From Alkalicaulis satelles (lineage in GTDB: Bacteria; Pseudomonadota; Alphaproteobacteria; Caulobacterales; Maricaulaceae): a stretch of DNA of 64,000 bases. The position numbers were made by a program, and so were the translations under genes. Location: contig NZ_VWOJ01000004.1 in NCBI RefSeq assembly GCF_008630495.1, forward strand, positions 62,001-126,000, given 5' to 3'. Below, one piece after another: positions 1-64,000 of this stretch. A model generated the notes under the pieces. It saw only the letters and a list, made by a program, of their open reading frames with translations, was not told the origin of the DNA and did no database searches. The number at the start of each line of letters is the position of its first letter. Positions within the stretch are counted from its first letter, which is position 1.

Positions 1-356
1 ATTTTGTGATCATGGGCGGGCTTTCGGCCCTGCATCAGAAATGCCGCGTGGGGCGCTACGCCTTCATCGGCGGCGGCGCGCCGGTCACGGGCGATGTCAT
101 CCCCTACGGCATGGTGGATAATGACGGCTGGCTGGCCGGGCTCAATCTGGTCGGGCTCAAGCGCCGGGGCTTCTCGCGCGAGACCATCCATAATCTGCGC
201 GCGGCCTATCGCCTGCTCTACGCCGAGGAAGGCGCCTTCAACGAACGCATCGAGGATGCTGCGCGCCTGTTCGCCGGCGCGCGCGAGGTGATGGACATCA
301 TCGAATTCATCAAGGCGCCTGCGGCGCGTCCGCTCGCCATTCCGGAACCGCGCTGA
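1..356 (+). CDS. lpxA: UDP-N-acetylglucosamine acyltransferase (C-terminal part)
   Basis: Only the last ~118 codons are present; the reading frame is open to the left window edge (first full codon at position 3). The protein shows the end of the left-handed beta-helix ([20 protein letters not shown]) and then the helical C-terminal domain with [11 protein letters not shown], a hallmark of LpxA. LpxA performs the first cytoplasmic step of lipid A synthesis, moving a 3-hydroxyacyl chain from ACP to UDP-GlcNAc. One base separates its stop from lpxI, and lpxB follows, so this is the tail of a lipid A operon. Confidence 0.93.
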
Positions 357-357
357 C

Positions 358-1212
358 ATGGCCCGGCCCTGGTCCAGGCTGGGCCTGGTGGCCGGCGGCG
401 GAGACCTGCCGGTGCATGTGGCCGAGGCGGCGCGCGCGGATGGCCGGCTGGGCGCGGTGGTCGCGCTCAAGGGGTTCGCCGACCCGGCCCGGTTCGACAG
501 CGCCAGCGAACGCCGGCTGGGCGAGATCGGCGCGATCCTCAAGGACTTTGAAGCGGCTGGCTGCGATGCGATATGCCTTGTGGGCCAGGTGGCGCGGCCC
601 GATTTCAGCCAGCTCAGACCTGACCTGAAGACGATAAGCATCCTGCCGCGCATCATGGCCGCCGCCACGCGCGGGGATGACGCCCTGCTGCGCGCCGTGA
701 TCGCCGTGTTCGAGGAGGAAGGCCTGATCGTGGCCGGCGCTGACGAGATTGCCGGCGAGCTGACCGCGAAGCCCGGTTATCTCGGTGCGGTGCGCCCGGA
801 TGAGGCCGCGCGCGCCGATGCGCTCAGGGCCCTGCATGTGGCCGGTGTGATCGGCTCGGAAGATATCGGTCAGGGCGCGGTGGCGTGCGCGGGGCTGGTG
901 CTGGCGGTGGAGGCCCAGGAGGGCACGGACGCCATGCTGGCGCGGGTGGCGGCGCTGCCCGAGACGCTGCGCGGCACGCCGCAGGCGCGCCGCGGCGTGC
1001 TCGCCAAGCGGCCCAAGCCGGTGCAGGAGCGCCGCATCGATCTGCCCGTCATCGGCGTATCCACTGTTGAAGGCGCTGCGCGCGCGGGGCTGGCGGGCCT
1101 TGTGGTTCCCGCCGGCGGGGCGCTGATCCTGGGCGCGGATGCGGTGGCGCGCGCCGCCGGGGCGCATGGCCTGTTTGTCTGGATCACGGACGGCGATGAT
1201 GGCCCGGCCTGA
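358..1212 (+). CDS. lpxI: UDP-2,3-diacylglucosamine pyrophosphatase LpxI
   Basis: 284 residues, normal length for LpxI (formerly DUF1009). The N-terminus has the glycine-rich LGLVAGGGDLPVHVAEAA, the middle has ICLVGQVARPDFSQLRPDLK, and the C-terminal domain has PVIGVSTVEGAARAGLAGLV and a GALILGADAVARAA stretch, all typical of this family. It hydrolyses UDP-2,3-diacylglucosamine to lipid X and UMP at the inner membrane. Alphaproteobacteria commonly use LpxI in place of LpxH. The ATG lies one base after the lpxA stop, and the gene end overlaps the lpxB start by 14 bases, which suggests translational coupling. Confidence 0.93.
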   Translation: MARPWSRLGLVAGGGDLPVHVAEAARADGRLGAVVALKGFADPARFDSASERRLGEIGAILKDFEAAGCDAICLVGQVARPDFSQLRPDLKTISILPRIMAAATRGDDALLRAVIAVFEEEGLIVAGADEIAGELTAKPGYLGAVRPDEAARADALRALHVAGVIGSEDIGQGAVACAGLVLAVEAQEGTDAMLARVAALPETLRGTPQARRGVLAKRPKPVQERRIDLPVIGVSTVEGAARAGLAGLVVPAGGALILGADAVARAAGAHGLFVWITDGDDGPA

Positions 1213-2386
1213 GCGCATTTTCATCGCCGCCGCAGAGCCCTCGGGCGATGTGCTGGGCGCGGAGCTGATCGACGCCCTGCGCGCGCGGGCGCCGGACGTG
1301 GTCATCGCCGGTGTGGGCGGCGCCCAGATGACGGCGCGCGGCGTGGTGTCTCCCTTTGATATCTCCGAATTGTCCGTGCTGGGCATTGCCGAGGGCGTGA
1401 AAGCCTATGGCCGGGTCAAGGCGCGCGCAGCCGAGACGGCGGCGGAAGCTGCGGCCTTCGGCGCGGACGCCGCCGTGCTGATTGATTCCTGGGGCTTCAT
1501 GGTGCGCGTGGCCTGGCGGTTGAAGGCGGATGCGCCGGAGATCGCCCGGATCAAATATGTCGCCCCTCAGGTCTTCGCCACCCGTCAGGGGCGGGCGAAA
1601 ACGCTCGCTGAAGCGGCCGATCATCTGCTGGCCATCCATCCCTTTGACGCGCCGTATTTTGAACCCCACGGTCTGACCACGACCTTTGTGGGCAATCCGG
1701 CGCTGGCGCGCGACTTGTCAGGTGACGGGGCGGCGTTTCGCACTCGACATGGCATTGGCGCGGATGAAGAGATGCTGCTGATGCTGTTCGGCAGCCGGCG
1801 TTCGGAGCTGGAGCGCCTGTTCGAGCCCTTCGCGGCGGCGGCGGGCCGGCTGAAGGAAGCCCGCCCCGAAACACGCCTGGTCACCGTCCTGTCGCCCTCC
1901 ATCGCCGATGCGGCGCGCGCCCTGATCGCGGCCGAGCCGTCCCTGTCAGAGCTGATCGTGGTGGACGGGGCGCAGAAGCTGGACGCTTTCCATGCCGCCG
2001 ATGTGGCGCTGGCCTGCTCGGGGACGGTGACGCTGGAGCTGGCGCGCCTTGGCGTGCCCACCATAGCCGCTTACCGGGTGGGCTGGGTGACCTGGTTCCT
2101 GGCGCGGTTCTTCCTGATGAAGGCGAAATATATCTCGCTGGCCAATATCGCCGCGGATGAAGCGCTGATCCCTGAATACATCCAGATGGACTGCACCGGC
2201 GACCGGCTGGCCGGGGCGGCTTACGCCATGCTGGAGGATGCGCGCGGCCGGGCCGCCTTGTCAGAGCGCCTGCGCGAGGTGACGCGCGTCATGGCCGGCG
2301 AGGGCGGCGACCCCGCGACGGTGGCGGCGCGCACAGTGCTGGATCTGGTGCGGGGCGGTCACGGCTCGCCATCGGGCCCGGCATGA
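1199..2386 (+). CDS. lpxB: Lipid-A-disaccharide synthase LpxB
   Basis: 395 residues from the ATG at 1199 (an ATG at 1196 is equally possible), within the usual length. The protein begins RIFIAAAEPSGDVLGAELI, the LpxB signature for UDP-sugar binding. Further family stretches are KYVAPQVFATRQGRAKTLAE, HPFDAPYFEPHGLTTTFVGN and VALACSGTVTLELARLGVPT. It joins lipid X to UDP-diacylglucosamine to form the lipid A disaccharide (GT19 family). It overlaps lpxI by 14 bases as the third gene of the operon. The longer upstream frame back to 1139 lies inside lpxI and is not needed. Confidence 0.94.
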   Translation: MARPERIFIAAAEPSGDVLGAELIDALRARAPDVVIAGVGGAQMTARGVVSPFDISELSVLGIAEGVKAYGRVKARAAETAAEAAAFGADAAVLIDSWGFMVRVAWRLKADAPEIARIKYVAPQVFATRQGRAKTLAEAADHLLAIHPFDAPYFEPHGLTTTFVGNPALARDLSGDGAAFRTRHGIGADEEMLLMLFGSRRSELERLFEPFAAAAGRLKEARPETRLVTVLSPSIADAARALIAAEPSLSELIVVDGAQKLDAFHAADVALACSGTVTLELARLGVPTIAAYRVGWVTWFLARFFLMKAKYISLANIAADEALIPEYIQMDCTGDRLAGAAYAMLEDARGRAALSERLREVTRVMAGEGGDPATVAARTVLDLVRGGHGSPSGPA

Positions 2387-2534
2387 AGCTCGGGTATGGC
2401 TGGCAATCCAATGCGGAACCGCATTTAAATCGCGATGAATAGAAAAACAGCCAAAATTCTTTTATTCGTTATATCTATAAACGCTTGCGGTCAGATCGAT
2501 TGATGTGCTTGGCGGGCTGTATTTTTATACATTG

Positions 2535-2636
2535 ATGATTTTAGCCCTGTTTTATAGGGGTCCTGTCCTGATGGCTGTTGTGATTATGGCATTCTTTGTC
2601 AGTGTGTTCTTTTATTATACTGGCCGGGCAAGATAA
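2535..2636 (+). CDS. Possible 33-residue membrane peptide
   Basis: An ATG at 2535 opens a 33-codon frame ending at TAA 2634-2636. The peptide begins MILALFYRGPVLMAV and continues as one hydrophobic stretch to VFFYYTGRAR, compatible with a single transmembrane helix with a positively charged C-terminus. It sits in an AT-rich patch downstream of lpxB. No good Shine-Dalgarno sequence is visible, and a short hydrophobic frame is expected by chance in AT-rich DNA. I do not recognise a family. Confidence 0.22.
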   Translation: MILALFYRGPVLMAVVIMAFFVSVFFYYTGRAR

Positions 2637-3357
2637 ATAAGAACGGCCCGTCCTGGGGCATTGGCGACCGGGCGCCCGCCTTGCGGCGCCCCAACTTATC
2701 CCCGCCCTCTCCCCTTGCCTGCATACTCCCCTCACTCGCCCCGCAGGCGGGGGCGCTGTCGCGAGGCGTCCGGCAGTTGCGCGGGGCGGGGACGGCGCCT
2801 CGAGCGTCCGGGTGACGCGCCCGGCGCAAAAGAGCGGGCGAGGCGGCCTGGCCGCCGCCTCACGGCCTGTTCGGACGGTGGGCGCCGGTGATGTCCATCC
2901 GGACGTGCCCGGACGTCGATTCCCCCAGCCCAGCCGCTGGGCCGGGCCACGCGCCTCGCTGCAAGGCCAGACCTCGGGGTCCATCCCCGGGTCCCGCTTT
3001 GGGGCCAAGGCGCGCGGTCAGGTTCTGGGCCGCTGGGGGCGGGCCTCGAGACCAGACATCGCCGGCGCGCCTGATGCGTGAACCGGCGGGGTGCAATCGA
3101 CCCCGTCCACGCCCGTTCGGCAGTGACGTCCTGCGGAGATAATCTGCGGGAGCCGAAGCCCGGATAACGCCGTCCGCGCGCGGCGGGTCCTGAAGGACCT
3201 GCCGGCCATACTGCCTGGCCTTGTCGCCAGGCCACAGCCACGCAGCCGGTCCGCTTGGGGACCCGCCGCGCGCACCCCGCCATCCCCGCCGGCCGCAAGG
3301 CCGGGCGGTGGTTTGGCGTGGACGCGATTGGGGGGTGAGTGCAGAGGGGACTTCTTT

Positions 3358-3422
3358 CCTCCCCCGCCTGAGGGGAGGGGAAAAGGAAGGCGCATCTTGT
3401 TTCCCTCCCCTTGAGGGGAGGG
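3358..3422. repeat. Pair of palindromic intergenic repeat units
   Basis: Two hairpin units stand side by side. The first is CCTCCCC-N7-GGGGAGG at 3358-3378. The second is CCCTCCCC-TTGA-GGGGAGGG at 3403-3422, followed by TCAGGGTGGGG. Similar GC-rich palindromes are widespread between genes in Caulobacterales-type genomes. They may work as RNA-stabilising hairpins or be non-autonomous REP-like elements. Confidence 0.5.
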
Positions 3423-3558
3423 TCAGGGTGGGGTGGAGTGGCAGCGCGTGTACATTTGCCAGTTGCCGCCTTGCGGCGGCGCCCCCCGGCTTCGCTACGC
3501 CAATCCACCCTTCCCACTACGGGGGAGGCGATAAGACAGCGGCATCCCGCCCTGAGAA

Positions 3559-4863
3559 CTACCGGTCGCCCAGCTTCACATAGGCGCGCTCGGGCGAGCC
3601 GGTGAAGACCTGGCGCGGGCGCCCGATCTTCTGGCTGGGATCCTCGATCATCTCGCTCCACTGGGCGATCCAGCCCACCGTGCGCGCCAGGGCGAACAGC
3701 ACGGTGAACATCTCGGTGGGGAAGCCCATCGCGCGCAGCGTGATGCCCGAATAGAAGTCGATATTGGGATAGAGCTTCTTCTGCACGAAATACTCGTCTT
3801 CCAGCGCGATGCGCTCCAGCTCCATGGCCACCGCCAGCAGGGGCTCGTCGCGCACGCCCAGCTCGTCGAGCACGGCATGGCAGGTGTCGCGCATCACTTT
3901 CGCGCGCGGATCGTAATTCTTGTAGACCCGGTGGCCGAAGCCCATCAGGCGGAAGGGATCGTTCTTGTCCTTGGCCTTGCGCACATATTCGGGGATGCGG
4001 TCCACCGAACCGATCTCCTCGAGCATGGTCAGCGCGGCCTCGTTGGCGCCGCCATGGGCCGGGCCCCACAGCGAGGCTATCCCTGAAGCGATGCACGCGA
4101 ACGGGTTGGCGCCCGACGAGCCGGCCAGGCGCACGGTGGAGGTGGACGCGTTCTGCTCGTGATCGGCGTGCAGGATGAAAATCTTGTCCATGGCGCGCGC
4201 CAGCGTGGGGGAGACCTCATAATCCTCGGCCGGAACGGCGAAGCACATGCGCAGGAAATTGCTGGCGTAGTCGAGATCATTGCGCGGCGTGATGAAGGGT
4301 TGGCCGATGGAGTATTTGTAGGCGCGCGCCGCGATGGTCGGCATTTTCGCGATCATGCGATGGGCCGATATGGTGCGCGCCTGGGGATCATTGATGTCGG
4401 TGGAGTCGTGATAGAAGGCGCTCAGCGCCCCCACCGTGCCGACCATGATCGCCATCGGGTGGGCGTCGCGGCGGAAGCCGCGGAAGAACTGGTCGAACTG
4501 GTCGTGCAGCATGGTGTGGCGGCGGATCGTCCAGTCGAAATTGTAAAGCTTGTCCTTGGTGGGCAGCTCGCCGTGCAACAACAGATAGGCCACCTCGATA
4601 AAGCTGGCGTTTTCAGCCAGCTGCTCGATGGGATAGCCGCGATAGAGCAGCACGCCCTTGTCGCCGTCGATATAGGTGATCTGGCTTTCACAGCTGGCTG
4701 TGGAGGTGAAGCCGGGGTCATAGGTGAACACGCCCGCATCGCGGTAGAGCGTGCGGATGTCAATCACGTCCGGCCCCACCGAACCGCCCAGCACGGGCAG
4801 GTCAAAGCTTTTGCCATTGATCGTGAGCTGGGCGGCGCCCTTGTTCTCAACCTTGTTTTTCAT
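3559..4863 (-). CDS. gltA: Citrate synthase (type II)
   Basis: 434 residues, the normal length for a bacterial hexameric citrate synthase. Diagnostic stretches are [32 protein letters not shown], the active-site region [13 protein letters not shown], and [19 protein letters not shown] with the catalytic histidine. It condenses oxaloacetate and acetyl-CoA, the entry step of the TCA cycle, and here also feeds the glyoxylate shunt encoded at 19-22 kb. The ATG at 4863 has an AAAGGA sequence nine bases upstream. It follows gltX on the same strand after a 61-base gap, so co-transcription is likely. Confidence 0.97.
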
Positions 4864-4924
4864 CCTGGCATCCTTTCTTCAACGCACGGGCGCTCCTGAA
4901 GGGGCGTCGCCCCCGGCGCGTCCG

Positions 4925-6322
4925 TCAAATCACATCATCGAGCCGGGCCAGGACTTCTTCGCGTCCCAGCACGGCCAGTACAAAACCCATATCGGGCGCG
5001 GGCGCGCCTGCGGTGAGCGCGGCGCGCAGCGGCGGCCCCACCTTGCCAAAACCTACGCCTTCAGCCTCAGCGAAAGCTTTCAGTTGTGCGCCGAGCGCCG
5101 GCTCGCTCCAGTCCTTCGCCCCGTCCAGCGCGCTGCGCAGGCGGGCCAGCCGCGCCAGCGCCTCTTCATCCAGCGCCTTGGCCGCCTTGCCTTCAATGGC
5201 CAGCGGACGCAAGCGCAACATGAAATAGACCTGGTCTTCCAGCTCGGCGAGGGTTGAGGCGCGCTCCTTGAGCATATCCATGGCCGCCGCCACCCAGGCG
5301 CGGCCCGTATCATCGAGCCGCAAGCCCGGTTTTGTCTCCAGCCGCGCCCAGAGCAGATCCGTCAGCCGTGCTGAGTCCGCGCGCTTCATATGGAAGGCGT
5401 TGACGCTGGCCATCTTGTCGAAATCGAGCCGGGCAGGGGCCTTGTTCAGCCCCTCCAGATCGAAGGCGGCGGCCATCTCTTCGTCGGTGAACAGCTCCTG
5501 ATCGCCCTTCGACCAGCCCAGGCGCAGGAGATAATTGCGCAGACCCTCGGGCAGATAGCCCATGTCGCGATAGGCCTCCACGCCCAGCGCGCCATGGCGC
5601 TTGGACAGCTTCTTGCCGTCCGGCCCGTGAATCAGCGGGATATGGGCGAAGACCGGCGACTGCCAGCCCAGCGCGTCATAGATCTGCTGCTGGCGCCCGG
5701 CATTGGTCAGGTGGTCATCGCCGCGGATGATGTGGGTGACGCCCATATCATGGTCATCGGCCACCACGGCGAGATTATAGGTGGGCGCGCCGTCCGAGCG
5801 CAGCAGCACCAGATCGTCGAACTCCTTGGCCGCCCAGCGCACCTCGCCCTGCACCGCGTCGGTGATGGCGGTGTCGCGGTCAGGCGCGCGGAAGCGGACC
5901 ACATAGGGCGCGTCCGGGCCTTCAGACGGGTCGCGTTCGCGCCAGGGCGAGCGCAGGGCGCGCCCTTGCGCGAACGCCTCGGCGCGCAGCGCCTCGACCT
6001 CTTCAGGCGTGCACCAGCAGCGGAAGGCCGCGCCGCGCGCCATGAGCTGGTTCACAATTTCGCGATGACGATCCGCCCGGGCGTGTTGCGAGACCGTCTC
6101 GCCATCCCAGTCCAGGCCCAGCCAGCCCATGCCGTCGAGAATCGCCTGCACGGCGTCATCGGTGGAGCGCGCCCGGTCGGTGTCCTCGATGCGCAGCCTG
6201 AACTGGCCGCCATGGCGGCGGGCGAACAAGGCATTGAACAACGCCGTGCGGGCGCCGCCAATATGCAGATAACCCGTGGGCGAGGGCGCAAAGCGCGTGA
6301 TGACGGTCCGGTTGTGTTGCAC
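4925..6322 (-). CDS. gltX: Glutamyl-tRNA synthetase
   Basis: Class I synthetase with the first signature in RFAPSPTGYLHIGGARTALF and the KMSKS-type motif as KKLSKRHGA. From the GTG at 6322 the protein has 465 residues, normal for GltX. The frame extends upstream to 6463, but that extension has no family similarity. The chosen GTG lies inside a 19/18-bp tandem duplication, so the true start remains uncertain by a few codons. The enzyme charges tRNA-Glu in the cytoplasm; the window also carries a tRNA-Glu gene at 48.1 kb. gltA follows in the same direction. Confidence 0.95.
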   Translation of the reverse strand: MQHNRTVITRFAPSPTGYLHIGGARTALFNALFARRHGGQFRLRIEDTDRARSTDDAVQAILDGMGWLGLDWDGETVSQHARADRHREIVNQLMARGAAFRCWCTPEEVEALRAEAFAQGRALRSPWRERDPSEGPDAPYVVRFRAPDRDTAITDAVQGEVRWAAKEFDDLVLLRSDGAPTYNLAVVADDHDMGVTHIIRGDDHLTNAGRQQQIYDALGWQSPVFAHIPLIHGPDGKKLSKRHGALGVEAYRDMGYLPEGLRNYLLRLGWSKGDQELFTDEEMAAAFDLEGLNKAPARLDFDKMASVNAFHMKRADSARLTDLLWARLETKPGLRLDDTGRAWVAAAMDMLKERASTLAELEDQVYFMLRLRPLAIEGKAAKALDEEALARLARLRSALDGAKDWSEPALGAQLKAFAEAEGVGFGKVGPPLRAALTAGAPAPDMGFVLAVLGREEVLARLDDVI

Positions 6323-6350
6323 TTGCGAAGGGGTGTTGCACTGCGAAGGG
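6314..6350. repeat. 19/18-bp tandem duplication over the gltX start
   Basis: GTGTTGCACTTGCGAAGGG at 6314-6332 is followed at once by GTGTTGCACTGCGAAGGG at 6333-6350, differing by one inserted base. Read on the minus strand, each copy contains a GTGCAACAC block. The proximal copy supplies the gltX GTG start codon; the distal GTG is out of frame. It could be a replication-slippage product or a doubled regulatory site. Confidence 0.75.
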
Positions 6351-6446
6351 TGGCATGACTTAGCACGCCGGGCGCGCGCAGTGATAGCCTCCCCTTGCCG
6401 TTCAGGCCAAGATGACCGGACAAAGACTTTTTCAGGGAGACTGACC

Positions 6447-7655
6447 ATGGGCATGATCACCACAGCGCTGGGCGCGGGCCTGGCAGGGCTGATGCTGAGC
6501 GGCGCGGCGCTGGCGCAGGAGGCCTATCTGCCTGCGCGCGGGGATGACCAGTGGGAGCGGCGCGATGCGGCGGCCATGGGGTTTGACGCCGAAGCGCTGC
6601 AGGGCGCCATTGATTTCGCCATCGCCAACGAGACCCGCCATGATCCTGAGCTGGAGGCGGTCAGCCCGGCGCGTGATCTCACCGTCAGCGTGCCGCTGAC
6701 CTGGGCGTTCGAGCCCCATTCCAGCCCCATAGGCCCGCTGGCGCCGCGCGGCGCGCCGTCGGGCGTCATCGTGCGCGGCGGCTATATCGTGGCCGAATGG
6801 GGCGAGCCGGAGCGGGCGGACATGACCTTCTCCATCACCAAAACGGCGCTCAGCCATGTGGTGGGGCTGGCGGTGGATGACGGCCTGATCGCCAGCGTCG
6901 ATGATGCGGTGGCGCCCTATGTGGACGATGCGCGCTTCCATACCGATCACAATGCGCCGGTCACCTGGGACCAGATGCTGCGCCAGACTTCGGGCTGGTG
7001 GGGCGAGCTTTACGGCAAGCCGGCCTGGGCGGACCGTCCCTCGCGCGAGGACCCGGCCTCCAAGCTGCGCGCCGGACCGCCCGAGCCGGGCGCGGCCTAT
7101 GAATACAATGATGTGCGGGTGAATGCGCTGGCCCTGGCCGCGCTGCATGTGTTCGGCGAGGAGCTGCCGGATGTCTTCCGTGCGCGCATCATGGACCCGA
7201 TCGGCGCCTCGGACACCTGGTCGTGGCGCCCTTACGACAACGCGCAGGTCGAGATTAGCGGGCGCGCCATGATGGCCTCCACCGGGGGCGGGCACTGGGG
7301 CGGGGGGCTGTTCATCTCCGCCTATGACCTGGCCCGGCTGGGCCTGTTCGGCCTTCACCGGGGAAGCTGGGGCGATGACCGGCTCCTGTCAGACAGCTGG
7401 TTTGAAGCCTCGCTCACCCCGGGCGAGCATGCGCCGGGCTATGGCTATATGAACTTCTTCCTCAACCAGCCGGACGGTGAGGGGCCGGGTTTCCGCGTGG
7501 CCAACGCGCCGGCTGCCGCCTTCGCCTATCTGGGCGCCGGGACCAATGTGGTCTTTGTCAGCCCCGAGCATGATCTGGTGGTGGTGGTGCGCTGGATCGA
7601 CCGGCTCCAGACCGGCGCGGTGCTGGAGCAGATCATGGCGGCGATACTGGAATAA
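6447..7655 (+). CDS. Periplasmic beta-lactamase-fold serine hydrolase (class C family)
   Basis: 402 residues from ATG 6447, preceded by CAGGGAGA. The first ~25 residues form a signal peptide ending GAALAQ-E. The SxxK motif appears as SITK (in ADMTFSITKTALSH) and the tyrosine motif as YEYND, in the order expected for class C beta-lactamase, EstB and 6-aminohexanoate-dimer hydrolase relatives. It is probably an exported esterase, amidase or D-amino-acid peptidase; the sequence does not distinguish these. A longer frame upstream of 6447 lacks a signal peptide and overlaps gltX, so I rejected it. Confidence 0.85.
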   Translation: MGMITTALGAGLAGLMLSGAALAQEAYLPARGDDQWERRDAAAMGFDAEALQGAIDFAIANETRHDPELEAVSPARDLTVSVPLTWAFEPHSSPIGPLAPRGAPSGVIVRGGYIVAEWGEPERADMTFSITKTALSHVVGLAVDDGLIASVDDAVAPYVDDARFHTDHNAPVTWDQMLRQTSGWWGELYGKPAWADRPSREDPASKLRAGPPEPGAAYEYNDVRVNALALAALHVFGEELPDVFRARIMDPIGASDTWSWRPYDNAQVEISGRAMMASTGGGHWGGGLFISAYDLARLGLFGLHRGSWGDDRLLSDSWFEASLTPGEHAPGYGYMNFFLNQPDGEGPGFRVANAPAAAFAYLGAGTNVVFVSPEHDLVVVVRWIDRLQTGAVLEQIMAAILE

Positions 7656-7657
7656 GC

Positions 7658-8206
7658 TCAGCCCGCGTCGGCCTCGATATGGACGCGCACGCGGACCGCC
7701 TCGCCCACATTATTGGCGCCCCAGCTGGCGGCGCTGATGCCGAAATCGGTGCGTGACAGGTCGAACCCGCCACGCGCCACGGCGCGCCCGCCGTCGATCT
7801 CCAGCGTGAAGCTCAGCACGGCGGGGCTGTCCGAGCCGCGCACGGTCAGGACGCCATGGGCCTCATAGCCCTCATCGGTGGCGCGCACATCTTCGGAAGA
7901 GAAGCGCGCTTCGGGATGGGCGCGCGGGGCCAGTCCGTCGCCGGACAGAAGGGCTTGCTGATAGTCGCTGATATCCATGGCGCCGCTGGCGGTGCGCACC
8001 ACGGCCTCGATGCGCGCCGAGGCGAGGTCTTCAGGATCCAGCGTGATCTGGGCGTCGAAATCGTCAAAGCGCGCCTCGGCCGGGGCGCCGAAAATGGCGA
8101 TCTCGAAGCTCACCGCGCTAGCGTCATGGTCCAGCACCCAGTCCTGGGCGCTGGCGGAACTGGCGGCGGCGATCATCACGGCGAGGCTGGCGGCGGTCAG
8201 GCGCAT
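7658..8206 (-). CDS. YceI family periplasmic protein
   Basis: 182 residues with a signal peptide ending SASAQ. The mature part starts WVLDHDASAVSFEI and contains GVLTVRGSDSPAVLSFTLEI and the family C-terminal pattern FDLSRTDFGISAASWG. YceI proteins form a lipocalin-like barrel that binds polyisoprenoid lipids in the periplasm. Substrate here is unknown. It is convergent with the preceding hydrolase; the two stops are two bases apart. Confidence 0.9.
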   Translation of the reverse strand: MRLTAASLAVMIAAASSASAQDWVLDHDASAVSFEIAIFGAPAEARFDDFDAQITLDPEDLASARIEAVVRTASGAMDISDYQQALLSGDGLAPRAHPEARFSSEDVRATDEGYEAHGVLTVRGSDSPAVLSFTLEIDGGRAVARGGFDLSRTDFGISAASWGANNVGEAVRVRVHIEADAG

Positions 8207-8336
8207 GGGGAGGACCTCGTTGAAGCTTGTGGTCTTGCAGGCCGATGGGTCCGGTCTGTCAGCCCAGTAGATATGGAAGCCGGGCGCACAGACAATGCGC
8301 CATGCCTGAAAAGGCGTGCTTCCCGGATGGAAACGC

Positions 8337-9512
8337 TCAGCGCCAGCCGTCGACGCTAAAGAGCTTGCGGTGCTCCTCCACGGCGTAGCGGTCGGTCATG
8401 CCGGCGATATAGTCGCACACCGTGCGCGCCGTGGCCTGGCCGCTCGCGCCATCGCAGGACGCCTGCCAGGGCGTGGGCAGGAGCTGGGGATCGCCCAGGA
8501 AAGCCGTGAACAGCTCACGCACCACCCGTTTGCCCTTTTCCTTCATGCGCTTGACCTTGTAGTGCAGATACAGGTTCGCATAGAGGAAGCGGCGCACCGC
8601 GGCGAGCTGTTCGGTCATGCTTTCAGAGAAGGCGACCACCGGCTGATCCAGCGCGCGCACCGCTTCGGGGTTGTCCGCGCCGCTCTCAGCCAGGCGCCGG
8701 CGGGTCTCGGCCAGCACGTCGGCCACCATCAGCCCGATCAGCTCGCGCACGGCTTCGTGAATGAGGATGTCCTCGCTGATGTCCGGAAAACGTTTGCGCA
8801 CGCTGCGGAAGACCGGGCCGGCCAGCGGCAGGTCCATGAGCTGGTCCAGCGTCAGGATGCCCGAGCGCAAGCCGTCATCAATGTCGTGATTATTATAGGC
8901 GATGTCGTCGGACAGGGCCGCGATCTGGGCCTCCACCCCGGCATGGGTGTGCAGCTCCAGCTCGCGCCAGCGCTCATAGGCGCTAAAGCCCCAGGGCAGG
9001 ACCTCCGGCCCGTCGCCCTTGGCCATCAGCGGGCCGTTATGTTTGACCACGCCTTCGAGGGTTTCCCACGAGAGATTGAGCCCTTCAAATTGCGGGTAGC
9101 GGTGTTCCAGCTTGGTGATCACGCGCAGGGTCTGGGCGTTGTGGTCAAACCCGCCAAAGCGCGCCATGGCGTCCTGCAGCGCATCTTCGCCCGAATGGCC
9201 GAAGGGCGGATGGCCCAGATCATGGGCCAGGGCGGCGGCTTCGGCCAGATCCTCGTCAACGGCCAGCGCGCGCGCCAGCGTGCGGGCGATCTGGGCGACT
9301 TCCAGCGAATGGGTCAGGCGCGTGCGGTAGGCGTCGCCCTCATGGGCCACGAACACTTGCGTCTTCTCTTTCAGCCGCCGGAAGGCGCTGGAATGGATGA
9401 TGCGGTCGCGGTCGCGCTGGAAGGCGGTGCGCATGGCGCTTTCAGGCTGCGCAAAGGCGCGCCCCCGGCTGCGGGCAGGGTCACAGGCATAGGGTGCGCG
9501 CGGATGGGTCAT
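8337..9512 (-). CDS. dgt: Deoxyguanosinetriphosphate triphosphohydrolase-like protein (HD domain)
   Basis: 391 residues from ATG 9512 (MTHPRAPYACDPARSRGRAF). The HD phosphohydrolase metal ligands are seen as YRTRLTHSLEVAQIARTLAR, ALAHDLGHPPFGHSGE and, later, DDIAYNNHDIDDGL. This is the dGTPase-like family common in alphaproteobacteria; members hydrolyse dNTPs to nucleoside and triphosphate. The open frame continues upstream to 9683 but overlaps the divergent Fe-S carrier gene. The 97-base intergenic region is shared with that gene's promoter. Confidence 0.9.
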   Translation of the reverse strand: MTHPRAPYACDPARSRGRAFAQPESAMRTAFQRDRDRIIHSSAFRRLKEKTQVFVAHEGDAYRTRLTHSLEVAQIARTLARALAVDEDLAEAAALAHDLGHPPFGHSGEDALQDAMARFGGFDHNAQTLRVITKLEHRYPQFEGLNLSWETLEGVVKHNGPLMAKGDGPEVLPWGFSAYERWRELELHTHAGVEAQIAALSDDIAYNNHDIDDGLRSGILTLDQLMDLPLAGPVFRSVRKRFPDISEDILIHEAVRELIGLMVADVLAETRRRLAESGADNPEAVRALDQPVVAFSESMTEQLAAVRRFLYANLYLHYKVKRMKEKGKRVVRELFTAFLGDPQLLPTPWQASCDGASGQATARTVCDYIAGMTDRYAVEEHRKLFSVDGWR

Positions 9513-9609
9513 CGGGCAGGGTCTTCCATGACGGGCAGTGGCGGTCCATATACTGTGGTGCGCCGGTAAACAAAAACCGGCAGCGGCGTTTAGCGGAGCA
9601 GAGGCGAAG

Positions 9610-9939
9610 ATGAGCGACCCGCAGATCACCCTGTCAGAGACGGCCGCGCGCCAGATCAAGGCCGTGCTGTCCAGCCAGGACAAGGCTTTCCTGCGCGTCT
9701 CGGTGGTGGGCGGGGGCTGTTCGGGCTTTTCCTACAAATACGATCTCGAAGCCGAAGCGGCGGGAGACGATCTGCGCATCGAGCGCGACGGCGCCACCGT
9801 GCTGGTCGATCCCATGAGCGCGGAATTCCTGGCCGATTCGGTGATCGACTATGTGGACGAACTCATCGGCGCCAGCTTCCAGATCCGCAATCCCAACGCC
9901 ACCGCCGCCTGCGGCTGCGGGGTGAGCTTCGCGGTTTGA
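9610..9939 (+). CDS. erpA: Iron-sulfur cluster insertion protein (A-type carrier, ErpA/HesB family)
   Basis: 109 residues from ATG 9610. The three conserved cysteines of A-type carriers are present: GGGCSGFSY in the middle and ACGCG close to the C-terminus. These proteins accept [2Fe-2S]/[4Fe-4S] clusters and deliver them to apo-enzymes. The ErpA assignment over IscA or SufA rests on the isolated position away from isc/suf genes and is moderate. It is divergent from the dGTPase-like gene and followed after 19 bases by a nitroreductase. Confidence 0.9.
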   Translation: MSDPQITLSETAARQIKAVLSSQDKAFLRVSVVGGGCSGFSYKYDLEAEAAGDDLRIERDGATVLVDPMSAEFLADSVIDYVDELIGASFQIRNPNATAACGCGVSFAV

Positions 9940-9958
9940 TCCTTAGAGGGCTTCCCCA

Positions 9959-10630
9959 ATGACCGTTTCCGAAGCGCTCAAGGCGCGCATCTCCACGCGC
10001 GCCTTTCTCGATACGCCGGTTTCCAAGGCCGATATCGAGGCGATTCTGGAGGAGGCGCGCTGGGCGGCGTCGGGCGGCAATGTCCAGCCCTGGCATGTGA
10101 TCGCAGTAGCCGGCGAGGCGCGCCAGCGCGTCATGGACGCGGTGCAGGAGAAGCTCAAAACCGACCCCTTCGCCAATGAGGCCGATTTCCCGGTCTATCC
10201 CGAAAGCCTGTGGGAGCCTTACCGCTCGCGCCGCTTCCAGGTGGGCGAGGACATGTATGCGCTGCTGGGCGTGCCGCGCGAGGACAAGGCCGCGCGCTTC
10301 GCCCATCTGATGGAGAATTACCGCTTCTTCGGCGCGCCCCAGGCGCTGTTCTTCGCCATTGATGCGCGCATGAACCCGAACCAGTGGGCGCATCTGGGCA
10401 TGTTCATGATGTGCGTGTGCCTGGCGGCGCAAGGCCGCGGCCTGGCCACCTGCATGCAGGAAGCCTGGACGCCCCATTGCCGCACGGTGGGCCAGGCGCT
10501 GGGTGTTGAGGCGCCGCTGAAAGTCTATTGCGGCATGGCCATCGGCCACGCCGACCCGGACGCTGTGGTCAACACGCTGCGCTCACGCCGTGCCGAAGTG
10601 GACGAGTTCACCCGGTTTGAGGGCTTCTAA
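9959..10630 (+). CDS. Nitroreductase family protein
   Basis: 223 residues. The start, ALKARISTRAFLDTPVSKAD, and EARWAASGGNVQPWHVIAVA are the FMN-binding N-terminal signature of nitroreductases (R-S-x-R-x-F, SxxNxQPW). The last third contains GMAIGHADPDAVVNTLRSRR, also typical. It is likely an FMN-dependent NAD(P)H oxidoreductase in the cytoplasm; the physiological substrate cannot be read from sequence. Its stop overlaps the stop of the convergent peptidase gene by four bases. Confidence 0.88.
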   Translation: MTVSEALKARISTRAFLDTPVSKADIEAILEEARWAASGGNVQPWHVIAVAGEARQRVMDAVQEKLKTDPFANEADFPVYPESLWEPYRSRRFQVGEDMYALLGVPREDKAARFAHLMENYRFFGAPQALFFAIDARMNPNQWAHLGMFMMCVCLAAQGRGLATCMQEAWTPHCRTVGQALGVEAPLKVYCGMAIGHADPDAVVNTLRSRRAEVDEFTRFEGF

Positions 10631-12684
10631 TCCGCTTCTTCCTGCCCGCCATGCTGGTTGAACCAGGCGATGATGTGGCCGGTCTTGTACAGCAGGCGCG
10701 AGGGCCGGGAATCGGCGATGCCGTGATAGGTCTCGGGGATGCGCACCAGGCGGCTTTCAATGCCGCGGATCTGGAGCGCGTTGAAATACTGTTCCGACTC
10801 CCCCACCGGCGTGCGCCGGTCCTCGGCGCCGACAAACACCATGGTGGGAGCGCTGACATTGCCGACCAGCGACAGCGGCGAGCGGCGCCAGTACTCTTCC
10901 GGTGCGTCCCAGGGCGTCACGCCGAACCAGTAGCGGTGGATCACCGGCCCAATATCGGAAGCCAGCGCAAAGCTGGTCCAGTTGATCACCGGCTTGCCCA
11001 CGGCGGCTGCACGCCAGCGCTCATTGGTTCCGATCAGCCAGGCGGTCAGCACGCCGCCGCCCGAGCCGCCGGTGACGTAAAGCCGGTTCTCGTCGATGAA
11101 GCCGCGCGCGATCAGGGCGTCCACGCCTGATTCCAGATCATCCACGTCGTTACCTGGATAATCCTTGTCGATGAGGTTGGCGAAGTCCTGGCCGTAGGAG
11201 GTTGAGCCGCGCGGATTGGTGTAGAACACCACATAGCCCGCCGCGGCCATCAGCTGGACCTGGCCGGAGAATTGCGGCCCGTAGGCGGTGTGCGGCCCGC
11301 CATGGATTTCAAGGATCATCGGCCATTGGCGCGAGGCATCGAAACCGGGCGGATAGGCGATCCAGCCCTCGATCTCGCGCCCGTCCGCCGCGCTCTCCCA
11401 GGTAAAGCGCTCCACACGGGCGAGATCGCGCGCGCCGAGCACGCCGGCATTGAGATCGGTCAGGGTACGCGCTGCGCCCCGGCGCTGGCCGGCGCCCACA
11501 TTGGCCAGATCCTGCGCGCTCGCCAGCGGCGCGGCCCAGCGGCCATTGCCTGACACCGAGAACATGCCCGTGGTGTAGGGCCGCCCGATGGTCAGGCCGC
11601 CAATGCGATCGGTGATGCGGTCCAGCCCGCCATTCAGACCGGCATAGGCCAGCACGGTATGACCGACATCGTCAAAGCGCACCCAAAGCCCGCGCCCCGA
11701 GCCGTCCCATTCGGCCTGGGCGACGCCCCGGTCGAGATCGGAGAGCAGGCGGCGCGGCTCGCCGCCGGAGAGGGAGACCGTGTAGAGCTTGTTGTCCTGA
11801 TGGGAGAACTCCTCGCGATAGGTGCGCAGGAAGGCCAGCGTGCGCCCGTCCGGGCTGACGCGGGGCGCGCGCGCGGCGCCGGGCAGATCGGTGATCTGGC
11901 GCTTGGCGCCATCTGCGGCGCGCACGGCCCAGATATGCGCCGTGCGAAAATCAAATCCGTCCTCGGCCTGCCCGGCATGGCTGAACAGGATTTCGGCGCT
12001 GTCGGCGGTCCAGCTGAGCCCGCTGACCGATCCGCTCTCCACCGAGGTGATCTTGCGCGGCGCGCCGCCATCAATAGGCAGGACATGGATTTGGCTCGCC
12101 CCGGGCGGCAGATCGCCGATGCCGTCAGACTGATAGGCGAAAGTCTCGTCCACGCGCGGCAGCGGCGCCCATTCGGCGCCCTGGGGCCGCTCGGGCAGGC
12201 CGATATCCACCTCGATTCCGCGCGCCGGCGCGAACATGGTGAAGGCGATCTGCGTGCCGTCGGGCGAGACCGTGATCTGGGAGGCGCCGCGCGGCAGGCG
12301 CGCCAGACGCACAGAGCGCGCATCGCTCAGCCAGGCCATGCGCAACTCGGTGCGGCCGTCCTCATTGGACAGATAGACCAGGCGCGAGGAGTCCGGCGTC
12401 CAGACCGGGCTTGAATAATCGCCCGCGCCGGTGACCAGCGGGCGGTGGCCGCTCCCGTCGAAATCCACCACCCAGATCGCGCCGCGCATGCGGTCGGTCA
12501 TGATGTCGGCGGAGCGGCGCTGATAGGCGATGGCGCGCCCGTCCGGACTGATCTGCACGTCAGCGGCCATTTCCAGGCTGAATACGTCCTCAAAACGCAT
12601 CGGGCCGTGAGCGGCGTCATCGGCGATGGCGGCCGAGGCCGCCGCTCCAAGGGTGAGGCTGGCGGTGAAAGCGAGCAGGATCAT
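10627..12684 (-). CDS. S9 family peptidase (dipeptidyl/acylaminoacyl peptidase type), secreted
   Basis: 685 residues from ATG 12684, with AGGAGA 12 bases upstream and a signal peptide ending SAAIADD. The first ~400 residues form a beta-propeller with repeated ISPDGR, VWTPDS and VSPDG blades. The C-terminal alpha/beta-hydrolase domain has the oxyanion HGGPH, nucleophile VTGGSGGGVL, acid GAEDRRTPVG and histidine PETYHGIAD. It probably cleaves short peptides in the periplasm. A second S9-type protein is encoded at 25.6 kb. Confidence 0.92.
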   Translation of the reverse strand: MILLAFTASLTLGAAASAAIADDAAHGPMRFEDVFSLEMAADVQISPDGRAIAYQRRSADIMTDRMRGAIWVVDFDGSGHRPLVTGAGDYSSPVWTPDSSRLVYLSNEDGRTELRMAWLSDARSVRLARLPRGASQITVSPDGTQIAFTMFAPARGIEVDIGLPERPQGAEWAPLPRVDETFAYQSDGIGDLPPGASQIHVLPIDGGAPRKITSVESGSVSGLSWTADSAEILFSHAGQAEDGFDFRTAHIWAVRAADGAKRQITDLPGAARAPRVSPDGRTLAFLRTYREEFSHQDNKLYTVSLSGGEPRRLLSDLDRGVAQAEWDGSGRGLWVRFDDVGHTVLAYAGLNGGLDRITDRIGGLTIGRPYTTGMFSVSGNGRWAAPLASAQDLANVGAGQRRGAARTLTDLNAGVLGARDLARVERFTWESAADGREIEGWIAYPPGFDASRQWPMILEIHGGPHTAYGPQFSGQVQLMAAAGYVVFYTNPRGSTSYGQDFANLIDKDYPGNDVDDLESGVDALIARGFIDENRLYVTGGSGGGVLTAWLIGTNERWRAAAVGKPVINWTSFALASDIGPVIHRYWFGVTPWDAPEEYWRRSPLSLVGNVSAPTMVFVGAEDRRTPVGESEQYFNALQIRGIESRLVRIPETYHGIADSRPSRLLYKTGHIIAWFNQHGGQEEAD

Positions 12685-12748
12685 GGGCTTGCGGTCTCCT
12701 GATGGGATCACCGCGAGGGTAGGGCGGGCGTCCCCTGGCGGCAAGCCT

Positions 12749-13930
12749 TCAGGCCGCGCGCGCCAGCAAGCCGGCCCGGCTGAGATGATAGGGCGCGCGC
12801 GGCTCTCGAAACACGCCGATAGAGGGGCCGCTGAGCAGGCGGGCGGACGATCGGGCGGCGAGGCGCACTTCTTCCCAGCTGTTGAGATTGTCCAGATAGG
12901 TTTCCAGTCCCGCCCTTCGCGCCAGGGCGATAAAGCGCTCCAGATCGGTGCGTATGGCGGCCTCTGATCCGGTCGGGAAATCGGTTCCGATCAGGGCCGG
13001 CGACATCTCGGCGTAGGGGGCTAGGGACAGGGCGTCGGAGCGGGCATGGATGAACAGCTTGCCTGCGTGCTGGGCGATGATGCGCCCGGTCTCGGCCAGC
13101 GCGGCCAGGGGCGCATCCGCCGGCGCGCCGTCCAGCCGCACCCAGATCATGGCGCGCAGGGCAGGCGCCAGGGTGGACAGGCGCGTGACATAGTCTGAAC
13201 GCAGGCGCGGCTGGCTGAGGCTGTCATATCCTGCCGGAATGATCAGTGCGCAGCGCGATCCGGCGCTGATCAGGCTTTCCAGGCTGCGCACCGCGCGCTC
13301 AAGCACCATCACATCCAGCGCCAGACGGGTTTCGGGCTTGCGCGCCCCGCGCAGGATATCGCCATTGACCAGCCAGCTCCGGCTGTCCTTGTTCAGGCGG
13401 CGCGCGCGCAACATGAAACCGCCGACAGCCTCCTTGCGCGCATCCCAGACCGGCATGTAATCGAGCATGTCGATGCCCAGGACATCCTTGGCCTGTTGCG
13501 GCCCCTGCGCCGTCCTGACCGGCTCAGGTTCGGTCTCGGCCTGTGAGCGCGCCAGCGCTTCTTCGAATTCGGACAGGGAAAGCTTTTCCGAGCTGGCCGC
13601 CACCTTCAGGTCCGCCAGCTCCTTGTCGCCCAGAAAGAATGTCTCAAGCTCGGTGCGGATTTTTGTGGTCAGCCGGTGCGCCGGACCGCCGGTGAGCGCC
13701 TTGAAGATCACCAGATAACCGGTAGCGCACGGAATGATCAGATCGTCTTCTGCAATCCGGCGCTCGATAATGGTGCGCGAGGCCAGGAAGGCGCGCTCGC
13801 GCAATTGCGGCCAGAGCGCTCCGGCCGCTTCGCGCACCGGCTCCAGATTGACGAACTGATAGCGCCCCACATCGACATGATCGACACTGGCCAGATGGCA
13901 TTTCAGCAGCTGCATCACTTCGTCATGCAT
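12749..13930 (-). CDS. Conserved hypothetical protein with a degenerate EAL-like C-terminal domain
   Basis: 393 residues from ATG 13930; a longer frame reaches 14032. I recognise no exact family. The last ~170 residues resemble the cyclic-di-GMP phosphodiesterase fold: MIWVRLDG, ALIGTDFP, RAGLETYLDNLNSWEEVRLA and RLLSGPSIG follow the order of late EAL-barrel strands. The EAL motif itself and the metal-binding acidic residues are not visible, so catalysis is unlikely and a binding or protein-interaction role is more probable. It is transcribed away from the first TonB receptor. Confidence 0.65.
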   Translation of the reverse strand: MHDEVMQLLKCHLASVDHVDVGRYQFVNLEPVREAAGALWPQLRERAFLASRTIIERRIAEDDLIIPCATGYLVIFKALTGGPAHRLTTKIRTELETFFLGDKELADLKVAASSEKLSLSEFEEALARSQAETEPEPVRTAQGPQQAKDVLGIDMLDYMPVWDARKEAVGGFMLRARRLNKDSRSWLVNGDILRGARKPETRLALDVMVLERAVRSLESLISAGSRCALIIPAGYDSLSQPRLRSDYVTRLSTLAPALRAMIWVRLDGAPADAPLAALAETGRIIAQHAGKLFIHARSDALSLAPYAEMSPALIGTDFPTGSEAAIRTDLERFIALARRAGLETYLDNLNSWEEVRLAARSSARLLSGPSIGVFREPRAPYHLSRAGLLARAA

Positions 13931-14262
13931 GGTCGCGCTCCCGCCGGCGGGGCCGGGCGGGTGGAGTATGGCGCGCCACATCTTGTCAGATGGTAAGCGT
14001 GGCCGCTTCACGAAATTTCGCAGCTGCAGCAATATTTATCCGATTATAGCGCAAGTGCAGCAAATCGTGGACGTGTTTAGCATGCAACAGTTTTATAAAT
14101 TCTGATTCAAAATCATACAAAGAGACGTTTTACGCCAAGCATCCGGACCTTGGCGTATTTGCAAATGCTTCAGGCGCGGCCATGATGGGCCTCAAGCGGC
14201 GGGCAGCCGCAGGCAGGCGGCAGGGGGCGCAGCGCCGGGCCGCCAATGGGGAGGACAGAATC
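13931..14262. other. AT-rich divergent control region ahead of the first TonB receptor
   Basis: 332 bases without a gene. It holds TCGCAGCTGCAGCAA near 14018-14032, GCAAGTGCAGCAAATCG near 14050, and the TonB-receptor motif listed next. TCGCAGCTGC recurs upstream of the second receptor. A purine-rich GGGGAGGA lies at about 14249-14256 as the ribosome binding site. Confidence 0.6.
14083..14121 (+). promoter_or_regulatory. Shared upstream motif, copy 1 (TonB receptor 1)
   Basis: TGCAACAGTTTTATAAATTC at 14083-14102 is matched at 18 of 20 positions by 16621-16640 ahead of the second receptor. GATTCAAAATCATACAAA at 14104-14121 is matched by a closely similar block at 16696-16715. Both blocks are upstream of receptor genes and absent from coding sequence. 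A shared operator or promoter element is the simplest reading. Confidence 0.6.
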
Positions 14263-16509
14263 ATGCACTCACGTATGACGCGCGTGGCGATCCTGCTGGC
14301 GGCGGTTTCGCCGCTGGGGCTCGGGGCGCCGGCTCTGGCTGAAACCGCGCAAGCTGAACAAGCAGAAGAGGGGCAGGCCCAGAGCGCGCAATCGGTCTTG
14401 CGCGACGTGATCACGATCACCGGCACCAAGCGCCCTGGCGGGGTGGACGTACAGGAGGCCCCCGTGGCGGTCACCGCCTATTCAGGCGAACAGCTGGACG
14501 CCCTGCAGTTCCAGGACCTGTCCTCGCTGAGCTATATCATGCCCAATGTGCAGCTGGAGGATATCGGCACCGCGCCGGGCATCGCCAATTTCACCATTCG
14601 CGGCATTGGCATCAACAGCTCCATACCCAGTGTCGACCCCACGGTGGGCGTGTTCATTGACGGTGTCTATCAGGGCATCAATGCCGGGCTGGTGTTCGAC
14701 AATTTCGACCTGGAAGGCATCGAGGTGCTGCGCGGGCCGCAGGGCATTCTGTTCGGGCGCAATGTCACCGGCGGCGCGGTTCTGATCCGCACCACCGCGC
14801 CCAGCGAGGACCCGAGCCTCAATGCTCGCTTCGGGGTGGAGACCGGCCCGCGCTATACCGCGTCCGCTGTGCTGAACGGTCCGCTGGCCGAAGGCTTTTC
14901 GGCCAAGCTGGCGGTGTATCATTCCAAGGATGAGGGCTGGTTCACCAACGAATTTGACGGCTCCAGCCACGGCGCCTCACGCACCTGGGTGGTGCGCCCG
15001 GCGGTGGCCTGGCGTCCCAATGACGATTTCGAACTGATCGTGCGCGGCCAGTATTCGAAAAACACCGGTGACGGTCCGGCAGGACAGAACCATGTCAATG
15101 GCGCCGGCATAGGCGGCCTGTTTGACCGCAACAGCTTCCGCTTCTCCATCGATGAGCCGGGCGAGTATAGCAATACGGCCTACAGCGTCACGGCTGAAGC
15201 CAATCTGCGTGTGGACTTCGGCGACGGCACCATCACCAATATCTTCGGCTGGCGCGATGTGGAAGGCTCGTCCACCAGCGATATCGACGCCACGCCCGGC
15301 TTCCTGTTCCATGCGGACGCGTCGAACCTGCAGGACCAGTGGTCGAACGAGCTGCGCTATGCGGGCGTGTTCAATAATGTCGATGTCACCACCGGGGTGT
15401 TCTATTTCGATCAGACCATCAACTATGTCGAGCGCCGCCGGCTGCTGGGCGGGGCCTCGGTGCCGATCGGCGGCGGTTATATCGATCATATGACCTGGGG
15501 CGCGTTCGCCCAGTTCGATATCCACACCACGGACCGGCTGACGATCAATCTGGGCGGGCGCTATTCCTATGAGCGCAAGCGCGCGCGCATCCAGGCGCTC
15601 TTGCCTGGCGCGCCGTGTGTCGTGGGATCGGGCTGCACCGTGCCCACGGGGGGGGCGGGCGTGTTTGAGGATACCGATTCCTGGACCTCCTTCGCGCCCA
15701 AGGTCGGCCTGCAATATGATCTCGGCGATGACAGCCAGCTCTACGCCTTCTGGACCCGCGGTTTCCGCTCGGGGGGCTATAATCTGCGCAATACTGACCC
15801 GACCTTTGCGCCGGGCCCGTATGACCAGGAGCAGGTGGATTCCTTTGAGGCCGGTATGAAATCAGATTTCCTGGACGGCGCGCTGCGTGTGAATGCGGCG
15901 GCCTTCTGGAACGAGATTTCCGACATGCAGCGCGAGGTCAACCTGCCGAGCGCGGCGACCGGCGTGGTGCAGCTGATCCAGAACACGGCCGACGCCCGCA
16001 TTCGCGGCTTCGAGGTGGAGGCGCGCGCCTTCCTGTCTGAAAACTTCATCATCCATGGCCAGCTCGGCTATCTGGACGGGGAGTACAAGCGCGTGCTGTT
16101 CGATCTGAACGGCGATGGGGTGATCGATGATGCGGATCTGGCGCTCGATATCCCCCGGCTGGCGCCGTGGACCTATGGCGTCGGCGCCATCTATGACACC
16201 CCGCTCGACAACTGGGGCGGCGCCAATCTGACCGCTTCGGTGAGCTATAATTTCCGCGACCGCAACGCCTATACGGACAATAATCTCGGCTTCTTCGATT
16301 CCGCCGGGATCCTGGATGCGTCCGTGGCGCTGGGCTTCCATGACGGCGGCACGGTTCTGTCCTTCTACGGCAAGAACCTCACCAATGAGGTGACTTTCGG
16401 CGGCGACACCCAGCTGCCCGCCATGCTGGGACCCGTCCCGCTTGGCGGCACGTTCTCGCCGCTCAACAAGGGCCGGGTTTACGGCGTGGAGCTGCGCTTC
16501 CGCCGCTAA
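14263..16509 (+). CDS. TonB-dependent receptor
   Basis: 748 residues from ATG 14263, which has a good ribosome binding site; the frame extends upstream to 14182 without a signal peptide. Signal peptide ends GAPALAE. The plug domain follows: VITITGTKRPGGVDVQEAPV, then IRGIGINSS, and the plug end IEVLRGPQGILFGRNVTGG. The rest is a 22-strand type barrel with a C-terminal aromatic strand ending ELRFRR. It imports an unknown ligand across the outer membrane using TonB energy. The annotation as siderophore, vitamin or glycan receptor cannot be settled from sequence. Confidence 0.93.
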   Translation: MHSRMTRVAILLAAVSPLGLGAPALAETAQAEQAEEGQAQSAQSVLRDVITITGTKRPGGVDVQEAPVAVTAYSGEQLDALQFQDLSSLSYIMPNVQLEDIGTAPGIANFTIRGIGINSSIPSVDPTVGVFIDGVYQGINAGLVFDNFDLEGIEVLRGPQGILFGRNVTGGAVLIRTTAPSEDPSLNARFGVETGPRYTASAVLNGPLAEGFSAKLAVYHSKDEGWFTNEFDGSSHGASRTWVVRPAVAWRPNDDFELIVRGQYSKNTGDGPAGQNHVNGAGIGGLFDRNSFRFSIDEPGEYSNTAYSVTAEANLRVDFGDGTITNIFGWRDVEGSSTSDIDATPGFLFHADASNLQDQWSNELRYAGVFNNVDVTTGVFYFDQTINYVERRRLLGGASVPIGGGYIDHMTWGAFAQFDIHTTDRLTINLGGRYSYERKRARIQALLPGAPCVVGSGCTVPTGGAGVFEDTDSWTSFAPKVGLQYDLGDDSQLYAFWTRGFRSGGYNLRNTDPTFAPGPYDQEQVDSFEAGMKSDFLDGALRVNAAAFWNEISDMQREVNLPSAATGVVQLIQNTADARIRGFEVEARAFLSENFIIHGQLGYLDGEYKRVLFDLNGDGVIDDADLALDIPRLAPWTYGVGAIYDTPLDNWGGANLTASVSYNFRDRNAYTDNNLGFFDSAGILDASVALGFHDGGTVLSFYGKNLTNEVTFGGDTQLPAMLGPVPLGGTFSPLNKGRVYGVELRFRR

Positions 16510-16548
16510 CCGGCAGACTGAAACCGGCACAGACCGGTCAGGGAGGAA

Positions 16549-16584
16549 GAACGCCCGGTTTTTCGAGAGGAGAGCCGGGCGTTC
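16549..16584 (+). terminator. Hairpin after TonB receptor 1
   Basis: GAACGCCCGG at 16549-16558 pairs perfectly with CCGGGCGTTC at 16575-16584 across a 16-base loop, 40 bases past the receptor stop. There is no clear T-run afterwards, so it may be a weak or Rho-assisted terminator. Confidence 0.5.
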
Positions 16585-16620
16585 GCCGTTTCACGGTCAC
16601 GCCGCCCGGCGTGGCCCGGA

Positions 16621-16715
16621 TGCAACAGTTATATAAATTGCTCCGCCATGACTGGCATTGATGGCATATAAAGTCATCTCGCAGCTGCGAGTGCTGGTTC
16701 AAAATCGTCTACAAA
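16621..16715 (+). promoter_or_regulatory. Shared upstream motif, copy 2 (TonB receptor 2)
   Basis: TGCAACAGTTATATAAATTG (16621-16640) and GGTTCAAAATCGTCTACAAA (16696-16715) repeat the two blocks found next to each other at 14083-14121. Here 55 bases separate them, so any second factor site or spacing rule differs between the two promoters. TCGCAGCTGC (about 16679-16688), also seen upstream of receptor 1, lies between the blocks. Confidence 0.6.
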
Positions 16716-16806
16716 TCAGCCACTGTACAACACATCAAAGAATGTTGCGCTGCAGCATTGCTGCTGATCTCACAGACAGCAACACGCATCAGGAGGATCC
16801 CGAAGT

Positions 16807-19242
16807 ATGACCCAACGCCTTTCGAAAGCCTGCCTCTTCGCCGCTGTGTCCTCTATGGCCCTGTCGGGTGCGGTATACGCGCAGACCGACACGGAGGGCG
16901 CCAGCGACCGCCGCACCATCGACGTCGTCACCGTGACGGCCCAGCAGCGCCAGCAATCAGCGCAAGACGTGCCGATCTCCCTGGGCGCCTACGGTGCAGA
17001 AGAGCTGCGCGCGGCCGGCGTGCAGGACATCAAGGACCTGATCTCCATCTCGCCGGGCCTGATGGTGACCTCGACCCAGGCCGAGACCATCACCACGGCG
17101 CGTATTCGCGGCATCGGCACTGTGGGCGACAATTTCGGCCTTGAGAGCTCGGTGGGCGTCTATATCGACGGCGTGTTCCGCGCCCGTAACGGTGTGGGTT
17201 TCTCTGATCTGGGCGAGCTGGAGCGCATCGAAGTGCTGCGCGGCCCGCAAGGCACGCTGTTTGGCAAGAACACCTCTGCAGGCGTGCTCAACGTGGTCAC
17301 CGCATCGCCGGAATTCGAATTCGGCGGCTCGCTGCAGGGCGAGTTCGGCAATTTCGATTACCGCCGCTATTCAGGCCACCTGACCGGCCCGATCGGCGAC
17401 ACACTGGCGGTGCGCCTGTTCGCAGCTGTGGGCGAGCGTGACGGCTTTACGAACCTGACCGTGCGTGAGCCGGGCGGGACCCGCGAAACAGATTCTGAAA
17501 CCAACAACTACTACACCTTCCGCGCTCAGGCGCTGTGGGCGCCGAGCGACATGGTCGAAGGGCGCTTCATCGCCGATTACACCCGCCGCAATGAGTTCTG
17601 CTGCTCGGCGGTGCAATGGCAGACCGCCCCCGGACCGGCCGCGCTGATCGGCGCGGTGGGCGGCCAGGTTCTGAACCCGGCCGATCCGTCCGAGCGCCGC
17701 GCCTTCGCCAATCGTGAATACCAGCAGCAAGTCACCGATTACGGCTTCTCGGCCGAGTTCGACATCGAGATGCCGATCGGCACGCTGACCACGATCACGG
17801 CCTGGCGCGACTGGCGCAACCAGCGCACCCAGGACATCGACTTCACCTCCGCCGACATCGCCTACCGGGCCGATGGCAACTCCACCAACGTCACCCGCTT
17901 TGACCAGGAAATCCGCCTGACCGGCGTGACCGGCGATCTGGACTGGCTGGTGGGCGGCATCATCTCCCACGAGGACCTGACGCTGAACGACGCCATCCGC
18001 TTCGGCGCGGACTGGGAGGTCTATCTGGGCCTGGCCGCCTCGAACGGGGCTGATCCGCTCTTCATCTCCAACACCCTCAATGCTGTAGCCGGTGGTCCGC
18101 TGTTCGCTCCGGGCCAGGCCCTGCCGGGCGGGTCGGGCGTGAACCAGGACGTCTATAACCAGACCTCCACCAGCTGGGCGCTGTTCACGCACAACACCTA
18201 CCAGCTCACCGACCAGCTCGCGATCACGGGCGGCTTGCGCTACACCAACGAGAACAAGCGCGTCTTCGCCACCTTTGACACCAGCCCGGTGCCCGGTTGC
18301 GCCTTCCTTGAAACCGTGTTCGGCGCCGATCCGATCGCGGGTTCGGCGGGCACGCCGCTGGCCGGCCTGGTTCCGCTGATCTGCCTGCCCTATGCGCGCA
18401 CCGGTCTGGACGCCACCGGCTATGACCGTTCGCGCACCGATGAGGAAATCTCCGGCACGATCCGCGCCACCTATGACGTCAATGACGATGTCATGGTCTA
18501 TGCGGGCTTCTCGCGCGGCTTCAAGGCGGGCGGCTTCAACCTGGACCGTGAATTCAACGGCCCGGTGTCGGGCGGTTCGTTCACCGATTCCGACAGCTCC
18601 TTCCTGCCCGAAACCATTGATGCGTGGGAGATCGGCTTCAAATCGCAATTGTTCGGCAATGTGCTGCAGCTCAACGGCAACGCCTTCTATCAGGAAGTCA
18701 CCGACTTCCAGCTGAACACCTTCACCGGGCTGGCCTTCGTGGTTCAGAACATCCCGGAGATCGAGGCGCGCGGCGTGGAGCTTGACTTCACCTGGGCCAC
18801 CCCGATCGAGGGTCTGGATATTTCCGGCGGCTACGCTCACGTGCGCGCCCGCTATGGCAATACGCCGGACACGCCGGCCAATCTGGCCGGCCGCAATATC
18901 TCGCTCTCACCGGAGAATTTCGTCACCGGTCAGGCGCTCTACTCCCAGCCGATCGCCGACAATCTCCTGTTCCGGGCCGCTGTCGACGCCCGCTGGGTGT
19001 CTGAATACAACACCGGTTCGGACCTGGCGCCGGGCAAGGAGCAGCCTGCCTTCACCATGGTCAATGGCCGTGTGGGCCTGGGCTCGCTGGACGGGCGCTG
19101 GAATGTGGAGCTCTGGGGCCGCAACCTGACCGACGAGACCTATGTGCAGGTCGCGTTCGACCAGTTCGCCCAGACCGGCACGTTCGGCGGCTTCCTGGGC
19201 GCGCCGCGCACCTGGGGCGTCACCTTGCGCACCGAATGGTAG
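16807..19242 (+). CDS. TonB-dependent receptor
   Basis: 811 residues from ATG 16807, preceded by CAGGAGGATCC. Signal peptide ends GAVYAQ. The plug contains VVTVTAQQRQQSAQDVPISL, RIRGIGTVGDN and RIEVLRGPQGTLFGKNTSAG; the barrel ends with the typical aromatic terminal strand WGVTLRTEW. This N-terminal pattern is common in the large receptor families of Caulobacterales and Sphingomonadales. Ligand unknown. It is close in architecture to the preceding receptor and shares its upstream motif, but the two proteins are divergent in sequence, so this is not a recent tandem copy. Confidence 0.93.
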   Translation: MTQRLSKACLFAAVSSMALSGAVYAQTDTEGASDRRTIDVVTVTAQQRQQSAQDVPISLGAYGAEELRAAGVQDIKDLISISPGLMVTSTQAETITTARIRGIGTVGDNFGLESSVGVYIDGVFRARNGVGFSDLGELERIEVLRGPQGTLFGKNTSAGVLNVVTASPEFEFGGSLQGEFGNFDYRRYSGHLTGPIGDTLAVRLFAAVGERDGFTNLTVREPGGTRETDSETNNYYTFRAQALWAPSDMVEGRFIADYTRRNEFCCSAVQWQTAPGPAALIGAVGGQVLNPADPSERRAFANREYQQQVTDYGFSAEFDIEMPIGTLTTITAWRDWRNQRTQDIDFTSADIAYRADGNSTNVTRFDQEIRLTGVTGDLDWLVGGIISHEDLTLNDAIRFGADWEVYLGLAASNGADPLFISNTLNAVAGGPLFAPGQALPGGSGVNQDVYNQTSTSWALFTHNTYQLTDQLAITGGLRYTNENKRVFATFDTSPVPGCAFLETVFGADPIAGSAGTPLAGLVPLICLPYARTGLDATGYDRSRTDEEISGTIRATYDVNDDVMVYAGFSRGFKAGGFNLDREFNGPVSGGSFTDSDSSFLPETIDAWEIGFKSQLFGNVLQLNGNAFYQEVTDFQLNTFTGLAFVVQNIPEIEARGVELDFTWATPIEGLDISGGYAHVRARYGNTPDTPANLAGRNISLSPENFVTGQALYSQPIADNLLFRAAVDARWVSEYNTGSDLAPGKEQPAFTMVNGRVGLGSLDGRWNVELWGRNLTDETYVQVAFDQFAQTGTFGGFLGAPRTWGVTLRTEW

Positions 19243-19292
19243 GCGGTCAGACCTGAACCGGGCCGCAAGGCCCGGAGCAGGGATCAAAGAGA

Positions 19293-19323
19293 AAGGCCGG
19301 GTCCTGACGGGCCCGGCCTTTTT
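19293..19323 (+). terminator. Rho-independent terminator after TonB receptor 2
   Basis: AAGGCCGGGTCC pairs with GGGCCCGGCCTT around a short TGAC loop and is followed by a T-run. It stands 50 bases after the receptor stop and just before the convergent aceB end. Confidence 0.85.
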
Positions 19324-19356
19324 CATGCGCCGATCATTTCAGCAAGACGGACAGGC

Positions 19357-20955
<1,599 letters not shown>

Positions 20956-21046
20956 CAATTCATCCGTTCTTTCGGCTGCAAATCAAAGCAGCGCCCGGAC
21001 CCGGCGCCAAGCCGGATCCGGGCGCACAAAGCGTCCCCCCGGACGC

Positions 21047-22339
<1,293 letters not shown>

Positions 22340-22430
22340 GTCACATCCCTCATGAGAAAATCTGTGGGGATGTAGACAGGCGCCCATGCAGCGGTCGACA
22401 GGGCTTGGCATAAAAAGGAGAAACAGCGTA

Positions 22431-22447
22431 TACACATGGAATGTGTA
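22431..22447. promoter_or_regulatory. Candidate operator between aceA and the RamB-like regulator
   Basis: TACACAT-GGA-ATGTGTA is a perfect 7-bp inverted repeat with a 3-bp centre, located 92 bases ahead of the aceA start and 30 bases ahead of the regulator start. Its position would let one dimer control both genes. The RamB binding sites described in actinobacteria have a different sequence, so the factor is inferred from location only. Confidence 0.5.
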
Positions 22448-22476
22448 AGCATGTCATTATGTAAAGAAAGTGACAA

Positions 22477-23877
22477 ATGGCCGAGGCGCTGGAAAAGCTG
22501 TTCGCCGGGGCGCGCCTGCGCCGCCTGCGCCGGGACATGGGCCAGAGCCAGGCCCAGTTCGCCGAGAGCCTGGGCGTGTCGGCGAGCTATCTCAACCTGC
22601 TCGAACGCAATCAGCGCCCGGTGACGGCGCGCGTGCTGCTGGCGCTGGCGGAAGCCTTTGACATTGATGTGCGCGCCTTCGCCGCCGAGAGCGACCGGCA
22701 ATTGCTGGCCGATCTTAAGGAGGCCGCGTCTGACCCCGTCCTGAAAGGCGCCGATCTCGACCAGCGCGACCTGACCGATCTGGCTGACGCCCATCCGCGC
22801 GCCGCCGAGGCGCTGGCGCGGCTATACCAGGCCTATCGCGAGACCAGCGCGGCGGCCGCCGATCTCGCTTTGCGCGCCGAGGAGGGCTTGTCCGGGACGG
22901 GTCTGTCGGCGCTGGAAGAGGTGCGCGATGCGCTCGACGCGGCGCAGAATCATTTCCCGTCCCTGGAGACCGGCGCCGAGGCGCTGCGTGCGGATCTGCC
23001 CGAAGCGGTGTCGCTGGAGGCGGCGCTGGCCGCGCGCCTGAAATCGGCTCATGGCGCGGCGGTGCGCGTTTATGATGACAGCGTGATGGCGGGCGCGCTG
23101 CGCCGCTATGATTTCCACGCCCGCAAGCTCCTCTTGAGTGATCTGCTCTCGCCCTCGGCGCGCGCCTTTCATATTGCCGTGACGCTGGTGCAGCTGGAGA
23201 TGGGCGAGGCGCTGGATGCGGAAGCCGCGCGCCCGCCGGGCCTCAGCGCCGAGGCGCGCGCGCTCTACCGGGCGAGCCTGGCCAATTACGCCGCGGCCGC
23301 CGTGCTCATGCCCTATGACGCGTTTTTCAGGGCCGCTGAGAGCGCGCGCTATGACATGGACGTGCTGCGCCGGCGCTTCTCGGCCAGTCATGAACAGGTC
23401 TGCCACCGGCTGACCACGCTCAACCGGCCCGGCGCGCGCGGCATCGCCTTTTTCATGATCCGGGTGGACCAGGCCGGCAATATCGCCAAGCGCTTTGGCG
23501 GCGGGGTGCTGGCCTTCGCCCGTTCCGGCGGGGGCTGCGTGCGCTGGCGCCTGCATGACGCCTTCCGCGCCACCGAGCGCGTGCATGTGCAGGGGCTGGA
23601 ATTGCCCGATGGCGCACGCTTCATCTCCATCGCGCGCGCGGTCAGCCGGGCCCTGCCCGATGGCGGTTCGGCCCTGTCGGCGATTGCGGTGGGCTGTGAC
23701 GCCAAGGAGGCCGGGCGCCTGGCCTATGCGCCGGCGGATTTCACGCCGGTGGGCCTGTCCTGCCGTCTGTGCGAACGCAGCGATTGCGCCGAACGCGTGC
23801 TGCCGCCCTTGCAGAAGTCCTTGCGGATCGATCCCCATGTGCGCGGCGCCGCACCCTTCGCTTTTGCACAAGACTAG
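22477..23877 (+). CDS. RamB/ScfR-like XRE regulator with ImmA/IrrE-type domain
   Basis: 466 residues. The N-terminus is a Cro/C1 helix-turn-helix: ARLRRLRRDMGQSQAQFAES followed by SASYLNLLERNQRPVT. The middle resembles the degenerate ImmA/IrrE peptidase domain, and the C-terminal region has the DUF2083-like cysteine cluster LSCRLCERSDCAERV. This architecture is that of the short-chain fatty acyl regulator family, which includes RamB, a regulator of glyoxylate-shunt and acetate genes in actinobacteria. Its divergent position next to aceA makes control of aceA/aceB in response to an acyl-CoA signal a natural inference. Confidence 0.88.
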   Translation: MAEALEKLFAGARLRRLRRDMGQSQAQFAESLGVSASYLNLLERNQRPVTARVLLALAEAFDIDVRAFAAESDRQLLADLKEAASDPVLKGADLDQRDLTDLADAHPRAAEALARLYQAYRETSAAAADLALRAEEGLSGTGLSALEEVRDALDAAQNHFPSLETGAEALRADLPEAVSLEAALAARLKSAHGAAVRVYDDSVMAGALRRYDFHARKLLLSDLLSPSARAFHIAVTLVQLEMGEALDAEAARPPGLSAEARALYRASLANYAAAAVLMPYDAFFRAAESARYDMDVLRRRFSASHEQVCHRLTTLNRPGARGIAFFMIRVDQAGNIAKRFGGGVLAFARSGGGCVRWRLHDAFRATERVHVQGLELPDGARFISIARAVSRALPDGGSALSAIAVGCDAKEAGRLAYAPADFTPVGLSCRLCERSDCAERVLPPLQKSLRIDPHVRGAAPFAFAQD

Positions 23878-23946
23878 CCTTCGCCCGCGCCGCGCAGGCG
23901 TGTATGGTCGTCTCACAACAGCTTCGATTCCGGAAAATTGCTCCCC

Positions 23947-25092
23947 ATGCTCTCTCCCCGCCGCAAGACCGCACTGATCGCGCTGGCCGGTTTTATCGTA
24001 CTGGGCGTATTGGCGATTCACACCAGCCCCATGTCCGCCGGCAATCTCGAAGCGCGCCTGCAAACGAGCGCCCAGGCCGCGCTGGAGCGCGTGCGCGATG
24101 ATGGCTGGGCTCAGGTGTCCATGAATGGCCAGGTGGCCACGCTCACAGGCCGCGCCCCCAGCCGCGAGGCGCGCGAGCGCGCCCTGGCCGCCGTATCGCG
24201 CTCGACATGGGCGGGCGGAGTGGTGGCGGGCGGCGTCACGCGCGTCATCGACGAGACCCGGCTGGCCAGCCAGGATGATGAATTCTCCCTGCGCGCTGAT
24301 CTGGTCAGCCGCCGCCTGGTGCTGCGCGGCCACGCCCCGGACGCCGAGGCGATCGCGCGTCTGCGCGCCCATGCCGAGGACCGGTTTCCCAATGGCGCGC
24401 GGGTGGATCTGGTGCTGGCGCCTGGCGCTGCGCCTGAAGGCTGGGAGCGGGCCGCGCGCTTGATGCTCACCGAACTGGCGCGCATGGAATCGGGCGCCGG
24501 GCTGATCCGCCGCGACCGCCTGGCCCTGACCGGTCATGCCGGCAACGCCCAGACGGTCAACGCCATCCGCGCCGCCATCTCGGTGGCGCCGGGCGCCTTC
24601 CGCACTGAAGTGCTGGTGCGCACCGATGGCGGCGGTTTCGACCGCACGGTGCGCGACGCCCAGCTGTGCGAGATGCTGGTCACCGGCGCGCTGGGGCTGG
24701 AGGCCATCGCCTTCACGCCCGGCACCGCGCGCTTTGTGTCCAATAATCGCAGCCTGCATAGCGCGCGCCGCGCAGGCCAGGCGTTTGCCGCTTGCGCGGA
24801 TGTGGTTCTGTCTGTGGCGGTGCGCGCCGAGGCCGATAATGATGAGGCGGAGGCGCTGGCCCTGGCCCAGGCGGAAACTGTCATTGCGGCCATGGCCGGG
24901 GGCGGGGCGGATGCTGATCGTATGAGCGCGCTGGCTCTGCCGTCCGAAGCGCCCGAGCGCCTGGGCTTTATTGCGTCCTCGACCGCCCCGGCGGCGCCCG
25001 ATGAGGAAAGCGCGGCTGACCGCGAAGATGACGGCGAAGATGACGGTGAAGATGACGGCGAAAACGGCGAAGACCAAACGGAAGGGAATTGA
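23947..25092 (+). CDS. Membrane-anchored BON-domain protein with acidic repeat tail
   Basis: 381 residues from ATG 23947. A single transmembrane helix lies near residues 9-28 (LIALAGFIVLGVLAI). The rest is predicted periplasmic, with BON-like repeats around VSMNGQVATLTGRAPSREAR and RRLVLRGHAPDAEAIARLRA, comparable in layout to ArfA-type proteins. The last ~25 residues are a low-complexity acidic tail made of EDDG units. Function unknown; BON domains often attach to membranes or peptidoglycan. It is followed after three bases by an H3TH protein and is likely co-transcribed with it. Confidence 0.7.
   Translation: MLSPRRKTALIALAGFIVLGVLAIHTSPMSAGNLEARLQTSAQAALERVRDDGWAQVSMNGQVATLTGRAPSREARERALAAVSRSTWAGGVVAGGVTRVIDETRLASQDDEFSLRADLVSRRLVLRGHAPDAEAIARLRAHAEDRFPNGARVDLVLAPGAAPEGWERAARLMLTELARMESGAGLIRRDRLALTGHAGNAQTVNAIRAAISVAPGAFRTEVLVRTDGGGFDRTVRDAQLCEMLVTGALGLEAIAFTPGTARFVSNNRSLHSARRAGQAFAACADVVLSVAVRAEADNDEAEALALAQAETVIAAMAGGGADADRMSALALPSEAPERLGFIASSTAPAAPDEESAADREDDGEDDGEDDGENGEDQTEGN
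25024..25062 (+). repeat. 12-bp tandem repeat encoding an acidic tail
   Basis: GAAGATGACGGC/T occurs three times in a row and degenerates into GAAAACGGCGAAG, giving EDDG-EDDG-EDDG-ENG. The array is in frame and probably varies in copy number between strains. Confidence 0.7.
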
Positions 25093-25095
25093 TTC

Positions 25096-25572
25096 ATGCT
25101 CTGGCTGATCTGGGAAATGTGGATTTTGCTGGCGCTGTTCTTCGCCGCCGGCGTGATCGCGGGCTGGGTGGTGCGCGGACGCTCCGACGAGGCGGCCGCC
25201 CCGGCGCCGCGCCAGCTCGGCTTCGCCACCCGCATGGATGGCCGCCCCGATGGCGATGAGCCCGCCGCGGCGGATGCGGCCCCTGCGGCTGAATCGGAAC
25301 CGGCGCCGGACGCTGCGCCCGCCCCCCGGGCCGCGCCTGATGCACAGCCCGCCAGCCCGGAACCAGCCGCTGCGGGTTCAGATGATCTCACCGCCATTCG
25401 CGGGCTCGGCCCCAAGGCGGCGGAAAAACTGGCGGAGGCGGGCGTGACCCGCTACGCCCAGATCGCCGCCTGGAGCGAGGCGGACGTGGCGCGCTTTGAC
25501 GAAGTCCTCAACGCCCGCGGCCGCATCGCCCGCGATGGCTGGGTGGATCAGGCCAAGGCCCTGGCGGGGTAG
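25096..25572 (+). CDS. Membrane-anchored helix-3-turn-helix (COG3743-like) protein
   Basis: 158 residues. An N-terminal membrane helix (WLIWEMWILLALFFAAGVIA) is followed by a ~65-residue linker rich in Ala, Pro, Asp and Glu, then a C-terminal helix-hairpin-helix module, LTAIRGLGPKAAEKLAEAGV with YAQIAAWSEADVARF. Such domains were annotated as flap-endonuclease-like or occur fused to membrane proteins; no catalytic residues are visible. A nucleic-acid-binding or protein-docking role at the membrane is possible. It probably forms an operon with the preceding BON protein. Confidence 0.7.
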   Translation: MLWLIWEMWILLALFFAAGVIAGWVVRGRSDEAAAPAPRQLGFATRMDGRPDGDEPAAADAAPAAESEPAPDAAPAPRAAPDAQPASPEPAAAGSDDLTAIRGLGPKAAEKLAEAGVTRYAQIAAWSEADVARFDEVLNARGRIARDGWVDQAKALAG

Positions 25573-25607
25573 GGGCTCAAGCCCAGAGGTTTGGGCGGGA
25601 CTTGGCT

Positions 25608-27476
25608 ATGCCGACATTAAAATCAGGCATGGCGTTTCTGACTGCGGCCACACTGTCTGTTGCCGCCTGCAGCGGGCCTGACCGCGCGTCTGCGCCTGAT
25701 TTGTGCTCGGCCGGGCGCCTGGCGCTTGATGGCGAGGGGCGGCTTGGCGTGCTCAGCGCCGGGGGGCGGCTTTACCGTGAAGATCATGATGGCGGCTATC
25801 GAGTTCTGGCTACGTCCGCCACGGAGTTTGTGTTCCAGCCGTCCGGCGGACTGATCTATTCATCCGTTGACGAAGGCGTGGTGTTTGTCGGCGCACGCGG
25901 CGCGCGGCGCTTGGCGCATCCAGACCCTGTTGACGGGTCTGTCCTGTGGCTTTGGGCCGCCTCGCCTGAAGACGGGCCGTGGCCTTTGCTCCATCAATCG
26001 GACGACGCCGAGCTCTTCATGCCGCCTGATGGCGGCCCGGAAATTCTGGTTTCAAGATCACGCACGCGCCATCTGACTCGCTTGGAGGCGGCTGGCCAGG
26101 GGCGTTTGAGGCAATCACCTCGCCTGGATTTGCCAGTCAGCGGCGCCGCTTTCCCTCTGCCCGGTGAGGACGGCGTCCTGATCGTGTCCGCATCAGAAGA
26201 CGTTTACCGCTTTGTGATCCATGACGCTGGCGGAGCACACGAGATCGCGGCCTGGCCCAGCACGCCAGAGGCTTGGCTGGGCCAGGCGGGCTGGAACGGC
26301 TGGCCCGCCCGCCATGAGGGCCGGTCAGGCATTCTTCTGTCGGGCGGCTATCCATCGGACGGAACGGTGCGCCCGCTCATCTTCGCCAGCCGTAGCGGGC
26401 TCAGCGTTATCATGCCGCGTTCGGGCCGGCCTGTATCCTTACCGGTTGTGACGGCCGGGCGAGAGCTGGCCGGGCTGTTATCGCTGGATCTTCCCGCGCG
26501 GGTGGAAGGGTTAGCTGAGGGGAGTGGCTTTGACGCCCTGTCAGACTGGATCAGCCAGACCGGCTTCCAGCTGGCCAGGCTGTCGGCGGCGCGCGCCGAT
26601 GGCCCCTACCTGCTGACCGGCTTTGCGCAGGGCCATAAGCGCATTGTGCGTGTCACCCATGAAGACGGCGCCATCAGGGAAGAGCGTCTGGCCCAATGCC
26701 GGCCGCGCGCGCCTGTCAGCGAAGTGCGCACCGTCACGCCGGAGGGGCAGACATTGACGCACTACCGGCTCGCGCCAGAGCCCTCGGCCGCGTCGCGTGA
26801 TCTGGACGGCGTCGTGGTGGTGCATGTGCATGGCGGGCCGTCTGCACGCGCCTATCCGGAGCTGCCATGGTTTTTTGAGCGTCTGGTGAGTCAGGGCGCT
26901 CTGGGTTATGGCGCCAATTACCGGGGCAATACTGGCTTTACACGCGAGATCGAGGGATTGGCGGAGCCCCTCTGGACCGTGGGGCACATGGTTGAAGACG
27001 TACGTGCGGTGCTCGATCAGGCGCGCCGCGACAATCCCGGACGTCCGGTGATCCTGCTTGGTGACAGTTTTGGCGCCTATCTCATCCTGCAACTGCTCAT
27101 CGCCGGGGGCGGCGCGGACATCGATGGCGTGGTGCTGTTCGCCAGCTTTCCCGGATATGAAGCCGGCATGGCGGCTATCGAAGGCCAGTGGGACGTGCCG
27201 GTTCTGGAAGCGTTCGAGCTGCGCCGGGATGCGCTCAGCGACGGATTCTGGGCCGCGCTGGAAACGGCGCCGCTCGATCAGCTGCCCGTGGTGTTCGTGC
27301 ATGGAACGGCCGATACGGTCACAAGCTGGCTGTCCGCCTTCAGCATGGCCCAACGCCTTGACGCCAATCCGGGTGCCTGCATGACCTGGCGCACCGTGAC
27401 GGATGCCGGACATGGCGACATACCTTCAGGCGCCATCCTTGAAGCCGTGATCATCGCCGCCAAGGGGTGTGAGTAA
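25608..27476 (+). CDS. Lipoprotein of the prolyl oligopeptidase (S9) family
   Basis: 622 residues from ATG 25608; another ATG at 25629 is possible. A lipobox, SVAAC, near residue 21 predicts a lipid-anchored protein. The first ~360 residues are a divergent beta-propeller. The hydrolase domain has HVHGGPSARAYPELPWF (oxyanion region), GYGANYRGNTGFTRE, the nucleophile elbow LLGDSFGAYLILQ and a C-terminal TDAGHGD for the histidine. A protease or esterase of the cell envelope is likely. Codon choice is less GC-biased than in the neighbours. Confidence 0.82.
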   Translation: MPTLKSGMAFLTAATLSVAACSGPDRASAPDLCSAGRLALDGEGRLGVLSAGGRLYREDHDGGYRVLATSATEFVFQPSGGLIYSSVDEGVVFVGARGARRLAHPDPVDGSVLWLWAASPEDGPWPLLHQSDDAELFMPPDGGPEILVSRSRTRHLTRLEAAGQGRLRQSPRLDLPVSGAAFPLPGEDGVLIVSASEDVYRFVIHDAGGAHEIAAWPSTPEAWLGQAGWNGWPARHEGRSGILLSGGYPSDGTVRPLIFASRSGLSVIMPRSGRPVSLPVVTAGRELAGLLSLDLPARVEGLAEGSGFDALSDWISQTGFQLARLSAARADGPYLLTGFAQGHKRIVRVTHEDGAIREERLAQCRPRAPVSEVRTVTPEGQTLTHYRLAPEPSAASRDLDGVVVVHVHGGPSARAYPELPWFFERLVSQGALGYGANYRGNTGFTREIEGLAEPLWTVGHMVEDVRAVLDQARRDNPGRPVILLGDSFGAYLILQLLIAGGGADIDGVVLFASFPGYEAGMAAIEGQWDVPVLEAFELRRDALSDGFWAALETAPLDQLPVVFVHGTADTVTSWLSAFSMAQRLDANPGACMTWRTVTDAGHGDIPSGAILEAVIIAAKGCE

Positions 27477-27489
27477 GCGCAGTAGCGCC

Positions 27490-28323
27490 CTACAGATACA
27501 ACTCCGTCCGCCGGTCGCGGAAGAAGCCCCAGGCGGCGCGGTGGGTGTCCAGGAAGCGGCGGTCGAAGCTGGCGGCGAGCACGCCGGTTTCGCTGCGGCC
27601 CAGTTCCGCCTTCACCTCGCCGGTATGGTCGCAGATGAAGCTGGTGCCGTAAAAGCGCTGGCCGTCCTCGTCGCCGGTGCGGTTGGCTGCGCCCACCGGG
27701 ATCACATTGCTCACCGCATGGCCCTGCATGGCCCGGCGCCAGCGCGCGGCGGTGTCCAGGCTGTCATCATGGGGTTCTGAGCCGATGGCGGTGGGATAGA
27801 GCAGGACCTCGGCGCCCAGAAGCGTCATGGCGCGCGCGCTTTCGGGGAACCACTGATCCCAGCAAATGCCCACGCCCACCCGTCCGAAGCGCGTGTCCCA
27901 GACCTTGAAGCCGGTGTCGCCGGGGCGGAAATAATACTTCTCCTGATAGCCCGGCCCGTCGGGGATATGACTCTTGCGGTAGACGCCCATCGCCTTGCCG
28001 CCCGCGTCCAGCATCACCAGCGAATTGTAATAGCGCGGCCCCTCGCGCTCGAAGATCGAGACGGGGATGGCCACATCCAGCTCGGCCGACAGCGCCTGCA
28101 TGGCGGTGACGCACGGGTGCTCCATGGCCGGATAGGCGTGGGCGAACCAGCGCTCCTCCTGGGTCTTGCAGAAATAATGGGTCTGGAAGAGCTCGGGCGG
28201 CAGGATCACCTGCGCGCCCTGGCCGGCGGCCTCGCGCACCAGCTCCGAGACCGTCTTGATGTTCTCATCCATGTCGAGGCTGAACGCGCTCTGCAGGACG
28301 GCGATGCGGATGGTGTCGCTCAT
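27490..28323 (-). CDS. aguB: N-carbamoylputrescine amidase
   Basis: 277 residues. The nitrilase-superfamily triad is visible: Glu in LPPELFQTHYFC, Lys in VYRKSHIPDGPGYQEKYYF, Cys in GVGICWDQWFPESARAM. The spacing and the flanking sequence match AguB, which turns N-carbamoylputrescine into putrescine, CO2 and ammonia in the agmatine route. No agmatine deiminase gene lies in the window. It is convergent with the S9 lipoprotein. Confidence 0.93.
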   Translation of the reverse strand: MSDTIRIAVLQSAFSLDMDENIKTVSELVREAAGQGAQVILPPELFQTHYFCKTQEERWFAHAYPAMEHPCVTAMQALSAELDVAIPVSIFEREGPRYYNSLVMLDAGGKAMGVYRKSHIPDGPGYQEKYYFRPGDTGFKVWDTRFGRVGVGICWDQWFPESARAMTLLGAEVLLYPTAIGSEPHDDSLDTAARWRRAMQGHAVSNVIPVGAANRTGDEDGQRFYGTSFICDHTGEVKAELGRSETGVLAASFDRRFLDTHRAAWGFFRDRRTELYL

Positions 28324-28404
28324 GGACCCGAACTCACTGGCAAGCTGATGGGGCGCGCACGCCTAGCATGGCGCGCGCATGCGGTCATCTGGCGTGATCC
28401 TGGC

Positions 28405-29001
28405 TCAGCTGGCGCCCTGATGGCGTGTGAAGCGGGCGGGCTGGGCGGCCAGCAGAGCGTTGTCCGGGTCCAGGCGCGCGGCTTCGGCATAGGCCTCATA
28501 AGCCTCGTCATAACGCCCGGCGCGCTCCAGGGCGATGGCGGTGTTGAATGTCACCAGTGACCGGTCTGCGCCCCGCTCGCCCGCCTCGCGGGCCGCCTCG
28601 ATGGCGCCGGTAGAATCACCGGCGCGGATTCGCGCCGCCGACAGGCTGAGCCAGGCGCTGGCCAGATCGGGATCATATTGCACAGCCTGTTCGAGATCCT
28701 CGTGCGCAGGGCCCACATTATTGCGCTTGAGCGCGATCACGCCGCGATTGGTCAGCGCACGGGCGCGGGCCGAGGACGTCTGGCCGGGGGCGCGCAGCAC
28801 AAGATCACATGCGCCCAGGGCGCGCGCCGGCGGGGCGCTGGCGTGAGCGGCTGATTCGCACTCGGCGCGCGCGGAATCCAGCGCCGGATCGCTTGCCTGA
28901 TGGGCCTGGGCGAGGGCGGAGGCGCTGGCCGCCGCACACAGGGCGCCGGCGGCCATCGCCATGGTGATCGGGCGAAGCGGCGAGCGGGCGGGCGTGGTCA
29001 T
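28405..29001 (-). CDS. Exported tetratricopeptide-repeat protein
   Basis: 198 residues with a signal peptide ending SASALAQ. Three TPR-type helical pairs follow a short N-terminal part: ALTNRGVIALKRNNVGPAHE, AWLSLSAARIRAGDSTGAIE and FNTAIALERAGRYDEAYEAY. TPR arrays bind other proteins; no partner is obvious. It is divergent from the cytochrome oxidase operon. Confidence 0.8.
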   Translation of the reverse strand: MTTPARSPLRPITMAMAAGALCAAASASALAQAHQASDPALDSARAECESAAHASAPPARALGACDLVLRAPGQTSSARARALTNRGVIALKRNNVGPAHEDLEQAVQYDPDLASAWLSLSAARIRAGDSTGAIEAAREAGERGADRSLVTFNTAIALERAGRYDEAYEAYAEAARLDPDNALLAAQPARFTRHQGAS

Positions 29002-29142
29002 GTGATTATCCTTCCGGGCATGCGCCAGGGCGCGGCGAATAGGCGCAGGCTAGCAAAGCCCAGAGCCGCGGGCCAGCGCAGTCAGGGGCGTTGCGGGCTG
29101 AAAAAACAATGGCCATTGCGGCAAAAAGGCGCTTATACCGCG

Positions 29143-29171
29143 CTGACAGCGCGTGCATCGGGTTCTATATT
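29143..29171 (+). promoter_or_regulatory. Candidate sigma-70 promoter of the cytochrome oxidase operon
   Basis: CTGACA (29143-29148), a 17-base spacer and TATATT (29166-29171) give a good match to the housekeeping consensus. The predicted start lies about 60 bases before the ctaC ATG at 29239, which has GGGGGAA as ribosome binding site. Confidence 0.55.
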
Positions 29172-29238
29172 CCGCCGCGCTGACCGGGGGTCTGGTGACG
29201 GGCCTGCGTCGTGACACAATCAAGTTCTCGGGGGAACC

Positions 29239-31739
<2,501 letters not shown>

Positions 31740-31775
31740 CGGCGGTTCGCAAACCCTAAACGAAAAGGCGCTCCC

Positions 31776-32801
31776 TTGACCGGACCCGCCATACGCCTTG
31801 GAGAGGGCGGCGCTACAGACGCAGCGCCGCCCGAACCGTCCCTCGCCGGCGCGGCTGCGCCCGCGGTTGGCGGCATCGGCGACTACATCGCCCTGATGAA
31901 GCCGCGCGTCATGGCGCTGGTGGTGTTCACCGGCCTGGCCGGCCTTGTCGCCGCGCCTGTGGCGATGCATCCGCTGGCGGCGGCGGTGGCGATCTTGTGC
32001 ATCGCGATCGGGGCGGGCGCAGCGGGCGCCTTCAACATGGCCTATGACGGCGATATCGACGCGGTGATGAAGCGCACCCGGCGCCGTCCGGTGCCCACGG
32101 GCCGCATCCCGGCGTCCGAAGCCTACGCTTTTGCGGGCGTGATGAGTCTGGCCTCTGTGCTGCTGATGGCGTTGGCAGCCAATTATGTGGCGGCGGGCCT
32201 TCTGGCCTTCTCCATCTTCTTCTACTGCGTCATCTACACGATGTGGCTCAAGCGCTCGACGCCCCAGAATATCGTCATTGGCGGCGCGGCGGGCGCGTTT
32301 CCGCCGGTGATCGGCTGGGCGGCGGCCACCGGGTCGGTGAGTCTGGATGCGCTGATCCTGTTCGCCATCATCTTCCTGTGGACGCCGCCCCATTCCTGGG
32401 CGCTGGCGCTCTACAAGTCGGGCGATTACGCAGCGGCGGGCGTGCCCATGATGCCGGTGGCGCGCGGGGCCGGATCCACCCGTTTCCAGATCCTGGTCTA
32501 TACCGGGCTCTATCTGGCCGCCACCGCCGGTCCGCTGGCAACGGGGCTGGGCGGATGGATTTATGCGGCGGCCATGGTAGGCGGCGGCGCGCTGTTCGCG
32601 CTTCTGGCCGTGCGGGTCTATCTGTCGAAAGCGGGCGAGACCGCCAGCGCCGAGGACGCGCTCTATGCGGTGCGTGCGGGCGACAAGTCGGCCCGCGACC
32701 TTTTCGCCTATTCCATCGCCCATCTGGCGCTGCTATTCGCCGCCTTGCTCGCCGAGCATGGCGCGGGCGCGCATGTGGCGCTGCCCGGTCTTGCAGGTTA
32801 G
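31776..32801 (+). CDS. ctaB: Protohaem IX farnesyltransferase (haem O synthase)
   Basis: 341 residues from a TTG start at 31776; no better ATG precedes the conserved region, which begins DYIALMKPRVMALVVFTGLA. The UbiA-family aspartate motif is NMAYDGDIDAVMKRTRRRPV, with a second acidic site around SGDYAAAGVPMMPVARG. About nine membrane helices. It adds the farnesyl group to protohaem for haem O, the precursor of haem A of this oxidase. The TTG start is the least certain point. Confidence 0.95.
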   Translation: MTGPAIRLGEGGATDAAPPEPSLAGAAAPAVGGIGDYIALMKPRVMALVVFTGLAGLVAAPVAMHPLAAAVAILCIAIGAGAAGAFNMAYDGDIDAVMKRTRRRPVPTGRIPASEAYAFAGVMSLASVLLMALAANYVAAGLLAFSIFFYCVIYTMWLKRSTPQNIVIGGAAGAFPPVIGWAAATGSVSLDALILFAIIFLWTPPHSWALALYKSGDYAAAGVPMMPVARGAGSTRFQILVYTGLYLAATAGPLATGLGGWIYAAAMVGGGALFALLAVRVYLSKAGETASAEDALYAVRAGDKSARDLFAYSIAHLALLFAALLAEHGAGAHVALPGLAG

Positions 32802-32805
32802 AGCC

Positions 32806-32976
32806 ATGAATGACGAGCGCGAGCCGGACACCGTCCGGCTGACCCCTGAAGAAGAGGCCGCCCGCAAGCGGCGCAATCTGGCCATTGCGCTCGGCCTTGG
32901 CGCCTTCATCGTGCTGATCTTTCTGGTCACGATGGTGCGCCTGACCACAAGCTGGAATACCGGAGTGACAGGATGA
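32806..32976 (+). CDS. Small membrane protein of the cox operon (CoxF-like)
   Basis: 56 residues from ATG 32806. A charged N-terminus (RLTPEEEAARKRRN) is followed by one membrane helix (LAIALGLGAFIVLIFLVTMV) and a short tail. A protein of this size and layout normally lies between ctaB and ctaG in alphaproteobacterial oxidase operons and is called CoxF. Role in assembly is presumed. Its stop TGA overlaps the ctaG ATG (ATGA). Confidence 0.8.
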   Translation: MNDEREPDTVRLTPEEEAARKRRNLAIALGLGAFIVLIFLVTMVRLTTSWNTGVTG

Positions 32977-33563
32977 AACCGACGAAAGCCATCGCTGCCG
33001 CCTTCAACCGGCTCGACCGCAATGCGCGCGTGGTGGTGATCTGCGCCTCGGTGGTGGCCTCCATGGCGGGCCTGGCCTACGCCTCGGTGCCGCTTTACGA
33101 CCTGTTCTGCCGGGTGACCGGCTATGGCGGCACCACCCAGGTGGCCCAGTTCGACGCCGGCCAGATCCTGGATCGCGAAGTGACGGTGCGCTTTGACGCA
33201 TCGCGCGCGCGTGATTTCCCGCTGGAGTTCGAACCGCTGCAGCGCTCCATGCGCGTGCGCGTGGGCGAGACCGCGCTGGCCTTCTACCGGGTGACCAACA
33301 CCACTTCGGAGCCGGTCACGGGGATTGCGAGCTATAATGTGGCGCCGTTCAAGACCGGGCCGTATTTCGCCAAGCTGGAATGCTTCTGCTTCACCGACCA
33401 GACCATTCCTGCGGGTGAAACCATGGACATGCCGGTGATCTTCTTTGTGGACCCCCAGATGGATGGCGAGCGCACCATGGATGATGTTCAGACCATCACC
33501 CTGTCCTATACATTCTGGCGGTCCGGCGATTCGCGCGCCTGGGAGACTGCGGACGCGTCCTGA
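32973..33563 (+). CDS. ctaG: Cytochrome c oxidase assembly protein CtaG/Cox11
   Basis: 196 residues. One N-terminal membrane helix (VVVICASVVASMAGLAYASV) is followed by a periplasmic immunoglobulin-like domain. The copper-binding motif is KLECFCFTDQTIPAGE, and PLYDLFCRVTGYGGTTQ is the conserved juxtamembrane cysteine region. It inserts copper into the CuB site of subunit I. Confidence 0.96.
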   Translation: MKPTKAIAAAFNRLDRNARVVVICASVVASMAGLAYASVPLYDLFCRVTGYGGTTQVAQFDAGQILDREVTVRFDASRARDFPLEFEPLQRSMRVRVGETALAFYRVTNTTSEPVTGIASYNVAPFKTGPYFAKLECFCFTDQTIPAGETMDMPVIFFVDPQMDGERTMDDVQTITLSYTFWRSGDSRAWETADAS

Positions 33564-33667
33564 CATTGGCCTGAAACAGCCCGTCAGGGGCGATTGATGA
33601 CCGGCGATGCCGGGGCTATACACCGCGCAAGAGCGCTCTTGCGTTGACTGAGTTCGGGGAGATGAGC

Positions 33668-34546
33668 ATGGCCGGCGGCGCCGTCAAACACGACTATCAC
33701 CTGGTTGATCCGAGCCCGTGGCCTTTCGTGGGCTCTCTTGGCGCGTTTCTGCTGGCCATCGGCTTTGTGGTTCTGACCAAGGGCCTGGTCTCCGAGCCGG
33801 CGCACTGGGCGCACTTCTTCCTGGGGCAGGGCCAGCCCTGGTTCCTGGGGCTGGGCTTCCTGATCGTGGGCTGGACCATGGTCGGCTGGTGGGGCGACGT
33901 CATCAAGGAATCCAAGCAGGGCGATCATACCCCGGTGGTGGATCTGGGCCTGCGCTGGGGCATGATCCTGTTCATCGTGTCCGAGGTGATGTTCTTCGCC
34001 GCCTGGTTCTGGATGTTCTTCGAGCTGGCGCTGTTCCATGACGTGCGCGCGGGCGCCAGCTGGGACGGCGGGCCCATCGGGGTGGACTTCTCGGGCTGGG
34101 AAAGCTGGCCGCCGCCGGGCATCGAGACCTTTGATCCCTTCCACCTGCCGCTGATCAACACGCTGATCCTGCTGCTCTCGGGCACCACGGTGACCTGGGC
34201 GCACCACGCGCTGCAGCATGGCGACCGCAAGGGCGCCAAGCTGGGCCTGTTGCTTACTGTGATCCTGGGCGTGCTGTTCACCTGCGTGCAGGCCTATGAG
34301 TACACCCACGCCTATTTCGATTTCTCCGGAAGTCTCTATGGCGCGACCTTCTTCATGGCCACCGGCTTCCACGGCGCCCACGTTATCATCGGGACGATCT
34401 TCCTGGCGGTCTGCCTGGCGCGTCTCATGGCCGGCCATTTCACCCCCAAGAAGCATTTCGGCTTCGAGGCGGCGGCCTGGTACTGGCACTTCGTGGACGT
34501 GGTCTGGCTGTTCCTGTTCGTGTTCATCTACGTGGCCTACGCATAA
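33668..34546 (+). CDS. ctaE: Cytochrome c oxidase subunit III
   Basis: 292 residues from the second ATG at 33668, chosen because GGGGAG then stands six bases upstream; the ATG at 33662 directly abuts that sequence. Seven membrane helices. Signature stretches are [39 protein letters not shown] with the conserved Glu, and [17 protein letters not shown] and [20 protein letters not shown]. It is the core subunit III of the aa3 oxidase. Confidence 0.96.
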
Positions 34547-34561
34547 GGCCCCACGACAGAC

Positions 34562-34936
34562 GTGACGCATACCAACCCCCTTCTCGCAGGCCTTCGCGGA
34601 CGGTGTCCGCACTGCGGGGAGGGGGCTTTGTTTTCCGGCATGCTGCGTTTTGCTGACCGCTGCGGTCATTGCGGCCAGGATTTTTCGCGTGAGGACGCCG
34701 GCGACGGCCCGGCCGTGTTCGTGATCTTTGCGGTGGGCTTCATCCTGGTGCCGATGGCGCTGGTGGCGGAGGTCGCCTTCACCCCGCCCTTCTGGGTCCA
34801 CGCCCTATTATGGCTGCCGCTGGCGGCGGTCTTGTGCCTGGCGCTGTTGCGGGTGTTCCGCGGCGCCATGTTCGCCCTGCAATACCGCCAAGACGCTTCG
34901 GAAGGGCGTCTGGATGACCGCGGGGACGGGCCATGA
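34562..34936 (+). CDS. DUF983 zinc-ribbon membrane protein
   Basis: 124 residues from a GTG start. The N-terminal CPHCGEGALF and DRCGHCGQDF supply four cysteines for a zinc ribbon; two membrane helices follow (VFVIFAVGFILVPMALVAEV and a LLWLPLAAVLCLALLRVF segment). DUF983 genes are regular members of alphaproteobacterial cox operons. Exact function is not known. It overlaps the Surf1 gene by four bases. Confidence 0.85.
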   Translation: MTHTNPLLAGLRGRCPHCGEGALFSGMLRFADRCGHCGQDFSREDAGDGPAVFVIFAVGFILVPMALVAEVAFTPPFWVHALLWLPLAAVLCLALLRVFRGAMFALQYRQDASEGRLDDRGDGP

Positions 34937-35643
34937 TTGTCTTGCGGCCCTATCCGGTCCTGACCCTGCTCACCCTGATGGCGCTGGCTGTGCTTCTGGC
35001 GCTGGGCGGCTGGCAGACCCAGCGCATGGGCTGGAAGTCAGCGCTGATGGAAGAGCACGCACAGGCGCAGTCGGCCGCGCCGGCGGCGCTGGACGTCCTG
35101 TGCGGCGAGCCGCCTCTGGCGGGTCTGCCGGTCGCGGGCGCCCGGCCGGATGCGGACCGCAGCGTGCGCGTTTATGGCCGCAGCCCTGAGGGCGCGCCGG
35201 GCTGGCGGGTGTTTGCGCCCGCGCCTCTGCCCGATTGCGCGCAGGCGCGATGGATCCTGGCCGAGACCGGGTTTGAACCGCTCAGCAGCGCGGGCGCCGG
35301 CGCGGGGGCCGTTCCGTCAGGACCGGCGGCGCGCGGCGTGCGCCTGGAGCCGCCTCAGCGCCCGGGCGCATTCGGGGCGCCCGATGCGCCGGCGCGCGGG
35401 GAGTTTCACGCCTTCAACCGCGCCGCGATGGCCCAGGCGCTGGAGATGCAGGAAGAGGCGCTGCTGGACGCCTGGTGGCTGGCGCGTGATGACGGGCGCC
35501 TGCCCGCCTGGCTGGCCGCCACCCCGCCCGAACGCCACGGCGCCTATGCGCTGACCTGGTATCTCATGGCGCTGGCCCTGATTGCGGTGTGGGGCGCGTT
35601 TCATGTCACGCGCGGACGCCTGGGGCTGCGCGGCAAGGATTGA
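34933..35643 (+). CDS. SURF1 family cytochrome oxidase assembly protein
   Basis: 236 residues. Membrane helices lie at each end (LTLLTLMALAVLLALGGWQT and YALTWYLMALALIAVWGAFH), flanking a periplasmic domain, the standard Surf1 layout. The first helix ends in GGWQTQRMGWKSAL, close to the family GxWQxxRxxWK pattern, and HGAYALTWY is the conserved pre-helix motif. Surf1 helps haem A insertion into subunit I. The periplasmic part is divergent in sequence. Confidence 0.88.
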   Translation: MIVLRPYPVLTLLTLMALAVLLALGGWQTQRMGWKSALMEEHAQAQSAAPAALDVLCGEPPLAGLPVAGARPDADRSVRVYGRSPEGAPGWRVFAPAPLPDCAQARWILAETGFEPLSSAGAGAGAVPSGPAARGVRLEPPQRPGAFGAPDAPARGEFHAFNRAAMAQALEMQEEALLDAWWLARDDGRLPAWLAATPPERHGAYALTWYLMALALIAVWGAFHVTRGRLGLRGKD

Positions 35644-35686
35644 GGGCCAAGCTCGACGCCTGCGCGGCGCGGTGCTAGTGAACGTC

Positions 35687-36334
35687 ATGGCCCGCGTTTC
35701 CGGCACCATAGACACCGCCAGACGCCGCGATCTGCAGCGTGAACAGACCCGCGCCCGGGTTCTGGACTCGGCGGAAGCCCATTTCGCCGCCCGCGGCTTT
35801 GACGGCGCCTCGGTCTCGGCCATCGCCCGCGAGGCGGGCGCTCCGGTGCCGCTGATCATCTATCACTTCGCCACCAAGGACGGGTTGTGGCGCGCGGCGG
35901 TTTCGCGCGTCCATGAACGGGTGCAGGCGCGCCTGGCTGCAGAGCTGGCGGCGCTGGACGGCCTGACGGGGCGGGCCTTCTACAAGGGGGCTATCAAGGC
36001 GCATCTGCGCACTCTGGCCGCCGAGCCGGTCTATATGCGTCTGGTGTTCCAGGAAGCCATGCAGGACAGCGAACGGCTCGACTGGCTGGTGGAGACCTGG
36101 CAGGGGCCGATGAGCCGGGATATCGCCGATCTGGTCGCGGCCGCCCAGGACGAGGGCGTGATGGGGCCGGGTGATCCCATGCATCTCAAATTCGTCCTGT
36201 CCGGCGCGCTGACCCTGCCCATGACGCTGGCGCCCGAATACCGGCGCATGACCGGGCGCGATCCGCTGGGCGAGGCCGAGATGGAGGCCCATATCGAAAC
36301 CTGCCTGGCGCTGCTGTTCACCCCCGGGCCCTGA
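35687..36334 (+). CDS. TetR family transcriptional regulator
   Basis: 215 residues from ATG 35687. The DNA-binding domain reads RARVLDSAEAHFAARGFDGA, SVSAIAREAGAPVPLIIYHF and ATKDGLWRAAVS, a standard TetR helix-turn-helix. The ligand domain contains a TetR_C-like MRLVFQEAMQDSERLDWLVE helix. No target is evident; it follows the cox operon with a 43-base gap and may be read through from it. Confidence 0.88.
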   Translation: MARVSGTIDTARRRDLQREQTRARVLDSAEAHFAARGFDGASVSAIAREAGAPVPLIIYHFATKDGLWRAAVSRVHERVQARLAAELAALDGLTGRAFYKGAIKAHLRTLAAEPVYMRLVFQEAMQDSERLDWLVETWQGPMSRDIADLVAAAQDEGVMGPGDPMHLKFVLSGALTLPMTLAPEYRRMTGRDPLGEAEMEAHIETCLALLFTPGP

Positions 36335-36355
36335 CGTTTTTCCTGCACCGCCCAG

Positions 36356-36387
36356 CAAAAACCCCCGGACCTGAAAGGTCCGGGGGC
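36356..36387 (-). terminator. Terminator of cspA
   Basis: CCCCCGGACC pairs with GGTCCGGGGG around TTTC; on the minus strand the hairpin is followed by TTTTT. It lies 32 bases after the cspA stop and could also serve the convergent tetR gene. Confidence 0.85.
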
Positions 36388-36419
36388 TGATGTCGACCCG
36401 ATAAGGGGCCGGAAGCGGA

Positions 36420-36629
36420 TTACACCGCCTGCAGGTCCGACGCAGCGGTCTTGCCGGTGCGTTGGTCGCGCGCTTCCTCGAACTGGATGCGCTGGCCTTC
36501 CTGCAGAGGGCCCATGCCGGCCCGCTCGACCGCGCTGGCGTGGACGAACACGTCCTTGCCGCCGCCGTCAGGCTGAATGAAGCCGTAGCCTTTGGTGGTG
36601 TTGAACCACTTAACCGTTCCCGTAGCCAT
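36420..36629 (-). CDS. cspA: Cold-shock protein
   Basis: 69 residues from ATG 36629, with AAGGAA upstream. [20 protein letters not shown] and [14 protein letters not shown] carry the RNP1 (KGYGFI) and RNP2 (VFVHAS) RNA-binding motifs of the cold-shock OB fold. It is an RNA chaperone. About 150 bases of sequence upstream (36630-36780) are free of a gene and could be a structured cold-responsive leader, as in other csp genes. Confidence 0.95.
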
Positions 36630-36827
36630 GGGATATTCCTTGTAGACAGAGTAACAGAGCCCCCGAGAGGGCGGGTGACATCGGATTTCAGGGGGGATCG
36701 TTCGGAGCGTGTCGCCACGCGGCCCAAGTAACCGGCCAAAATTCGATTTGCAGGTTCTACACCCATGCGGGCGAAATAGCAATCCACTCCTGACGGGTGC
36801 GTCCGGTCATGCTAGAGCCGCCCGGTC

Positions 36828-37550
36828 ATGCGCGCCGACCAGTATCTCGTCCGACACGGCTATTTCGACACCCGCGCGCGCGCCCAGGCCGCGATCGCGG
36901 CCGGCCGGGTGCGCGTGGACGGGATGGTGATCGACAAGCCCTCGCGCGCCATCGCTGAAGGCGCGCGCGTGGAGGCGCAAGCCGCCCACCCTTGGGTCAG
37001 CCGCGCGGCGCTGAAACTGGTGGCGGGGCTGGACGGGTTCGGGGTCGATCCGGCCGATGCGCTGTGCCTTGATGTGGGCGCCAGCACAGGCGGCTTCAGC
37101 GAAGTCCTGCTGGCGCGCGGCGCGGCGCATGTGACGGCGGTGGATGTGGGGCGCGGCCAGCTGCACGCCAGCCTCAAGGATCATCCGCGCCTGACCAGCC
37201 TGGAGGGGCGCGATGCGCGTTCCCTGACGCGCGATGACCTGCCCGGCGCGCCCGGTCTGGTGGTGTGCGACGCCAGCTTCATCCCTTTGAGCATCGTCCT
37301 GCCGGTCCCGCTCTTGCTGGCGCAGCCCGGGGCGGCGCTGATCGCCCTGTTCAAGCCCCAGTTCGAGGTCGGTCCGGCCCATGTGGGCAAGGGCGGGATC
37401 GTCAAGGATGACGCAGCCGCGCACGCAGCCATGACAGCCGCACGCGGCTTTCTGGACGCGTCGGGCTGGGCGGTGCGCGCCGTCATGGACAGCCCTGTCG
37501 CGGGCGGGGACGGCAATCGCGAGCGCCTTATCCATGCTGTAAAAAACTGA
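36828..37550 (+). CDS. tlyA: TlyA family rRNA (cytidine-2'-O)-methyltransferase
   Basis: 240 residues. An S4 RNA-binding domain (MRADQYLVRHGYFDTRARAQ then AIAAGRVRVDGMVIDKPS) is joined to a FtsJ-like methyltransferase with SAM motif CLDVGASTGGFSEVLLARGA and catalytic residues in VVCDASFIPL and ALFKPQFEVG. TlyA methylates ribosomal RNA; some members were described as hemolysins, which is a secondary label. Confidence 0.93.
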   Translation: MRADQYLVRHGYFDTRARAQAAIAAGRVRVDGMVIDKPSRAIAEGARVEAQAAHPWVSRAALKLVAGLDGFGVDPADALCLDVGASTGGFSEVLLARGAAHVTAVDVGRGQLHASLKDHPRLTSLEGRDARSLTRDDLPGAPGLVVCDASFIPLSIVLPVPLLLAQPGAALIALFKPQFEVGPAHVGKGGIVKDDAAAHAAMTAARGFLDASGWAVRAVMDSPVAGGDGNRERLIHAVKN

Positions 37551-37652
37551 GCGCATCACGCCCTGCATCACCACGAAAACAGGCGATTTTCCTGCCGGAT
37601 TGCGTTATACCGGCCCGCGAGCCTGAACCAACACCCACACGGGAGCCCTGAC

Positions 37653-38618
37653 ATGAAGCCGTACTGGTTGACCACCCTGGCCGCCGCCGCCCTGCTGGCC
37701 GCCTGCGCCGATCCGGCTTCTGATCCGAACGGGGATGACGGCCTGGAGAGCGCCGCCGAAGAGGCGATGGACACGGCGGCCGAAGAGGGCGAGGCGCTGC
37801 TGGACGGCGCGGCCGATACGGCGTCTGAGGCGGCGCAAGCGGCTGCCGGGGCGGTGGACGAGGCCGCCGCCAGCGCCGTGCTGGCGGCTGTGCTGGCCGA
37901 TGCGCGCCGCGATTCCGACCGCGCCCGCGATATCTGGCGCAACCCGGCCGAGACGCTGGCCTTCTTCGACGTGCGCCCTGAACACACCGTGGCCGAGGGA
38001 CTGCCGGGCGCAGGCTGGTACACCCGCATTCTCCTGCCCTACACCGAAGGGGCGGGCGGCTATATCGCCATCAATTATCCCATGGATGTGCTCGAGGCGA
38101 TTTTTGGCGACCGTATGGACGAAGAGCGCCGCGCCGCCGCCGCTGGCCTGGAAGCCAGCTTCCCGCCGCGCGCCGCCCAGTGGGGCGGGACGGTGGACGC
38201 CATGACCCGCTTTGGCGCGGTGTCTGACGATCTGGCCGGGACCGCGGACCGCGTCCTCTATATCCGCGCCCTGCACAATCTGGCGCGCACCGGCAATATG
38301 GACATGGCGGTCAATGACGCCTGGACGCTTTTGCGCCCGGGCGGGATCGTGGGCGTGGTCCAGCACCGCGCGCCCGCCGATGAAACCGATGAGCGCGCCG
38401 ACGGCAATCGCGGCTATCTGCGCCAGGCCGATGTGATCGCGGCGTTCGAGGCGCGTGGTTTCGTGTTCGAGGAAGCCTCTGAAATCAACGCCAATCCGAA
38501 CGATCCGGCAGACGCCGATGGCGGGGTCTGGACCCGCATGCCCAGCAGCGACAGCGAAGAGGCGCGCGCTATTGGGGAAACGGACCGCATGACCTTGCGC
38601 TTCCGCAAGCCTGACTAG
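37653..38618 (+). CDS. Lipoprotein with a class I methyltransferase fold
   Basis: 321 residues. Lipobox AALLAACAD near residue 18 predicts export and lipidation. An acidic, alanine-rich linker spans about residues 25-75. The rest resembles a SAM-dependent methyltransferase: TLAFFDVRPEHTVAEGLPGA in the position of motif I and LLRPGGIVGVVQHRAPADET as the post-motif strand. The glycine-rich SAM loop is altered (LPGAGWYTRILLPY). SAM is not expected outside the cytoplasm, so a retained fold with a new role is possible. Similar exported proteins occur in other alphaproteobacteria. Confidence 0.75.
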   Translation: MKPYWLTTLAAAALLAACADPASDPNGDDGLESAAEEAMDTAAEEGEALLDGAADTASEAAQAAAGAVDEAAASAVLAAVLADARRDSDRARDIWRNPAETLAFFDVRPEHTVAEGLPGAGWYTRILLPYTEGAGGYIAINYPMDVLEAIFGDRMDEERRAAAAGLEASFPPRAAQWGGTVDAMTRFGAVSDDLAGTADRVLYIRALHNLARTGNMDMAVNDAWTLLRPGGIVGVVQHRAPADETDERADGNRGYLRQADVIAAFEARGFVFEEASEINANPNDPADADGGVWTRMPSSDSEEARAIGETDRMTLRFRKPD

Positions 38619-38648
38619 GCCAATCGCCTGAGGGTCCCGGGGGGCGCC

Positions 38649-39242
38649 ATGACAGCGATGACACAGGCTCAAGCGCGCCCGCCGGGGCTGGCGCTGGACG
38701 AAGACGCCCGCGAGCGCGCGCGCCTGTCCCTGCTGGCGCTTCTGGGCTCAGGCCCGCTGGAGAGCCTGGGCATGCGCGAGGCGGCCTCGGCGGCGGGGCT
38801 GGGGCTGGCCACGCTGTACAAGTATTTCGGACCCAAGGAGACGCTGCCGCACGCGGTGCTGGCGCCGGAGCTGGCCGGTCTGATCGAAGACATGGACCGG
38901 GCCTCGCGCACGGCGGTGGGCGTCAAGGCGCGCCTGCGCGCCGTTCTGGACGCCATGGTGCACTTTTCCGAAGCCCAGCCCCATGCCGCCAGCGCCCTCT
39001 GGCGCCATCTGCCCTACAGCCTGTGGGATGAGGCCGATCCCGACTGGCGCGCCCAGCGCCAGCGCATCGTCGCGCACATCATCCGCAATGGTCAGCATGA
39101 CGGATCGGTGCGCAAGGATCTCGATGGCGGGGCGCTGGCCGGCCTGATTGTGGGCGCAGCGGACGCCGGCCTGGCCGCGCGCCTGTCCGGCGCGCCGCCT
39201 GTGGATCTGTTTGATGCGCTCTGGCCGCTGGCCGCGCGCTGA
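38649..39242 (+). CDS. TetR-like transcriptional regulator
   Basis: 197 residues. The helix-turn-helix is seen as LGMREAASAAGLGLATLYKY with FGPKETLPHAVLAP after it. The remainder is a helical ligand-binding domain. Nothing in the neighbourhood fixes its target. It starts 31 bases after the methyltransferase-fold lipoprotein and could be co-transcribed. Confidence 0.8.
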   Translation: MTAMTQAQARPPGLALDEDARERARLSLLALLGSGPLESLGMREAASAAGLGLATLYKYFGPKETLPHAVLAPELAGLIEDMDRASRTAVGVKARLRAVLDAMVHFSEAQPHAASALWRHLPYSLWDEADPDWRAQRQRIVAHIIRNGQHDGSVRKDLDGGALAGLIVGAADAGLAARLSGAPPVDLFDALWPLAAR

Positions 39243-39327
39243 ACCGGCCCGGCTTATCAATCGCTGGCGCAAGGGCGCGATAAGGCGATACTCTGTCCTT
39301 CAGGTCCAGGCATGGGGAGGACAGGCG

Positions 39328-40608
39328 ATGGGCTGGATGATCATGCTGGGGGCGGCGTTGTCGCTGGGGATGGCGGCGCCGGACGATGAGGCGCTGGCCG
39401 CGGCCATCGCCGCCTATGAGGCCGGACAGGCGCAAACCGCAGAGCCGGTGATCCGCGCGCACGCCGAAGCGGGCGCAGCTCACGCGCAATTCTATCTCGG
39501 CCGCATGCTCGCGCGCGGCGAGCTGGGCGCGCCGGACATGCCACAGGCCGCGCGCTGGTTCCGCGCCGCCGCAGAGCAGGGCGAACCGCGCGCGCAGAAC
39601 AATCTCGCCGTCATGCTCTGGAGCGGGGCGGGCGTGGCCCAGGACCGCGCCGAAGCCGAAACCCTGTGGCGCGTTGCGGCGGAGCAGGGGGTGATGCAGG
39701 CCCATTTCAATCTGGCTGTCCATCACCAGTCCGGAGAACTGAGCACCGGGCGGGATCTGGCCGCGTCCCGGCGCCATTTCCAGGCGGCGAGCGAAGCGGG
39801 CATGCGCGAGGCGACCCACGAATACGCCCGCATGATGGGCGCAGGGCTTGGCGGCGAGACCGACAGGGCAGGCGCTGCGGCGCTGTTCCGCCCGCTGGCC
39901 GAGGACGGATATGTCCCCTCCATGACCAGTCTGGGCCTGCTCTACGGGCTCGGCATTGAGGGCGAGCCGGACCGTGAAAGCGAGCGCTTCTGGCTGACCC
40001 GGGCCTGGGAAGCAGGGCGAGACGCCCGCGCGGCCTATATCCTGGGCACCCATGCCCGCGGCAGCGAGGGCATGGACCCGGACGCTTCGGTCAGCTGGCT
40101 CTTTCGAGCCATCCGGTCCGGCGAACCGGCCAGCGCGGCTGCGGAGGCGCGCGCCGCGCTTTTGCTGGTGTTTGAGGGCGCCTATCGCGAGCCGGATGTG
40201 TGGGATCCGGACATCATCGCCTGGCTGGAGAGCGAAGCCTATGGCGGCGCGCGCGACGCCCTGATCGCGCTGGCGCGCGCCCATGGCGCGGGGCGGGGCG
40301 TGGACCATGACGAGGCGCGCGGGCGCGCGCTTCTGATCGGCGCGGTGCAAGCCGACCGCGATGCGCAGGCCATGTATCATCTGGGCCGGCTCTATGCCGA
40401 GCAGCAATCGGGCGATGACTGGCGCGAGCGGTCCTGGATGTGGTTTGAGCTGGCCCGGCGCCATGATTATGCGCAGACCGCGTTCTCACGCGCCGTGGCC
40501 AGCGCCCTGAGGCTGGCCCATGCACGCCTTGAGACCGATGAGCGCCGCCGTCAGGCGCAGGCCCTGGCCGACGCCTGCCAGCGCAGCGGCTATGCGCGGT
40601 GCCAATAG
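39328..40608 (+). CDS. Sel1-repeat (TPR-like) protein, exported
   Basis: 426 residues from ATG 39328, with GGGGAGGACAGG upstream. A short hydrophobic leader (MIMLGAALSLGMAAP) suggests export. At least eight Sel1 repeats follow, such as HAQFYLGRMLARGELGAPDM, AQNNLAVMLWSGAGVAQDRA and AMYHLGRLYAEQQSGDDW. Sel1 arrays act as protein-interaction scaffolds. A longer upstream frame lies in the tetR gene and was not used. Confidence 0.85.
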   Translation: MGWMIMLGAALSLGMAAPDDEALAAAIAAYEAGQAQTAEPVIRAHAEAGAAHAQFYLGRMLARGELGAPDMPQAARWFRAAAEQGEPRAQNNLAVMLWSGAGVAQDRAEAETLWRVAAEQGVMQAHFNLAVHHQSGELSTGRDLAASRRHFQAASEAGMREATHEYARMMGAGLGGETDRAGAAALFRPLAEDGYVPSMTSLGLLYGLGIEGEPDRESERFWLTRAWEAGRDARAAYILGTHARGSEGMDPDASVSWLFRAIRSGEPASAAAEARAALLLVFEGAYREPDVWDPDIIAWLESEAYGGARDALIALARAHGAGRGVDHDEARGRALLIGAVQADRDAQAMYHLGRLYAEQQSGDDWRERSWMWFELARRHDYAQTAFSRAVASALRLAHARLETDERRRQAQALADACQRSGYARCQ

Positions 40609-40689
40609 GCGCGCGCTGATTGCCCGCGCGGGCGCCCCGGTGCTAGTCAGGTTTCTGAAACCTCTGACGATCTGCCGGGAAGGGCCGCC

Positions 40690-42222
40690 ATGAAAGCCGT
40701 CATTGAAGAGCTCGAACGCAAGCGCGCCGCCGCCCGCATGGGCGGGGGTGAGGCGCGCATCAAGGCGCAGCACGAAAAGGGCAAGCTGAGCGCGCGCGAA
40801 CGCATCGACGTGCTGCTCGATCCCGGCTCGTTTGAAGAGTTCGACATGTTCGTCGAGCATGACTGCACCGAGTTCGGCATGGCGGAGAAGAAAATCCCCG
40901 GCGACGGGGTGGTGACCGGTTCCGGCACGATCAATGGCCGCCTGGTCTATGTCTTCGCCAAGGATTTCACGGTGTTCGGCGGATCGCTCTCGCTCGCCCA
41001 TGCGCGCAAGATCTGCAAGATCCAGGACGCGGCGCTGAAAAACGGCGCGCCGGTGATCGGCCTGTTCGACGCGGGCGGCGCGCGCATTCAGGAGGGCGTG
41101 GACGCGCTGGGCGGCTATGCGGAGATTTTCCAGCGCAATGTGCTGGCCTCCGGCGTGGTGCCCCAGATCAGCGTGATCATGGGCCCGTGCGCCGGCGGTG
41201 ATGTCTATTCCCCGGCCATGACCGACTTCATCTTCATGGTCAAAGACACCAGCTACATGTATGTGACCGGCCCGGACGTGGTCAAAACCGTCACCAATGA
41301 GACGGTCTCCCATGAAGAGCTGGGCGGCGCCTCGGTGCACGCCAAGAAGTCCGGCGTGGCGGACGCCGCCTTCGGCAATGATATCGAGGCGCTGGTGCAT
41401 GTGCGCCGGCTGATCGATTTCCTGCCCCTCAATAACCGCCAGAAGCCGCCGGTGCGCGCCACCGCCGACCGGCCGGACCGGGTGGAGGACAGCCTCGACA
41501 CCCTCATCCCCTCCAACCCCAACAAGCCCTATGACATTCGCGAGCTGATCGTGAAGACCGCCGACGAGGGCGATTTCTTCGAGATCGCCCCGGACTATGC
41601 GGCCAATATCGTCATCGGCTTCGGGCGCCTGGAGGGCCAGACCGTCGGGTTCGTCGCCAACCAACCGCTGGTGCTGGCCGGGGTGCTGGACATTGACGCA
41701 TCCAAGAAGGCCGCGCGCTTCGTGCGCTTCTGCGACGCGTTCGAGATCCCCATCATCACCTTCGTGGACGTGCCCGGCTTCCTGCCCGGCACCCGCCAGG
41801 AATTTGGCGGGCTGATCAAGCACGGCGCCAAACTCCTGTTCGCCTATGCCGAGGCCACCGTCCCCAAGCTGACCGTCATCACCCGCAAGGCCTATGGCGG
41901 CGCCTATGACGTGATGGCCTCCAAGCATCTGCGCGGCGACATCAATTACGCCTGGCCGTCAGCCGAAATCGCGGTGATGGGCGCCAAGGGCGCAGCAGAA
42001 ATCATCCACCGCGCGGACTTAAGCGATCCCGAGAAAATGGCCGCCCACACCAAGGCCTATGAAGACCGCTTCGCCAATCCCTTCGTGGCCGCCGCGCGCG
42101 GCTATCTCGACGACGTCATCCTGCCGCGCAATACCCGCTTGCGCCTGATCAAGGCGCTTCGCACCCTTCGCGACAAGAAGCTCACTAACCCGTGGAAGAA
42201 GCACGATAATATTCCTTTGTGA
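40690..42222 (+). CDS. pccB: Propionyl-CoA carboxylase beta subunit (carboxyltransferase)
   Basis: 510 residues. Carboxyltransferase landmarks are [80 protein letters not shown] and [20 protein letters not shown]. It transfers CO2 from biotin to propionyl-CoA, giving methylmalonyl-CoA. The biotin-carrying PccA is not in the window. A palindrome-rich gap follows. Confidence 0.95.
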
Positions 42223-42323
42223 CGGGCTTATCCGCACGCTTCCAGTCTCGCGTTTTCCCGGCGCAACTGGACCCCGGCTTTCGCCGGGGAAACGCGGGGG
42301 TGAGTTCAGGTGATCTCCCGCGC

Positions 42324-42477
42324 CCCCTCACCTTTATCCTCTCCCCCATGGTCATGGGGGAGAGGGGGCATCCTCGCCGCATTCTATCCTGCGAGCCAGG
42401 CGCCAGGCATTTCCGAATAAAGCTCAACGCATAAGCCCCCTCTCCCCTCTCAGAGGGGAGAGGATAAAGGTGAGGGG
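42324..42477. repeat. Composite inverted-repeat element (REP/MITE-like)
   Basis: The 23-bp arms CCCCTCACCTTTATCCTCTC + CCC (42324-42346) and the exact reverse complement (42455-42477) enclose about 108 bases. Each end also folds by itself: CTCCCCCATG-GT-CATGGGGGAG at 42341-42362 and CTCTCCCCTCT-C-AGAGGGGAGAG near 42439-42463. No open frame inside. This is the layout of a non-autonomous mobile palindromic element. Confidence 0.75.
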
Positions 42478-42520
42478 TGCTGCGCCAGCGCCTGAAGCTT
42501 TGTAACCCAATCATCCCACC

Positions 42521-42657
42521 CTGCCTTCCCGGGCGACCCCGGACTTGATCCGGGGGAGACCCGGGATCCATCCACCGGCCATCGGCAGGTGTTGAGGCGA
42601 TTGGACGTTATGGGAGATGGGTCCCGGACAGCCGCTTTGCGTCTTCCGGGAAGGCAG
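42521..42657. repeat. Second inverted-repeat element (alphaproteobacterial intergenic type)
   Basis: CTGCCTTCCCGG (42521-42532) is the reverse complement of CCGGGAAGGCAG (42646-42657). Nested inside are a CCCCGGACTTGATCCGGGG hairpin and an imperfect pair around CCGGGATCCATC and GATGGGTCCCGG. Repeats built on CCGGACTTGATCCGG are common between genes of alphaproteobacteria. Confidence 0.7.
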
Positions 42658-42863
42658 GTTCGGATAGTCTCCTTGTCCGCCCCCGCCTTGCTTCAGGGTA
42701 TGCTCGCGCCATGACCGGTCGCAAGCCAGAGATCTGCATGGACCCGCTCAGCGGCCAGATGCGGCGGGGAAGGGGGATGGTGATAATCGTGATAAGAAAC
42801 CAATCGGGCGGTTTCTCACCGGTTTCTCACCCGGTTTCCCAGCGGGCGCCGGCGCCTTTGTTC

Positions 42864-44831
42864 CTAACTCCTCACCTTCACATATTCCCCAGGCGCCGGG
42901 CAGATCGGCTCCAGCTTGCCGCCGCCGGGCTCGCGGGCGGGAACTTGCGCATCGTTCATGGCGTAGAGCCAGGCTTTCCAGTGGGGCCACCAGGAGCCGG
43001 GGCGTTCTTCGGCCCCTTCAAGCCAGGCCTCGCGGGTGTCGGGCAGGGTCTCGTTGATCCAGTGCTGGTATTTGTTGGCGGCGGGGTGATTGACCACGCC
43101 CGCGATATGGCCCGAGCCCGCCATCATGTATTGCACCGGCCCGCCGAACTTCTGGGCGGAGCGGTAGACGCTGCCGGCCGGGGCGATGTGGTCTTCCTTG
43201 CTGGCCTGCATGAAGACCGGGATGGTGACGTTTTTCAGGTCCAGCCTGTGGCCTGCGATCTCCAGCCGGCCTTCGGACAGCTTGTTCTGCCGGTAGAAGG
43301 TGTCGAGATAATACAGGTGCAGCCGCTTGGGCATGCGCGTCTGGTCGGCGTTCCAGTACAGAAGGTCGAAGGCCTGCGGCTGGCGGCCGAGCAGATAATT
43401 GTTGATCACGAACGACCACACCAGATCGTTCGAGCGCAGCATGTTGAACGTGTCGGCCATTGTGCGCCCGTCCAGCACGCCGCCTTGGGCGTCCATCAGG
43501 CGCTCGATCTCGGCGAACCATTCCTGGTCGATGAAGACCAGAAGCTCGCCGGCCAGCTTGAAGTCGAGCTGGGCGGCGAAGAAGGTGGCCGAGGCGATGC
43601 GGTCATCGCCCTCTGCGGCCATCAGGGCCAGCGCCGTGCCCAGCATGGTGCCGCCGATGCAATAGCCCACCGTGTCCACCTGGCGTTCGCCGGTGACCGT
43701 CTCGATCACCTCCAGCGCGGTGAACAGACCCTGGCGGATATAATCCTCGAAGCTGGCGTCCTTGAGCCTGGGATCGGGATTGATCCAGCTGATCAGGAAC
43801 ACCGTGAAGCCCTGCTCGGTGAGCCAGCGGATCATGGAGCCCTGGGGGCGCATGTCCATGATGTAGAACTTGTTGATCCAGGGCGGCGCGATCAGCAGCG
43901 GGCGCTGGCGCACGGTCTCGGTGGCGGGGGCGTACTGGATCAGCTCCATAACCTCATTGCGCCAGATCACCGCGCCGGGCGTGGCGGCCAGATCCTTGCC
44001 CACCTCGAACCCGTCCATATCGGTCTGGGAGAGGGCCAGGCGGCCATTGCCGCGTTCGAGATCGCTCATCAGCTGGGTCAGGCCGCGGGCCAGATTCTCC
44101 CCGCGCGTCCGGATCGTCTCTTCGATCACGTCGGGATTGGTCAGGGCGAAATTGGTGGGCGCCATGGCGTCCATCATCTGGCGGGTGACGAAATTCACCT
44201 TGCGCTGGGCCGCCTCGTCCAGCCCCTTGGCCCCGGCCAGAAGGTTCAGCATGAAGCGCTGGTTTAAGAGGTAGGACTGCTTGATGGCGTCAAACACCGG
44301 ATGCTCGCTCCAGGCTTTGGAGCGCCAGCGCTTGTCGCCCTGTTCGGGCTGGATGGCCGGCTCGGCCTCGCCGCCGCTCATCAGGCGCTTGTTGGTCCCG
44401 GCCCACAGATCAAGATAGCCGCGATAGAGATCGGACTGGGCCTGCAGCAGGAGTTCGGGATCCGACAGGATCGATTCCCAGGCCTTCATCAGCTCCGGCG
44501 CGGCGTGCAGCGGATCGGCGTTGGGCGCCAGCGAGGGATCGCCCTCCAGGGAGCGGCGCATGACATCGCTCATCAGCTTCTGGCTCTTCAGGGCCGACTG
44601 CATCAGATTGCGCGAGATGGTGTCCAGCCGCTCGATATCGGCATCGGACACAAGCCCCAGAGAGGCGGCGGCCGCAGCGGCTTGCGCCGGATTCGGTTCG
44701 TTCTTCACGCCATCGCCCGCCTTGGCTTCGGGGGGCGGCGCAGGCCTGGCGCTCTCGGGTTTCGCGGCGGCGGGTTTGCGCGCCCGGGCTCCGGATGATG
44801 TGCGGCGGGCGGGTTTTTTCTTCTCGGCCAT
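42864..44831 (-). CDS. phaC: Class I poly(R)-hydroxyalkanoate synthase
   Basis: 655 residues. A long Ala/Lys/Pro-rich N-terminus (about 60 residues) precedes the PhaC_N domain, which starts near LDTISRNLMQSALKSQKLMS. The lipase-like box is GYCIGGTML with the catalytic cysteine; the acid and base are in SKEDHIAPAGSVY and SGHIAGVVNHP. NKFYIMDMRPQGSMIRWLTE is a further synthase signature. It polymerises hydroxybutyryl-CoA on carbon-storage granules. Acetyl-CoA use links it with the glyoxylate-shunt genes elsewhere in the window. Confidence 0.96.
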   Translation of the reverse strand: MAEKKKPARRTSSGARARKPAAAKPESARPAPPPEAKAGDGVKNEPNPAQAAAAAASLGLVSDADIERLDTISRNLMQSALKSQKLMSDVMRRSLEGDPSLAPNADPLHAAPELMKAWESILSDPELLLQAQSDLYRGYLDLWAGTNKRLMSGGEAEPAIQPEQGDKRWRSKAWSEHPVFDAIKQSYLLNQRFMLNLLAGAKGLDEAAQRKVNFVTRQMMDAMAPTNFALTNPDVIEETIRTRGENLARGLTQLMSDLERGNGRLALSQTDMDGFEVGKDLAATPGAVIWRNEVMELIQYAPATETVRQRPLLIAPPWINKFYIMDMRPQGSMIRWLTEQGFTVFLISWINPDPRLKDASFEDYIRQGLFTALEVIETVTGERQVDTVGYCIGGTMLGTALALMAAEGDDRIASATFFAAQLDFKLAGELLVFIDQEWFAEIERLMDAQGGVLDGRTMADTFNMLRSNDLVWSFVINNYLLGRQPQAFDLLYWNADQTRMPKRLHLYYLDTFYRQNKLSEGRLEIAGHRLDLKNVTIPVFMQASKEDHIAPAGSVYRSAQKFGGPVQYMMAGSGHIAGVVNHPAANKYQHWINETLPDTREAWLEGAEERPGSWWPHWKAWLYAMNDAQVPAREPGGGKLEPICPAPGEYVKVRS

Positions 44832-44922
44832 GGCGCGACTCCTCCCGGGGCGTGACAGCTGCGCGGGTAAGCGTATAGAAAGCAGTCAGCCTATCCAACG
44901 TCCAGCAGGCGGCGCGGAGACC

Positions 44923-45237
44923 ATGATTGTGCGAATGACCGCCGCTGTGCTCGCCGCCGCCGCCCTGACCGGGTGCGCCGGACTGGACATGCCCGAACAG
45001 GACGCAGACAGCTGGACGCATGCGCGCATCGCCGAGGCCGGCCCTGCCGCGGCGCCGGTCTATGTGCCCGAGCGCCGGATGACCCGCGAAGATATGGCCG
45101 GATTGTCCCGGGGCGCGCTTTCTGTTCTGGAGCGTGGCGCCCAGGTGCGCGCCGCCGCCGCCGGGGTGCGTGACCCGGAAGAGGATGCAGAGACTTACGC
45201 CGCGCGTCAGCTGGCGCGCGCCACCCCGCCTCAATAG
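44923..45237 (+). CDS. Small lipoprotein of unknown function
   Basis: 104 residues from ATG 44923, with GCGGAGA upstream. The lipobox ALTGCAG near residue 18 predicts a lipid anchor. The mature part is short and charged, without a family I recognise. It lies divergent to phaC and 38 bases before glpX. Confidence 0.7.
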   Translation: MIVRMTAAVLAAAALTGCAGLDMPEQDADSWTHARIAEAGPAAAPVYVPERRMTREDMAGLSRGALSVLERGAQVRAAAAGVRDPEEDAETYAARQLARATPPQ

Positions 45238-45275
45238 CCGGCGCCCGGCGCCGGCCAACTGACAAGGACTGACGC

Positions 45276-46235
45276 ATGACCAGGGCCAACGGGCTTGAAT
45301 CCCTCGTGAATGATGCGGTGACCGCTGCGGAACGCGCCGCCATTGCGGCCTCGGCCCTGGTGGGGCGCGGCGACAAGATCGCTGCTGACCAGGCCGCCGT
45401 GGACGCCATGCGCACCGCCTTCAACGCCATGGAGATGCGCGGGCGCATCGTGATCGGCGAGGGCGAGCGCGACGAGGCGCCCATGCTCTATATCGGCGAG
45501 GAAGTGGGCACGGGCTCAGGGCCGGAGATCGATATCGCGCTGGACCCGCTGGAGGGCACCGACGTCACCGCCAAGGGCATGCGCGATGCGCTGGCCATCC
45601 TGGCCCTGTCGCCGCGCGGCGGGCTCTTGCACGCGCCTGACACCTATATGGACAAGATCGCCATTGGCGCGGGCTATCCCGAGGGCGTGATCGATCTGGA
45701 CGTCGAGCCGGCCGAAAACATCCGCGCCCTGGCCAAGGCCAAGGGTGTGCCTGCGTCCGAGATCACCGCCTGCGTGCTCGACCGTGAGCGCCATGACGCC
45801 ATCGTCGCCTCCATCCGCAGCGCAGGCGCGCGCATCACCTTCATCGGCGATGGCGATGTGGCCGGCGTCATGATGGCCGCTGACCCGGACGTGGACGTGG
45901 ACATCTATATCGGGCGCGGCGGCGCGCCCGAGGGCGTGCTGGCGGCGGCGGGGCTGCGCTGCGTGGGCGGCCAGATCCAGTGCCGGCTGCATTTCCGCAA
46001 CGATGATGAGCGCGCCCGTGCGCGCCGGGTCGGCATCACCGATCTCGATCGCAAATACACCCTCATGGACATGGCCAGCGATGACTGCCTGCTGATCGCC
46101 ACCGGCGTCACCGATGGCCGCATGGTCCAGGGTGTGCGCCAGAGCGCGCGCTGGATCGAAACCGAGACCCTGGTCTATTCCTCCGTCACGGGCGTGCGCC
46201 GGAAGATCGCGACCCGGCGTCCGCGTCAGGCGTGA
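45276..46235 (+). CDS. glpX: Class II fructose-1,6-bisphosphatase
   Basis: 319 residues. GlpX landmarks: RIVIGEGERDEAPMLYIGEE with the metal-binding acidic residues, IALDPLEGTDVTAKG, MDKIAIGAGYPEGVIDLDV and YIGRGGAPEGVLAAAGLRC. It converts fructose-1,6-bisphosphate to fructose-6-phosphate in gluconeogenesis, in keeping with growth on acetate or fatty acids. Its TGA overlaps the GTG start of recJ (GTGA). Confidence 0.95.
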   Translation: MTRANGLESLVNDAVTAAERAAIAASALVGRGDKIAADQAAVDAMRTAFNAMEMRGRIVIGEGERDEAPMLYIGEEVGTGSGPEIDIALDPLEGTDVTAKGMRDALAILALSPRGGLLHAPDTYMDKIAIGAGYPEGVIDLDVEPAENIRALAKAKGVPASEITACVLDRERHDAIVASIRSAGARITFIGDGDVAGVMMAADPDVDVDIYIGRGGAPEGVLAAAGLRCVGGQIQCRLHFRNDDERARARRVGITDLDRKYTLMDMASDDCLLIATGVTDGRMVQGVRQSARWIETETLVYSSVTGVRRKIATRRPRQA

Positions 46236-48013
46236 GCGCCGGACCGCTCTTCGGGGTGACGCGCTCGCTGGGCGGGCGCGCCTGGGGCTTGCGGCCCGCC
46301 GACGACCGGGCAGCGGGCGAAATCGCGCGCGTGACCGGAGTCAATGATGCGCTTGCCCGCCTGCTGGCCGCGCGTGGCCTGACCGCTGAGAGCGCGCCGG
46401 ACTTTCTTTCCCCGCGCCTGCGCGACAGCTTCCCCGATCCGTCCAGCTTCAAGGGCATGGATGACGCCGCCCGCCTGATCTGGGACGCGGTGGAAAAAGG
46501 CGTGCGCATCGCGCTGTTCGCCGATTACGACGTGGATGGCGCCACCTCCGCTGCCCAGCTCTCGCGCTGGCTGTCGGCGGTCAGCGAGGCGCCGTTGATC
46601 TATGTGCCCGACCGGATCGAGGAGGGCTATGGGCCCAGCGCGGCCGCGTTCGAGAGCCTGAAGGCCCGCGGCGCGGGGCTGGTGATCACGCTCGATTGCG
46701 GCGCGGCGGCCGTAGGGCCGCTCGCCTCGGCGCGGGCCATGGGCCTGCCGGTGGCGGTGATCGACCATCATTTGATGGATGGGCCTGCGCCTGAAGCCGA
46801 GGCGCTGGTCAATCCCAACCAGCCCGGCGATGAGTCCGGCTGCGGCCATCTGGCGGCGGCGGGCGTGGTGTTCGTGCTGCTGGCCGCGCTCAACCGGGAA
46901 GGGCGCGCCCGCGGCGCCTTCAGGGACCGGCCCGAACCTGACCTTCTGGCGCTCGCCGATCTCGCCGCCCTGGGCACGGTATGCGACGTGGTCCCGCTCA
47001 CCGGCTTCAACCGCGCGCTCACCGCCCAGGGCCTCAGGGTGATGAGCGCCTGGACGCGGCCCGGCCTGGCGGCGCTGGCCGAAATCGCAGGGGTCACCGG
47101 CCCGGCCAGCGTCTATCACGCCGGCTTCATTATCGGCCCGCGAATCAATGCGGGCGGGCGCGTGGGCCGGTCTGATCTGGGCGCGCGCCTGCTGACCAGC
47201 GATGACATGGCTGAAGCGCGCTCGCTCGCCGCCGAGCTGGACCAGCATAACGCCGCGCGCCGCGCCATCGAGGCGGACGTGCTGGACGAGGCCATGGCCC
47301 AGCTGGAACGCGCGGGCGTCAGCGAGGATGCGCCGGTTCTCATTGCGGCGGGCGAGCACTGGCATCCCGGCGTCATCGGCATCGCCGCAGGCCGGGTGAA
47401 GGAGCGCTTCAACCGGCCCGCCATCGTCATCGGCATTGATCCGGACACGGGCCTGGCCAAGGGCTCGGGCCGCTCCTGCACCGGCGTCAATCTGGGCGCG
47501 GCGGTGGCGCGGGCGAGGGAGACCGGACTGCTGATCGCCGGGGGCGGCCACGCCATGGCCTGCGGGCTCACCGTGGAGGCGGGGCGTATTGATGCATTGC
47601 GCGACTTCCTCACCGAAGCGCTGGCCGATGAATGGGTCAGGGCCGAGGCTGCGCGCACGCTGGAGCTGGACGCGGTGGCCCATCCCGCCTCGGTGTCGTT
47701 TGAATTCTGCGAGGCGCTCAAAGCCGCAGCGCCCTTCGGCCAGGGCAATCCCGAGCCGCGCTTCGCCTTCGCCGATCTGCGCCGCAGCTTCGCCAAGCGG
47801 GTGGGCAGTGACCATGTGCGCGTCAGCTTTGAGGCCGCAGGCGGCGCGCGCCTGGACGCCATCGCTTTCCGCTGCGCCGATGCGCCCATGGGTCAGGCCC
47901 TGCTGGCGCCGGGCGAGGCGCGCTTCCACGCCGCGGGAAAACTGCGCGCCGAGGATAACCGCTTCGGCAAACGCGCCGAGCTGCATCTGGAAGACCTGGC
48001 CCCTGCGCCGTGA
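46232..48013 (+). CDS. recJ: Single-stranded-DNA exonuclease RecJ
   Basis: 593 residues from a GTG that overlaps the glpX stop. DHH-family motifs are in order: ALFADYDVDGATSAAQLSRW, LVITLDCGAA, VAVIDHHLMDG, and the DHHA1 part IIGPRINAGGRVGRSDLGA and LIAGGGHAMACGLTV. It degrades single-stranded DNA 5' to 3' in recombination and mismatch repair. The close coupling to glpX is likely accidental but conserved spacing should be expected in relatives. Confidence 0.94.
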   Translation: MSAGPLFGVTRSLGGRAWGLRPADDRAAGEIARVTGVNDALARLLAARGLTAESAPDFLSPRLRDSFPDPSSFKGMDDAARLIWDAVEKGVRIALFADYDVDGATSAAQLSRWLSAVSEAPLIYVPDRIEEGYGPSAAAFESLKARGAGLVITLDCGAAAVGPLASARAMGLPVAVIDHHLMDGPAPEAEALVNPNQPGDESGCGHLAAAGVVFVLLAALNREGRARGAFRDRPEPDLLALADLAALGTVCDVVPLTGFNRALTAQGLRVMSAWTRPGLAALAEIAGVTGPASVYHAGFIIGPRINAGGRVGRSDLGARLLTSDDMAEARSLAAELDQHNAARRAIEADVLDEAMAQLERAGVSEDAPVLIAAGEHWHPGVIGIAAGRVKERFNRPAIVIGIDPDTGLAKGSGRSCTGVNLGAAVARARETGLLIAGGGHAMACGLTVEAGRIDALRDFLTEALADEWVRAEAARTLELDAVAHPASVSFEFCEALKAAAPFGQGNPEPRFAFADLRRSFAKRVGSDHVRVSFEAAGGARLDAIAFRCADAPMGQALLAPGEARFHAAGKLRAEDNRFGKRAELHLEDLAPAP

Positions 48014-48047
48014 GCTGCGCCATGTGAAGAATATGCACGGCAGGCGC

Positions 48048-48076
48048 TTGCATAGAGGGAAGGGGGCGGATATATC
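48048..48076 (+). promoter_or_regulatory. Promoter of tRNA-Glu
   Basis: TTGCAT (48048-48053), a 17-base spacer and TATATC (48071-48076) stand 19 bases before the first tRNA base, a spacing normal for stable-RNA promoters. Confidence 0.6.
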
Positions 48077-48094
48077 ACCGCTCCACACCGATGC

Positions 48095-48169
48095 GGGCCC
48101 TTCGTCTATCGGTTAGGACGCCAGGTTTTCAACCTGGAAAGAGGGGTTCGATTCCCCTAGGGCCTGCCA
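48095..48169 (+). tRNA. tRNA-Glu (anticodon TTC)
   Basis: 75 bases with encoded CCA. Acceptor GGGCCCT pairs with AGGGCCT (one G-U at the end). The anticodon stem CCAGG/CCTGG frames the loop TTTTCAA with TTC at 48128-48130. The T-arm is AGGGG-TTCGATT-CCCCT. It is a normal, uninterrupted tRNA and a useful contrast to the split one at 58.3 kb. Confidence 0.95.
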
Positions 48170-48190
48170 ATCGGTGTTTTCCCGCATTCG

Positions 48191-48204
48191 CATGTGATCA
48201 CATG
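48191..48204. promoter_or_regulatory. 14-bp perfect palindrome
   Basis: CATGTGATCACATG reads the same on both strands and lies in the 129-base gap between tRNA-Glu and the end of the BCCT gene. Its centre resembles joined CRP half-sites (TGTGA/TCACA) but lacks the usual spacer. Purpose unknown. Confidence 0.35.
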
Positions 48205-48298
48205 TCAGCACTGGCCGTGCCATGGCGTGATTGCTGTTATGTGGCGGATGCGGCCCGCCAGGCGGCGCGGGCCTGGCAGGCTGCTGGCCCGGCGTTCA

Positions 48299-50221
48299 CT
48301 AACCCAAACTGAGGTGATGCATCCATTGGCGATGGCGCTCGTAATGGCGCAGCACGTCGCGGATCAGCTGGACCTGGGTGTAGCCAAAGACATCGTAATG
48401 GCGTCCGCCATCGCTCAGATACACCTCGGCCCGGGACTGTTCGGGATCGTCTCCCTCGCCAGGATAGGTCTTGAGCATGACTCCGTAGACGAAATCGGGT
48501 CCGGTCTCATGACTGACCGTCAGTTGCACGCCGTCCTCAATCGTCTCCACCTGCGCCGACAGGCCGTTCAGGGTCATTTCCTTGGCCACGTCCGCGAAAG
48601 CCGGGCCGGCGGTCTCACTCATCCAGGCGCTGACTTCATCTGCGCGCGGATTGGCGAACATCAGCTTCAGGCGGACCCTCCATGGCACCGCCACCCCCTC
48701 CACCGGCAGCTGGACGGCGGTCTTGGCGCCGGCGCGCCGCTTGGTCTCCATGGACCAGGCGCGCACCAGACCGATAAAGGCCAGAATGATCACCAGGGTG
48801 AAGGGCAGCGCCGCGGCGATGGTGGCTGATTGCAGCGCAGCCAGTCCGCCCGCCACCAGCAGGACGCCGGCCACCAGTCCTTCCAGCAGCGCCCAGCTCA
48901 GCCTTTGCCATACGGGCGGGTTGAGGCTGCCGCCTGTGGCGAGCGTGGCTTTGACCAGGGATCCGGAGTCCGAGGAGGTGACGAAGAATGTGGTCACCAG
49001 AATGATCGCCGCTACCGAGGTGATGGAGGCGAAGGGCAAGGTGTCCAGAAACGCAAACAGGGCCAGCGGCGTTTCCTCCGCGCGCACCAGCTCCACCAGC
49101 GGCGCGGCGGCGTCGCTCAAGGCCAGGCGCAGGGCCGAATTGCCGTAAATCGTCATCCACGCGAAGGTGAACAGGGCCGGACCCAGCAGCGTGCCCAGAA
49201 TGAATTCGCGAATCGTGCGCCCGCGCGAGATGCGCGCGATGAACATGCCCACAAAGGGCGACCAGGAAATCCACCAGCCCCAGTAGAACAGGGTCCAGTC
49301 ACTGATCCAGCCGCCATCGCCATAGGCGTCCACATTGAAGGTCAGGCTGGCCAGGCTGGAAATATATTCCCCGATATTCTGAACATAGGCGCTGATCAGG
49401 AACAGGGTCGGTCCGGCTATGAGCACAAAGACCAGCAAGGCTGTAGCCAGGGACAGGTTGAAAACGCTGAGCCGGCGGATGCCCGCATCCAGGCCCGCCA
49501 GCACCGAGCCGGTGGCGATCAGGGTGATCACGGCGATCAGGCCGACCTGGATCTCCACCGCGATGGCGACGCCGAACAGGGTGTTGAGCCCGGCATTGAT
49601 CTGGGTGACGCCATAGCCCAGCGAGGTGGCCACTCCGAACAGCGTGCCCAGAATCGCCAGCACATCCACGATATGGCCCAGCGGGCCGTAAATGCGTTCT
49701 CCGATCAGCGGATAAAGGGCCGAGCGTATGGTCAGGGGCAGGCCGTGCCGGAACGCGAAATAGGCCAGGCTCAGCCCCACAATGGCGTACACCGCCCAGG
49801 CGTGAACGCCCCAGTGGAAGAAGGTCAGCACCATGGACTGTTGGGCCGCCTCCAGGGTTTCGGGCTCGGCGTGTGGCGCGTTCAAATAGTGGGTTAACGG
49901 CTCAGCCACGGCGAAGAACATCAAACCGATGCCCATGCCTGCCGAGAACAGCATCGCGAACCAGGGCAGGAAGCCATATTCCGGCTCGCTGTCCTGCGGC
50001 CCCAGCCGGATGCGGCCCCAGTCGGAGAGCGCGACCACGAAAGCGCCGGTCAGAAATGCGCCCACGCCTACCGAATACACCCAGCCCGCATACTGGGTGA
50101 TGACGTCGCGTATCGTGGTGAATACGGCCTCGGCCTGATCGCCGGCCAGCACCGCGAAGGCGACGCCGGCCACGGCCAGGATGGCGGCGGGGAAGAACAC
50201 CGCCGGTTCGATCTGTTTCAT
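48299..50221 (-). CDS. BCCT family transporter (choline/glycine betaine type)
   Basis: 640 residues and 12 membrane helices. GFLPWFAMLFSAGMGIGLMF followed by FAVAEPLTHY is the sodium/substrate region; FYWGWWISWSPFVGMFIARI carries the aromatic substrate-box tryptophans of the family. About 120 residues after the last helix form a cytoplasmic C-terminal domain, as in BetT-like choline carriers, where it senses osmotic state. Likely substrates are choline or betaine. Its ATG overlaps the stop of the upstream TPR-sulfotransferase gene (ATGA), so both come from one transcript. Confidence 0.92.
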   Translation of the reverse strand: MKQIEPAVFFPAAILAVAGVAFAVLAGDQAEAVFTTIRDVITQYAGWVYSVGVGAFLTGAFVVALSDWGRIRLGPQDSEPEYGFLPWFAMLFSAGMGIGLMFFAVAEPLTHYLNAPHAEPETLEAAQQSMVLTFFHWGVHAWAVYAIVGLSLAYFAFRHGLPLTIRSALYPLIGERIYGPLGHIVDVLAILGTLFGVATSLGYGVTQINAGLNTLFGVAIAVEIQVGLIAVITLIATGSVLAGLDAGIRRLSVFNLSLATALLVFVLIAGPTLFLISAYVQNIGEYISSLASLTFNVDAYGDGGWISDWTLFYWGWWISWSPFVGMFIARISRGRTIREFILGTLLGPALFTFAWMTIYGNSALRLALSDAAAPLVELVRAEETPLALFAFLDTLPFASITSVAAIILVTTFFVTSSDSGSLVKATLATGGSLNPPVWQRLSWALLEGLVAGVLLVAGGLAALQSATIAAALPFTLVIILAFIGLVRAWSMETKRRAGAKTAVQLPVEGVAVPWRVRLKLMFANPRADEVSAWMSETAGPAFADVAKEMTLNGLSAQVETIEDGVQLTVSHETGPDFVYGVMLKTYPGEGDDPEQSRAEVYLSDGGRHYDVFGYTQVQLIRDVLRHYERHRQWMHHLSLG

Positions 50222-52248
50222 GCGCTTAAAGCCCCCCGTGTCGCTCGCGCGCCATCCCGCCGCCAGTCGTCCAGCACCGGCCCGAGCGCGTCTTTGAGCG
50301 GATCCAGCCAGGGCTCAAAGGCGCGCCATTGTTCCAGCCCGGCGCGATTGATCGGCTGGCGCACCTGTTCGGAGCTGGCCGTGCGCACCTGACGGCGCGT
50401 CTTGTGAAACTCAAGGCAGGCGGGCTCGAAAGCCAGGCCGCAGAAGTCCAGGATGCGGCGCACCTGGGTCTCGATATCGTCCACCACATCCTCGTGGATG
50501 ACGCGCAGCACCGATCCGGGCTGCACTGTATCCCAATGATCCATCAGCTCCACATAGGCCCGGTAATAGCGCCCGATCTCTTCAAGCCCGTAGGTGAACT
50601 CCTGTCCCTCGGCGAAGAGCTGCTTGAAGCCCGACACGCACGAGGCCATGGGATGGCGGCGCGCATCAATGATCTTCGCGTGGGGCAGGATCAGGCGGAT
50701 CAGGCCGATATGCCGGAAATTATTGGGCATCTTGTCGGTGAAGAAGGGCGCGCCCTGTCGATGGATCGCCGTTTCCTCGATATAGCGCCGCCCCAGCGCT
50801 TCCAGCTTGCCGCCCTCCATCTCGTGCAGGATGCGCGGATAGCGCGTGCGGTCAGACCGGTCGCGTCCGCGTAAGGAGTGGGCGATGGCCAGGATATTGG
50901 GCAGCTCAAGCGTGCCGTCGACCTGGCTGTGCGAGGCGAGGATCTGCTCCAGCAAGGTGGAGCCCGCGCGCGGCAGGCCGACGATGAAGATGGGGGCGGG
51001 ATCGTCATGACCCTTGCCGGACTGTCTGGCGAACAGGTCCGGCGTGCAGAGTGCTTTTTGCGCCTCCAGCTCTTCTTCCATCTGATCTGACGTGTAGCGG
51101 GTCTGGCGGCGTTTCAGCTCATTGCCGCGCGCATAGGCGCCAAATGCGCGCTCGAAGTCCTTGCGGTCTTCATACGCCTTGCCGAGCGCGAAGCTGAGAT
51201 GGATGCGCTGGGCGTGGGACAGGGCGCCGTCCGCCTCACTCTTTTCCATTGCGGCCAGCTCCTCATCTGAGAAGCGGTAGGTCTTCAGATTGGCCAGCGC
51301 ATACCAGGCGTCGGCATGGGATGGCTGGCTGGCCAGCGCGGCTTTGTAAGAGCCGACGGCCCGTTCACTTTCCCCGGCCGTTTTCAGCGCATGACCGCGC
51401 GAGGTGAGGGTGGCCGGGTCGCCGGGCAGGGTTTCGAGCACCTTGTCAAAGGCGTTCAGCGCGGCCTCGTAATCGCCGGTCTGCATCGCCTCGATGGCGA
51501 AATGGGACAGGAAGAGCGGATTGTCCGGATCGCGCGCCATGAGCTGGCGGGCCTGGTCCAGGGCGGCGGCGAATTTCTGGCGCTTGCGCAGCACCTGGAT
51601 GTAATCCAGGCGCACCTGGACATTGTCCGGTTCGAATTCCAGTGCGCTTTCCAGCAGGAACTCGGCGTCGTCGGTGATGTTGAAACGCACGCCAATCTCG
51701 GCCAGCAGGCGCATGCCTTCGACATGCTTGGGATTGGCTTTCAGGAAGCTCCGGCACAGCGTCTCGGCGCGCATCAGCCGCCCTTCATGGAGATGATGCA
51801 TGACTGCGATCAGGGGTTTGGGCAGCCCCGCCACCCGTGCGCCCTGTGCGGCGGCCTGGGCCGCTTCGGCGCTCTGACCCAGTTCGGTGAGGATGTCGGC
51901 CTGGACGGCCCAGCTGGCGGTCAGGGCTGGATTGTACTGGCAAGCGCGCTGATAGGCGGCCAGAGCCCGCCGGGACTCTCCTTGCGCGCGCAGCAGATGG
52001 CCCTCCTCCTGCCAGGCGCGGCCAAACTCGGGCTGGGCCGCCTTGAGCGCGTCCAGCGTGGCCTGCGCTGCGCCAAACTGTTTCAGATAGCGCTGACAGA
52101 CCGCGCTCATATAGAGCGCCTCGCCATGACCGGGTTCGGCGGCCAGAACCGGCGCCAGGGTCTCCAGCGCGTCTGCGAACGCGCCTTTCATGACCTGGTC
52201 CTGGGCCGCTTTCAGGGCGGCGTCAGTTGAGCTGGAAGCCGTAGTCAA
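50218..52248 (-). CDS. TPR-repeat sulfotransferase family protein
   Basis: 676 residues from a TTG start; an in-frame ATG at 52194 is an alternative. Residues ~15-380 are TPR repeats, for example EALYMSAVCQRYLKQFGAAQ and RAYQ-type pairs further on. The C-terminal domain has the PAPS-binding loop FIVGLPRAGSTLLEQILASH and a second site FKQLFAEGQEFTYGL. It would move sulfate from PAPS to an unknown acceptor, or use the fold otherwise. Overlap with the BCCT gene suggests a shared role, perhaps in osmolyte metabolism. Confidence 0.85.
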   Translation of the reverse strand: MTTASSSTDAALKAAQDQVMKGAFADALETLAPVLAAEPGHGEALYMSAVCQRYLKQFGAAQATLDALKAAQPEFGRAWQEEGHLLRAQGESRRALAAYQRACQYNPALTASWAVQADILTELGQSAEAAQAAAQGARVAGLPKPLIAVMHHLHEGRLMRAETLCRSFLKANPKHVEGMRLLAEIGVRFNITDDAEFLLESALEFEPDNVQVRLDYIQVLRKRQKFAAALDQARQLMARDPDNPLFLSHFAIEAMQTGDYEAALNAFDKVLETLPGDPATLTSRGHALKTAGESERAVGSYKAALASQPSHADAWYALANLKTYRFSDEELAAMEKSEADGALSHAQRIHLSFALGKAYEDRKDFERAFGAYARGNELKRRQTRYTSDQMEEELEAQKALCTPDLFARQSGKGHDDPAPIFIVGLPRAGSTLLEQILASHSQVDGTLELPNILAIAHSLRGRDRSDRTRYPRILHEMEGGKLEALGRRYIEETAIHRQGAPFFTDKMPNNFRHIGLIRLILPHAKIIDARRHPMASCVSGFKQLFAEGQEFTYGLEEIGRYYRAYVELMDHWDTVQPGSVLRVIHEDVVDDIETQVRRILDFCGLAFEPACLEFHKTRRQVRTASSEQVRQPINRAGLEQWRAFEPWLDPLKDALGPVLDDWRRDGARATRGALSA

Positions 52249-52258
52249 ATCGCGCCTC

Positions 52259-52299
52259 GAGAAAAAGAAGAGAAAGCGCCCCGCAATGCGGGACGCTTT
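52259..52299 (-). terminator. Terminator of the third TonB receptor
   Basis: On the minus strand AAAGCGTCCCGC pairs with GCGGGGCGCTTT (one U-G pair) around ATT, then CTCTTCTTTTTC follows. It lies about 50 bases past the receptor stop, just ahead of the sulfotransferase start. Confidence 0.8.
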
Positions 52300-52348
52300 C
52301 CATTATCGGCTGTGAGGCCGTTGAGACAACATCGTGTTGCGCCCGGCG

Positions 52349-54961
52349 TCAGTACTGGACGCCGACACGCAGGCCGATGGTGCGCGGACGCATGATCGTC
52401 ACCCGCTCCCGGTCGAACACGAAGTTATTGCTCAGCTGGGCGCGCTCATTGGTGATGTTGTCGGCGAACAGCTCAACGCTCCACTGATCGGCGGTCAGGC
52501 CGCCGGACAGGGAGAACACCGTGTAGCTGCTCAGATTGGCCGAGTTGATGTCGATGACATCGCTGCGCGAACCATCCGAATAGATCATCTGCGGCATGAC
52601 ATGGGCCATCCAGCCATTGTCCAGGCCCCACTCATAGCGGGCGCGCAGATTACCCTGGAGGCTCGGCGCAAAGGCCAGATCGGATCCGGCGGTCACGTCA
52701 TCTGTCGGCGTGATCACCCGGGTGATTTCAGTGTCCAGGATCGAGAAGGCGCCCGCCACGGTCAGGCCCGGAATCTCCATGGGCGCCCAGACGAAATCGC
52801 CCTCCACGCCGCGGATTTCCGCATCCGCCGCATTGTCGGAGAAGAACAGGTTGACGATGCTGGGATCGAAGATCGTGGTCTGCAGCCGGTCGATCTCGAC
52901 ATAGAAGGCGCTGCCGTTGAAGCGCAGCTGACGGTCGAACAGCTCGGTCTTCCAGCCGATCTCGTAATTGCGCACATCATCGGTGTCGAGCGCGAAGGGA
53001 ACAGTGTAGTCGCCCGGTCCCGGCGCGCCGCCCGGACGGTTCAGCAGACCCGGCCGGAAACCTTCCGAATAGGTGGCGTAGAACAAGGTGTGATCGGTCG
53101 GCGTCCAGGTGGCCGTCACCTTGGTGATCACCCCGTCGGTCTGGGCCGAGGACGGCGCACGCACCGAGTTGAAGATCTGCTCGGCCTGGGCGGGCGAATA
53201 CCCCGCCGCGATGATGTCGGCCAGGCTGTCAGCTGTCGTGAAGGTCTGGCGCAGCGCCGGATCACACGAACCGACGAAGGTGAACGAACCCGACCCGTCA
53301 TAGAGATCGGAGATATTCGTGCCGAAGGCGTTCTGGTCAACGCCGCCTGAATTACAGAAGGACGAATTGGCCGTGCCTTCCAGGTTCACGTCGATATCAT
53401 ACCAGCGTGCGCCCAGCGTGACCGCGAAGACATCGGGCACGAGGTCGAACGTGACCTCGCCGAACACGCCGCGCTGCTCGTCGGTGCGGCGCACGTCATT
53501 GCGGAAGATCACTCCGGCCGGGAACGGTCCGGGATCAGACTGGAACGCGCCGGGGAAGGGGAAGTTCGGCGCGAACGGACCGAACGGCTCGGCTGCGATC
53601 ATGCCCGGATAGGTGAAGTCATTGCGCTCCACCAGCGTCAGGTCGCTGTAAAACGCGCCGAACGTGGCGCGGATGCGCCGGTCCTGGGGCGTGGTGGCGC
53701 GCGCTTCATGGGTCCACACATCGGTCTGTGAGGCCGAAGTCACATACAGGTTGGGCGGCTGGCACACGCCTGCCGGATCGGCCGCGCCCGGATAGGTCAC
53801 CGAGCCGTCGCAGATATAGTAGGGCAGGTACTGACCGACGAAGAGATAGTCCGAATAGTCGACACGCTGGTCAGTGGAGCGGTCTGTGAAGGCGCCGGTA
53901 TAGACCACGTCCAGCGCGCCAAGGCGCCCTTCCAGCGTCCAGTTCACATTGCGGAACTCGTCCTCGATCCGGTCCTGTTCAAAGCGCTGGATCTGCAGAT
54001 CGTCCAGCTCGGGATCGACGAAGAACACCCCGTCAGCCTCGATGCGCTGCTGGGCGTAGCCCGCCGTCAGGCGCCATTCGGGATCAAACTCGTAGCGCGC
54101 CGAGAGGCGGAAGCCGGCATAGGTGGTGGAGTTGAAATTGTCCTGCACCAGCCCGGCATTATCGGCGTCCAGGAAGGTCACGCCCGACAGATCGGCGGTG
54201 GACTGGAAGCCGGCGCGCTGGGCCGAAACCGGCACGCCATTGGCGCGGACGGTCCCTTCAGGACGGAAGCGCGCAGACTCAGACGCATTGCGCGTGCCCG
54301 CCACGTTGTCGATATAGCCGCCCTGATTGTCCACATAGGCCACCAGGCGAACGGCGAAATTATCGCCGAAGGGCAGGTTCACCACGCCCTCGGCCTTGTT
54401 GCTCATGTCACCGTCCTGGGTGAAGGAGACGCCAAAGCGCGACGACGCCTGGAACTCGCCCAGCACCGGCTTGTTGGTGATCAGGCGCACCGTGCCAGCC
54501 TGGGAGCTGGCGCCGTAAAGCGTGCCCTGGGGGCCGGGCAGCACCTCGACGCGCTCCAGGTCCACCGCATAGACATCCAGATTGCGCCCCGGCTGAGCCA
54601 GAGGCTGTTCGTCGAGATAGAAGGCCACATTGGGCGACAGTCCGGCGACGCCGGCGACGGTGAGATTGGGCGTCGTGGACGCCAGGCCGCGGATATAGAT
54701 GGTGCTCTGTCCCGGACCTGAACCGCCGGCCGTGATGCCGGGCAGCTGGATCAGATAGTCGGTGAAATTGTCCACCCGCAGCTCGTCGAGATCACCACCA
54801 TCAAGCGCGCTGACGGCGACCGGAATCGATTGCGCGTCAGCCTCGACCTTGGTGGCGGTGACCGTCACCACGTCGACCTGGGCCGCTGCGGCGCCCGTCA
54901 GAGCGGCGGCTGCGGCGGTCATCACGGTGGTGGCCATCGCGCGTTGCCGGAAGGTTGTCAT
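52349..54961 (-). CDS. TonB-dependent receptor
   Basis: 870 residues from ATG 54961, with AGAGGG upstream. Signal peptide ends GAAAAQ. The plug has VVTVTATKVEADAQSIPVAV, IYIRGLASTTPN and RVEVLPGPQGTLYGASSQAG, the last with a proline in place of the usual arginine (VLRGPQG). The barrel closes with RTIGLRVGVQY. Ligand unknown. Unlike the two receptors at 14-19 kb it lacks the shared upstream motif, so it is probably under other control, perhaps by the divergent MarR protein. Confidence 0.92.
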   Translation of the reverse strand: MTTFRQRAMATTVMTAAAAALTGAAAAQVDVVTVTATKVEADAQSIPVAVSALDGGDLDELRVDNFTDYLIQLPGITAGGSGPGQSTIYIRGLASTTPNLTVAGVAGLSPNVAFYLDEQPLAQPGRNLDVYAVDLERVEVLPGPQGTLYGASSQAGTVRLITNKPVLGEFQASSRFGVSFTQDGDMSNKAEGVVNLPFGDNFAVRLVAYVDNQGGYIDNVAGTRNASESARFRPEGTVRANGVPVSAQRAGFQSTADLSGVTFLDADNAGLVQDNFNSTTYAGFRLSARYEFDPEWRLTAGYAQQRIEADGVFFVDPELDDLQIQRFEQDRIEDEFRNVNWTLEGRLGALDVVYTGAFTDRSTDQRVDYSDYLFVGQYLPYYICDGSVTYPGAADPAGVCQPPNLYVTSASQTDVWTHEARATTPQDRRIRATFGAFYSDLTLVERNDFTYPGMIAAEPFGPFAPNFPFPGAFQSDPGPFPAGVIFRNDVRRTDEQRGVFGEVTFDLVPDVFAVTLGARWYDIDVNLEGTANSSFCNSGGVDQNAFGTNISDLYDGSGSFTFVGSCDPALRQTFTTADSLADIIAAGYSPAQAEQIFNSVRAPSSAQTDGVITKVTATWTPTDHTLFYATYSEGFRPGLLNRPGGAPGPGDYTVPFALDTDDVRNYEIGWKTELFDRQLRFNGSAFYVEIDRLQTTIFDPSIVNLFFSDNAADAEIRGVEGDFVWAPMEIPGLTVAGAFSILDTEITRVITPTDDVTAGSDLAFAPSLQGNLRARYEWGLDNGWMAHVMPQMIYSDGSRSDVIDINSANLSSYTVFSLSGGLTADQWSVELFADNITNERAQLSNNFVFDRERVTIMRPRTIGLRVGVQY

Positions 54962-55257
54962 GAGCTATGCCCTCTTTCAGCTATCAAAATAATTCGTGGG
55001 CTTGTTATATGCGTCGCGCCGTTCTTGGCCACCGCTTGCAGGCGCCCGGACGAGAATTGAGGCGGAACGCGGACGATCTCGCTTATGAATCGATTGATTT
55101 ATGGCCAATTTTGTAAGGGTTTGGAGGCTTATGTTGCGATCGTGCAACAGCTCGCAGCGCATCTCGGCACAGGGCAGAACCGGGCAAAATTTATTCGCAC
55201 AGGAATCATATTCACATTTCGGTTCCCTTGGCTGGAAAGCCGCGCTATGGCCGCTTC

Positions 55258-55749
55258 ATGAGCGAGCATGACGTCATTCTTATTGCGCTAAGACGCATTA
55301 TCCGGGCCGTTGATATCCGCTCGCGCGAGCTGGAGCGCGAAACCGGGCTGACCGCGCCACAGCTGGTTTTGCTCCAGGCGCTGGGCCGTGAAGCGGAGGC
55401 CACGCCCAAATCGCTGTCTCGCGCGGTGTCGCTGAGCCCGCCAACCGTGACGGCCATCCTCGACCGGCTGGAGCGCGCCGGGCTGGTTACGCGGCGGCGC
55501 AGCCCGCGCGACGGCCGTTCGGTGATCGCCGAGTTAACGCCTGCCGGGCGGGAAGCGGTCAGTGCGGCGCCCGAACTGCTTCAGGCGGGTTTCCTGCGCG
55601 CCTTCCGCCGGGCGCCGGAGTGGGAACAGCACATGATCATCGCCGCGCTCCAGCGTGTGGCGGAAATGATGGACTGCCAGGATGTCGACGCCGCTCCAAT
55701 CCTGGAGCGGTCCGGCGATGTCACCCAGGCCGCCGGCCCGGATCGCTGA
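55258..55749 (+). CDS. MarR family transcriptional regulator
   Basis: 163 residues from ATG 55258 (TTG 55228 would add ten). The winged helix is TPKSLSRAVSLSPPTVTAIL with the wing VTRRRSPRDGRSVIAELTPA, containing the DxRS core. It is divergent from the third TonB receptor; the 296-base region between them contains GTTGCGATCGTGCAAC (55133-55148) and an AATCGATT palindrome (55088-55095) that could be operator sites. Confidence 0.9.
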   Translation: MSEHDVILIALRRIIRAVDIRSRELERETGLTAPQLVLLQALGREAEATPKSLSRAVSLSPPTVTAILDRLERAGLVTRRRSPRDGRSVIAELTPAGREAVSAAPELLQAGFLRAFRRAPEWEQHMIIAALQRVAEMMDCQDVDAAPILERSGDVTQAAGPDR

Positions 55750-56112
55750 CACATCGCGGCGCAAATCCAAAACGGGCGCCCGGGTCTTTTCCCGCTGTAT
55801 GGCCGGGCAGGTCAGGTTTTCCAGAGCGGCGCCTCCAGCCGGCCTGATGGCGGCGTTATTGGACGACTGCCGCACGCCAAGCCGCGGCCAGGTCAGATCG
55901 GCGCCCCCTATCTGAAAGGCTGAATTCATTTGACACAGGCGTCACATCGTGTGGGAAAATGCAATTTATAATTTTGTTGCACGTTGTGTGCAGCTTAACG
56001 CGTCAATAGCAGGCAGCTTGCTGCCATTCAGGAGATTGACCGTGTCAATCAGTATCGTTTCTTTTTGACCCGCTTTTAGCCACTTCTTATGCTTATCGGA
56101 AAGCGAAGTGCG
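55750..56112. other. Leader region at the left end of the AT-rich island
   Basis: 363 bases where composition changes from GC-rich to AT-rich. From about 55960 it holds a perfect TATAAT (55967-55972), TGCAC-N5-GTGCA (55978-55992), GGCAGC-TT-GCTGCC (56012-56025) and GATTGAC-CGT-GTCAATC (56034-56050). AGGAG at 56030-56034 stands seven bases before a GTG that opens an eight-codon frame ending TGA at 56066-56068. This could be a regulated leader of the synthetase-like gene. Confidence 0.5.
55967..55972 (+). promoter_or_regulatory. Candidate -10 element for the ArgRS-like gene
   Basis: TATAAT is a perfect -10 hexamer in the first AT-rich stretch upstream of the gene, about 145 bases before its ATG. 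No good -35 sequence stands at 17 bases, so an activator may be required. Confidence 0.35.
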
Positions 56113-57756
56113 ATGGAGACAATAAATATTAATTTTGACGATATAAATCTGACCCAAAGTATTGAATCTGTAATTAGAGCTCGTCTGGGGCCAATTGCGT
56201 TGCAGTCAGACTTTCGCCGCAGTCTGAAATCGAACGCAGATGCGGCAGTTGTCATCAGGGCGGGCATATCCAAAACGGCCGGGAGATCACTTGAGGCGGA
56301 TTTCGAGCGCTTGGATGGCATTGAGGCTGCCCGCTATTCAAAACAGAAACTGTTTCTTCGGTTTTCAGAACATTTCTTGTCCGCGCGCATGGATTGGCAA
56401 TTGGCGTGCAATTTCGATGCCTGCAGGCCTTTCCAGAACCACAATGTACTTGTCGCTTTCTGTGACCCGAATGCGAATAAGGCGCTGCATGTGGGTCACT
56501 TGAGAAATATTGCGATCGGAAACGCACTGGCGTCTCTATGGGAAACCCTTGGTGCAGACGTCCAGCGCCAATCTGTTGTCTGTGATATTGGCCGCAATAT
56601 AGCGGAATCAATTGCGGGACTTATAGCGGCGGGTGCGGCGCAATATCTTGACGGATCTGAATTATTATCACCCCGGCTTGGAGCGCTTTACGCGAAATAT
56701 GTAGCCGATTGCGGTCTCCAGATCGAAGACGCCCTGTCGGCGGACGCCCCCATCGTACGGGAGCTGGCAAGGCATGATGATGAGGCCGATCGTGTTCTCG
56801 ACCTGTGGCGGTCAGGAGACCAGGACATTCACGCAATCTGGAAAGCGGCGATTGCGCGTGTCATGCAGGAGCAGGCCCATACATTAAGCAGGCTGGGGGT
56901 TGTTATTGAGCGCAATATTCCTGAATCAAATTCGATACAGCATGTCGATGCAATGATCGAAAAGCTAAAGAGAAAATCTACTATATTCCAGGACATTGAT
57001 GGTTCTATTGTTTTGGAGACGGGCCGGTCGGATTATGCGCGCTGCGTGCTTGCACGTTCAGATGGTTTTCCCACGGAACATTTGCGCGCTCTCATACTGT
57101 GGGATTCAATTCGAGGCGAAATACCGGGGTTAGATCGCCTTGTGCATGTGATGGGCCAGGAGTGGCGTACAAGTACAGAAATTCGACTGGAGCTGCTTGA
57201 CCGTCTCCAGGACGATGGCGCTTGGCGTCAGTATGAACTCGTGCCCCACCAGGTCGTGCGCACAGATGGTTCAGATATGAAATCAAGCCATGGAAATAGC
57301 ATTCTGATTGATGATCTTTGTGATGCAATGGAGAGATATTTTCACGAAAATGCTGATTACGGTGAGCTTCAAAAAAGCAGCCCAATGATAAAATCAGCCG
57401 TGATGGCGCCTATGCTGAATTCGGATATGAATGATATAATTGATGTGTCTTTTGATTTGTTCTTCAACGAAAGCTGGAACCCGGGTTTGAGGGTGGCGCG
57501 GGCACTCGCCATGACCCGGGGCGCCGAGCCTGCGCCCGCGATGTGTCAGGACGTCAGGTTTATGTTGTTTCAGGCGGAGCGGCTCACACGAATGATTGAA
57601 ACGGCTGCAATCAAGTCAGATCCCCGGCTTGTGGTTCGCCATTTGATACGGCTTGCTGATAACAGGCTGGAAGCGGCCGGGCCGGTTCCGTCCGACGCCC
57701 TGTTGCGTCTGCTTTTGATGCGAGGGGCTCGCGCGCTGGGATGGGCCGCCAGGTAA
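56113..57756 (+). CDS. Arginyl-tRNA-synthetase-like protein (orphan paralogue)
   Basis: 547 residues from ATG 56113 (ATG 56089 is possible). The class I signature is ANKALHVGHLRNIAIGNALA, with HVGH as the HIGH motif, and VVCDIGRNIAES aligns with the ArgRS VNDAGRQ region. The N-terminal ~110 residues sit where ArgRS has its tRNA D-loop-reading domain; the last ~110 residues (FQAERLTRMIETAAIKSDPR, LIRLADNRL) look like a shortened anticodon-binding domain. The KMSKS-like site is degenerate: DMKSSHGNSILIDDL against a usual KMSSRKGN. It is shorter than typical ArgRS and lies in a small cluster with a tRNA-like gene, so it is likely specialised rather than the housekeeping enzyme. Confidence 0.8.
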   Translation: METININFDDINLTQSIESVIRARLGPIALQSDFRRSLKSNADAAVVIRAGISKTAGRSLEADFERLDGIEAARYSKQKLFLRFSEHFLSARMDWQLACNFDACRPFQNHNVLVAFCDPNANKALHVGHLRNIAIGNALASLWETLGADVQRQSVVCDIGRNIAESIAGLIAAGAAQYLDGSELLSPRLGALYAKYVADCGLQIEDALSADAPIVRELARHDDEADRVLDLWRSGDQDIHAIWKAAIARVMQEQAHTLSRLGVVIERNIPESNSIQHVDAMIEKLKRKSTIFQDIDGSIVLETGRSDYARCVLARSDGFPTEHLRALILWDSIRGEIPGLDRLVHVMGQEWRTSTEIRLELLDRLQDDGAWRQYELVPHQVVRTDGSDMKSSHGNSILIDDLCDAMERYFHENADYGELQKSSPMIKSAVMAPMLNSDMNDIIDVSFDLFFNESWNPGLRVARALAMTRGAEPAPAMCQDVRFMLFQAERLTRMIETAAIKSDPRLVVRHLIRLADNRLEAAGPVPSDALLRLLLMRGARALGWAAR

Positions 57757-57783
57757 GGCTGCGGAAGACAAGCCTCCGCAGCC
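57757..57783 (+). terminator. Hairpin immediately after the ArgRS-like gene
   Basis: GGCTGCGGA at 57757-57765 pairs perfectly with TCCGCAGCC at 57775-57783, starting one base after the stop codon. No T-run follows. Confidence 0.5.
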
Positions 57784-57786
57784 GAA

Positions 57787-57830
57787 CCAGGGCATCTATT
57801 CCAGGGCATCTTTTCCAGGGCATCATCATC
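57787..57830. repeat. 14-bp tandem repeat, three copies
   Basis: CCAGGGCATCTATT, CCAGGGCATCTTTT and CCAGGGCATCATCATC follow each other directly. An inverted copy, GATGCCCTGG, lies at 58371-58380 inside the insertion of the tRNA-like gene, so the motif occurs on both sides of the peptide gene. Confidence 0.65.
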
Positions 57831-57851
57831 CGTTGTTACGGATGTACGCAT

Positions 57852-57902
57852 CTAGCCTTGTTTCGGTTCCGGATCAGCGAGTTGGAACCGAATTAAGGCT
57901 AG
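57852..57902 (-). other. Long hairpin whose loop holds the peptide stop codon
   Basis: CTAGCCTT + TTCGGTTCC (57852-57859, 57862-57870) is the reverse complement of GGAACCGAA + AAGGCTAG (57884-57892, 57895-57902). That gives 17 base pairs with a 2x2 internal loop and a 13-base top loop. The loop contains the last codons and the TGA (57874-57876) of the 97-residue peptide. No T-run follows on either side. Confidence 0.7.
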
Positions 57903-58167
57903 TCAGTGCACGGGAGACGGTGCGCGCTGCATCAGCAACTGGCACTGCATCCACTGCGAATGGATGGGCCGCTGGCACACTGACATCGTCAAGCGCACTC
58001 AGTGGCACCGCCGCTCGCGGTGGCGCTCCGAGTGGAACTCCCATAACTGGCGCCGAACGCGTCGCGAGTGGCGCCGAGACCGCAGAGAGACGCGAACTCA
58101 CTCGCGAGAGTGAAGTGCGTATCTCTTCGATCGCTGGAGCTTTCCTGAAAGCTGGAACTTTCACCAT
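57874..58167 (-). CDS. 97-residue CCA-rich peptide, candidate substrate of the island
   Basis: No family recognised. It is preceded by AGAAAGGAGGTGAT (58173-58186), fully complementary to 14 bases of the 16S rRNA 3' end, nine bases from the ATG: an exceptionally strong start. There is no Cys or Trp. Twelve prolines (residues 5, 11, 33, 40, 45, 49, 50, 55, 65, 69, 76, 95) mostly sit in [VA]-P-[ALV] contexts; 11 of the 12 codons are CCA and one is CCG, although CCG/CCC dominate in the surrounding genome. The tRNA-like gene 101 bases upstream has the matching anticodon UGG. The C-terminus is SVPTR. The DNA is rich in inverted repeats, so a structured RNA is an alternative reading. Confidence 0.6.
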   Translation of the reverse strand: MVKVPAFRKAPAIEEIRTSLSRVSSRLSAVSAPLATRSAPVMGVPLGAPPRAAVPLSALDDVSVPAAHPFAVDAVPVADAARTVSRALTSLNSVPTR

Positions 58168-58172
58168 TGAAA

Positions 58173-58201
58173 ATCACCTCCTTTCTTATCCAGGTTGGAT
58201 A
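58173..58201 (-). promoter_or_regulatory. Extended Shine-Dalgarno and hairpin before the peptide gene
   Basis: AGAAAGGAGGTGAT at 58173-58186 is a 14-base complement to the 16S rRNA end. Directly upstream TATCCA-ACC-TGGATA (58187-58201) can fold into a small hairpin that leaves the ribosome site exposed. Further upstream GCTTCC and GGAAGC (58212-58254) could enclose a larger stem. Confidence 0.7.
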
Positions 58202-58267
58202 CTCGTGGCTTCCAGGGCCCAGCGCTTTGAGGGCGCGCCAGGCCGGAAGCGATAGCGTTCAAAATGG

Positions 58268-58452
58268 TGGCGCATCTGACGGGATTCGAACCCGCACCTT
58301 CCAACTCCCAAAGCTGGTGCTCTTGAGCTGTAGAGGTCCCCATTCCGCTTGCGATCCGTTTTCTCATGACGATGCCCTGGACAATCACAATGAACGTCTC
58401 GCCGCTTCCCGGTTTCCTGTTCCAGCTATTTTTCCGATTGAGCTACAGATGC
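58268..58452 (-). tRNA. tRNA-like gene, anticodon UGG, interrupted by 109 nt in the D-loop
   Basis: First part 58452-58433: acceptor GCATCTG, TA, D-stem GCTC, loop start AATCGGA. Second part 58323-58268: A, D-stem GAGC, anticodon arm CCAGC-TTTGGGA-GTTGG, variable AAGGT, T-arm GCGGG-TTCGAAT-CCCGT, acceptor CAGATGC, G73 and encoded CCA. Joined, these give a canonical 76-nt cloverleaf; the acceptor halves are a perfect 7-bp match across the insertion (58432-58324). The anticodon TGG reads CCA (Pro), but G1-C72 and G73 are not the C1-G72 and A73 that bacterial ProRS requires; A20 and the GCATCYG-TAGCTCAA body resemble tRNA-Arg. Bases 8-10 are the stop codon of the methyltransferase gene. Either an intron-bearing, specialised tRNA or a recently interrupted pseudogene. 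Confidence 0.7.
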
Positions 58453-59204
58453 AAATCTTTCCCTCCTGACGTATGCGGCTTGCGGGCCACAAGAACGACG
58501 TTTTCGCGGCCATCCAGGCGGATATAGCTGGGGGTGTGCCGCCGATGAATATAGGCGGCTTTCTCTACGACAAGCCCGGCGGCCCTGGCTGCGCGCCCTA
58601 GTACTGAAGGGTCGAGGAGGTGTAAAAAATCAGGCAGTTCATATAATGTAGGGTGATTGGAATATTGATGTATATTGTAGCACTCTCCAGGCCAGCGCAG
58701 ACCTTTGGCTTTCGAATTCTTGTAATGGGGAATAAACCCACGAATGTTAGCCGCAAACGGCGAACCCGAGATCGATACGAAGCGTCCCCCCGGCGCCAGC
58801 CATCGGGCAACGCAGTGCATACCCGCTTCGATGTCGTGACCAGTGAGAAAATTCAATAAATTCGATGCGTGGATGGCATCAAACTGGTTTTCCTCATAGG
58901 CAAGTTCGTTCGGAAAACGGCCGCACACGAGTTTCAGACTGTCCCGCAGCTCAATAGGCGCGGCGTCTTGCAGAATCCGTAAGTGTCCGGGGTCAATATC
59001 ATTCGCGTGAACAAAGGCGCCAGATCGCAGCGCGGCGAGGGCGGCAACGCCCATGGCGCATCCGATATCGAGCACAGGCCTTGAAGCCTGGCTCGCCAAG
59101 TCAACGAAATACGCATTAATCTCGTTCAGTATTGTAGATGTGCGGCCACGCCTGTTCAGCGTTACGATGCTGGCTTCATCGGATTGGTCTATCGTACACG
59201 TCAT
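58443..59204 (-). CDS. Class I SAM-dependent methyltransferase
   Basis: 253 residues. Motif I is VLDIGCAMGVAALAALRSGA, followed by the acidic end of strand 2 in HANDIDPGHLRIL; post-I and motif II are FDAIHASNLLNFLTG and WLAPGGRFVSISGSPF. The acceptor cannot be told from sequence; a small molecule, amino acid or peptide is likelier than DNA. Its ATG overlaps the stop of the dehydrogenase gene (ATGA), and its stop TAG is bases 8-10 of the tRNA-like gene, so all three must share one transcript. Confidence 0.85.
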   Translation of the reverse strand: MTCTIDQSDEASIVTLNRRGRTSTILNEINAYFVDLASQASRPVLDIGCAMGVAALAALRSGAFVHANDIDPGHLRILQDAAPIELRDSLKLVCGRFPNELAYEENQFDAIHASNLLNFLTGHDIEAGMHCVARWLAPGGRFVSISGSPFAANIRGFIPHYKNSKAKGLRWPGECYNIHQYSNHPTLYELPDFLHLLDPSVLGRAARAAGLVVEKAAYIHRRHTPSYIRLDGRENVVLVARKPHTSGGKDLHL

Positions 59205-60343
59205 CGGGGGCTCTTTTTGATGTAAGACTGATAGCGAGATTGCAACTCTTCGGCATGAAGGCTTGCTTCGTTGACATGCATTTTCTTGCAGTAGTATCCA
59301 AATTCATTCTTTAACACTGTCATTTCCTGATCAGTAAATATGATGGTTCCATCGGGGAGTATGGCTTCAATACCTTCCACAACAGCGCCAGCCTCATTGA
59401 CCGATATCGCCTCATCAGAGCCAAACCCGCCAATGCAGTCGAGTGACACGCCCCCTTTTCCAATGCGTACAGGGTAGCCGCCGGGCAGGCCGTGCGGCCC
59501 TGGCGCATGCATGGCGCGGGTATTGCGCTCATCCAGAAGCGCTACCGCTACGGCAACCACGTTGGAAGCCGCCACGATTTGCCCGGCAATGCCTCTCACA
59601 CGCCGGAAGTCATCCACTACGCTTTTGAAGAGTGCGCTGTGCTGGATGTCAGATGAAGCCTCTCGGCCATCAAGCATCAGGCTCAGCGCGTAGGGGGCGG
59701 GGTCTGGGCGGCCGGTGCTTGAGATCTCGTTGCAAGCTGCATGATGGGCTGCGAACCTCAAGCTCAGCCGGTCGCGCGGCGCGCCCATGATCTTTTCGCA
59801 GGCGCGTTGAAGGCTCGGGATAAGGTTGGCGATATTGCCTGCACCGACCAAAGGCGCCAATCCGACGCTGTGAAGGGCCGGGTTCACAACATCGGGGAAG
59901 GCGGCATTGATCACCGACGCCTGAGAACCGCTGGCGGCGACGGCGAGCATGACGGTGCGGGCCGTTGCGAGATGGTTGGGCAGCCATGGGCCGATCCTGG
60001 CCTGTTGTAGCCGTTGGAAAAGAGGTTTCTCTAATAAAGAGATCGCCCAAAAAGGTTGAAGTGACGTGGCGTTGATAATTAAATCAGGGGACAGGCTTGA
60101 TATAAGGGATGCGGTTTGATCGATATTTTGGACATCAAGGCAATAAATATCCACCTTGGGCTCAAGGCCCAGGCACATGGCCGAAGTGATTGTAAGATTG
60201 GCTCTTTCATTGACTTTATTCAAAGTGCGTGAAGCAAGTATAATGTGATATCGATTGTCCATGCGGCTAAGCAGATCGGCGACCTGGCCGCCGATGACGC
60301 CGGAGCCCAGAACCATGACCGTATGCCGGGCCTGCTTCACCAT
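59201..60343 (-). CDS. Saccharopine-dehydrogenase-like NAD(P)-dependent oxidoreductase
   Basis: 380 residues from ATG 60343. The N-terminal Rossmann fold shows VMVLGSGVIGGQVADLLSRM (GxGxxG) and VDIYCLDVQNIDQTASLISS; LIINATSLQPFWAI follows the order of saccharopine-dehydrogenase-type proteins. The C-terminal ~230 residues are not assigned. Such enzymes reduce imines or oxidise secondary amines of amino-acid derivatives. The start lies 7 bases inside the end of the aminotransferase-HAD gene; a longer frame to 60415 has no similarity. Confidence 0.8.
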   Translation of the reverse strand: MVKQARHTVMVLGSGVIGGQVADLLSRMDNRYHIILASRTLNKVNERANLTITSAMCLGLEPKVDIYCLDVQNIDQTASLISSLSPDLIINATSLQPFWAISLLEKPLFQRLQQARIGPWLPNHLATARTVMLAVAASGSQASVINAAFPDVVNPALHSVGLAPLVGAGNIANLIPSLQRACEKIMGAPRDRLSLRFAAHHAACNEISSTGRPDPAPYALSLMLDGREASSDIQHSALFKSVVDDFRRVRGIAGQIVAASNVVAVAVALLDERNTRAMHAPGPHGLPGGYPVRIGKGGVSLDCIGGFGSDEAISVNEAGAVVEGIEAILPDGTIIFTDQEMTVLKNEFGYYCKKMHVNEASLHAEELQSRYQSYIKKSPR

Positions 60344-62709
60344 GTGACGGAACCTAGGGTCATGTCGGGAACGCATTGATGGTCTCGGCACAAGCGCATC
60401 AGTGTGTCGTTGCACAGTGAGCCATCGCCTCCGGGATGCAGGTCTGATGCATGCACTCCAGTGGCGGTGATCAGCAGGGACTTTGCTCCGAATGACGCGG
60501 CGCCGGCGATGTCGCTATTGAATGAGTCCCCGACCACCAGGATGCGCCGGGGCTCAATGCAATCCCGGCTGAGTTGAGTGGCCGCATGCATGGCGGCTTC
60601 ATGGTATATTTCCTGGTGAGGTTTTCCAAAAATATGGACCGCGCCCCCCATCGATTGATAATGGGCGGCGAGAATTCCAACCCCCAAACACATTTTCTGA
60701 TTAATGATGATGGATGTATCGGCATTACTGATCAGAAGTGGCAAGCGGCGATCTGCGCCCCGCCTTAAAATTTCGAGATGGTTGTCGTTTATATATTCAT
60801 CATCAATATAGCCAACAGCGAGCAACCAGTCTGCTTTCTCGATATCGGTAACAACGTTCAAGCCCGCCGCATCTGCCCAATGTCCACCAGGCTGAAAGCC
60901 CAAGACATAGCACGCTTGGCCCAATTCAGTTGATCCTGATTTCCGGCGTTGTACGCTCCGGAATGCCAGATCGCCACCTGTTACAATTTTGGCATAGCAG
61001 TCCGGCTGGATTCCAATGCGTGAAAGGTGATGAGATAAATCGGAACCAAGTCTTGAAGTATTAGAGATCAATATCACGGGGCGGCATTCTTTTGCCAGCT
61101 GGCGCAAGGTTGTCTGCGCGCCGGCGTGGGCGCGGCTTCCATCAGTGAGGACACCCCAGACGTCCATGAGCACGGCATCACACTCATGAATAGTCTCGCG
61201 CATCCCATGAATCGCACGGGGTTTCTGTGCGCTTTTGCGGGCTGTATTGACCTGCGCCGGAGGATTTTGAAGCGCCATTCGCAATACAGGCTCGACACGG
61301 TCTGTGAGGGCGGACTGGATGATGGCCCGGCCTTCGGCAAAACCCGCTTCAAAGGCCTTGGATTGGGCATTGGTCCATTGGCCATTCCATTGACTCTCAA
61401 TTGAAAGGGAGGCGGGATAGGTTAATGATGAGCCAATTGAGGCGATATTCATTCTGAGCTGATAACCTTCAAACCCATGTGATTGTCCCGGGGCGAAAGC
61501 CACCTTGGCGGACGCTAAAATCCATCGTGTGAGATCCGCGCTGTCTTCAAATTTAAGATTTTTTTTATTGAGCAAACTAACAAATCCGGAAAAATCAATG
61601 AGTATGGAGTGTCCGGCGCTGGGAGTGTGAGCGGCTTTGATGATCGATTTTTCATGTTCAAAAATCGTACGCAAATTCAAATCAACATGATTAATGGTTT
61701 CGATTGCAAGATTGATTCGGAACAAGATTTCTTTATTATTGAGTTCGTAGTATTCCGAGGGCGCGCGCAGGGCGTGCAGGGCTGCAATTTTAGAGAGCTG
61801 GGGCGTGGCGGCGGAGCTGGTCGTAATGTATTCAGACAGGGCATGAATAAGTTTGGGGGCGCCGCAAGCCCATCCGATGCGCATATTGGCGAGTCCGAAA
61901 TTCTTGCTGGCTCCGGAGACAGTAAGCACTTGTTCTGCAGCGCAGCCCGCCGCCAATCTGACTGAGCGCGCTGCAACGTCAAATTCACAATTGGCGAACA
62001 GGGCGTCTTCAATCGCCCACATTCGGAAATTTAATATAACCTCCGACAATTCTTCTATTTCTCTGACGCCACAAATTGCACCAGTCATTGAGGGGTTAAA
62101 CAGCACTAATATCGGCGGCGTGGGGGGAGCGTTTTCTTCAAGCCATTGCAAGAGTTGCTTGGCGGATGGGCGGTGGCTGTTCTCGGGCGAAGTGGGAATA
62201 ACGCAAAGCTTCAATCCACGATATGCACACCAGGCGGCAAGCGGATGATAGAATCCTGAAAAAGTAATGACTGTATCGCCGCGCTGAGCCATTAAATCCA
62301 GACCTGCAATGATCAAGCGCGTTGTGCCTGCATCAATTGCGGTATTGCCAGCGAGGTCGGGCGGAACGCCAATCTCCATGAAGTGTCTGGTGATTTCTGC
62401 GCTTAAACTTTTGAATTTCTGCAAAAACATATAGTTTTCAATTGGAAGCAGAGTGGGGTCTGACAAGGCGTGACGCATCGCTGTAATGGATTCAGGATAG
62501 GCTCTGCGCAGACCCTCGCCGTGTGCAAAAGACACCACGTCGGCATCAAACATGGACGGTCCTGGCCCGTGGCCGGAATCTTCTTCTCCCAACAGTGCGC
62601 TGCGTGCGCGCTTCAATGAAGTATAAGCGCTGCACTCAACCGGGAGCTCTAATGTCAGAGGGTTTAATTTCGACCTGAGATGATATGGAGAGGGCGCATC
62701 AGGTTTCAT
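60337..62709 (-). CDS. Fused class I/II aminotransferase and HAD-IIA phosphatase
   Basis: 790 residues from ATG 62709. Residues ~50-475 are a PLP-dependent aminotransferase fold: LVLFNPSMTGAI (NPxxTG), WAIEDALFANCEF and the PLP lysine in VSGASKNFGLANMRIGWACG. Residues ~510-785 are a NagD/TIGR01459-like HAD domain: DAVLMDVWGVLTDG with a Trp where DxD has the second Asp, then VILISNTSR, FGKPHQEIYHEAA and ILVVGDSFNSDIAGAASFGA. The fusion suggests a two-step conversion of an amino acid or its phosphorylated keto acid. It is the first large gene of the minus-strand unit. Confidence 0.85.
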   Translation of the reverse strand: MKPDAPSPYHLRSKLNPLTLELPVECSAYTSLKRARSALLGEEDSGHGPGPSMFDADVVSFAHGEGLRRAYPESITAMRHALSDPTLLPIENYMFLQKFKSLSAEITRHFMEIGVPPDLAGNTAIDAGTTRLIIAGLDLMAQRGDTVITFSGFYHPLAAWCAYRGLKLCVIPTSPENSHRPSAKQLLQWLEENAPPTPPILVLFNPSMTGAICGVREIEELSEVILNFRMWAIEDALFANCEFDVAARSVRLAAGCAAEQVLTVSGASKNFGLANMRIGWACGAPKLIHALSEYITTSSAATPQLSKIAALHALRAPSEYYELNNKEILFRINLAIETINHVDLNLRTIFEHEKSIIKAAHTPSAGHSILIDFSGFVSLLNKKNLKFEDSADLTRWILASAKVAFAPGQSHGFEGYQLRMNIASIGSSLTYPASLSIESQWNGQWTNAQSKAFEAGFAEGRAIIQSALTDRVEPVLRMALQNPPAQVNTARKSAQKPRAIHGMRETIHECDAVLMDVWGVLTDGSRAHAGAQTTLRQLAKECRPVILISNTSRLGSDLSHHLSRIGIQPDCYAKIVTGGDLAFRSVQRRKSGSTELGQACYVLGFQPGGHWADAAGLNVVTDIEKADWLLAVGYIDDEYINDNHLEILRRGADRRLPLLISNADTSIIINQKMCLGVGILAAHYQSMGGAVHIFGKPHQEIYHEAAMHAATQLSRDCIEPRRILVVGDSFNSDIAGAASFGAKSLLITATGVHASDLHPGGDGSLCNDTLMRLCRDHQCVPDMTLGSVTW

Positions 62710-62864
62710 CTGTTGGCGCAGCCCCAAATCGTTATTTTATTTGGGTAAATCGCTTGTTTTGCGCTGATGATATGGTCGGGATAAATTATAATATTGCCGC
62801 ATAATTCATTATGGCGGCCGGCCTTGAAGAAATTCGCCGTGATATATTCACAGGGTTGAGGCAT
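62706..62864 (-). CDS. Possible 52-residue leader peptide of the operon
   Basis: From ATG 62864 (a TTG at 62909 would add 15 codons) the frame reads MPQPCEYITANFFKAGRHNE and on to ITIWGCANR, ending in TGA that overlaps the aminotransferase ATG as ATGA. That overlap is the only support. There is no Shine-Dalgarno sequence and no family match. It may just be an open leader. Confidence 0.22.
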   Translation of the reverse strand: MPQPCEYITANFFKAGRHNELCGNIIIYPDHIISAKQAIYPNKITIWGCANR

Positions 62865-63287
62865 CTGGCGTCGCCATGCTTGTTCAAAAGGCAGCGTCGC
62901 GCATAGCAACCCAAAGTTTTTAGATTGTCAATATGCTACTCATAATGGTCTATTGTGCCGGCGCCCGCGAACTCAAGCGAGTGAGCCAGATGGAAGATCC
63001 GGACCATATTTTCGACGGATCATACGGGGTTCACATTGTAACAAGCAGCCACAATAGTCCAGATAAAGATAATTGCATCAATGTGAAAGCGCTATATCAT
63101 GCATCGCTCCGAATAGATTAAATCATTAAAGCAATAAAACGATTATTTGTTGCTCGCCGCACTGATTTTTCTTATGACTTGAGGTGTATTCGGGGCCGCG
63201 ATCGCATCAGGCGTCCGGCATGGCGGCGTCGCGGAGCGCATGCAAGCTGCGCGCATAAGGCGAGTGCCGAAGATGCAGCCCTCATCC
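62710..63287. other. AT-rich region at the right end of the island
   Basis: 578 bases with no certain gene. On the minus strand TATAAT stands at 62790-62785, about 75 bases before the aminotransferase ATG, as a possible -10 of the operon; the -35 region is poor. A plus-strand 62-codon frame at 62933-63121 lacks a ribosome site and is doubtful. GC-rich sequence returns after about 63190. Confidence 0.5.
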
Positions 63288-64000
63288 TCACAGGGCCAGA
63301 GCCGCGGTGATCAGGACCAGCAAAAGCATCAGGCTGGCGAGACGGTTGGCCAGGACGCGCTCGATCCGGTGCGCCATTTCACCAGCGCTCATCATGAGCC
63401 TGCGCGCACTCCGCCCGCCCGGTTGCGGCAGCGCGTCAGCAAGGCGTTTGGCCATCGCGCCCGCCAATGCGCTCGATATTTCCAGCGCCGTCCATGCCGT
63501 CGCCAGCAAATCGCCCTGCGGGGCCTGCAGCCCGGTCAGCCGCCAGCGCTGTGCGGCCAGGATAACCAGCGCCGCCAGCATGAGCGGTCCCGCCCCGGAG
63601 ACCAGGGCCTGAACCTGCCAGGCATAACCATGCGGCAGCCCGCTCTGTGGCCAGACAGCCCAGGGCAGGGCCAGCGCGCCCGCGCCCAGAACCAGAACCG
63701 GCAGAGACCGTGATAAGGGCGCGCGCGCGCCTGCCGCGCCGTCCGGACGCAACAGGGCCAGGGCGCGGGCGAGGAGAAGCGCTGTGGTGAAGGCCGAGGC
63801 GGTGATCAGCATCTCGCTGAACGGGTCCAGAGGCGCCTTCAGCGCCAGCTTGGCCAGCGACCCGCCTGTGAGCGGCAATCCCGCCACCGACAGCGCGATC
63901 AGGGCCAGCACTGCGCGCTGGCGCAGGGCGGCCGCGCCCGAGCCGGCCTGTACGGCGCCCACGCCCAGAAACAGCGCCCCCTTGGCCAGGGCGTGGTGGA
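63288..64000 (-). CDS. Proton-conducting antiporter/complex-I-like subunit (C-terminal part)
   Basis: The frame is open to the right window edge, so only the last ~237 residues are seen. The first visible stretch, HHALAKGALFLGVGAVQAGS, corresponds to the conserved lysine-containing helix of Mrp antiporter and NuoL/NuoM subunits, and LALKAPLDPFSEMLITASAF to the next family block. Several further hydrophobic helices follow. Exact identity (MnhA, MnhD or a related subunit) cannot be fixed without the rest. It is back on GC-rich host-type sequence. Confidence 0.65.
   Translation of the reverse strand, partial: HHALAKGALFLGVGAVQAGSGAAALRQRAVLALIALSVAGLPLTGGSLAKLALKAPLDPFSEMLITASAFTTALLLARALALLRPDGAAGARAPLSRSLPVLVLGAGALALPWAVWPQSGLPHGYAWQVQALVSGAGPLMLAALVILAAQRWRLTGLQAPQGDLLATAWTALEISSALAGAMAKRLADALPQPGGRSARRLMMSAGEMAHRIERVLANRLASLMLLLVLITAALAL

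Follow-up and report, generated by a model that had tools for sequence, protein, structure and literature searches.

We find that a compact gene cassette in Alkalicaulis satelles encodes an ArgRS-like synthetase, a tRNA with a proline anticodon, enzymes of putative amino acid biosynthesis and a small peptide rich in CCA codons, and that it recurs in Oceaniradius stylonematis. We think it fairly probable that this cassette expands the genetic code for one message, with the ArgRS-derived pair decoding CCA and a hairpin in the tRNA tethering it to repeats 3' of the peptide gene. About the sharper form of this proposal we are more tentative and lean slightly towards doubt: a self-guiding tRNA, whose D-loop hairpin pairs with the 3' repeats of a single mRNA, such that CCA would specify a non-canonical amino acid there and proline elsewhere. 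The window, that is, the whole stretch of DNA analyzed, comprises 64,000 nt of contig NZ_VWOJ01000004.1 (GCF_008630495.1, positions 62,001-126,000 of the forward strand). In window numbering, which we use for all coordinates, the features are as follows.

56113..57756, plus strand: ArgRS-like class I synthetase, the putative private aaRS (Pfam/NCBIfam and alignments)
57757..57783, no strand assigned: terminator-like hairpin (fold z -5.2; Oceaniradius counterpart z -3.8)
57787-57796, 57801-57810 and 57815-57824, minus strand: a tandem array of three GATGCCCTGG units on the 3' side of the peptide gene, with complementarity to the apical loop of the tRNA
57874..58167, minus strand: 97-aa predicted target peptide (codon pattern and homologue comparison)
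58173..58186, minus strand: 14-nt Shine-Dalgarno AGAAAGGAGGTGAT, complementary to what we take to be the 16S rRNA 3' end and conserved in Oceaniradius
58268..58452 (read 58452-58268), minus strand: tRNA gene, 185 nt including CCA (Rfam, comparison with Oceaniradius and host tRNAs)
58308-58310, minus strand: anticodon UGG of this tRNA
58324..58432, minus strand: 109-nt D-loop insert, a predicted long hairpin arm (consensus fold)
58371..58383, minus strand: UGUCCAGGGCAUC, the insert's apical loop, which contains the 10-nt repeat complement at 58371-58380
58443..59204, minus strand: SAM-dependent methyltransferase (domain match), its stop codon inside the tRNA 5' half
59201..60415, minus strand: saccharopine-dehydrogenase-like NAD(P) oxidoreductase (domain match; 58% identical to Oceaniradius)
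60337..62727, minus strand: fusion of a fold-type-I PLP enzyme (GntC/aminotransferase-like) and a class IIA HAD domain (PF00155 and TIGR01459)

Proline codons in the peptide are heavily biased. As the initial annotation had counted, 11 of 12 are CCA in the window; the comparative count that it suggested gives 15 of 19 in the Oceaniradius homologue, against a background of 6-8% (50/885 in the window and 16/193 in Oceaniradius, from long ORFs picked by a mechanical rule beyond the island). All five non-CCA codons across the two peptides, among them the CCG that is the window's sole exception, encode the second proline of a PP pair. CCA is conserved at 11 of 11 homologous positions, and aligned proline codons are identical in 12 of 12 cases versus 33 of 55 for other same-residue codons (p 0.005). 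The annotation had also cautioned, correctly, that CCA occurs in the island's own enzyme genes: it accounts for 11 of 92 proline codons in the window's four enzymes and 5 of 94 in those of Oceaniradius, counts relative to which the peptides are enriched (Fisher, 3e-8 and 3e-11, respectively). The CCA codons in these enzymes also count against the code-expansion reading. In a scan for CCA-rich frames (at least 60 aa, at least 8 proline codons, 60% CCA threshold), seven ORFs of 217 pass in the window, where the peptide ranks first by CCA fraction and each of the other six overlaps a longer ORF in a different frame; in the Oceaniradius locus one ORF of 102 passes. A W/R-rich plus-strand reading of the same region was rejected, because differences between the two loci number 18/18/44 at the three codon positions, which favors the minus-strand frame. 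Based on sequence comparison, the synthetase/tRNA pair and its CCA target codon are supported, and we propose that the charged tRNA would decode CCA in the adjoining 97-113 aa protein, whose true prolines would be written CCG, CCT or CCC.

Upstream of the peptide lie the enzymes. Relative to Oceaniradius, the methyltransferase is 64-66% identical and the PLP-HAD fusion 52-53%; among the matches listed, solved relatives of the methyltransferase are the cypemycin N-terminal methyltransferase and CcbJ. We infer that the cassette enzymes make an amino acid: the PLP-HAD fusion and the reductase, perhaps with the methyltransferase, would produce a non-canonical residue that the ArgRS-derived synthetase would load onto the dedicated, Arg-bodied tRNA with anticodon UGG. 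The best placed alternative, though an unlikely one, is that the charged tRNA decodes nothing and is a donor for a non-ribosomal reaction on the peptide, by a PEARL-like ligase, a transferase or a small-molecule pathway. Peptide extension that depends on tRNA is known from PEARLs, as PMC11962472 outlines, and tailoring of the peptide is plausible given that a peptide N-terminal methyltransferase is one of the two solved relatives listed. However, Pfam and NCBIfam return no PEARL-, FemX- or cyclodipeptide-synthase-type match among the five cassette proteins, nor the LanB-like peptide-aminoacyl-tRNA ligase that marks PEARL and class I lanthipeptide systems, and a donor role leaves unexplained why CCA stands at all prolines other than the second of a PP pair and why UGG is kept in both loci.

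Under the code-expansion reading, the tRNA itself must carry much of the specificity. It joins a tRNA-Arg-type body to the proline anticodon, with the D-loop interrupted by the insert. The acceptor is tRNA-Arg-like (GCATCTG/CAGATGC, G73), as is A20; the acceptor stem is perfect and the T stem intact. The initial annotation read the anticodon UGG correctly but saw the 3' part only, the 5' half (58452-58433) lying about 110 nt upstream, where it overlaps the methyltransferase stop codon. The 3' part scores 35.9 bits against Rfam RF00005 (gathering score 29), as expected of a cloverleaf with a CCA end. ARAGORN misses the full gene and, with the insert left out, calls a normal 76-nt tRNA(UGG) in both loci. 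Identity sets compiled in PMC9976931 include A20, C35 and A/G73 for bacterial Arg, and A73, G72, G35 and G36 for Pro. The cassette tRNA has A20 and G73, yet G35, and C72/G73 in place of G72/A73. This mixture of Arg and Pro elements would make it a poor substrate for both host enzymes, such that host ArgRS and ProRS should charge it poorly. Both genomes retain tRNA-Pro UGG, CGG and GGG together with a separate canonical ArgRS, and therefore CCA normally means proline; it follows that the cassette tRNA must stay confined to the peptide message.

The predicted fold of the insert is kept in both loci. In each, the RNA is 185 nt long and sits at the same position, with the same genes on either side, and 80 of the 109 insert columns are identical with every predicted pair kept. 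An unconstrained consensus fold of the whole RNA from the two sequences contains 47 pairs, none broken in either; both partners differ in 2 of them and a single partner in 8. Structural covariation is not above shuffles (122 of 500 reach it), and little more can be expected of two sequences. In this fold two further pairs, formed within the loop, lengthen the anticodon stem. In single-sequence folds the cloverleaf with a D-stem falls short of the best structure, at -61.7 versus -62.0 kcal/mol in the window and -67.4 versus -70.9 in Oceaniradius, and when the insert is present the D-stem pairs with a probability of 0.18 and 0.00. These folding results count against the decoding model. So does the size of the arm: its 109 nt, set at the tRNA elbow, must fit through EF-Tu and the ribosome, and Pfam matches no special elongation factor among the five cassette proteins.

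At its apex the insert presents CCAGGGCAUC, the exact complement of the tandem GATGCCCTGG repeats that lie between the peptide stop codon and the terminator-like hairpin, three in the window and four in Oceaniradius. The hairpin directly follows the synthetase stop and also lies beyond the repeats of the peptide transcript. The window contains four GATGCCCTGG-type matches including the loop (0.44 expected by shuffles), and in each of the two genomes the tandem units are confined to the cassette locus. For the duplex between the 22-nt segment around the loop and the 3' region we obtain -30.8 and -27.3 kcal/mol; of 1000 shuffled segments, 0 and 6 do as well. Against our reading, five of the ten CCAGGGCAUC bases mostly engage in internal pairs in the window sequence; loop core and repeats do not differ between the two loci and hence offer no covariation in favor of the pairing; and the two loop bases preceding CCAGGG differ between loci with no matching change in the repeats. 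Complementarity between the hairpin and the 3' repeats offers a possible answer to the ambiguity of CCA, which the initial annotation had left unsolved: the apical loop would pair with the 3-4 tandem repeats and hold several tRNAs on the peptide message. That annotation included neither the D-loop insert, the loop/repeat complementarity and the 14-nt Shine-Dalgarno match nor the low GC of the island. A nearly as well placed, and likewise improbable, alternative has the insert removed like an intron, with the spliced tRNA decoding CCA and the loop/repeat pairing acting as antisense control of stability, translation or processing. The 76-nt calls, the low D-stem probabilities and the apparent presence of tRNA, peptide and repeats on one transcript would suit this model, but the conservation of the insert and its loop argues against it, and Rfam gives no intron family match in either locus.

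The synthetase departs from canonical ArgRS in its pocket. The protein, 52% identical to its Oceaniradius counterpart, matches PF00750 (E 1.2e-19) and scores 101.5 bits against the canonical ArgRS model TIGR00456, below the cut-off of 261.65; the host's own ArgRS scores 384.6 bits. The start at 56113 chosen in the initial annotation fits the alignment better than the frame's first ATG, 56089. The HIGH motif is retained as HVGH and N153 is kept, and KMSKS is degenerate. We compared the pocket by alignment to 1bs2 and with 18 ArgRS-type proteins, an alignment that included the 597-aa frame described below. At the four positions that we take to contact arginine in yeast ArgRS, the cassette synthetases have A/C for E148, E for Y347, A (or L, depending on the alignment) for D351 and W for Q375; none of these four residues is retained. 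An AlphaFold2 model from a two-row alignment has a mean pLDDT of 35.1. The initial idea of a private synthetase, tRNA and enzymes serving a CCA-read peptide thus gains comparative support from the joint recurrence of the elements and the conserved CCA positions; its suggestion of an arginine-derived residue finds none, given these replacements. They also bear on a further alternative, somewhat less probable again, in which the pair inserts plain arginine (or proline) at CCA and the enzymes modify the peptide post-translationally. The synthetase and tRNA body do resemble an arginine pair, and the methyltransferase could act on the peptide, but the presumed guanidinium-reading residues are replaced, plain proline requires no private pair, and the acceptor lacks the ProRS determinants G72/A73.

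Two loci are known, the window and the Oceaniradius locus (L045, genome G1170), the latter a syntenic copy in a member of the Hyphomicrobiales with proteins 52-70% identical to those of the window. All cassette elements occur together again there in the same arrangement, and the observation is therefore beyond chance; synthetase, tRNA and amino acid enzymes are co-encoded and co-conserved in both. The five-element unit of the initial annotation is borne out by domain matches, the tRNA call, codon counts and this repeated arrangement. The GC content of the island is 52.5%, versus 66.4% across the remaining window, and it sits at a variable genomic spot; the cassette was probably acquired horizontally. 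A degenerate tRNA left by genomic-island integration, together with chance codon bias, would fit the low GC, the variable spot and the absence of an ARAGORN call, but is very improbable and largely refuted by the Oceaniradius locus, where a syntenic, again 185-nt tRNA with a perfect acceptor stem and an intact T stem speaks against decay.

The cassette resembles several known systems. The pyl cassette is a transferable unit that joins a synthetase and a tRNA of its own to biosynthetic enzymes, and the present cassette likewise combines all three. It differs in having a class I ArgRS-like enzyme and no PylRS, which is class II (synthetase domains in the five cassette proteins are class I only, by Pfam/NCBIfam); in its sense codon CCA and anticodon UGG in place of UAG and CUA; in containing one small target protein; and in the 109-nt D-loop insert of its tRNA. 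Like tmRNA, the cassette tRNA has tRNA ends with a large internal extension, but it has a complete anticodon arm, and ARAGORN calls no tmRNA in the window, its one call being a tRNA-Glu elsewhere. The allo-tRNAs and other non-canonical bacterial tRNAs covered in PMC7609411 also have anticodons mismatched to their bodies and could alter a sense codon; in allo-tRNAs as described there the acceptor domain is altered and the identity is of the Ser type, whereas the cassette tRNA is set apart by its D-loop insert, its Arg-type body and its dedicated synthetase. In selenocysteine insertion by SelB/SECIS, as summarized in the same source, an RNA element outside the codon limits recoding to certain messages, and we propose a similar confinement here. 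In contrast to selenocysteine, the codon is a sense codon, Pfam finds no elongation-factor domain, SelB-type or other special, in the five cassette proteins, and the tRNA would pair directly with the 3' repeats. PEARL-type RiPPs, in the account of PMC11962472, share the use of an aminoacyl-tRNA, a small ribosomal peptide and tailoring enzymes; unlike them, the cassette has no PEARL match, encodes its own synthetase and tRNA, and shows an internal codon pattern. Stop codons encode selenocysteine and pyrrolysine, the natural code additions known so far according to PMC1914089, and among the openly licensed PMC papers listed in our searches none appears to describe a system such as this one. If our proposal is true, the cassette supplies a natural orthogonal pair that decodes a sense codon and whose meaning in a given message depends on pairing between tRNA and mRNA. 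The code would thereby be changed for one message in a new manner; the case would show how one cell keeps two meanings for one codon, and would provide synthetic biology with a compact system for sense codons on an ArgRS scaffold.

Searches for further copies used the synthetase or its alignment as the query in sampled genome sets that overlap. Among 137 genomes of its own family there are 50 matches at E<=0.001 (best non-self 9.4e-10; frames of 505-716 aa), and among 398 of its order only its own genome and one 597-aa frame (8e-19) match at 1e-12. A sweep of 385 genomes of the class found none but its own at 1e-40, and sweeps of the Oceaniradius family, genus and order (247, 5 and 297 genomes) found only the O. 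stylonematis genome at 1e-40, 1e-20 and 1e-25, respectively. A genome-collection scan with exact 8-residue patterns, which distant relatives would escape, matched 15 stretches, one of them a relative. Viral contigs yielded no relative of the synthetase or the peptide; an exact scan of them with the anticodon-arm DNA gave one tRNA-like stretch, rejected as a cassette copy for want of an ARAGORN call and of cassette proteins (best tblastn E 0.34). Searches of plasmids and phages returned eight matches to the ArgRS region, at 21-29% identity, and 28 records with matches to the HAD region (judged from the best 20 of the 28), and other such searches had no match. Lastly, the saccharopine-dehydrogenase-like protein occurs in 6 of the 398 genomes of the order besides its own. 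In the 20-kb stretches of these six relatives (L039-L044) tblastn gives no match to the synthetase at E<=1, and therefore this protein alone is no marker of the system. By Pfam, the neighbors in L039-L042 include an alanine racemase in L039 and L041, a HAD protein in L041 and an EamA transporter in L040; those in L042 are HAD, transaldolase, sulfotransferase, SDR and methyltransferase proteins.

The island occupies about 7 kb of the window, which spans bases 62001-126000 of contig 4 in a 2.89-Mb genome, and has a GC content of 52.5% against 66.4% in the surrounding DNA. Its genes are arranged as follows.

Plus strand: ArgRS-like synthetase gene
Minus strand, this and all following lines converging on the ArgRS-like gene: PLP-HAD fusion gene
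Minus strand: saccharopine-dehydrogenase-like (SDH) gene
Minus strand: methyltransferase gene
58268-58452, minus strand: tRNA gene
Minus strand: gene for a 97-aa peptide

Measured on the longest frames, the minus-strand genes overlap (79 bases between SDH and PLP-HAD, which may shrink with the true start codons; the methyltransferase gene shares 4 bases with SDH and 10 with the tRNA gene), and these overlaps suggest that they form a single transcription unit. The island is rare. One scan of a collection of 84,980 species genomes returned a sole relative, locus L045 in Oceaniradius stylonematis StC1 (order Hyphomicrobiales), and sweeps of further genomes yielded no third copy. Gene order and orientation in L045 are the same, a tRNA match lies at the equivalent place, and the proteins are 52% (synthetase), 60-70% (peptide), 64-66% (methyltransferase), 58% (SDH) and 52-53% (fusion) identical. 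Because the L045 synthetase frame breaks near a single ambiguous assembly base (11437), the match to its C-terminal part lies in a second frame and comes from tblastn alone. Adjoining this cassette, L045 16994-20574 encodes a LanM-like lanthipeptide synthetase and a leader-peptide-like precursor with a Cys-rich core at its end, both named from reading the translations.

Comparison of the two loci redefined the tRNA. The initial annotation had described a tRNA-like gene with anticodon UGG; the anticodon is confirmed, but the true 5' half had been missed, and the two-locus alignment places it as GCATCTGTAGCTCAA(T/C)CGGA, starting at 58452. The complete tRNA is 185 nt in both loci and aligns without gaps, with identities of 19/20 in the 5' half, 80/109 in a D-loop insert and 53/56 in the 3' half. 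When the insert is left out, both RNAs are called as a 76-nt tRNA with anticodon UGG. An unconstrained fold of the two-sequence alignment gives a cloverleaf with a long D-loop hairpin whose apical loop is UGUCCAGGGCAUC, and in which the anticodon stem runs two pairs into its loop. All 47 of 47 consensus pairs form in both sequences, while only 36-44% of cells still pair when the partners are shifted by 1-3 columns. Two pairs are changed on both sides and eight on one, a covariation that with two sequences only is not separable from chance (122 of 500 shuffles reach the same). Relative to the best single-sequence fold, the cloverleaf is 0.3 kcal/mol worse in the window and 3.5 kcal/mol worse in L045; in the single-sequence ensembles the acceptor stem pairs with probability near 1.0 and the D-stem with 0.18 (window) and 0.00 (L045), leaving the putative D-stem to be supported by the consensus fold and the tRNA pattern. 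A tRNA-Pro(UGG)-like sequence on a viral contig (L117, 9809-9831), uncalled by ARAGORN, shares its anticodon arm with the cassette tRNA; on visual inspection, nothing directly upstream pairs with its acceptor 3' strand.

We next compared the cassette tRNA with host tRNAs, fetching 65 loci from 83 matches in the two genomes (42 + 41, cassette tRNAs included). Both genomes encode a single tRNA-Pro for each of the anticodons UGG, CGG and GGG; all of these start with CGG and have A73. Host tRNA-Arg carries G73. Among these tRNAs, those with anticodon CCG and one with ACG share the acceptor GCACCCG/CGGGTGC and contain GGATA in the D-loop. The cassette acceptor, GCATCTG/CAGATGC, is near this form, and the cassette tRNA is Arg-type at the acceptor end, at the D-loop start (G18 G19 A20, in our own numbering) and at G73; its anticodon is Pro-type. 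Bacterial arginine identity includes A20, C35 and A/G73, and proline identity includes A73, G72, G35 and G36 (PMC9976931). Set against these elements, the cassette tRNA is missing a main determinant for both host enzymes, ArgRS and ProRS.

The cassette synthetase scores 101.5 bits against the argS profile (cut-off 261.65), and a separate canonical ArgRS above the cut-off is present in both genomes. HVGH is retained. We aligned both cassette synthetases with yeast ArgRS (1bs2) and with 18 ArgRS-type proteins of relatives (30 loci tried, 12 without a frame by our filter). At yeast positions E148, Y347, D351 and Q375, which we take to be arginine-contacting residues, both have A/C, E, A and W, respectively, although the D351 replacement reads L in one alignment, that to 1bs2. 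These pocket changes speak for an amino acid other than arginine as the likely substrate.

The peptide gene, preceded by a Shine-Dalgarno match of 14 nt, is strongly biased toward the codon that UGG reads. CCA accounts for 11/12 of its proline codons in the window and 15/19 in L045, against 50/885 in 39 window ORFs and 16/193 in 10 L045 ORFs (mechanically chosen, at least 150 aa, high GC3, outside the island). The four cassette enzymes use CCA at 11/92 proline codons in the window and 5/94 in L045, counting the L045 synthetase up to residue 477. Each of the five non-CCA prolines is the second P of a PP and always follows CCA. Aligned prolines have the same codon in 12/12 cases, compared with 33/55 for other same-residue codons (p 0.005), and the pattern is kept despite a 13-point GC difference between the two cassettes. 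This is what would be expected if CCA in the peptide meant something other than proline.

The stretch from the peptide stop to a strong hairpin contains three copies (window) or four (L045) of GATGCCCTGG, spaced by linkers that vary. Tandem copies, defined as two units no more than 15 bases apart, occur nowhere else in either genome. In both loci the insert's apical loop contains the exact complement of GATGCCCTGG. Read in reverse, the synthetase transcript itself may carry the loop sequence, as a protein-binding mimic. The repeats are separated from the synthetase stop by this strong, terminator-like hairpin, which should place them on the peptide transcript, where they would be complementary to the tRNA loop. 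The predicted duplexes of a 22-nt loop segment with the 3' region reach -30.8 and -27.3 kcal/mol, values matched by 0 and 6 of 1000 shuffled segments. In single-sequence ensembles, pairs inside the loop mostly occupy 5 of the 10 core bases in the window; in L045 the core is mostly open. The window spacer between tRNA and peptide gene (58190-58267) contains GGGCCCTGGAA, close to the repeat unit and not conserved in L045.

Our reading of the anatomy, two-locus conservation, codon classes, identity elements, pocket changes and complementarity is a model in which the PLP-HAD protein, reductase and methyltransferase would make or finish an amino acid that the private synthetase would charge onto the private tRNA. 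The charged tRNA would decode CCA in the peptide message, and loop-repeat pairing would concentrate it there, with CCA elsewhere staying proline. For the enzymes, the PLP domain matches GntC and aminotransferases, the reductase has a weak likeness to saccharopine and carboxyspermidine dehydrogenases, and the two solved methyltransferase relatives among the matches listed are the cypemycin N-terminal methyltransferase and CcbJ. SDH relatives also belong to small clusters elsewhere: two contain alanine-racemase-like genes (L039, L041), one of them together with a HAD gene (L041), and another has genes for HAD, transaldolase, sulfotransferase, SDR and methyltransferase proteins (L042).

Such a cassette would work like a pyl cassette, but the class II PylRS and UAG that define pyl membership are lacking. 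It shares with selenocysteine coding the need for a message-specific element, and with PEARL pathways the combination of tRNA and peptide; the defining proteins of either have no match in the cassette. Among the openly licensed papers listed, no title or abstract opening described such a system.

Given its GC content in the window, the island was probably acquired by horizontal movement. The gene to its right (window 63288-63998; L121, L122) is present in 3 of 15 genus genomes, its own included. Different genes adjoin it in genome G089, among them one that reads like a peptide synthetase gene, and a distant TonB-receptor relative does so in G090; with such differing neighbors, the site appears to be a hot spot for variable DNA.
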